Part shown: one piece after another, positions 1 through 28,938 of the stretch
Position numbering within the stretch: position 1 is the first letter of the stretch
Layout of the letters: every line of letters starts with the position of its first letter
Virus record (IMG/VR): IMGVR_UViG_3300030108_002379
Location: 1 to 28,938 of that record
DNA from: a virus
Length of the DNA: 28,938 bases
Reading direction: 5' to 3' (one strand)
Notes under the pieces: generated by a model
Told to the model about the DNA's origin: nothing
Seen by the model: the letters and a program-made list of their open reading frames with translations, nothing else
The model's database searches: none
Made by a program: the position numbers and the translations under genes

Positions 1-1
1 T

Positions 2-691
2 ATTACAGTTCCAACATCTCCCCCTACTGCTGTAGCAAACACAAATTTTTTAACTACATTTACTAATGCAGGTATCATTGACCACACAATGAAAAACAAC
101 CTTGAGTCAAGAGCTAATACAAGAATTACAGGACAACAAGTTAAGTTTGGAACTGGAAGTATTTATTTTGATGGAACAGGAGATGATCTTAGAAATCAAG
201 ATGTTAATAATGATTTATTTCTTATGGGTACTAGTGATTGGACATTAGAATGTTTTGTTTATAGCACTGGGACTCAAGGGTCTGATTCGTTTGGTGCAAC
301 ACTTTTATATATAGGTGGAGCAGGTAGTAATAATGCTATTTGGTTAACTCAAAATAATTCAGATAAAATTGGGGGGAGAATCTTATACAATGGTAGTAGC
401 TGGACTTTAGAATTAACTTCAAGTGCATCTGTATCACATAATACTTGGTATCATGTTGCTTTTGAGCTTTATAACGGCACAGCTAAAGTATTTATAAATG
501 GTACATCAGAAGCTTCTGGATCATTTTCATCGGACTTAAATTCTACTTATGGGGGAAGATTAACTATAGGTTCAAGAAATCAAACAGACAGATTTTTTAA
601 CGGATATTTAGATGAAATTAGGATTAGCAGAGTTGGAAGATATCAAGGTTCAAACTTTACAGCCCCAACAAAAGTCTTTGCTAATAAATAG
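2..691 (+). CDS. LamG/concanavalin-like tail fibre protein, C-terminal part (5' end outside window)
   Basis: The reading frame is open from the left edge, so this is the C-terminal 229 residues of a longer protein; the ATG at 89 is internal. The visible part is a single beta-rich domain of the LamG/concanavalin A-like lectin type. It has the usual phage signature KFGTGSIYFDGTGDDL, then WTLECFVY, WYHVAFELYNGTAKVFINGT, GGRLTIGSRN and a closing GYLDEIRISRVGRY, followed by a short tail ending FTAPTKVF. In phages such domains sit at the end of tail fibres or other receptor-contact proteins and are thought to bind glycans on the cell surface. A tail assembly chaperone-like gene follows after 8 nt, which fits a tail-tip role. 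The family call is firm. The exact role (fibre, appendage or decoration) is inferred. Confidence 0.85.
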   Translation: MTVPTSPPTAVANTNFLTTFTNAGIIDHTMKNNLESRANTRITGQQVKFGTGSIYFDGTGDDLRNQDVNNDLFLMGTSDWTLECFVYSTGTQGSDSFGATLLYIGGAGSNNAIWLTQNNSDKIGGRILYNGSSWTLELTSSASVSHNTWYHVAFELYNGTAKVFINGTSEASGSFSSDLNSTYGGRLTIGSRNQTDRFFNGYLDEIRISRVGRYQGSNFTAPTKVFANK

Positions 692-699
692 GAGATAAA

Positions 700-1164
700 A
701 TGTATATTGCAAAAGTAGATGGAAATATTGTTCGTGAGATAGTGCATTACACAAAAGTATTTCGTAGTGTACCTACCGATGAACAGTTAGCTCTTAGAGG
801 CTACAAAAAAATAAACAAGCATAAACCTTACAATGTTTTAACGGAACGACTAACAGGTGCTACACCGTATGTATCAGGCACATATGTATTTACTGTAGAA
901 AAAACAGACATGACTGCTGATGAAATAACTTCAGCTAAAAATAGTGCCATGTCTCAAATACGTTCTCAAAGAGATAGTATGTTAAAAGATACAGATTGGG
1001 CTGCAATTAGAAAAGCAGAAACAGGAACAGCTATGCCTAGTGCTATGGCTAGTTATAGACAAGCGTTAAGAAATGTCCCTGCTACGATAGGTAGTGCAGA
1101 CCCAAGAACATGGAGTGATTGGCCTAGCATAAGTTTAGATGGAAGTTCTGCTAGTGGAGTATAG
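700..1164 (+). CDS. Phage tail assembly chaperone-like protein
   Basis: A 154-aa protein whose C-terminal half carries the pattern of the Phage_tail_APC type: IRSQRDSMLKDTDWAAIRKA, then SYRQALRNVP and a WSDWPSI ending. The RDxxLxxTDW...YRQxLRxxP arrangement is common in proteins encoded beside tail fibre genes, where they are thought to help fibre or tail assembly. The N-terminal half (about residues 1-75) is a small beta-rich region with no motif I recognise. The start is set by AGGAGA, which overlaps the stop of the upstream gene, 5-6 nt before the ATG. The gene lies directly behind the LamG tail gene and its stop overlaps the next start by one base. Chaperone function is inferred from family and position. 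Confidence 0.75.
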   Translation: MYIAKVDGNIVREIVHYTKVFRSVPTDEQLALRGYKKINKHKPYNVLTERLTGATPYVSGTYVFTVEKTDMTADEITSAKNSAMSQIRSQRDSMLKDTDWAAIRKAETGTAMPSAMASYRQALRNVPATIGSADPRTWSDWPSISLDGSSASGV

Positions 1165-1685
1165 TGTTGATAGATCCAATTACAGCATTATCCGCCGCAA
1201 ATTTAGCTTTCAACGGAGTCAAGAAAGCTATTCAAGTAGGGAGAGATTTAGAAGACATTTTTAAACAGCTATCTACTTGGAGTGGACATGTTTCTGATTT
1301 ACAGGAGTGGATGGGGCAAGAGAGAAAATTTAAGAAACCGACTTTATGGCAAAAATTAACTTGGGACAAAAGCGAAACAGCAGAAGCATTTGATGAACTT
1401 ATTGCAAAGAAAAAAATTAAAGAGATGGAAGACGCAATCAAGCATGAATTTACATGGGGAAAATTGCACCATCTGGGCATGGATGGCCCATATGGATATC
1501 GTGCCTTCATCCGCATACGCCGTGACATCAAAGCCAAACGTAAAGCCCAAATATATAATCAGATGCGAAGGCGGAAAGCTTTCTTATATAACACCAAGAT
1601 GGGAGTGGCAATTGGAACCCTCGTATTAATTTTAATATGGCTATCACATTTTTTATGGACAGCAATCGTGGAAGCGGGTAAGTGA
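1164..1685 (+). CDS. Hypothetical protein with C-terminal membrane anchor
   Basis: A 173-aa protein starting at GTG, whose first base is the last base of the previous stop codon. The N-terminal part is helical and charged (AANLAFNGVKKAIQVGRDLE, then LQEWMGQERKFKKPTLWQKL). A very basic segment near residues 115-145 (RIRRDIKAKRKAQ, MRRRKAF) precedes one hydrophobic segment at about 147-168 (GVAIGTLVLILIWLSHFLW). This predicts a single C-terminal transmembrane helix with the bulk of the protein in the cytoplasm. The gene sits two genes before the holin and endolysin, so a lysis-related or membrane-associated role is possible. I do not recognise the family and see no spanin lipobox. A TTG one codon downstream is a weaker alternative start. 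Confidence 0.65.
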   Translation: MLIDPITALSAANLAFNGVKKAIQVGRDLEDIFKQLSTWSGHVSDLQEWMGQERKFKKPTLWQKLTWDKSETAEAFDELIAKKKIKEMEDAIKHEFTWGKLHHLGMDGPYGYRAFIRIRRDIKAKRKAQIYNQMRRRKAFLYNTKMGVAIGTLVLILIWLSHFLWTAIVEAGK

Positions 1686-1888
1686 TTAGCATGGCATTTT
1701 GGGTAGCTACTTTAGTGCCGCACGTAGATCAATACTATTGTAGGCTACAATGGGTAGAGAGAAAGTTATGCTACTACTGGTGTGCTAATACCAAAAGAGG
1801 TTTTAATTGGTTTGAGTCAGAAACACCCAAAGGTTGTAAACTAAGAAAATTGTTTTATAAAGTAGAAAAGGAAAAGATAAGTGCTTAA
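1682..1888 (+). CDS. Small Cys/Trp/Tyr-rich hypothetical protein
   Basis: A 68-codon frame beginning with GTG in a GTGA overlap with the upstream stop and ending 8 nt inside the holin gene. An ATG at 1691 could instead be the start (65 aa). The product is rich in aromatic residues and cysteine (QYYCRLQWVERKLCYYWC) and has a basic C-terminus; there is no signal peptide or clear membrane helix. The tight overlaps with both neighbours support a real gene inside a lysis-region operon, but I cannot assign a family. It could be a small regulator or a DNA- or membrane-binding peptide; nothing in the sequence decides this. Confidence 0.5.
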   Translation: MISMAFWVATLVPHVDQYYCRLQWVERKLCYYWCANTKRGFNWFESETPKGCKLRKLFYKVEKEKISA

Positions 1889-2318
1889 TTTAATATCAGG
1901 GTTATTACCAATAGGCGAAAAACTTGTAGACAAGTTAATCCCCGATCCACAGGCTAAACAAAAAGCTCTTCAACAGTTGAAACAAATGGAGCAAGACGGA
2001 AGCCTTAAAAAGATGGAAGCTGAGTTTGCTGACAAAGATAGCGCTAGAAAACGTGAAATGGCTATCTCTACCAGCGAACATAGCCCTTGGTTAAATAAAA
2101 TCATCACCAGTCTACTCGCACTAGGTATTGTGGGGTTAGCGTTTGCTCTGTTTGCCGTTATATTATTCTTGGAAGTCACACCTGCTAATAAAGATATATT
2201 AATTTTTTTACTTGGTAATTTGACAACATTGGTGGGGTTGGTGTGCTCATATTATTTTGGGAGTTCCGTAGGTAGCAAAGACAAAACAGAAGAGATAAAG
2301 GGGTTAATAAAAAAATGA
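1881..2318 (+). CDS. Holin (GTA/3TM holin-like family)
   Basis: A 145-aa protein that should permeabilise the inner membrane so that the endolysin encoded next can reach the peptidoglycan. The order of elements matches the phage/GTA 3TM-type holin pattern: an amphipathic N-terminus (LISGLLPIGEKLVDKLIPDP), a charged helix with EFADKDSARKREM at about residues 48-60, a hydrophobic helix at about 74-97, a second at about 105-127 (ILIFLLGNLTTLVGLVCSYY) and the closing GSSVGSKDKTEEIKGL. Translation starts at GTG with AAGGAAAA upstream. The gene overlaps the previous one by 8 nt and the endolysin by 4 nt (ATGA), so holin and lysin are translationally coupled. Family recognition is from motif memory. 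Confidence 0.85.
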   Translation: MLNLISGLLPIGEKLVDKLIPDPQAKQKALQQLKQMEQDGSLKKMEAEFADKDSARKREMAISTSEHSPWLNKIITSLLALGIVGLAFALFAVILFLEVTPANKDILIFLLGNLTTLVGLVCSYYFGSSVGSKDKTEEIKGLIKK

Positions 2319-2698
2319 TGGACTGGAATACAAGCACGTATTTTTCGCAGTATGAATTTAAATGCTCACACACAGGTAAGTGTGATATGAACCCAGAATT
2401 TGTAGATAAATTAAATGATCTGCGTCTGGCTTTTGGGAAACCCATGACAATAACTTCTGGGTTTAGAGATGTTACTCATCCTATTGAGGCTAAGAAAAAA
2501 ACCCCGGGGGCGCACACAACAGGCTGTGCCGCCGACATAGCAGTGTCAAGAGAAGATGCTTTTGATTTATTATCTCTTGCTTTGACAAAAGGGTTTACAG
2601 GTATAGGCATACAACAAAAAGGTTCAGGTAGGTTTATACATTTAGACACGTTAAAAAATTCACCGGAAAGACCAAGACCAACAATCTGGTCTTATTAA
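2315..2698 (+). CDS. Endolysin, M15-family zinc peptidase
   Basis: A 127-aa peptidoglycan peptidase of the D-Ala-D-Ala carboxypeptidase-like M15 type (M15_3). The zinc-site motifs are all present: SGFR at residues 48-51, GAHTTGCAADI at 65-75 giving ligands His67 and Asp74, and RFIHLD at 106-111 giving His109. The N-terminal YFSQYEFKCSHTGKCDMNPE is the usual start of the family, with two cysteines. It lacks a signal peptide, so release to the periplasm would need the holin encoded just upstream, with which it shares an ATGA overlap. It likely cleaves peptide cross-bridges of host peptidoglycan at lysis. The length is normal for compact phage M15 lysins. A second ATG at 2318 is an equally good start. 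Confidence 0.9.
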   Translation: MMDWNTSTYFSQYEFKCSHTGKCDMNPEFVDKLNDLRLAFGKPMTITSGFRDVTHPIEAKKKTPGAHTTGCAADIAVSREDAFDLLSLALTKGFTGIGIQQKGSGRFIHLDTLKNSPERPRPTIWSY

Positions 2699-2699
2699 T

Positions 2700-4586
2700 A
2701 TGACTTTACAAAAACTACAATTTAGACCCGGTATAAATAGAGATGTGACCAACTACTCTAATGAGGGTGGGTGGTTTGAGTGCGATAAAGTACGATTTTT
2801 AAATGGCTACCCTGAGAAAATAAGAGGGTGGGAAAGGTACAGCCCTTTCGATATACAAGGCGTCTGTAGAGGTATGTTTGGTTGGATCACTTCTTTTAAT
2901 GACAATATATTAGCTATGGGGACAAATAAAAAAGTGTACTTAGAAGTGGGTACAAACTTTAATGACGTAACCCCGCTACGAGATTCCCCTTCAGCAACCA
3001 TGACTATTAATACGTTTGCAGCATCTGCTGGTTCCACAGAAATAGTTGTTAATGCTACAGCTCACGGTACTAATGCAGGAGACTTTGTTACTTTTGCAGG
3101 AGCTTCATCTTTAGGCGGAAATATAACCGCTGATGTGTTAAATCAAAACTATGAAATTGACAGCATTATAGATGCTAACAACTATCAAATTAGCGCCACT
3201 GCTACTGCAAGTGCATCAGATAATGGAAATGGGGGTAACGCAACAACCGGAAGTTACGAAGTGCCAGTAGGTAACGGGACTCTTGTTTTTGGGTATGGTT
3301 GGGATACTGACACTTGGGGTAGGCTTGGGTGGGGATCAGGTTCTTTACAACCAGTCGTATTGCCTTTGACTGTATGGTTTTTTGACAATTTTGATAATGA
3401 CTTAATAATGAATGTCAACACCGACGATAAAGGAGCCGTGTTTTATTGGGAAAGAGGTTCTGCTACTGACCCAACAGCATCACTAGGTACAAGAGCAGTT
3501 AAACTATCTAGTAGATCGAATGCTAAGAATGTCCCTGCAGAAGTAGGTCAAATAATGGTAGCTTCAAATAACAGGCATTTATTAGCTTTTGGTGCAACCC
3601 CTTTTTCTGGTTTGTCACAAGCAGAAGATACAGGCACATTTGACCCATTACTTATAAGGTTTGCAAATCAAGATGAACCTGAAAACTTTAGGCCTGAAAC
3701 AACAAATAGTGCGGGGTTTTTAAAAGTTAGTAGCGGCACAAGAATTGTTGCTGCTGCCAGGACACGAGAAGAAATATTAGTGTTTACGGATATGTCGGTG
3801 CATACATTACAATTCTTAGGCACTTCTGACGTATTTGGTTTACAAGAGTTAGAAACAAACATATCCATAGCTAGTGCTAGAAGTGTGATATCAGCCACTA
3901 ATGTTTTGTTTTGGATGGGTAGTGACAAATTCTATATTTATAATGGTCGTATAGATACGTTGCCTTGTACGTTAAGAGATCATGTATTTGATAACATTAA
4001 CTTTGATGCACTGCGGTATGTTTATGCAGGTACAATAGAAGCGTATAACGAGGTGTGGTGGTTCTACCCATCTGCTAACAGCAACATAAATGATTCTTAT
4101 GTAGTATATAATTACAAAGATAATTTGTGGTTTTACGGTAGTTTGAACAGGTCTGCGTGGTTAGATGCAAATTTAAGACAATTTCCGCAAAGTATTGAAT
4201 CAGAAAAGATATATGACCATGAAAGAGGGGTAGATGCAGACGGTTCAGCCATGGCTTCTTTTATTACAAGTTCAGATTTTGATATAGGCGACGGAGAAAA
4301 ATTTACCCTAGTTAAGCGTATTTTACCTGATTTGGACTTTACGGGTTCCAATGCTGTAGAACCTAGTGTTAAAATGACGGTAACACCAAGGGATTTCTCA
4401 GGAAGTCTGCATAGAACCGAAGAAGATAAAAACGTTATTGAAACCTCTGTAGGTGTCTACAGTAATCAAATATTTTTAAGAGCAAGGGCAAGACAGATAG
4501 GCTTCAAGATAACGTCTGATACTTTAGGCACTACTTGGAAGTTAGGTTCTCCAAGATTAGATGGTAGGCCAGACGGGAGGCGCTAA
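2700..4586 (+). CDS. Conserved phage structural protein, probable tail/neck hub component
   Basis: A 628-aa beta-rich protein of a type very common in marine short-tailed phages. It opens with LQFRPGINRDVTNY, then GGWFECDKVRFLNGYPEKI and GWERY. An Ala/Ser/Thr-rich insert at about residues 100-185 (FVTFAGASSLGGNITADVLN) looks like a small Ig-like or beta-sandwich domain. After it come Trp/Gly-rich repeats (GYGWDTDTWGRLGWG) and alternating strands resembling a beta-propeller (VWFFDNFDNDLIMNV, VLFWMGSDKFYIYNG, WWFYPSAN, LWFYGSLN). The C-terminus ends LGSPRLDGRPDGRR. I have a weak recollection that relatives resemble P22 gp10-type hub proteins; that is inference. It follows the endolysin by one base and overlaps the next gene by one base (TAATG). 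No strong Shine-Dalgarno site is seen. Confidence 0.7.
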   Translation: MTLQKLQFRPGINRDVTNYSNEGGWFECDKVRFLNGYPEKIRGWERYSPFDIQGVCRGMFGWITSFNDNILAMGTNKKVYLEVGTNFNDVTPLRDSPSATMTINTFAASAGSTEIVVNATAHGTNAGDFVTFAGASSLGGNITADVLNQNYEIDSIIDANNYQISATATASASDNGNGGNATTGSYEVPVGNGTLVFGYGWDTDTWGRLGWGSGSLQPVVLPLTVWFFDNFDNDLIMNVNTDDKGAVFYWERGSATDPTASLGTRAVKLSSRSNAKNVPAEVGQIMVASNNRHLLAFGATPFSGLSQAEDTGTFDPLLIRFANQDEPENFRPETTNSAGFLKVSSGTRIVAAARTREEILVFTDMSVHTLQFLGTSDVFGLQELETNISIASARSVISATNVLFWMGSDKFYIYNGRIDTLPCTLRDHVFDNINFDALRYVYAGTIEAYNEVWWFYPSANSNINDSYVVYNYKDNLWFYGSLNRSAWLDANLRQFPQSIESEKIYDHERGVDADGSAMASFITSSDFDIGDGEKFTLVKRILPDLDFTGSNAVEPSVKMTVTPRDFSGSLHRTEEDKNVIETSVGVYSNQIFLRARARQIGFKITSDTLGTTWKLGSPRLDGRPDGRR

Positions 4587-4885
4587 TGGCGATGCGGTCT
4601 TTTAGATCTCCTCCGTTGCCCTTACCTCGTGGAGACTACGATAGAAGATATTTTGAACAGCTAATTAAAGTAATTCAAATATATTTTTCACAGCTAGATT
4701 CAGAAAACCCTCTGCATTTAGAGGGTATGGTTTTAACAGATTTGCCGGAGGATACAGCAGATCTGCCAAACTTTAGTTTATTTAGAGAAGGAAGAAACGT
4801 TAAAATATTACTACCAGGAGATATGTATCCAACAGGCACAACCAGTAGTTCTGAGGTCGGTTCAGTAACCGTGACAATAACATGA
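4586..4885 (+). CDS. Conserved small phage protein next to the structural hub gene
   Basis: A 99-aa protein beginning in the TAATG overlap with the preceding structural gene, which indicates coupled translation. The N-terminus is basic and proline-rich (RSFRSPPLPLPRGDYDRRYF). It is followed by an amphipathic helix (FEQLIKVIQIYFSQLD) and a short beta-rich C-terminus (GRNVKILLPGDMYPTG, then a Ser/Val/Thr tail). In related marine phages a protein of this size and style commonly follows the gene at 2700-4586, so a virion role is plausible, but I do not know its function. The stop overlaps a possible 31-aa gene (ATGA). Confidence 0.65.
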   Translation: MAMRSFRSPPLPLPRGDYDRRYFEQLIKVIQIYFSQLDSENPLHLEGMVLTDLPEDTADLPNFSLFREGRNVKILLPGDMYPTGTTSSSEVGSVTVTIT

Positions 4886-4977
4886 ACATAGTTTTAACCT
4901 GCGATAACAACCTCCTCGGTGGCATCACCACCCTACCTCTCCGCCTTGGGGGTTGGCAGGCTTTGGAGAAAATATAA
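4882..4977 (+). CDS. Probable 31-aa microgene bridging two structural genes
   Basis: The apparent gap between 4885 and 4977 is filled exactly by a 31-codon frame. Its ATG shares bases with the preceding stop (ATGA at 4882-4885) and its TAA shares its last base with the next ATG (TAATG at 4975-4979). The peptide starts MNIVLTCDNNLLGGITTLPL and ends LGGWQALEKI, with no low-complexity sequence. The stretch is visibly richer in G+C than its neighbours. There is no Shine-Dalgarno site of its own, so expression would depend on translational coupling. Such perfect stitching at both ends is hard to explain by chance, but the frame is very short. It may alternatively be a leader whose translation exposes the next ribosome binding site. 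Confidence 0.45.
   Translation: MNIVLTCDNNLLGGITTLPLRLGGWQALEKI
4965..4968 (+). promoter_or_regulatory. Shine-Dalgarno GGAG deciding the start at 4977
   Basis: GGAG (in TTTGGAGAAAATATAATG) ends 8 nt before the ATG at 4977. An in-frame TTG at 4953 would add eight residues but has no comparable site, so the ATG is preferred. The site lies inside the 31-codon frame that ends at the same ATG. Confidence 0.7.
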
Positions 4978-6563
4978 TGATTCAAGATTCAGTAGGAAAA
5001 AAAGTAACACCTGACCTTATTAAACAACTTTATCAAGAGGAATTAGGCAGACTTCCTGAAGAGGGAGCCGTTTCGTTCTATCAAAATTTATATGGTGATA
5101 CATTTGACCAAATAGAGTTAGACCAATTTAGAGGTTCTACAGAAGCTGAGGCTTTTGAATCTGACGTAGAAAAACAAGCAAAAATAAAAGAGGCTCAACC
5201 AGGCTTAGAGAATCTTTATCAAGACATATTATTTAGAGAGGCAGACCCAACAGGCATAGCAGGATTTGCAGGTAAACCATTAGAGGAAGTAAGGCAAGAA
5301 ATAATGACTTCACCAGAAGCCATGGGTCCAGCAAGAATTAGACAAGCGTTTGAAGAGGTAGTGAAAAGACCTGCCAGACCTGAAGATATGGCTTTTTACC
5401 AAGAAAGGTTCGGTCCTGTAGTTAGCGATCAAGAAAGAGCTGAGTTAGTGCGTGCTATGCGTCCAGAACAGATGCAGATGTTTCAAAGAGAGTTAGGCAT
5501 ACCGACATTAGATTTTTCAAAGTTTGGTACAACACCTGAGAGAGCAGGTATTAGTAGGCTGATGCCAGCAGAAACTGAAGAAGGTATGAGAGCTGGCGGT
5601 GTGGTAGATAATAATGGTGTAATGCGTTTTGGCCTAGGTGGTCTCTTTAAAAAAATTAAAAGTATAGTAAAACCAATATTTAAGATAGCAAAAGCTGCGC
5701 TTCCCACTATTATAGCCGTGAACAACCCTGTCCTTGGTGCCACGTTAGCAGCAGCAGACGCCGGATTTAAAGACGGAAAATTTGACCCAAAAGATGCAGG
5801 AATAGCAGCAATTAAAACTATAGCGCAAGCTAAAGCAGCAAAAGCTATTTCAGGTACGCCTGAAGCTGCGGGAGGTGTTGATGTGGGAGTAAAAACAATT
5901 GACCCTTCTACATTCCCGTATGGTGCTAAGGGAGCTACAATGTCTACAGCGGCTATACCAACTGCTCCGACTGTTGGGCAACAATTAGCTCAACCGTTTA
6001 CTGATCCTAAGGGTTTTGGTAGAGAGGTTGTAGATACGTCTAAGGCACTCGGTGAAGGGTTTATGGACGCAGGAGGCAAAGCACTCGGTGGCGACTTTTC
6101 TGGGTTTAAGGGTACAGCTACACCTCTTACTGTTGCTGGTCTAGCGCAAACTGCTGAGATGGGTATGGAAGAAGCAGCAAACATACGTAACAAACAAAAA
6201 GCTATAATTGCTGCACAAGAAGAAAAGAAAAAGAAGTACCGTGATTTAGCTAGTGATTTACGAAGAATGTTTCCATACGGATATAAAGAAGGTGGTATAT
6301 CGTCACTTCCTGCTAGATATTTAGATGGTGCAGGTGACGGTATGAGTGATTCAATAAAAGCTAATATAGGTGATATGCAAGAAGCAAGATTAGCTGACGG
6401 AGAATTTGTAGTTCCTGCCGATGTAGTGGCAGACCTTGGTAACGGTTCCTCAAATGCAGGGGCTGAAAGATTATACTCCATGATGGATAGAATTAGACAG
6501 GCACGTCATGGAACAACTAAACAACCGCCTGAAGTAAATGTAAATAAAGCACTACCAGCGTAG
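4977..6563 (+). CDS. Virion-type structural protein with DUF4214-like repeats
   Basis: A 528-aa protein of unknown function, read from the ATG with a good Shine-Dalgarno site. The N-terminal third holds three related helical units at about residues 14-47, 77-115 and 121-146. They have the look of DUF4214-type repeats (LYQEELGRLPEEG; LYQDILFREADPTGIAGF; FEEVVKRPARPEDMAFY). A glycine-rich turn (GVMRFGLGGLFKKIKSIVKP) then leads into an Ala/Lys-rich, partly hydrophobic middle. The C-terminus carries a signature frequent in uncultured marine phages: GDGMSDSIKANI, EARLADGEFVVPADVVADLG, then AERLYSMMDRIRQARHG. Neighbouring genes of similar composition suggest internal virion or ejection proteins. 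The structural assignment is inferred from style and position. Confidence 0.65.
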   Translation: MIQDSVGKKVTPDLIKQLYQEELGRLPEEGAVSFYQNLYGDTFDQIELDQFRGSTEAEAFESDVEKQAKIKEAQPGLENLYQDILFREADPTGIAGFAGKPLEEVRQEIMTSPEAMGPARIRQAFEEVVKRPARPEDMAFYQERFGPVVSDQERAELVRAMRPEQMQMFQRELGIPTLDFSKFGTTPERAGISRLMPAETEEGMRAGGVVDNNGVMRFGLGGLFKKIKSIVKPIFKIAKAALPTIIAVNNPVLGATLAAADAGFKDGKFDPKDAGIAAIKTIAQAKAAKAISGTPEAAGGVDVGVKTIDPSTFPYGAKGATMSTAAIPTAPTVGQQLAQPFTDPKGFGREVVDTSKALGEGFMDAGGKALGGDFSGFKGTATPLTVAGLAQTAEMGMEEAANIRNKQKAIIAAQEEKKKKYRDLASDLRRMFPYGYKEGGISSLPARYLDGAGDGMSDSIKANIGDMQEARLADGEFVVPADVVADLGNGSSNAGAERLYSMMDRIRQARHGTTKQPPEVNVNKALPA

Positions 6564-6573
6564 AGGAAAAGAT

Positions 6574-7497
6574 ATGGCACAGGTTCAATCAGTACAACAA
6601 GTAGACCCTACAATACCAGGTATATTAGAAGATTTTTACGTTGCTCCTGAAGGAGAAGCTCCGGGTATTATCCAAAAAGGTCAAGAATTATTTAGTAAAG
6701 GTTTTGAAGATGTATATGGACCGGGAGCGCAGTCTCTTATGGGTCTCGGTGGTATTGCACCTATGTCTCAATCACAACAGGAGTTAGGTAGACAAATAGC
6801 AGGATTGCAAGCACCAGGGGCATTTACCACAGCAGAGGAGGCTCAAGAAGCAGGTATTCAAAGATTATTGGCAGCGCCTGGTAAATTTGGTACCGCACAA
6901 GCAGAAGAATATATGTCACCTTATCTTCAAGGTGTAGTGGATGTACAACAGAGAAAAGCAATTGATGCTGCAAAAAAAGCTCAGTTAGATGCTAACTTAG
7001 CGGCGGCTAGACAAGGTACGTATGGTGGTGCAAGACAGGCTCTTTTAACAGGGGCTAGAGAATCAGGGCTTAGAACGCAACTTGGTGATATTCAAGCTAG
7101 AGGTTTACAAGCAGCTTTTGAGAATGCACAAGCACAGTTTGAAAGAGATCGTGCTGCACAGATGGCAGCAGCTCAAGGTTTGGGTGGTTTAGGAGCACAG
7201 CTAGGCGGATTGGGAGTTCAGCAACAAGCAGCAGAACTAGACCGACTCAAGACACTCGGTGCATATGGAGATTTAGAAAGAGCTTTAACACAAGAAGGGT
7301 TAAGCGCCGAGGCTGCATACCAAAGAGAAAGAGATGAGTTCGGGCAACAACAACTTGGGAGGTTCTCTAATTTACTTAGAGGTATACCTATGACTGGACA
7401 AACAACAACAGCAACGACACCTCCACCAAGCTTTGCGGCACAACTATCTGGGCTTGGTATTACAGGTCTAAGTTTAGCTAAATTATTAGGGGGTTAA
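6574..7497 (+). CDS. Ala/Gln-rich virion-type protein
   Basis: A 307-aa protein, largely alpha-helical by composition and very rich in Ala, Gln and Gly. The centre (about residues 95-210) has a pattern shared by many marine phage structural proteins: YMSPYLQGVVDVQQRKA, then AARQGTYGGARQALLTGARE, then QAAFENAQAQFERDRAAQMA. The C-terminus has a Thr/Pro linker and a short hydrophobic end (LSGLGITGLSLAKLLGG). Translation starts at ATG after GAGGAAAAGAT, 10 nt behind the previous stop. Codon use matches its neighbours. Probably an internal or tail-associated virion protein; no enzymatic motif is seen. Confidence 0.6.
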   Translation: MAQVQSVQQVDPTIPGILEDFYVAPEGEAPGIIQKGQELFSKGFEDVYGPGAQSLMGLGGIAPMSQSQQELGRQIAGLQAPGAFTTAEEAQEAGIQRLLAAPGKFGTAQAEEYMSPYLQGVVDVQQRKAIDAAKKAQLDANLAAARQGTYGGARQALLTGARESGLRTQLGDIQARGLQAAFENAQAQFERDRAAQMAAAQGLGGLGAQLGGLGVQQQAAELDRLKTLGAYGDLERALTQEGLSAEAAYQRERDEFGQQQLGRFSNLLRGIPMTGQTTTATTPPPSFAAQLSGLGITGLSLAKLLGG

Positions 7498-7500
7498 GAA

Positions 7501-9399
7501 ATGGCAATAGGTATATTAAGCGCACTAGATGGTATACAGGGTGAAGCTAGACCCGACGATAATTCTGTGGTGCCTCCAATAGATAGGTTAGCTAGTTTAC
7601 CTCAAACGTTGATTATGCAAATGGCGCAGAAAGGACAGATCCCTAAAACAATGGTAGCTCCTGTTCTTGCAAAAAAAGCAGAGAACGCACAGATGGGTAT
7701 GCAGATGCAAGCAGCTATGCAGAAAGCACAAGCAGGTGCGGTGCCTCCAAGCACGGTAATAGAGAAAGTTATTGCACAAAACGCAGCTCAAGAAGCTGCT
7801 CCTATGAATAGATCAAACGTCGGTGTTGCCTCGGCTCCAATGAGACCTGATATGTATAGAAGGGGGATGGCAGGTGGTGGTATCGTTGCGTTCCAAAAAG
7901 GGGGCTACAACCCTTACACTTCTGAAGAAAGTTATATCTCGTTTCAAGATTACGTCAATAAGAAAAAAGCTGCGGGTTCATTACCAGCAGATTTTAATGC
8001 AAGTGCAGCTAAAAATGTAGAGCCAGTAAGAAATGAGGTGGGAAGAATAGTTGATTATAATTTTGTTGGTGATGGATTTATGAACATCAATGTACGTGGC
8101 GTGGGAGATCAAAATCCAGACGTAGAAGGAACCACGGTATTACCAAAAAGCGGTGGTAGTGGAGTGCGTAACATACTAACTGAAGGTTTTAATGGTGGAG
8201 ATGGTGTATATGGCAAAGGGACTGGTGGACTAGGTGGCATTCTTACTAGAAAAAAACAAGAAGAACTTGATGCGCTTAGAGAGATGTATGAACAACCTGT
8301 GCCGAAACTTAAAAAAACAGATTTTGATAGTATGTCTGAAACAGACTTCGACGCTGCATATGAAGAAGTGTTTGGTAAAAAACAACCTTTACGCACCGAA
8401 GATGTTGAAAAAGATGACGGTGTTATAACGGTAAGCGCAGAAGATTACCGAAAAAGACAGGCAGAAAAAAAAGCAGCAGAAGAAAAAGCAGCAGAAGAAA
8501 AAGCAGCAGAAGAAGTTGTAGTGTCTCCTACAATAGAAGAAGATGCTGATTTAGATAATATATCTGCTGCAGAGGGTAAAACTCAAACAGAAGCCATAGT
8601 AAAAGAACTTAAACAAGATCAAAAAGGCAATAAAAATAAACCTGCAGAGCCTAAAGAGTTTGTCGGTCTTTCAGGAGATGATGTTGCTATGCTGGGGTTA
8701 CAGTTCGGTCTTGAGTTACTTGGAACTAAACAACAAAACTTCTTTACTGCAATAGGTGATGCTGGAAAACCAGCACTTAAGACAGCACTTGCCTTGAAAC
8801 AAGAGAAGAAGAAGCAAGCCTTTACCAAGTCAGAACGTGAAGCAGGACAGAAATTCCAGTTAGAGCTGCAAGATAAGAAACAAACAGGTGCTGAAAAAAT
8901 ACAAGAATTAGCGAATAAAGCTCCTACTAAGACGCAAAAGATAGCTATGACTCTTGCTAAGATTAGGGGTAGAACAGAACCTAATTTCACTGATTTATTT
9001 GACGCATCTAAAATACAAGGCTCTAACGCAACCACAGAGTCTGCTATAATTGCAGTGGCTGGTAAAGGTGTAGAAGCAGGGTTAGACGCATATGAAAAAT
9101 TAATTCAGCCGGGGGGAGCTTTACGTAATATCCAATTACTTGCAGTGGGTAGAACAGCAAAAGTCTCAGAAGCAGAAAGACAAACAGTGCTTAATGCTAA
9201 AGCTCAACTAGCGCAACAAAGGGGAGTGAGTGCCGACTCTGTATCTGACCAAGATGCAGCTCAGTATGTATTAGACCAACAAAGGAAGAAGATGGCAAGT
9301 AAAGGTATGGCTGCTGCTGGAGTAGCAGAGGATACATTCGGAAGAATAGTAGAAGAGAGATTCCCTAAAGGAAATAGAGTACAATTTTCTGATTTATAA
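7501..9399 (+). CDS. Large low-complexity virion-type protein
   Basis: A 632-aa protein without recognisable catalytic motifs. The N-terminal third is Gln/Met/Ala-rich (MGMQMQAAMQKAQAGAVPPS) and leads to MAGGGIVAFQKGGYNPYT, a glycine motif I associate with uncultured marine phage virion proteins. A charged central linker contains a perfect 15-bp tandem repeat encoding KAAEE three times (residues 324-338). The C-terminal half is helical (FVGLSGDDVAMLGLQFGLEL; LALKQEKKKQAFTKSEREAG) and ends FPKGNRVQFSDL. It follows the previous gene by 3 nt and precedes the giant polyvalent gene by 13 nt, so it lies in the same late operon. Probably another internal or ejected virion protein; function is inferred from context only. 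Confidence 0.6.
   Translation: MAIGILSALDGIQGEARPDDNSVVPPIDRLASLPQTLIMQMAQKGQIPKTMVAPVLAKKAENAQMGMQMQAAMQKAQAGAVPPSTVIEKVIAQNAAQEAAPMNRSNVGVASAPMRPDMYRRGMAGGGIVAFQKGGYNPYTSEESYISFQDYVNKKKAAGSLPADFNASAAKNVEPVRNEVGRIVDYNFVGDGFMNINVRGVGDQNPDVEGTTVLPKSGGSGVRNILTEGFNGGDGVYGKGTGGLGGILTRKKQEELDALREMYEQPVPKLKKTDFDSMSETDFDAAYEEVFGKKQPLRTEDVEKDDGVITVSAEDYRKRQAEKKAAEEKAAEEKAAEEVVVSPTIEEDADLDNISAAEGKTQTEAIVKELKQDQKGNKNKPAEPKEFVGLSGDDVAMLGLQFGLELLGTKQQNFFTAIGDAGKPALKTALALKQEKKKQAFTKSEREAGQKFQLELQDKKQTGAEKIQELANKAPTKTQKIAMTLAKIRGRTEPNFTDLFDASKIQGSNATTESAIIAVAGKGVEAGLDAYEKLIQPGGALRNIQLLAVGRTAKVSEAERQTVLNAKAQLAQQRGVSADSVSDQDAAQYVLDQQRKKMASKGMAAAGVAEDTFGRIVEERFPKGNRVQFSDL
8470..8514 (+). repeat. Three perfect copies of a 15-bp in-frame tandem repeat
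   Basis: AAAGCAGCAGAAGAA occurs three times head to tail, in frame with the 632-aa gene, giving KAAEE three times within a charged helical linker. A partial, diverged copy lies just upstream. Perfect identity at the DNA level suggests recent slippage, and copy number may vary between relatives. Confidence 0.9.
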
Positions 9400-9412
9400 T
9401 AAGGTAAATTAA

Positions 9413-12400
9413 ATGCCATATGAAGTAGAACTCCCAGACGGTACAATTATACAAGGCATACCAGATGATATGCCGCGATCTGAAGTACGTAAGCGTATAC
9501 TAAAAGCTTATCCTCAATTTGCTACAGAGGAAGACAAAGTACCATCACCTGCACCTGCTCCGGTTGTAACAGAAACCGAAACCGAACCTCCACCAGCTCC
9601 AGTAACACCGACAGCAGAGGCAGAAGTAGAAGAGCAAGTTTCAGAAAGCGAATTAGGAGTGCAGGGTGTGTCTGATTTAGATGCACTTATACCTGCTGGG
9701 GCAGAAGAAAAAGCAAAAAGCGTACTCGATACATTTACAGGTTTATTGGAAGAACCTCTTGCTGCATCAGCATTACCTCCTGCACTTAGGTTTTTAGCTC
9801 CTACAACTGAAGAAGACATATCATCTAGGGCTTTTCTTGAACGAGGTGTTCTATCTCGCATAAGAGCAGCTTCAGATTTTTTTGGTGCTGGTAATGAATT
9901 TTCCGATGCGATAGAAAAAAGAAAAGAAGAGGTAAGCGAGCTTATATCAGATGCGTCACAAGGAAGACTGGATAGAGCCGCTAAAAAAATGGAGGATGCG
10001 AAAGGCAAAGGCACATTAGCAGAAATTAAAGCGGCTCTTGAGGCGTTTGCAATCGCACCCGCAGAAATAACAGGAGAAGCTTTAGCTACAACTATACCCG
10101 ACTTAATAGCTATTGCTGCAGCAGCAACTCTAGGGCCAACCGCCGCGGTCGGTACGGCTGTTACTTTGGGGGCTACATCTGGTCTCGGTATTGTTAAAGG
10201 CGCCATATATGATGAAGTAGAAGCGGCACTAATTAAACAAGGATCTTCTCCAGAAGAAGCCGAGAAAAGAGCTAAGGTAGCTCAAGAATATTTTGGTAAG
10301 AACTATAAAGAAATTCTTGCTGGTGGTGGACTAGGTATTCTAGCTACCCTAACTGGTTTAGAAAAAGGAGTCATGGCGCCCATAATACAAAATGCCGTGT
10401 CTAAATCAATAGCAAGAAAAATAGCAGAAGGTGCAGTAAAAGAGGGAGTGCCTGAGTTTTTACAAGGGGCAGAAGAGCAGCTCGCACGCAACTTAGCTTT
10501 GAGCCGAGAAGGTATTGAAACCGACCCACTTAAGGGTGTCGTCGGTGCCGGAACATTAGAAGGATTGGCTGGTTCAACTTTAGGTGCCGCTGGCGAGGTA
10601 GCCCTTTCACGAGAAGCGACAGAGGAGCAAGCAACATACGACGCAAGGAAAAGAGACTTCAATAAAGAGGTGAATGAAGTAACAGATGTAGAGTTTAATG
10701 AAATTTTAGGAGGATCTCCAGATGATGTCGATACTACCATCGCTGAACTTGAATTTGACGACCCTGACAGAGAAGGACTTGAACCTAGCGTTCCGCTGCT
10801 TGGCGGACCAGAACCAGAACCAAAGTTACTTGAAGGACCTACCCCCGAACCTGAAGAAACTGACGGAGCACGATTGGGAGATGTTGAGCCTACTCCTGTC
10901 AAGCCTAGAGCTACAAAGGGACGAGTCGACGATACAGTAAAAGAACCTGAGCCTGACTATGTGTCACGTTCGGAAGTATTTGGTTCTTTTAACTTTACAA
11001 ATGAAGTTTCAGATGTATTTGCCGATGAAAAAGTTAAAGTTGCAAAAAGGAATTTGCTTGAACCGCCCATTACAGATTTTAAAGTAAAGAGAGCGCAAGA
11101 AAGAGAGCGCAGATTAGTAGAATTAATGGAAGATTTTGAGCTAAAACAGTACCCTTCCGGCACGGTTGGAGCATCTCCAATGTTTCGATTTGCTAGAGAA
11201 ATAGATGCGAATGAATCTCTCGTAAAAAACAAGATAAGTGAAGAATTTATAGAAACCGATTTTTATGAGGAAAAATACGATAATAAACTACAAAGAGATT
11301 TGTTCAAAAAAATAGTTAACGACACTATAAAAAAACACACTGATTATTTGGCTGATAAGTACGGAAACGCAATAGGAAATGTAAATGCTTTTAGAACCAA
11401 TAACTTAAAAGAAGCATTTAGTTCTTTAGAACCGTTAGCTAATTTAGGCCCTATAGATACGGAAGTATTTAAAAAATTTGTCACTCCTACACCTCTTATT
11501 GCCTCAGCTACAAGAGAGTATGCTAATAGAAGGAGGAGGAAAGAGAATCAAATTGAGCCAGTAAATAGAGCGCTTATAGATATATTAGAAAAAATGAGCG
11601 ATCTAAAAAATATAAGAGAAGATATTAAAATATTTGCTACAAAAGAAGCAAAACGACTACGTAGTTTAAGACCTGCAGCGTATGATAGAGATACCGGAAG
11701 AGCTAGAGAAAGACCGGGAAATAGGTATGATGCTGCAAAAACTGCGCGTAAACATTTGCAAGGTTTAATAGACGACTACGAAAAAATAGGAACAGTTGAA
11801 ATACCTCAATTAGCCGATAGGCTACAAAAAACTTTAGATGGAGAAATACCAAGCCCAACAAAAGAGTTTGTTTCCGAGGTAGTGAAAGAAAAAGCAGGTG
11901 ATATAAAAGAAGGCGACACTGTTACTTTTTACAGAACTTTAGATAAATCAAACCCAGAAGAAGGCACAGTTTTAGCTGTGTTACCCAGAGCGTTTTTAGT
12001 CAACCCTAAAGGAGAACCTCGTTCGGTTAGATTACCAATACCTAAAAGACTAACGCAACTAAAAAAATCAAGTTCTGATGAACCCATGTATAGCGAGCTA
12101 ACAGGGAGTGGTAGCCGCGTAGGTACTCTAACAGCCGAAGCAGATTTAGAAAAACTATATGAGTTGCTAGGCCCTGATATATATGGTTGGGACATAATAC
12201 CAACAGTTGCTAAAGAAACTATGCAGAACTCAGCGGATGCCATAGAAGCCGCTCAAAAATTGGGTATTGTTAAAGAAGGTAAATTTTCTTTTGAAATAGA
12301 TAGACAGTCTAGAACTGTAACTATAAAAGACAACGGTATAGGTATGTCTCCTGAAATAATACAAAAAGCTTTTTTATCTATGGGTGGTAGTGAAAAACAA

Positions 12401-15400
12401 GGTTTAGGGGCTGATGAATCAAAGGGAGGAAAAGGTCTCGCTAAGATGGGTATATTAGGGGCCGCGGAGTCTTTTGATTTGACTACTGTTCATACAGCCG
12501 AAAAAACTGGTGAAAAGGATAAAGACGGTAGAGCAATATACAGACGCAAAAAGACCCCTTCAAAAACTATTATAAAAGGAGAGAACCCAAAAAAAGCTAT
12601 GACGGGCACCCCTGTTACTTTTGAAGAAATAACTAAAGGCATAAAATTTTCTGAAACAGGATCTACTTTAGTTTTAAAGTTTCCTCAAAGATATAGAGAT
12701 TTTAGTATATATTTTGATGGTTACATGCCCGTATTAAGCAGACCTTTGTTTGGAAACATAGAAGTATTAGCAAATGAAGAGGCGTTACCGACCGGAAAAA
12801 ATTTCCCTTTTGATAAATACCAAGAACCTTTAAACGTTACATTTGATTGGGGAGAGGCAGATATATATTTTAGTAACGCCAAAAAGAAAAAACCCACGCA
12901 TACTGTATTAATTTCAGGTATATATCAGTTTGATGTAACGCAGTCTACAGAAGGGGACGCTTTAACTTTTGATGATAAACCAATACCTTACGACATAATA
13001 ATTAACTTAAAAGCGAAGTACGCTCCTGGTGATACTGAAGGACCTTACCCCATAAACAATAGCAGGGAAAATTATAATCCTAATCTAAAAAAAGACATAA
13101 AAGCTTTAAACGCTTATATAAAACAAATTTATTACGGGGAATATGCTTTAGAACAAAGAGACAACTTTAAAGACATAATATCTTTGCCTATACAAGAAAT
13201 AGAAGATGAGTTCGACTTAAACGACTCTTCGCGAAAAAGATTAGAAGACAAATATGAAGACGCTGCTAAGGCTTTTGCAAAAAATAAAGAGGCAGAAAAA
13301 AAGGCAAAAGCAGAAGTAGAAAAAGTTAAAAAGTCTAGACCTAAACAAGTTGTTATATCAAATAATCAAGTTATAGATAAAAACACTCAAAAGATTGTTG
13401 TTAGCGAAAAACAAGTAGAAGCAAGTTTTAAGGCCCAGAAAGCTGCTCCGACCCCTGCAGATTTTGACGTAATATTCGAGGGTAAAACTGAAGATAAACC
13501 TATATTTCATAACAACACCAACATGGTGTTTGACCCACAAAAAAATGCTGAAGACAAAGAGGCGATATTATTTTTTAGTAAGTTAGGTTCTATATTTATA
13601 GATATAAAAAATACTGTTTATGAACTTTACAGCGAAGGAAAGCTTAGAGGGAACTATGGGCCTTTGGCTCCTGGATCTTTGCATTATGTAGGTATTTCTA
13701 TAGATAAAAAATACGCTGGAGTAAATATAGTTAAACCATATAAAGCAGTGTTCTTAAATCCGTTAGGGTCTCATACACCAGATGAAAGTGACATGTTTGT
13801 TATTATGAATGATTACTTTACAACCATGGTTCATGAGTTAGCTCACGTAGCGGTTAGAAGTCATGATGATAATTTTGTAGCGGCTATGGCTAATATAACT
13901 AGAGAGCTTGTAAGAGCTGGTAAAGAAGACTATTATAAAACTGCCATATATGCAGCTATTGCAGATCATGGTGAGGCATTACTTAAATTAAGGAGAAAAT
14001 TTGATGAATTCCAAACAGTTAATCGGTTCTCTTCTCTTGAGGACACTGACGAAGCCGTCGCCGCTAGGAGGCCTGAAGATCGCGAAGTCGGAGGTGAAGA
14101 TGCGATACGCCCTAGCCGCTCAAGAAGGGAGCCTAGAGGGGTTGGCGATGATGACCCCGTTTCGTTCGGCCCTGAAAGCCGAGACCCCGGAACAGTTCCA
14201 GGAGATCGTGGAGGACGTCGCGGGCGCGCCAGCAGACCAGTTGAAGTTGTAGACACCCCCAGTGGGTTAGAAGCTTTAGGTTCGGCATTAGGAGATAGAC
14301 CTGCATTTAAGGATGTAAAGTTCTTCCTGCAGAATGTTTTGTTTGGTAAAGAGCCGTATCCTGCTGAGGGATTCAGAAAGGGGTTGTTCAAACTATTGTC
14401 GGCTAGACAGATGGATGAGGTGATGCCTAAAGTTCTGATAGGTGATTCAGGCGTACCTCAAAAATTAAAGTTTATGCAAGTAGCCTTGAGGTTAGCTGGA
14501 GATGATATACCTAATTTTAGAACTGACATAATTAGGGAAGGCACCAAAGTAAATGACATACTTGCAAAAATAGCGACAGGGCCAAATGGTGTAAAGATAA
14601 TAGAAAGACTAGGTGCTGTAGCTATTGAAGCTACTTCTAAAAGCCAAGATCCGACTGTCGAAGAAGACAGAGACGCTAACCCGCAACTAGCCGAAGCTTA
14701 TGACAATTTACCTAACGATGCTAAAAGAGCTTTCGTAGGTATGAAAAGGTTTTACAAAAACCAGATAAACGGGTTAAAACAAGATTTAATTAGAATGGCT
14801 ACTAGGTTCATAGACCGTAGCACACCGGAAGGTGAAGCATCTTTTGCCGAATCCGTAAGAGATATTGAAGAGCAGTTTAGAGAGATAGATAGATTCCAAC
14901 CATATTTCCCCTTGAAGCGTTTTGGAGATTTTTGGTTACAAATAGGAGACAACGCAGATCCCGACAAAAAGTTTTTTGTGTTTGAATCAGAGCTTAGAAG
15001 AGATAGGATAAAGGAAGAATATAAGCAATATTTAAGAGAACAGTATTCCAGCACAGGGGCCTCGTTTGGAGATAGGTATCAGCCCGTTATTTCAGGCAAT
15101 CAGTTCTTACAAGATGTTCTGATGCAGCAGGTAGTACCACACTCTTCAGAGTTTATTACAAGACTTGAAAGAATAGTAGACAGAGTAGCCGCAAACCCTA
15201 TGGTGGGTGATGTAGACTCGTTTAAAAATAAAGTAAAAGAAGGTATAAGACAGATAGCTTATTTGTTAGCAGCTTCTGGTAGTTTCAAAAAAATGTTTTT
15301 AAATAGAAAGGCTATACAAGGAGCAAGCACAGATATACAGAGGGTGTTCAGTTCTTCTGTTATAAACATAGCATATCAGAGGGCAAGAATACGCTACTAT

Positions 15401-17362
15401 GCTGAGTGGAATGATAACTTAGTTAAAGCTAATGAAATAATAACTAATCGAATAGAACAAGATACTCCGCAGCAAAAAGTTTTACGTAGCATGTTAATTG
15501 AATTGCAAGAAAGAACCGATCAAGTTTTAAGTTTAACGCCTACAACTGGATGGCATAAACTATCTAACGCAATTACAAACACGGTATTCTATTGGTTCCT
15601 TACCGCTCCAGGCTCGGCTTTGGTTAACATATTTGGTATGACAAATGTATCGCTTCCAGCTATAGGTGCTAGGTACGGTATGATACCAGCCACCAAAAAG
15701 TTTATGTCCTACGCTATGCGGTTTGGTTACAGACCTGACTTCATGTTTACAACCGACCCCGATGTAAGAGGTATACCATTAACGCCTAGTGTTAGCGGAG
15801 TTGGTGTAAAGTTTGTATCACCACATAAAAAATATGCAGAAAGTCTACCGCCTTTACAACAACAAGTTTTAAAAGACTTAGAAAACCACATTGATGCTTC
15901 TTTTGCATATGATGCTGCAAACTTATCTGAACGGCCTGTTGATCTATATGCAAGTCCTTTTGAAAAGACAACTAGATTTTTAGCTGCTTTATTCCACAAC
16001 TCTGAAAAGTTTAACCGGACTGTTGTCGGTCTAGCCACATTTGATTTAGCTTACGAAAAGTATGCGGGCGGAAGAGAAAGAGTAAGAGAGTTAGCAGAAA
16101 CAGGTGGCACAAACTTAAACGCTTATAATTTAGCAGTAGAAGAAGCTAAATACATGATGTATAAAACACTGGGTGACTTTACACCTTCAGGAAAAGCTCC
16201 TGTTCTAACGCACCCGTTAGGCAAAGTAATGTTGCAGTTCAAAGGTGTTTCTTTATTTTTAACATTCAATAATCTTAGAGATGCTAAAGTTGGTTTGCTT
16301 AAAATGAGTGGCGATCCGTCTGTAAAAGAGCTAAGACAAAAACTACTTGATAGGGGCGATTTAAGTGAAGAGGAAGTAGAAGATAACGTAACCGAATATA
16401 AGATGAATCAAGATAGGTCCTTCCAAGAAATGCGTAAGCGTTTATTTTTAACAAGCGCTTTTAGTGTGTTAATGGCAGGGGCAAAAGGTTTTGCTTTTTA
16501 CGGTTTGTTCAAGGCTCTGTATGAGTTAATTAAATACTTGTACGAAGATGATGAGGATGAAGCACCAATACCTTTATTTGCAGAAGATTTTGATACTGTA
16601 GTTTATGAAGGATTAAAAGACGCACTTGGTAGTATGGGTGTCGGTGAGGAATTACGTACCAGTTTAGCTTCTTCTTTCATGCGAGGTGCGATAGAAGAAT
16701 ATACAGGCTTAGGTATACAGGAAAGAATAAGTTTAAATATACCTGACTTATGGGTTAGGGATTCTGTTTACACTAGGAGTGCAGAGGAAACTTTACGGGA
16801 GCAGGTGTTAAGTAATTTAGGTCCTTCTTTCTCTTTGGCTTCTAACTTTGCTAAAGCCGTGGATTCATTTAATCAAGGTAAGTATTTAAGAGCGTTTGAA
16901 GATGCCGCCCCCGCTATATTAAAGGGGCCTCTAATGGCAGGTAGGTATGCACAAGAAGATGGAGTGAAAACAAGAACTCTAAATACCATGTTACGTAAAG
17001 ACGAGTTATCTACGGGTGACTATATTCTAAGATCAATAGGAGTTGCCCCAGCAAAGGTAGCAAGAGAAACCGAAAAAAGACGTAAGATGTTTAAAGCTTT
17101 GGCGCCTGTTAGAAACGAAAAATCAAATATATTGGCTTCATATACAACAGCCACGATATTAGACGATGGGGATATGTATCAAAAAGCAGAGCGGAAAAGA
17201 ATGTTGTTTAATGAAAAGTATCCTGATTTTGGTATAGAAGATTCAGAAGTTACAGACTCAGTAAATAAAGCTTTACAATACAGAGAACAAGCTGCAGATT
17301 TAGGTGGAATTAAACCTGAAGAAGAAGCCTTCACTTCTACAATAAAAGGTGTAGGAGAATGA
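9413..17362 (+). CDS. Giant polyvalent virion protein with GHKL ATPase and HExxH metallopeptidase domains
   Basis: One uninterrupted 2,649-residue frame. Residues 1-36 form a small N-terminal module (YEVELPDGTIIQGIPDDMPR) seen on many phage internal proteins. A Pro/Thr/Glu linker follows, then an Ala/Gly-rich hydrophobic region (about 200-400) and an acidic Pro-rich linker (about 440-520). A Bergerat-fold ATPase occupies about 900-1150: N-box E935...N939..D942, DNGIGM at 973-978, GGKGLAKMG at 1005-1013 and TGTPVTF at 1064-1070. A metallopeptidase motif HELAH at 1474-1478 with third ligand His1484 and DDNF after it marks a zinc protease. An Arg/Gly/Asp-rich linker (about 1530-1613) separates these from a long helical C-terminal half (YFPLKRFGDFW, AITNTVFYWFLTAPGSALVN) typical of large polyvalent proteins. 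Such proteins are thought to be packaged and injected to act on the host early. Start: AAGGT 8 nt before ATG. Confidence 0.8.
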   Translation: MPYEVELPDGTIIQGIPDDMPRSEVRKRILKAYPQFATEEDKVPSPAPAPVVTETETEPPPAPVTPTAEAEVEEQVSESELGVQGVSDLDALIPAGAEEKAKSVLDTFTGLLEEPLAASALPPALRFLAPTTEEDISSRAFLERGVLSRIRAASDFFGAGNEFSDAIEKRKEEVSELISDASQGRLDRAAKKMEDAKGKGTLAEIKAALEAFAIAPAEITGEALATTIPDLIAIAAAATLGPTAAVGTAVTLGATSGLGIVKGAIYDEVEAALIKQGSSPEEAEKRAKVAQEYFGKNYKEILAGGGLGILATLTGLEKGVMAPIIQNAVSKSIARKIAEGAVKEGVPEFLQGAEEQLARNLALSREGIETDPLKGVVGAGTLEGLAGSTLGAAGEVALSREATEEQATYDARKRDFNKEVNEVTDVEFNEILGGSPDDVDTTIAELEFDDPDREGLEPSVPLLGGPEPEPKLLEGPTPEPEETDGARLGDVEPTPVKPRATKGRVDDTVKEPEPDYVSRSEVFGSFNFTNEVSDVFADEKVKVAKRNLLEPPITDFKVKRAQERERRLVELMEDFELKQYPSGTVGASPMFRFAREIDANESLVKNKISEEFIETDFYEEKYDNKLQRDLFKKIVNDTIKKHTDYLADKYGNAIGNVNAFRTNNLKEAFSSLEPLANLGPIDTEVFKKFVTPTPLIASATREYANRRRRKENQIEPVNRALIDILEKMSDLKNIREDIKIFATKEAKRLRSLRPAAYDRDTGRARERPGNRYDAAKTARKHLQGLIDDYEKIGTVEIPQLADRLQKTLDGEIPSPTKEFVSEVVKEKAGDIKEGDTVTFYRTLDKSNPEEGTVLAVLPRAFLVNPKGEPRSVRLPIPKRLTQLKKSSSDEPMYSELTGSGSRVGTLTAEADLEKLYELLGPDIYGWDIIPTVAKETMQNSADAIEAAQKLGIVKEGKFSFEIDRQSRTVTIKDNGIGMSPEIIQKAFLSMGGSEKQGLGADESKGGKGLAKMGILGAAESFDLTTVHTAEKTGEKDKDGRAIYRRKKTPSKTIIKGENPKKAMTGTPVTFEEITKGIKFSETGSTLVLKFPQRYRDFSIYFDGYMPVLSRPLFGNIEVLANEEALPTGKNFPFDKYQEPLNVTFDWGEADIYFSNAKKKKPTHTVLISGIYQFDVTQSTEGDALTFDDKPIPYDIIINLKAKYAPGDTEGPYPINNSRENYNPNLKKDIKALNAYIKQIYYGEYALEQRDNFKDIISLPIQEIEDEFDLNDSSRKRLEDKYEDAAKAFAKNKEAEKKAKAEVEKVKKSRPKQVVISNNQVIDKNTQKIVVSEKQVEASFKAQKAAPTPADFDVIFEGKTEDKPIFHNNTNMVFDPQKNAEDKEAILFFSKLGSIFIDIKNTVYELYSEGKLRGNYGPLAPGSLHYVGISIDKKYAGVNIVKPYKAVFLNPLGSHTPDESDMFVIMNDYFTTMVHELAHVAVRSHDDNFVAAMANITRELVRAGKEDYYKTAIYAAIADHGEALLKLRRKFDEFQTVNRFSSLEDTDEAVAARRPEDREVGGEDAIRPSRSRREPRGVGDDDPVSFGPESRDPGTVPGDRGGRRGRASRPVEVVDTPSGLEALGSALGDRPAFKDVKFFLQNVLFGKEPYPAEGFRKGLFKLLSARQMDEVMPKVLIGDSGVPQKLKFMQVALRLAGDDIPNFRTDIIREGTKVNDILAKIATGPNGVKIIERLGAVAIEATSKSQDPTVEEDRDANPQLAEAYDNLPNDAKRAFVGMKRFYKNQINGLKQDLIRMATRFIDRSTPEGEASFAESVRDIEEQFREIDRFQPYFPLKRFGDFWLQIGDNADPDKKFFVFESELRRDRIKEEYKQYLREQYSSTGASFGDRYQPVISGNQFLQDVLMQQVVPHSSEFITRLERIVDRVAANPMVGDVDSFKNKVKEGIRQIAYLLAASGSFKKMFLNRKAIQGASTDIQRVFSSSVINIAYQRARIRYYAEWNDNLVKANEIITNRIEQDTPQQKVLRSMLIELQERTDQVLSLTPTTGWHKLSNAITNTVFYWFLTAPGSALVNIFGMTNVSLPAIGARYGMIPATKKFMSYAMRFGYRPDFMFTTDPDVRGIPLTPSVSGVGVKFVSPHKKYAESLPPLQQQVLKDLENHIDASFAYDAANLSERPVDLYASPFEKTTRFLAALFHNSEKFNRTVVGLATFDLAYEKYAGGRERVRELAETGGTNLNAYNLAVEEAKYMMYKTLGDFTPSGKAPVLTHPLGKVMLQFKGVSLFLTFNNLRDAKVGLLKMSGDPSVKELRQKLLDRGDLSEEEVEDNVTEYKMNQDRSFQEMRKRLFLTSAFSVLMAGAKGFAFYGLFKALYELIKYLYEDDEDEAPIPLFAEDFDTVVYEGLKDALGSMGVGEELRTSLASSFMRGAIEEYTGLGIQERISLNIPDLWVRDSVYTRSAEETLREQVLSNLGPSFSLASNFAKAVDSFNQGKYLRAFEDAAPAILKGPLMAGRYAQEDGVKTRTLNTMLRKDELSTGDYILRSIGVAPAKVARETEKRRKMFKALAPVRNEKSNILASYTTATILDDGDMYQKAERKRMLFNEKYPDFGIEDSEVTDSVNKALQYREQAADLGGIKPEEEAFTSTIKGVGE
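13991..13995 (+). promoter_or_regulatory. Internal Shine-Dalgarno AGGAG inside the polyvalent gene
   Basis: AGGAG lies 8 nt before ATG 14004, which is in the +1 frame relative to the surrounding 2,649-codon gene. Sequence and spacing are close to ideal, and better than those of most annotated genes in this window. It supports translation of the overlapping frame at 14004-14252. Confidence 0.6.
14004..14252 (+). CDS. Probable overlapping gene nested in the polyvalent ORF (82 aa)
   Basis: An 82-codon frame lying wholly inside the giant gene, in the +1 frame, with AGGAG at ideal spacing. It coincides with a sharp GC island: by hand count 14041-14220 is about 62% G+C, against about 37-38% in 60-base blocks on either side, and the island stops at this frame's TAG. 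By hand count its codon positions are about 59, 41 and 74% G+C (positions 1, 2, 3), the profile of a normal gene from a GC-rich genome. The peptide looks globular and helical (LIGSLLLRTLTKPSPLGGLK; MRYALAAQEGSLEGLAMMTP), with no Cys or Trp. The host frame here reads as disordered Arg/Gly/Asp/Pro sequence. I do not recognise the family. The GC pattern could partly reflect the amino acids of the host-frame linker. Confidence 0.5.
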   Translation: MNSKQLIGSLLLRTLTKPSPLGGLKIAKSEVKMRYALAAQEGSLEGLAMMTPFRSALKAETPEQFQEIVEDVAGAPADQLKL

Positions 17363-17733
17363 CAAAGTACCCCATAGTATCCGGTATGAAAGAAAAAACT
17401 AGGCCGCCTTTAGTTTTAGTTACTTGGCGTGATGCAGAACATGAATTTGGGTGGAAAGACGGCAATACACATATAGAGCCCATAGATCTTCCGCTAGTTT
17501 ATAGCATTGGTTGGTTTATATATTCTAACGAACACGGTGTCAAAATATGTCAAACCTGGACAGTCGATAATCATGCACAGACGCTTGTGATCCCAAAGAA
17601 TATGATTGAGAAGGTAGAAGAGATATGGCCCGAAAAAGAAATAGCAAAGGGCAGTACCAAAAATACGGCAAAGCCCACTATGAAAAGAACAAGAAAGCCT
17701 ACGTCGAGAAAGCCAAAAAGCACAAAGCGGTAG
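17359..17733 (+). CDS. Small hypothetical phage protein
   Basis: A 124-aa protein starting in an ATGA overlap with the polyvalent gene; AAGGTG lies about 8 nt upstream, and an ATG ten codons in is an alternative. Residues 15-90 form a compact alpha/beta region (PPLVLVTWRDAEHEFGWKDG; LVYSIGWFIYSNEHGVKICQ; NHAQTLVIPKNMIEKVEEIW). This resembles a small uncharacterised protein type found in many phages, with a VGW-like strand followed by an IP+xxI helix. The last 35 residues are very basic (Lys/Arg/Thr) and are encoded by the same DNA as the N-terminus of the HNH gene in another frame (109 nt overlap), so this tail may be a by-product of the overlap. Function unknown. Confidence 0.65.
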   Translation: MTKYPIVSGMKEKTRPPLVLVTWRDAEHEFGWKDGNTHIEPIDLPLVYSIGWFIYSNEHGVKICQTWTVDNHAQTLVIPKNMIEKVEEIWPEKEIAKGSTKNTAKPTMKRTRKPTSRKPKSTKR

Positions 17734-18074
17734 AAAAACAAAAGTGGGCAGCGTTCAAAGCTACCTTGTCATGCACTCAGTGTGGAGAGGGCCACCCTGC
17801 AGCCTTAGATTTTCACCATATAAAGAGAAGTAGGAACAACATAAAAGTGCACGTCTTAGTAAAAGACGGTCGGTTTAAGAAAGCCTATGAAGAGATAAAA
17901 AAATGTCTGGTGCTGTGCGCTAACTGCCACAGAAAATTACATTATAAAGAGTACAAAAAAAACCCCCGCACTGGGCGGGGGAAAACTAAGGAAACATGTC
18001 AAGATAATTATATCACTCAATCCTCCAAAAGCGCAAGCCCCTCAGCTTGTCTTCTATTACGGACTTACAAATAA
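17625..18074 (+). CDS. HNH endonuclease
   Basis: A 149-aa HNH-family nuclease. The zinc-binding and catalytic pattern is complete: Cys50-x2-Cys53, DFHH at 62-65, Cys98-x2-Cys101 in CANCH with Asn100, and His106. The N-terminal 45 residues are a basic, coiled-coil-like extension (KAHYEKNKKAYVEKAKKHKA), probably for DNA contact. Small HNH proteins in phages can be free-standing homing or nicking nucleases or help packaging; no terminase is in this window to decide. The start lies 109 nt inside the preceding gene, behind a GAAGAGAT purine run. Its last 31 codons run through a terminator hairpin belonging to the opposite strand, and its last 62 nt are antisense to the end of a minus-strand gene, so the C-terminal tail after about residue 115 is probably not conserved. 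Confidence 0.8.
   Translation: MARKRNSKGQYQKYGKAHYEKNKKAYVEKAKKHKAVEKQKWAAFKATLSCTQCGEGHPAALDFHHIKRSRNNIKVHVLVKDGRFKKAYEEIKKCLVLCANCHRKLHYKEYKKNPRTGRGKTKETCQDNYITQSSKSASPSACLLLRTYK
17955..17981 (-). terminator. Intrinsic terminator of the minus-strand replication operon
   Basis: A perfect 7-bp GC stem (CCCCCGC at 17963-17969 with GCGGGGG at 17975-17981) and 5-nt loop. Read on the minus strand it is followed by eight T residues (A-run 17955-17962 on the plus strand). It lies 31 nt beyond the stop of the last minus-strand gene. On the plus strand no U-run follows, so it should act on leftward transcripts only. Confidence 0.85.
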
Positions 18075-18210
18075 CCTTATATTTAAACTTTTTAGCCTCT
18101 GTCTTAACCACCGACTCTGCATCTTTAGTGTCGGTACAGGGTAAAAAGAAGGACCACCCCACCTTTACCGTGTTCCAATTAATCTTGTACGTCACTCCCT
18201 GTATCTTCAT
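18013..18210 (-). CDS. Small conserved phage protein
   Basis: A 65-aa protein, last gene of the leftward operon. The pattern VGWSFFLPCTDTKDAES, a Lys-rich helix (VVKTEAKKFKYKV) and the ending LRGLRFWRIE matches a small protein type seen in many phage genomes, where the core is roughly a GxSFFVPC start and a GxRVWR end. No function is established to my knowledge; a small alpha/beta fold is likely. It starts at ATG inside the end of the primase-helicase gene (32 nt overlap), indicating coupling, and ends 31 nt before the terminator. Its 3' end is antisense to the HNH gene. Confidence 0.7.
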   Translation of the reverse strand: MKIQGVTYKINWNTVKVGWSFFLPCTDTKDAESVVKTEAKKFKYKVICKSVIEDKLRGLRFWRIE

Positions 18211-20938
18211 TCTTTAGTTCTTCTATATATTCTGTTATGTCAATAAACCCTGATATGGTGCAATCAAACTCGTAACAAGCCACAGCAGGGGTGGTAGTTT
18301 CTAAACCTTTATCTATTCTCTTATTTAAAGAAGATAGATACACCCCATCGTTTTTCAAAGAGTTCAACACGTCTCGTAAAGTTATTTGGTTGTCGGCACA
18401 ATATTTCTTAAAATGCTTTGCTGCTATATACATCTTCCTAGTGTCTGGTTCTATGCGTATACATAACTTAGAACTTCTCGGTACCAGTATGGGTAAGTGT
18501 TCTACCCCCGACCTTCTATCTAAATCATTATTAACAACTAATATACTTGTTCTGTTTTCGTTTATGAACTCACCGATAGTTGCAGCATGATCTGCAGACG
18601 GAGCCTTTATCTCTGAACGCATAGCATCCATGTTCTCCATCACCCATTTCAGCACCTTACCTATATCTATTTCTTTCGGTACCAAACCTAGACGTTTAGC
18701 TATCCTTGCGCCACCGATGTTACATGCAATCATTGCAGACCAGAACCTTTCTCTACTGGTAAAACCAACTTTTTTATCTATGTATGCTTGCACTTTTCTT
18801 ATCTCTTCCATTACTTCTTTTCTGTTTTTAACAACGTGCTGCATGTATATAGGACCTGCTAGTCCGTAGTTTTCTGACAACGCATCATCAAACATTGCTT
18901 GAGCATAAGCCTTCGGCATTTTTTCTGAGGGCACATCAAACTCTAAGAACCTCATTAGTTCACCATCAGGTGTTTTCTTAATAGCACGTAGCTTATCCAC
19001 CATAGAAGCGTTAGAAGTTGTGACCGCTATAGTTGCCCATCTTGTAAAGTTTTCTCTTTCTTCATTTGAAGAGGCTTTCATTCTACCTGCGCCTCTACCT
19101 TGTGTTATAGAAAACGCTAAATCAGAAAACTGTTCACCCTTCATAGCTGTTACTTCATCCATAGCCACCGACATATTATTGAGTATGCCCATTCTATGTA
19201 TTCTAGTAGAGAGAGTATCTTTAGGTATCATAACTAACCCATTAGGGTCGCCCCATACGCTCTGCGCCATACGTAGAGAAGTTGTCTTTCCTGTACCTGA
19301 TGTGTTGTTGACTAGGTTTATGATACCTCCTTTGTAATTCAAGAACTTAAATAAAGGTGCGCCGAACCCTGTAAAAAATCCAAAGGCTTGAACGTGCATG
19401 TTGCGCTCGCCATATATAGCCGCGATGTTTTTCCACTCTTCCAAGCTACCTTTTGATTCTACAAAATCTATCAACTCTTTTACTCTTGATGATGGCGGGC
19501 TAAACCTTATAGTTTCTCCATCTAACTCTTGTTTACCTAAAATAAATTTAGTGTCGTTATCTGCCCATCCGAATTGTGATCTCATAATCTCTGCCTTCTT
19601 AGTCATTTGTAGATGTTTAAAAGACCTAATTATATAATTTATAATCTCAGTCATTTGTTTTTTACCACCAATAACACCACTGCGTGCTAATGTCTTTTTT
19701 GCCTCCTCACCTGCCAGCACGTCCTGAGCAGATATAACTAAACCTTTTTCCCCATCTAAAGGAAGTCTATGTTTTATAACTGCTACCTCCCCATCAACTG
19801 GGTCTATCATTCTTTTATCTAAGTACAACTGATGTTCATAAACTAACTTGGGTTCTTCCTCTTCTACCTGTGCATACACACCGCCACTTTTTGCAAACAC
19901 ATAAGGCCAAGGCAGTTCTGGAAGTGTGGGTTCATTCAAGCCGCCCTCGCATGCCATATCAGGTTCGGCTAAAACTTTATTCCCTAGTTGTATTGGAGAA
20001 GTTATCTTACCTTTATGCAGACACCCATCACATCCTTTTAGGTTTAAGTTTTCAAACGTTTCACATTTGTACGGGCCTTTTATTTTACTAGCCGCGTCTT
20101 CTGTATCGCTGTGGCTATACTTAGAAGACTCTTTTGACATATCATGTATTGCCTCTGCACTGTCGGCACAGTTAGCAGCTATAGATATACCTGCCCTCCA
20201 AAGTGGATACTCTACAGCCTCTTGATTCTCTCGTATAAAGTTTATTTGATTACATGTTGTTATATTTTTGAAAACACTTTGCTTATTTTCTGCAAGTGCT
20301 AAAGTTAAAGCGCTTACCTTTTCTTTCTTAGGGGTTGTCTCTATCTCGCCGACAAGGTCCTTAAAAAAGAAAAAGTTTACTGGCTTTGCGTACTTACCGA
20401 TCAACTTACATTCTTTTGGTGGGTCGGTCTTGTAATTAAACGAGTCAGGGAATCTTAGTATCCTACCTTCGTCTTCTGTTACTGCGGGGTCGGCGTAGAA
20501 CTTATGTTTGTCACACAACGCTTTTAAAGATCTTGCTACTGGTTTCCAGTCTTTTGGATGTATAGTATTTTCAAGAACCCAGTAAGCATGTATGCCGTTC
20601 CCGGAACTAATTATTGTTGGTTTAGGAAGTCCTACCGCATCACAGAATTGACGTAGAGCTGCGGCCCCCTCTCCCTGACTTTTGTATTCTTTGAGAGGTC
20701 CACAGTCTACATCTAAGTAAAAAATCTTACAGTGTTCGGCGGTGGCCTGAGAGCGCCTATCCGTGTTGTACCTGCTACAGCCAAAATAGATATTACGCTT
20801 CTCAGATTTCCATTTGCCTATGAGTTGGTAGGCTTCTTCAAAAGTCTCTACGCATTTCTGTGTAGTGTCTCTTTCTCCTTTAAAGCCGCCTACCCATAGC
20901 CACCCTTCACTGCCTAAAACATACTCCAAAAAACGCAT
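18179..20938 (-). CDS. Primase-polymerase/DUF927-type helicase fusion
   Basis: A 919-aa replication protein that should make primers and unwind DNA at the phage fork. The N-terminal archaeo-eukaryotic primase (PrimPol) core shows IFYLDVDCG with Asp76 and Asp78, SGNGIHAYW at 112-120 and a late Asp150 before GRILRFPDSFNYK. A zinc-type knot follows (Cys292, Cys303, Cys306) in a GKITSPIQLG context. The C-terminal half is a DUF927-like ring ATPase: GFFTGFGAPLFKFLNY, Walker A NNTSGTGKTTS with Lys551, and Walker B VAMDE at Asp594-Glu595. I chose ATG 20938, which overlaps the upstream stop in TAATG; an upstream TTG would add six residues but lacks support. The downstream neighbour overlaps by 32 nt. 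This fusion replaces separate primase and helicase genes. Confidence 0.85.
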   Translation of the reverse strand: MRFLEYVLGSEGWLWVGGFKGERDTTQKCVETFEEAYQLIGKWKSEKRNIYFGCSRYNTDRRSQATAEHCKIFYLDVDCGPLKEYKSQGEGAAALRQFCDAVGLPKPTIISSGNGIHAYWVLENTIHPKDWKPVARSLKALCDKHKFYADPAVTEDEGRILRFPDSFNYKTDPPKECKLIGKYAKPVNFFFFKDLVGEIETTPKKEKVSALTLALAENKQSVFKNITTCNQINFIRENQEAVEYPLWRAGISIAANCADSAEAIHDMSKESSKYSHSDTEDAASKIKGPYKCETFENLNLKGCDGCLHKGKITSPIQLGNKVLAEPDMACEGGLNEPTLPELPWPYVFAKSGGVYAQVEEEEPKLVYEHQLYLDKRMIDPVDGEVAVIKHRLPLDGEKGLVISAQDVLAGEEAKKTLARSGVIGGKKQMTEIINYIIRSFKHLQMTKKAEIMRSQFGWADNDTKFILGKQELDGETIRFSPPSSRVKELIDFVESKGSLEEWKNIAAIYGERNMHVQAFGFFTGFGAPLFKFLNYKGGIINLVNNTSGTGKTTSLRMAQSVWGDPNGLVMIPKDTLSTRIHRMGILNNMSVAMDEVTAMKGEQFSDLAFSITQGRGAGRMKASSNEERENFTRWATIAVTTSNASMVDKLRAIKKTPDGELMRFLEFDVPSEKMPKAYAQAMFDDALSENYGLAGPIYMQHVVKNRKEVMEEIRKVQAYIDKKVGFTSRERFWSAMIACNIGGARIAKRLGLVPKEIDIGKVLKWVMENMDAMRSEIKAPSADHAATIGEFINENRTSILVVNNDLDRRSGVEHLPILVPRSSKLCIRIEPDTRKMYIAAKHFKKYCADNQITLRDVLNSLKNDGVYLSSLNKRIDKGLETTTPAVACYEFDCTISGFIDITEYIEELKNEDTGSDVQD

Positions 20939-21894
20939 TAATCGTCGTCCGTCCAAGCGTTCATAACGGACTCTAAATCTTTACCGCTTTTAGGAGTACC
21001 ATCTGAATTATGCGTAGCTTTTTTAGTCTCTTTTTTCTTTGGCTCTATAACAAGAGGCTCTTCAGTTTTTTCAACCTTAGAAGCTACGACAGCATCAGTC
21101 TTTTTATTATGTTGATCCATAATGCCCTGATTAAAACTATCGACCCAAGCTACAAAATCTCTAAATGTTTTTTGGTCTGCTTCGGTCATGCTTACGTCTT
21201 TTTTAGATATAGACACTTTAGGAATAAAATAAGTTAGGCCACTCTTACCTGCTTTTGCCTCAGTATCAAATTCCAAAACACACTGTGGCGGCAAAAGTTT
21301 GTTAGTAGCAATCTCTTTTATTATTGGCTCAAATATTTTAAATGCCTCTTTTTTAAAGTCCGCCACAAAAGGTATACCTGTAGACTTAGAGCAATCTAAC
21401 TCTTCACCAGACTCATCTAAGGCTTTATCAAAATATACCTCTCCTAAAATAGTACGCACCCTATCAACGTCTTTTTGCTCTTGAGGCAAAGAAGCATAAT
21501 CTTCAACATAGCCCGCTTGACGACCACAGTTAAACCCACCGTCCATGTCCGGTAAATTACTTTTCAGGTCGGTGGCTAACGTAGTTTTTACATACCGATT
21601 ATCATTTAAAATATATCTTTGGTACATAAATCGCTGAAGAAACAACCTGACTTTAGGGTTTTTCTGATAAAGCTTTGCCCCATTAGATAAAGTTAATTCA
21701 TATACACCTGCTTCTATGGCTGTATACTCTGTTTTTTTACCTTTAATAACAGTCTCACCTTTTACACCTTCGTGCAATATTTTTAACCTTGCTAAAGTGC
21801 TCGACTTAGTTTTTGTTTCTAAATCTTGAGACATACCCATTGCTTCTTGTAAGGCACTAAAATCGTTTACATCTGTTAAAGTCAAATCTGACAT
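20938..21894 (-). CDS. Conserved phage protein with acidic tail, possible ssDNA-binding protein
   Basis: A 318-aa protein encoded directly before the primase-helicase with a one-base stop/start overlap. The middle is beta-rich (KTEYTAIEAGVYELTLSNGA; DMDGGFNCGRQAGYVEDYAS; KSGLTYFIPKVSISKKDV), compatible with an OB-like fold. It is followed by a Lys/Thr/Glu-rich linker and a short acidic C-terminus, MNAWTDDD. An acidic tail after a flexible linker is typical of single-stranded DNA-binding proteins such as SSB and T7 gp2.5, where it recruits partners. That, plus position between replication genes, is my reason for the suggestion; no family motif proves it. CAGGAGA precedes the ATG at good spacing. 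Confidence 0.6.
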   Translation of the reverse strand: MSDLTLTDVNDFSALQEAMGMSQDLETKTKSSTLARLKILHEGVKGETVIKGKKTEYTAIEAGVYELTLSNGAKLYQKNPKVRLFLQRFMYQRYILNDNRYVKTTLATDLKSNLPDMDGGFNCGRQAGYVEDYASLPQEQKDVDRVRTILGEVYFDKALDESGEELDCSKSTGIPFVADFKKEAFKIFEPIIKEIATNKLLPPQCVLEFDTEAKAGKSGLTYFIPKVSISKKDVSMTEADQKTFRDFVAWVDSFNQGIMDQHNKKTDAVVASKVEKTEEPLVIEPKKKETKKATHNSDGTPKSGKDLESVMNAWTDDD

Positions 21895-21914
21895 AATATA
21901 TAATCTCCTGTAAA

Positions 21915-22544
21915 TTAAAGTTTTACTTCTACACCCATTTTTTTACGTAGTTTAAAAAAATGTTTCTGCTCTAATAAATCCATAGGCATATTAAAAGTTA
22001 AGCACTCATCTACTTCTTCAGAATTTGCCCTCTGTCGAATGTAATCTATTTCATGCCTTTTTAAATGCTGTACTGGTTTAAAAGAAATTCTATAAAAATT
22101 ATTTTCATCAATCTTATTTATTTCCGTTACTACACCATCTACACTCTGTCCTTGTTGGTATAACCTTTTTACATATTGTAAGAACCCCATATCCTCAAAC
22201 ACTTTAGATTTGTTAAAAAGTGACGTGCTTGAAATCACCAATTGGTGTACAGGACCTTTTAAATCGTTTTGCAAAGACACAGCAATTTTCTGGTGCATCT
22301 TACACGCTTTTGAACCTCCCTCTCCTGACCCTTGTATATTTTTAGGACACTTAATACAAAACGTTGATTGGGGTTGACTCGCATCATAGTCTGGTGTTTT
22401 ACCGTCTGAAGAAAAACAAGTAGGTGTTTTTTTGACCCCTTCTTCAAACGGAGTGTTGTAGTATTGCCTATGTATATTCGGAGCCGCGGCTATCACAATA
22501 ACTTTTTTGGGGCCTTCGATATTTTTAGCTAACAATCTGTTCAT
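21915..22544 (-). CDS. Cys4 (zinc or Fe-S) replication-region protein
   Basis: A 209-aa protein with a conspicuous four-cysteine site, Cys43-x19-Cys63-x2-Cys66-x14-Cys81, in the context TPTCFSSDGKTPDY, then FCIKCPKNIQGSGEGGSKAC. The spacing suggests one bound metal, zinc or an iron-sulfur cluster. The remainder is alpha/beta (FYRISFKPVQHLKRHEIDYI). I recall similar Cys-rich proteins near helicase genes in several large phages, without known function. A DNA-binding role is inferred. It overlaps its upstream neighbour by ATGA and is separated by 20 nt, including the next gene's CAGGAGA site, from the acidic-tail protein. The two might act together. Confidence 0.6.
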   Translation of the reverse strand: MNRLLAKNIEGPKKVIVIAAAPNIHRQYYNTPFEEGVKKTPTCFSSDGKTPDYDASQPQSTFCIKCPKNIQGSGEGGSKACKMHQKIAVSLQNDLKGPVHQLVISSTSLFNKSKVFEDMGFLQYVKRLYQQGQSVDGVVTEINKIDENNFYRISFKPVQHLKRHEIDYIRQRANSEEVDECLTFNMPMDLLEQKHFFKLRKKMGVEVKL

Positions 22545-22933
22545 TTTCTACGCACGGTAACAGAATATTTACTGTCAGCATTTAACCCCTCTGGTAGTAC
22601 ATCAGGGTTTTCTTCTAAAAATAGTTTAATATTTGATTGATGTATTCTGCGCTCCAGGAGGTCAAAAGCATCGTGCTCTTGAATAAATTTATACATAGCC
22701 TCCCAATTGTCTGTCCAATATCTAGACTTTATAGTTTGATAAGCCGTGCCGTGTGGAGTCTTAATACTTGTTGCGCCTGTTTCTTTTAAAATGTTTTGCA
22801 ACTTTTGGTTAATAATATCTAGCTGTTCATCTAAACTGGCGATTTGTTGATCTGCTTCTTTGCGAATTTTATCTTTCGCATCTCTGATTTTTAATAAAAC
22901 TTTTACTAATTCGTTAGCGTTAAAGTCTGACAT
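22541..22933 (-). CDS. Coiled-coil phage protein, Gp157-like architecture
   Basis: A 130-aa protein with an N-terminal coiled coil (about residues 8-50: LLKIRDAKDKIRKEADQQIA, LDEQLDIINQKLQNIL). A small conserved C-terminal domain follows (ETGATSIKTPHGTAYQTIKS; RYWTDNWEAMYKFIQEHD; IHQSNIKLFLEENPDVLPEG), ending SVTVRRK. The layout, a coiled coil then a compact domain responding to a G-SIKTPHGT strand, recalls Gp157-type phage proteins, though the match is only architectural. Relatives of the C-terminal domain are frequent in phage replication regions; no function is known to me. AAGGAAAC provides the ribosome binding site. A 75-nt gap separates it from the helicase gene. Confidence 0.65.
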   Translation of the reverse strand: MSDFNANELVKVLLKIRDAKDKIRKEADQQIASLDEQLDIINQKLQNILKETGATSIKTPHGTAYQTIKSRYWTDNWEAMYKFIQEHDAFDLLERRIHQSNIKLFLEENPDVLPEGLNADSKYSVTVRRK

Positions 22934-23008
22934 GATTTGTTTCCTTCCGTATTAAATTGTGTGTTTTCGTTAAACAATATAAGACACCTTGATACTAGCA
23001 TTTTTTTA

Positions 23009-24562
23009 TCATAATTCCAACTCCTTTTTGTAAAGATCGACTAATTTAGTATGGTTTTTAAGTTTACTCTGCAGCATGCTATACAATTTACTTTCCACAG
23101 GACTTCCTGATATATGAAACACGGTCATAGGGCTATCTTGCCCGGGCCTATCTATCCTTGCGTTGGCTTGTAAATATGTTTCTAAAGACGTAACAGGTGC
23201 ATACCATATGATTGTGTCCGCGGCAGTTAGGGTCACTCCATGCGATGCCGCCTGTGGTTGAATAATTAAAACACTCGGATGTTTAGTTTCTTGGAATGAC
23301 TTGAATATTTGTGCTCTCTTATTTACAGGCACCGAACCATTTATTATTTCGCTTGTAATTTTATGTTTATCTAAAAACTCACTAAGTAATTGTATGGTGT
23401 GTTTGAAAGGCACGAACACTAAAACTTTATTACTGGCTTCTTCAATCACTTCGCGCACAACAGTTAGTCGGTTAGACACATCAAACTCTATTACCTCTTT
23501 ATTGTCGGTATAAACTGCACCACCTGATATTTGTAATAGCTTGTTTAAATTAACAGCCGCATTTACAGAACTTATTTCTTCTCCGGCGGCGGTCATGTAC
23601 ATATCTTGTTTTAGCTTTTTGTAGAATTTTTCTTGTTGTGCGGTAAGAGGTGCTTCTCTATTAACGTGTGTGACAGGAGGTAAGTCCAGGCATTCTGCTT
23701 TTGTAAACCTCACTGCAGGTTGTAGCATATTAAATACCGTAGACTCTGCATCATCTTTTGGTATCCATTTAAATCTACCCACACTGTACATAACCATATC
23801 TCTAAACCTACCAAAAAATCTAGGGCATCTATCAGGCACACAAAGTTTACCAAGACCGAACGCATCAACTGGAGATTGTGCCGCGGGAGTTCCTGTCATC
23901 ATCCACAGCCATGTATTGTTGCCTAACAGTCTTTGCATAGACTTCCATCGTTTTGTAGTTACAGATTTGTAAGCGTTTGCCTCATCAATAATAATTAAAT
24001 CAAACCCCGCTTTTTTAATGTCCTCTTCTACAATCTCTATGCCATCATAATTTATAATAATATATTCTGCGTCTGAATTAATTATATCTTTACGTTTTTC
24101 TCGTGTACCATACGCTATGTTAACTGTTCTGTGCAGCGCAAACTTAAACAAATCTGCTTGCCATGCAGAGTGCATTATAGATAAAGGGCAAACAACTAAT
24201 ACTTTTTTAATTTTGCCAAGTTTTATTAGATAATCTGATGCCCAGATAGCAGAAGCTGTTTTACCTGTGCCTTGCTCATTAAAACAAAAGCCACGTTTAG
24301 TTATAGATAAGAAAGACGCTGTTATCTTTTGATGTTCCATGGGCCTAAACTCACCTGCCCAATCATAATCTCTCTCCATTGGAGACGGCACGTTTTTGAA
24401 CCTAAGCTCTTTTAAAATTTTAGCTTCTTCAAACCCCCAGTTAACTAATACTTTGGTAAACTCATTGTCTTTTTTAATAACTTTACTTTTAGTGATCGCG
24501 TTAATTATGCGATCAGGATATTTAGTATTCACCAATAAAGCTTTATTATCTACTACTTGCAT
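23009..24562 (-). CDS. SF2 DNA helicase, SNF2-like
   Basis: A 517-aa ATP-dependent DNA translocase or helicase. Motifs in order: MEHQK with Gln78, Walker A NEQGTGKTASA with GTGKT at 98-102, LVVCPLSIMHSAW (motif Ia), IIIDEANAYKS with Asp193-Glu194 (motif II, DEAN instead of DEAH), MMTGTP at 221-226 (motif III), QAASHGVTL at 437-445 (motif V) and QANARIDRPGQ at 465-475 (motif VI). The last motif is typical of SNF2-type enzymes. Both RecA-like lobes are complete and no accessory nuclease domain is present. In phages such proteins act in replication, recombination or branch migration. It starts at ATG in a TAATG overlap with the small HNH-type gene. Confidence 0.9.
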   Translation of the reverse strand: MQVVDNKALLVNTKYPDRIINAITKSKVIKKDNEFTKVLVNWGFEEAKILKELRFKNVPSPMERDYDWAGEFRPMEHQKITASFLSITKRGFCFNEQGTGKTASAIWASDYLIKLGKIKKVLVVCPLSIMHSAWQADLFKFALHRTVNIAYGTREKRKDIINSDAEYIIINYDGIEIVEEDIKKAGFDLIIIDEANAYKSVTTKRWKSMQRLLGNNTWLWMMTGTPAAQSPVDAFGLGKLCVPDRCPRFFGRFRDMVMYSVGRFKWIPKDDAESTVFNMLQPAVRFTKAECLDLPPVTHVNREAPLTAQQEKFYKKLKQDMYMTAAGEEISSVNAAVNLNKLLQISGGAVYTDNKEVIEFDVSNRLTVVREVIEEASNKVLVFVPFKHTIQLLSEFLDKHKITSEIINGSVPVNKRAQIFKSFQETKHPSVLIIQPQAASHGVTLTAADTIIWYAPVTSLETYLQANARIDRPGQDSPMTVFHISGSPVESKLYSMLQSKLKNHTKLVDLYKKELEL

Positions 24563-24858
24563 TATGCTTTTTTCACTGATCTATCAGAGTTGCGCTTAAA
24601 AGATCTGTTTGTACTAGCTTTAACAACTCTAATATTTTTCTTGTCATTAGTGCCTCCCTTAGAGAGAGCTTTTTTGTGATCAATATCTTTACCCTCTCTT
24701 CTGTCGGCTTTACCATTTTTGTTTTTGTCTACGCTTGTTTTGTCCATAGCATACCGAGCACGTTCACGAGCGTTACGCCTGTCTTGCTCTTTCTTACCTC
24801 GCTTTTTTTGTTGCACGTATTCTTTTTTATAAGGTCTTGGTTTGTTTACGTAAGGCAT
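24562..24858 (-). CDS. Small HNH-type nuclease-like protein with EF-hand-like loop
   Basis: A 98-aa very basic protein. The C-terminal half has the zinc-less HNH core: DIDHKKALSKGG with Asp58, Asp60, His61, then N75 in NIRVVK and ASTNRSF with Asn84. Just before it, residues 44-55 read DKNKNGKADRRE, which fits a canonical 12-residue EF-hand calcium loop (Asp1, Asn3, Asn5, Gly6, Asp9, Glu12). The N-terminus is Lys/Arg-rich (KKRGKKEQDRRNARERARYA), suited to DNA binding. Small proteins with this HNH core are common in phage genomes and are probable endonucleases. Metal dependence through the loop is inference. AAAGGAGATACTAA gives a strong ribosome binding site. It is coupled to the helicase gene by a one-base overlap. 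Confidence 0.75.
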   Translation of the reverse strand: MPYVNKPRPYKKEYVQQKKRGKKEQDRRNARERARYAMDKTSVDKNKNGKADRREGKDIDHKKALSKGGTNDKKNIRVVKASTNRSFKRNSDRSVKKA

Positions 24859-25010
24859 TTAGTATCTCCTTTTTTATAATGTTGTTTAGACCTTGCTTCG
24901 CTACCGACTCCTCTGTGTAGCCGAGCACATATTATGTTAGGGTCGGGAACAAAAATAAATTTATTTGCAAGCAACGCTTCTTGTCGTTTACTAACTTTCC
25001 AAAATATCAT
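24846..25010 (-). CDS. Probable 54-aa microgene between nrdJ-like gene and small HNH gene
   Basis: The 148-base gap between two minus-strand genes is spanned by one frame. It begins with ATGA overlapping the reductase stop (25010-25007) and ends with TAA 13 nt inside the next gene. The peptide starts MIFWKVSKRQEALLANKFIF and contains VPDPNIICARLHRGVGSEAR, a mixed, non-repetitive composition with a basic C-terminus. The conserved-looking overlaps and lack of any other use for the gap support it; its short length and unknown family argue for caution. The AAGGAG site of the next gene lies inside its 3' end. Confidence 0.45.
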   Translation of the reverse strand: MIFWKVSKRQEALLANKFIFVPDPNIICARLHRGVGSEARSKQHYKKGDTKCLT

Positions 25011-26896
25011 ATCTCACAACCTCCTGCGGTACATGCCAATTCTTGTACGCCTTTAACATTGTCATCATCTTCTACTAACTTAGCCCAGTCTATCTTTGTA
25101 GGCATCTTAGCTAACATTTCATTATACTCTTGCTCGGTGCATTCTTCATAGGGAGCTTGTTTGTAAGTCCCGCCATCCCAAGGTAAAAAAGATATACCTG
25201 ATATGTCGTTGAAGTTATTCCATACCCAAGCACCTACATCTAACCACTCATGCTCTTTTACGGAAATAGTTACCGATGGCTTATGTTCACACCAATGCTT
25301 CTGGTACATCATCCACAACTCCAAGTGGTCAACCGCTGTTAAGTCTTCTCTAACTTTACAACCGTCTGGAGATTTTATCGGAAAGGAAAACACAGCGGTC
25401 GAGTCTGGTTTCATTACACAATCTTCCGTTGGTATACCCGCTTCCTTTAAGAAGTGTGTGAGAGGGTCTTTTTTATCTCCACGAACCCTGCGAATATAAT
25501 GAGGGCTATGTCTAGTATGAATACCACTGGCAGAATTAACAAGCTGACTAACAGTGCCAGAAGGTTTGACACAAGTAATCGCAGTCGATTGAGGGATTCC
25601 CAAAAGAACAGATAAGTCAGCGTTTGTTTTAACAGCCGCCTGTTTAAGTTGCTCAAGTTTTTCTTTAGTATCATCGTTAACTTCTGACATCCATTTATTA
25701 TCTAGTATACCAGTCAACGACACCCCAAGCAGTCTTTCTTCCTCCGTGTTCTTTTTCCATACTTTCCGTAAATATGGGAAGTTTGTAAGTGTGGCTTGCC
25801 ATGTGCCTAATATAGTGGCTACCTCAACTTTTTCTTTTATAGTTTCAAACGTGTCATCTTCACGCACCACAACCTCTGACAAATTACAAAACTGATATGG
25901 ACGCAAAATTATCTCGCTGCAGGGATTAGTTCCAAAATCATAATTAACATCACGTCTTCCAATAGACTTAGCCTGTTTTTTAGATGCGTCTCTAGAAAAA
26001 ATACCTCGTTCTCCAGAATGACTGTTATATAAACTTGTCCACTCGTGTAAAAATAAACTTACATCAGGTTTCTCTTCATAGATAGCTGAATTATTAGCCA
26101 ACGCTCTTTGACCGTTTTGTTCCCACCATGCGCCTGACTTGCACTCCCTCATTCTTGAGTCTTCTAAATCAGATAGAGAAATCATAGCTGATCTACGCAC
26201 ACCACCGACCACAACAATTTGACCTACCATACACATTATGTCGTGACATTCTATGGAAGAAAGTTTTCTCCCGCTGGCTTGTTTGAACTTGTTAATGGTA
26301 AATTTAAATAGTTCTTCTAGTGGGGCAGGACCACTTGCTCTACCGCCAAAGGTTTTTAGTTTTGCCCCTGCTGGTCGCACTTTAGATAAATCCCATTTAG
26401 GTATTTCACCAGAATATAATAAAGCAATAAGTTGCCTCAAACTCTTAGCCCAACCTTCTTTACTGTCGGACACCGATATGGTGGTGTCTGACTCAAACAT
26501 TTTCTCAGGTATTTCAGGAAGTTTTTGTACATACTTGTGCTCTACGCTGAAGCCAACTCCCGTGCCACACAATAAAATATACATGGCTTCGTCAAAAGCT
26601 TTGGGGTCGTCAATAGGAAGATAGGAACAGTTATATCCTGCTGTGTTATCACGTGCCAACGCTTTACCTGCTGTCATTATGGCTCGCATACTTGGCATAA
26701 CTTCTAAATTACATATTGCCTCATGCACTCTAAACTTAGTAGGGGTATCTACTACGTGTCCATGCTCGGCTTCTAGGTGACTTACCATAAAATCCATATA
26801 CCGACTTACAGACTCATGCCAATCTTCTCTGCGGTTTTCTTCAGGTAAATATCTTGCGTAACGACTCTTAGCGATGAATTGACTATAACTATCCAT
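25007..26896 (-). CDS. nrdJ: Class II (adenosylcobalamin-dependent) ribonucleotide reductase
   Basis: A 629-aa enzyme that makes deoxynucleotides for phage DNA synthesis, using coenzyme B12 rather than an oxygen-dependent metal cofactor. Active-site landmarks: AGYNCSYLP with redox Cys90, LCGTGVGFS, VGGVRRSAMIS, NPCSE at 324-328 with the thiyl-radical Cys326 and Glu328, FCNLSEV with the second redox Cys337, and a C-terminal cysteine pair CTAGGC (Cys622, Cys627) that passes electrons from thioredoxin-like donors. A standalone enzyme without a small subunit and this C-terminus indicate class II of the monomeric type; the Lactobacillus enzyme is about 100 residues longer. I start it at ATG 26896 (TAATG overlap with the DUF3310 gene); an upstream GTG at 26938 would add 14 residues. 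Host supply of cobalamin is implied. Confidence 0.88.
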   Translation of the reverse strand: MDSYSQFIAKSRYARYLPEENRREDWHESVSRYMDFMVSHLEAEHGHVVDTPTKFRVHEAICNLEVMPSMRAIMTAGKALARDNTAGYNCSYLPIDDPKAFDEAMYILLCGTGVGFSVEHKYVQKLPEIPEKMFESDTTISVSDSKEGWAKSLRQLIALLYSGEIPKWDLSKVRPAGAKLKTFGGRASGPAPLEELFKFTINKFKQASGRKLSSIECHDIMCMVGQIVVVGGVRRSAMISLSDLEDSRMRECKSGAWWEQNGQRALANNSAIYEEKPDVSLFLHEWTSLYNSHSGERGIFSRDASKKQAKSIGRRDVNYDFGTNPCSEIILRPYQFCNLSEVVVREDDTFETIKEKVEVATILGTWQATLTNFPYLRKVWKKNTEEERLLGVSLTGILDNKWMSEVNDDTKEKLEQLKQAAVKTNADLSVLLGIPQSTAITCVKPSGTVSQLVNSASGIHTRHSPHYIRRVRGDKKDPLTHFLKEAGIPTEDCVMKPDSTAVFSFPIKSPDGCKVREDLTAVDHLELWMMYQKHWCEHKPSVTISVKEHEWLDVGAWVWNNFNDISGISFLPWDGGTYKQAPYEECTEQEYNEMLAKMPTKIDWAKLVEDDDNVKGVQELACTAGGCEI

Positions 26897-27186
26897 TAGT
26901 TCCCTTTCATTTCTCTTATTAATCGGTTTAAATACCACAATGCTTTTTCTAAATCTTGCAACGTGTTCTCTTTCTCTTCTGCTCTACTTAAATATTTCAT
27001 TGCGTTTAATCGTAAATAAGTCTGAAACCCATGAGGTGTAGACTTTGCTTTTAAATACTCTATGGTTTCCATACCACCTTTCATATAGTGTTCTGGATGA
27101 TTGACCATATCTCTATGTTCAAAATCACTGTTTTCTGTATATAAGTAATTAGGGTCTTGCGACCTATCCATACCCCTATTAGCCAT
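26896..27186 (-). CDS. DUF3310 protein (T7 gp1.7-like)
   Basis: A 96-aa protein with the DUF3310 signature: MVNHPEHYMKGGMETIEYLK, a middle helix (FQTYLRLNAMKYLSRAEEKE), then DLEKALWYLNRLI. The family includes T7 gene 1.7, reported as a nucleotide kinase, so a role in nucleotide metabolism is plausible. It is encoded immediately before the ribonucleotide reductase, which fits. It starts in a TAATG overlap with the nuclease gene and ends in another TAATG with nrdJ. The first 28 residues (DRSQDPNYLYTENSD) are a variable lead-in. Confidence 0.8.
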   Translation of the reverse strand: MANRGMDRSQDPNYLYTENSDFEHRDMVNHPEHYMKGGMETIEYLKAKSTPHGFQTYLRLNAMKYLSRAEEKENTLQDLEKALWYLNRLIREMKGN

Positions 27187-27848
27187 TACACATACCCCCC
27201 ATTATGTTCACAATCTGTTACAGGACAATACTTCCTACAAGTAAAATTAGGCACCGGATTCCACACATCTGTTTCGTATGCCTTGTCTAATCTCGCTACG
27301 TCAAACGTAAAACTGTTTGCTAAGTCAGTTATCTGGTTTCTCACATAATTAGTTTTTATTAAATCTTTGGACACAACAAACAGTAGTCCTGCTTTTATAT
27401 AGTTAACTTTTGGGAAGTGTTTGAATGTAGCTATTGATAGTATCTGTAATTGTTTAACGTCAGCATAGCGAGAACTTTTACCAGTCTTGTAATCTACTAC
27501 GTATGCTATGTCGTTATTGTGCACCACTAAATCGGCTATTCCTCTCCACCAATACTTTGTATCATTAAAACCACAAGGTTCTAAATCCTTGGTCAAACCC
27601 ATCTCATACTCACAAAGCTTGTCGCCTTTTAACTTCTTTAGAATATTTAAATAAGGCTCAATATACTTAAACTTTTCTGGTATTACCGTGTCCTGACGCA
27701 CATAATCTTCTGCCGCTTTGTGTGCTTCTTTACCATATATCAGGGCAGTATTATCTTCCTGTCTTATATCCTTGACAACTCGTAGCCTGTGGTATTTCCT
27801 AGGACATTGTTTGAATAAAGACAACGATGAATAAGACCATTTAGCCAT
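27186..27848 (-). CDS. PD-(D/E)XK (RecB/Cas4-like) nuclease with four-Cys cluster
   Basis: A 220-aa exonuclease-type protein. It opens MAKWSYSSLSLFKQCPRKYH, the standard start of RecB-like PD-(D/E)XK nucleases, followed by YGKEAHKA. The catalytic residues are GIADL with Asp106, VVDYKTGK with Asp119 and Lys121, and Gln133 in QLQILS. Four cysteines, one at the N-terminus (Cys15) and three at the C-terminus (Cys204, Cys208, Cys213 in CRKYCPVTDC), match the arrangement that holds a 4Fe-4S cluster in Cas4 and AddB nucleases. It probably processes DNA ends in replication or recombination. The chosen ATG at 27848 overlaps the polymerase stop by 8 nt and begins at the conserved motif; an upstream ATG at 27872 would add 8 residues. 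Confidence 0.85.
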   Translation of the reverse strand: MAKWSYSSLSLFKQCPRKYHRLRVVKDIRQEDNTALIYGKEAHKAAEDYVRQDTVIPEKFKYIEPYLNILKKLKGDKLCEYEMGLTKDLEPCGFNDTKYWWRGIADLVVHNNDIAYVVDYKTGKSSRYADVKQLQILSIATFKHFPKVNYIKAGLLFVVSKDLIKTNYVRNQITDLANSFTFDVARLDKAYETDVWNPVPNFTCRKYCPVTDCEHNGGYV

Positions 27849-28938
27849 AAGATTTCCCATACTCTGTTTCACAATTTAACGGCAAACCTTGACACCAATC
27901 TGGTCTCCATTCCATACACTTTGTTACGTATTCCGCCGCTTCTTCCGCTTCCTGTTCTGGTGCAATACAAGTTACAGCGTCATGCACTGTCATCACCACT
28001 TTATATCTTTTAGCCACCCTCAACATCTGCTCGCCTATTACACATCTAGCTACGGCTTGACATATGTTCTCTACTACTTTCCCCCCGTAAATATTTATTC
28101 TGTCTTTTTTGCTCTTGTAAGAATAGTAGTATTCTCCACTAGAATCTTGCTCTTTTTTTAAGTCAGGGTATCTTAATTGTAACTTATTAGGGAGGTCAAA
28201 ACCAACGTTTGGTATAATGTCCAACGCCTGTTTTTGCTTAGTTATTTGTAAATATTTGCCTTGGATTATAGCTTCTAAGCCATCTTGCGCGTGTCTCCAA
28301 AATTGAGGTATAAAAGGGACTGCTTTTCTATATGTGTACACAATTTTTTTACATCTTTCTACATCGACAAGCATGCCGAAAGCTTTTAATTGGTTGCTAA
28401 ATTTTTTAGCTCCCATACCATAGCCACAACCTAATATAGTTGTCTTACCCACAAACCGCTCTTCTTTATTTATATCTCTGATATCTTTGAGAAATATTTT
28501 ACTAGCCATCATTTTGTATACATCATCCCCATTTGCAAAAGCTTCTACTAAATTATTCTGACCTGCTAACCAAGCCAAAACTCTAGCCTCTATCTGTGAA
28601 GAGTCGGAGCTAACTATAACAAAACCCTTGGGGGCCTGGATAGCTTGTTTTAACACAGAGTTTCTTGGAATATTTTGTAGGTTCACATTATCAGAGCCAC
28701 CCCACCTTCCTGTATGAGCGGCATAATATTTCAAGGGGACGGGAAGCCGCCCTCTATTACCAATGTCCATAAATCGTTGCGTCCTTGTTTCTTCCAGTGT
28801 GGACTTTGTTCCAAGTCTAGCCGCGACCAATGTTTGAACTTTTTGGTTGGGGTGATTTTGTAAATCCTTAAAGTTCTCGTCTGTTTTAGAAAAAGCAAAA
28901 GTCTGTTTGCCTGTGCGCGGACTTATTTTCATCGGCGG
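27841..28938 (-). CDS. polA-like: DNA polymerase I family A, C-terminal part (5' end outside window)
   Basis: The frame is open to the right edge, so only the polymerase domain is seen; residue numbers count from the ATG at 28932, which is probably internal. TGRWGGSDNVNLQNIPR precedes motif A, SSDSSQIEARVLAWLAG with catalytic Asp110. Motif B aligns exactly with E. coli Pol I R754-K758-F762-Y766 as Arg159, Lys163, Leu167, Tyr171, so Phe762 is replaced by leucine (codon TTA at 28434-28432). Motif C is TVHDAVT with Asp318; the usual HDE glutamate is alanine. Leu762-type enzymes are reported to be abundant in marine viruses. It replicates phage DNA together with the primase-helicase and helicase encoded downstream. 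An exonuclease domain, if any, lies outside the window. Confidence 0.92.
   Translation of the reverse strand, partial: PPMKISPRTGKQTFAFSKTDENFKDLQNHPNQKVQTLVAARLGTKSTLEETRTQRFMDIGNRGRLPVPLKYYAAHTGRWGGSDNVNLQNIPRNSVLKQAIQAPKGFVIVSSDSSQIEARVLAWLAGQNNLVEAFANGDDVYKMMASKIFLKDIRDINKEERFVGKTTILGCGYGMGAKKFSNQLKAFGMLVDVERCKKIVYTYRKAVPFIPQFWRHAQDGLEAIIQGKYLQITKQKQALDIIPNVGFDLPNKLQLRYPDLKKEQDSSGEYYYSYKSKKDRINIYGGKVVENICQAVARCVIGEQMLRVAKRYKVVMTVHDAVTCIAPEQEAEEAAEYVTKCMEWRPDWCQGLPLNCETEYGKSYG

Follow-up and report, generated by a model that had tools for sequence, protein, structure and literature searches.

The window comprises 28,938 nt of a 30.8-kb IMG/VR virus record and contains a giant polyvalent gene within which two small ORFs are nested in the +1 frame. 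The features discussed below, all on the + strand, are as follows.

9413..17362, +, giant polyvalent (PLxRFG/DarB-like) gene, the host frame; 2,649 codons; NCBIfam NF032893
10708..10713, +, AGGAGG, Shine-Dalgarno (SD) sequence of nested gene 2, with the ATG 8 nt further 3'
10722..10940, +, nested gene 2, coding for a putative 72-aa protein (or 71 aa from 10725), in the +1 frame of an N-terminal Pro/Glu-rich linker
12212..12538, +, GHKL/HSP90-like ATPase domain of the giant protein, aa 934-1042
13781..13936, +, WLM/zincin metallopeptidase domain with the motif HELAH, aa 1457-1508, just 5' of nested gene 1
13989..13991, +, TAA stop in the +1 frame, 4 codons 5' of the start of nested gene 1
13990..13995, +, AAGGAG, SD sequence of nested gene 1, with the ATG 8 nt further 3'
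14003..14252, +, aa 1531-1613 of the giant protein, a disordered Arg/Gly/Asp/Pro linker read in the host frame from the DNA of nested gene 1
14004..14252, +, nested gene 1, coding for an 82-aa predicted helical-bundle protein, in the +1 frame relative to the giant gene; stop codon TAG
14900..16294, +, PLxRFG C-terminal virion region

The giant protein contains several enzymatic domains, a metallopeptidase among them, as polyvalent proteins do. Its C-terminal PLxRFG region scores 218 bits against NF032893 (curated cut-off 100), and it also matches the DarB-like family phrog_10089 in PHROGs, whereas its N-terminal part (aa 202-433) matches a virion-RNA-polymerase PHROG. Pfam comparisons identified HATPase_c_3 (25.5 bits, cut-off 25) and WLM (29.1 bits, cut-off 26). 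The ATPase segment resembles phage rIIA-like proteins, and that of one relative (L117) matches a Streptomyces phage rIIA (2e-4), suggesting that this virion polyprotein combines an rIIA-like ATPase with a WLM peptidase. The genes located 5' of the giant gene are structural, holin, endolysin-like and DNA-ejection genes; directly 3' lies an HNH endonuclease gene (17625-18074), which overlaps the preceding 124-aa ORF.

A sequence-only reading of this DNA had proposed an 82-codon +1 ORF inside the 2,649-codon gene, preceded at 8 nt by AGGAG, and our analysis confirmed both the ORF and its putative SD sequence. Likewise, the codon-position G+C contents that it had estimated, about 59/41/74% in the +1 frame and 74/59/41% in the host frame, agree with our measurements of 57.8/41.0/74.7% and 74.4/58.5/41.5%, respectively. 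The G+C jump that it had described at the ORF also exists, but the limits assigned to it (onset within about 30 nt of the start, end at the stop) hold only roughly: G+C is 35% at 14004-14040, 61.8% at 14041-14252 and 48% at 14253-14315, so that the island begins around 37 nt inside nested gene 1 and fades just past its stop. The host-frame residues lead to an expected G+C of 51%, as compared with 39% for the giant gene and 58% observed; half or more of the G+C excess in this stretch is thus explained by host-frame Arg/Gly/Asp/Pro residues.

We evaluated how often such an ORF would appear by chance. When we kept the host residues and drew synonymous codons according to the usage of the gene, the +1 frame was open across 81 codons in 0.75% of draws, and a run of at least 86 open codons occurred anywhere in the giant gene in 2% of them. 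Additionally, the host-frame GC3 of the island is 41%, versus 26% expected (P about 0.002), and CGC represents 5 of the 15 Arg codons in the linker versus 6 of 142 elsewhere in the giant gene. When only the synonymous codons of the island itself were shuffled, the +1 frame remained open in 24% of cases, indicating that the openness of the ORF is, on its own, weak evidence. Taken by itself, the window sequence is moderately more than expected by chance, and it is the relatives that decide.

To examine conservation, we used the alignment of the PLxRFG region to search IMG/VR, retrieving 80 loci picked independently of the small ORF. Five of these hold the peptidase region, and all five contain a 71-codon +1 ORF at the same place, with around 32% identity over 43-50 residues to the 82-aa product of the window; the nested gene 1 family is absent from the other 75. 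A separate IMG/VR search using only the giant gene's own frame produced 18 loci: 16 match the nested gene 1 family by profile, and the remaining two (L115 and L117) contain a diverged ORF of 72 codons in the corresponding position. Searching with the small protein added contigs, and a broader search raised the total to 36 IMG/VR contigs, all of them metagenomic, with loci from different searches partly repeating the same contigs. All 36 contigs with the peptidase region carry a 70-84-codon +1 ORF at the matching position, and the small ORF was nested in the +1 frame of the giant ORF in every contig inspected. Single-sequence scans of IMG/VR yielded nothing, and only alignment-based scans succeeded. 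The sequence-only reading had called for an alignment of homologous polyvalent genes, and had considered that homologues keeping the linker but carrying +1 stops would speak against a second gene. We observed the opposite, because every relative with this region keeps both the segment and the small ORF. In one relative (L024; 3121 and 3105-6164), the giant ORF breaks shortly past the nested gene and resumes in another frame; its close relatives are intact, and the break is probably a sequencing or assembly error.

The start signals of nested gene 1 are also conserved. All 32 distinct sequences, including that of the window, start with ATG, and the relatives show a purine SD-like core 5-8 nt before it, although the host residues encoded there differ (MREAYG, MKESYD, LRTQYG, LRRKFDE). 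An in-frame stop closes the +1 frame 3-4 codons before the ATG in 30 of the 32 sequences, and 12 codons before it in the other two. For the Tyr preceding the start, TAT is used in every case, even though TAC is the more frequent codon in these genes. The host linkers of the 36 contigs hardly align, whereas the position, frame, start, SD sequence and protein sequence of the small ORF are kept. The product from the window is only about 16-29% identical to other nested gene 1 products and has a modest score of 19.2 bits (E 0.0018) against a profile built without it, ranking first among the non-members in a set of 25,603 six-frame ORFs. This score was not reached by any of 2000 synonymous shuffles, and by one of 2000 when shuffling within the island.

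Comparison of pairs that are 85-100% identical in the nested stretch, which are not independent of one another, produced a pN/pS of 0.25 for the +1 frame and 1.52 for the host frame. Conversely, the adjacent peptidase region showed values of 0.12 for the host frame and 2.36 for the +1 frame. In the nested stretch the differences mostly affect position 1 of the host codons, and in the flank position 3. Close loci found with the host frame only gave 0.24 (+1) versus 2.10 (host), with the exception of the pair L115/L117 (14 differences), with around 0.5 in both frames. Measuring constraint in the two frames, as the sequence-only reading had advised, therefore revealed purifying selection on the +1 frame and a relaxed host frame. 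Across the nested stretch, relatives lack stops in these two frames alone. The third and the antisense frames, which contain many stops in relatives, were rejected as the coding frame, as was the antisense ORF 13966-14391, whose frame is full of stops in relatives.

No relative has a stop in the host frame across the nested stretch, whereas constraint on the +1 frame alone would, on average, keep it open in around 13% of draws. The giant protein would thus be read through the overlap, and conserved giant-protein domains are found on both sides of it. The proposal that one stretch of DNA encodes two proteins is strongly supported by the conserved +1 ORF, start and SD sequence, by purifying selection on the +1 frame and by the open host frame.

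The next-longest +1 ORF of the giant gene, at 10722-10940, was picked as a negative control for chance linker ORFs, but it failed as such because it proved to be conserved like nested gene 1. It matches 12 other giant-gene loci (E 0.08 or better), in all cases in the +1 frame of ORFs of 2,000 codons or more, and a profile built without the window scores the window's copy at 39.6 bits (E 5.8e-10). This nested gene 2 family includes about 40 distinct sequences, whose starts, set by a rule, are more uncertain than those of nested gene 1; it shares the pattern L[ST]xExVxxAFxxL...LPxEL...W..LxxLLxxLExEKxxS[TVL][IL][NHQ]-stop and has no match in Pfam or PHROGs. In four groups of relatives, pN/pS was 0.00-0.17 for the +1 frame and at least 2.5 for the host frame. 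A position-blind sliding scan of 14 giant-gene pairs flagged both nested genes, plus one marginal scan window. Nested gene 2 is present with or without the peptidase domain. About 30 PLxRFG giant ORFs that are complete in their loci (L010-L014, L017, L027 and others) contain neither nested gene.

The homology search proposed for the 82-aa product uncovered a conserved IMG/VR family, yet no known protein family: there were no significant matches in Pfam, PHROGs, NCBIfam or PDB sequences, and the family showed a single weak match to Pfam TPR_26 (E 0.033). Using tblastn, nothing was found in plasmids or in 50,697 phage records, and hence no cultured phage with nested gene 1 was found among those records. 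The sole match in GTDB (L002, 61% over 23 aa) was antisense to a transposase-like ORF and was taken as chance. AlphaFold2 predicted a bundle of four to five helices, with pLDDT 91.5 and pTM 0.81 for the product of the window (18-sequence alignment) and pLDDT 93.2 and pTM 0.78 for that of a relative, a confidence that partly reflects the distant relatives held in the alignment. Foldseek comparisons with the PDB and viral models gave no confident relative and none below E 0.19, the value of the best viral match, an uncharacterised 73-aa protein of Citrobacter phage Margaery. No ORF in the first 12 kb of the Margaery genome, including the rII region, matches the nested gene 1 family.

Together, these comparisons lead us to consider ORF 14004-14252 a genuine overlapping gene with a probability of about 0.93. 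It could be argued that a disordered Arg/Gly/Asp/Pro linker, being poor in +1 stops, left 82 functionless codons open by chance, as happens in the 24% of island shuffles mentioned above. However, chance would not keep the position, frame, start, SD sequence and protein in 36 contigs with barely alignable linkers, nor produce selection on the +1 frame and a product predicted to be foldable; the switch of pN/pS between frames refutes chance for the family, and we consider this explanation very improbable. The +1 frame lies directly after the peptidase domain, which would agree with programmed ribosomal frameshifting generating a peptidase fused to the helical protein, with no separate protein. 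Nevertheless, the +1 stop found so close to the start in 30 of 32 sequences (3-4 codons) leaves almost no room to shift, and what is kept instead is the ATG and the SD sequence, through different host codons. These signals and the nearby upstream stop point to independent initiation, and we deem frameshifting very unlikely.

The sequence-only reading had also suggested a GC-rich donor, and foreign insertion into this phage would fit a 62% G+C stretch, with a codon-position pattern of 58/41/75, within a 39% G+C gene. This origin could not be upheld and is scarcely credible, because the gene has the same location in all relatives, whose loci have 41-58% G+C and often show little contrast, and because host residues explain half or more of the G+C excess; the small gene is ancestral at this site in all related giants, where the contrast is mostly mild. 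An older free-standing gene, located between two genes that were later fused through it, is in turn compatible with an overlapping gene, and both the stronger constraint on the +1 frame and the compact predicted fold are as expected of an older gene; this fold lends the fusion idea some weight. However, at the sensitivity of our searches, neither IMG/VR nor the 50,697 phage records, nor plasmids or GTDB genomes, yielded any free-standing homologue, which favours overprinting without proving it, and the existence of two unrelated nested genes in two linkers would require two fusions, making overprinting simpler. We regard fusion as rather unlikely.

For an overlapping gene, ribosomes would start independently at the SD sequence and ATG of nested gene 1 within the mRNA of the giant gene, and the product of this internal initiation would be a 9-kDa helical protein. 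Other ribosomes would read the same bases one position back, producing a flexible linker that connects the metallopeptidase to the C-terminal virion region. The substitution patterns in relatives show that the DNA is shaped mainly by the small protein, this linker tolerating almost any hydrophilic sequence. Nested gene 1 occurs wherever the WLM peptidase domain is present, with no exception, and is absent from PLxRFG giants without WLM; this set was partly gathered with the small gene, whereas the 5/5 and 18/18 host-selected cases and the 75 absences are independent of it. Strict co-occurrence and position are the two observations from which we tentatively propose that the small protein might be a partner of the metallopeptidase segment (chaperone, inhibitor or cofactor), both being produced in matched amounts. 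For polyvalent proteins, processing by their own zincin peptidases has been proposed (PMC5512222). A linker that is free of constraint and adjacent to the peptidase would lend itself to cleavage as well as to overprinting.

Out-of-frame nested genes are known in phages, such as Rz1 within Rz and phiX174 E within D. As in these cases, a small protein would be independently translated from an internal start in another frame of a larger gene. Unlike in them, the proteins are others, two unrelated nested genes are located in disordered linkers of a single giant virion gene, and the host frame is under relaxed selection across the overlap. The lambda Nu3 scaffold is in frame with the C protease and shares its sequence; it is likewise a small partner protein encoded inside a phage protease gene, whereas nested gene 1 is in the +1 frame and the two proteins are unrelated. 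The overlapping exclusion genes of the tailed phage Fc02 (PMC9936078) are a further reported example of overlapping genes, although, going by the available part of their description and not by sequence, they are in a different gene context, with no giant polyprotein. The giant gene is of the type of the phage polyvalent proteins (Iyer et al. 2017, PMC5512222), for which many domains, a zincin-like metallopeptidase and delivery during invasion are described. It differs in the nested genes, since in the portion of that paper available to us the word 'overlapping' is absent and no description of nested genes was found.

Our results thus define two new protein families, without matches in Pfam or PHROGs and known only inside another gene, that are conserved across dozens of related uncultured phages. 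They also illustrate that conserved overlapping genes can be spotted by reading codon-position G+C by hand, and the clean substitution signal indicates that a disordered linker can be a free partner in dual coding. We see about even odds that giant virion polyproteins double as nested operons, their disordered linkers, with no constraint on sequence, repeatedly hosting independently translated +1 genes that serve the neighbouring domain and are missed by standard gene callers; of the two described here, one would be tied to the metallopeptidase and the other lies in the N-terminal linker. Were this widespread, conserved small proteins could be concealed in many giant phage genes. The strict pairing of nested gene 1 with a virion metallopeptidase allows a specific partner function to be tested.
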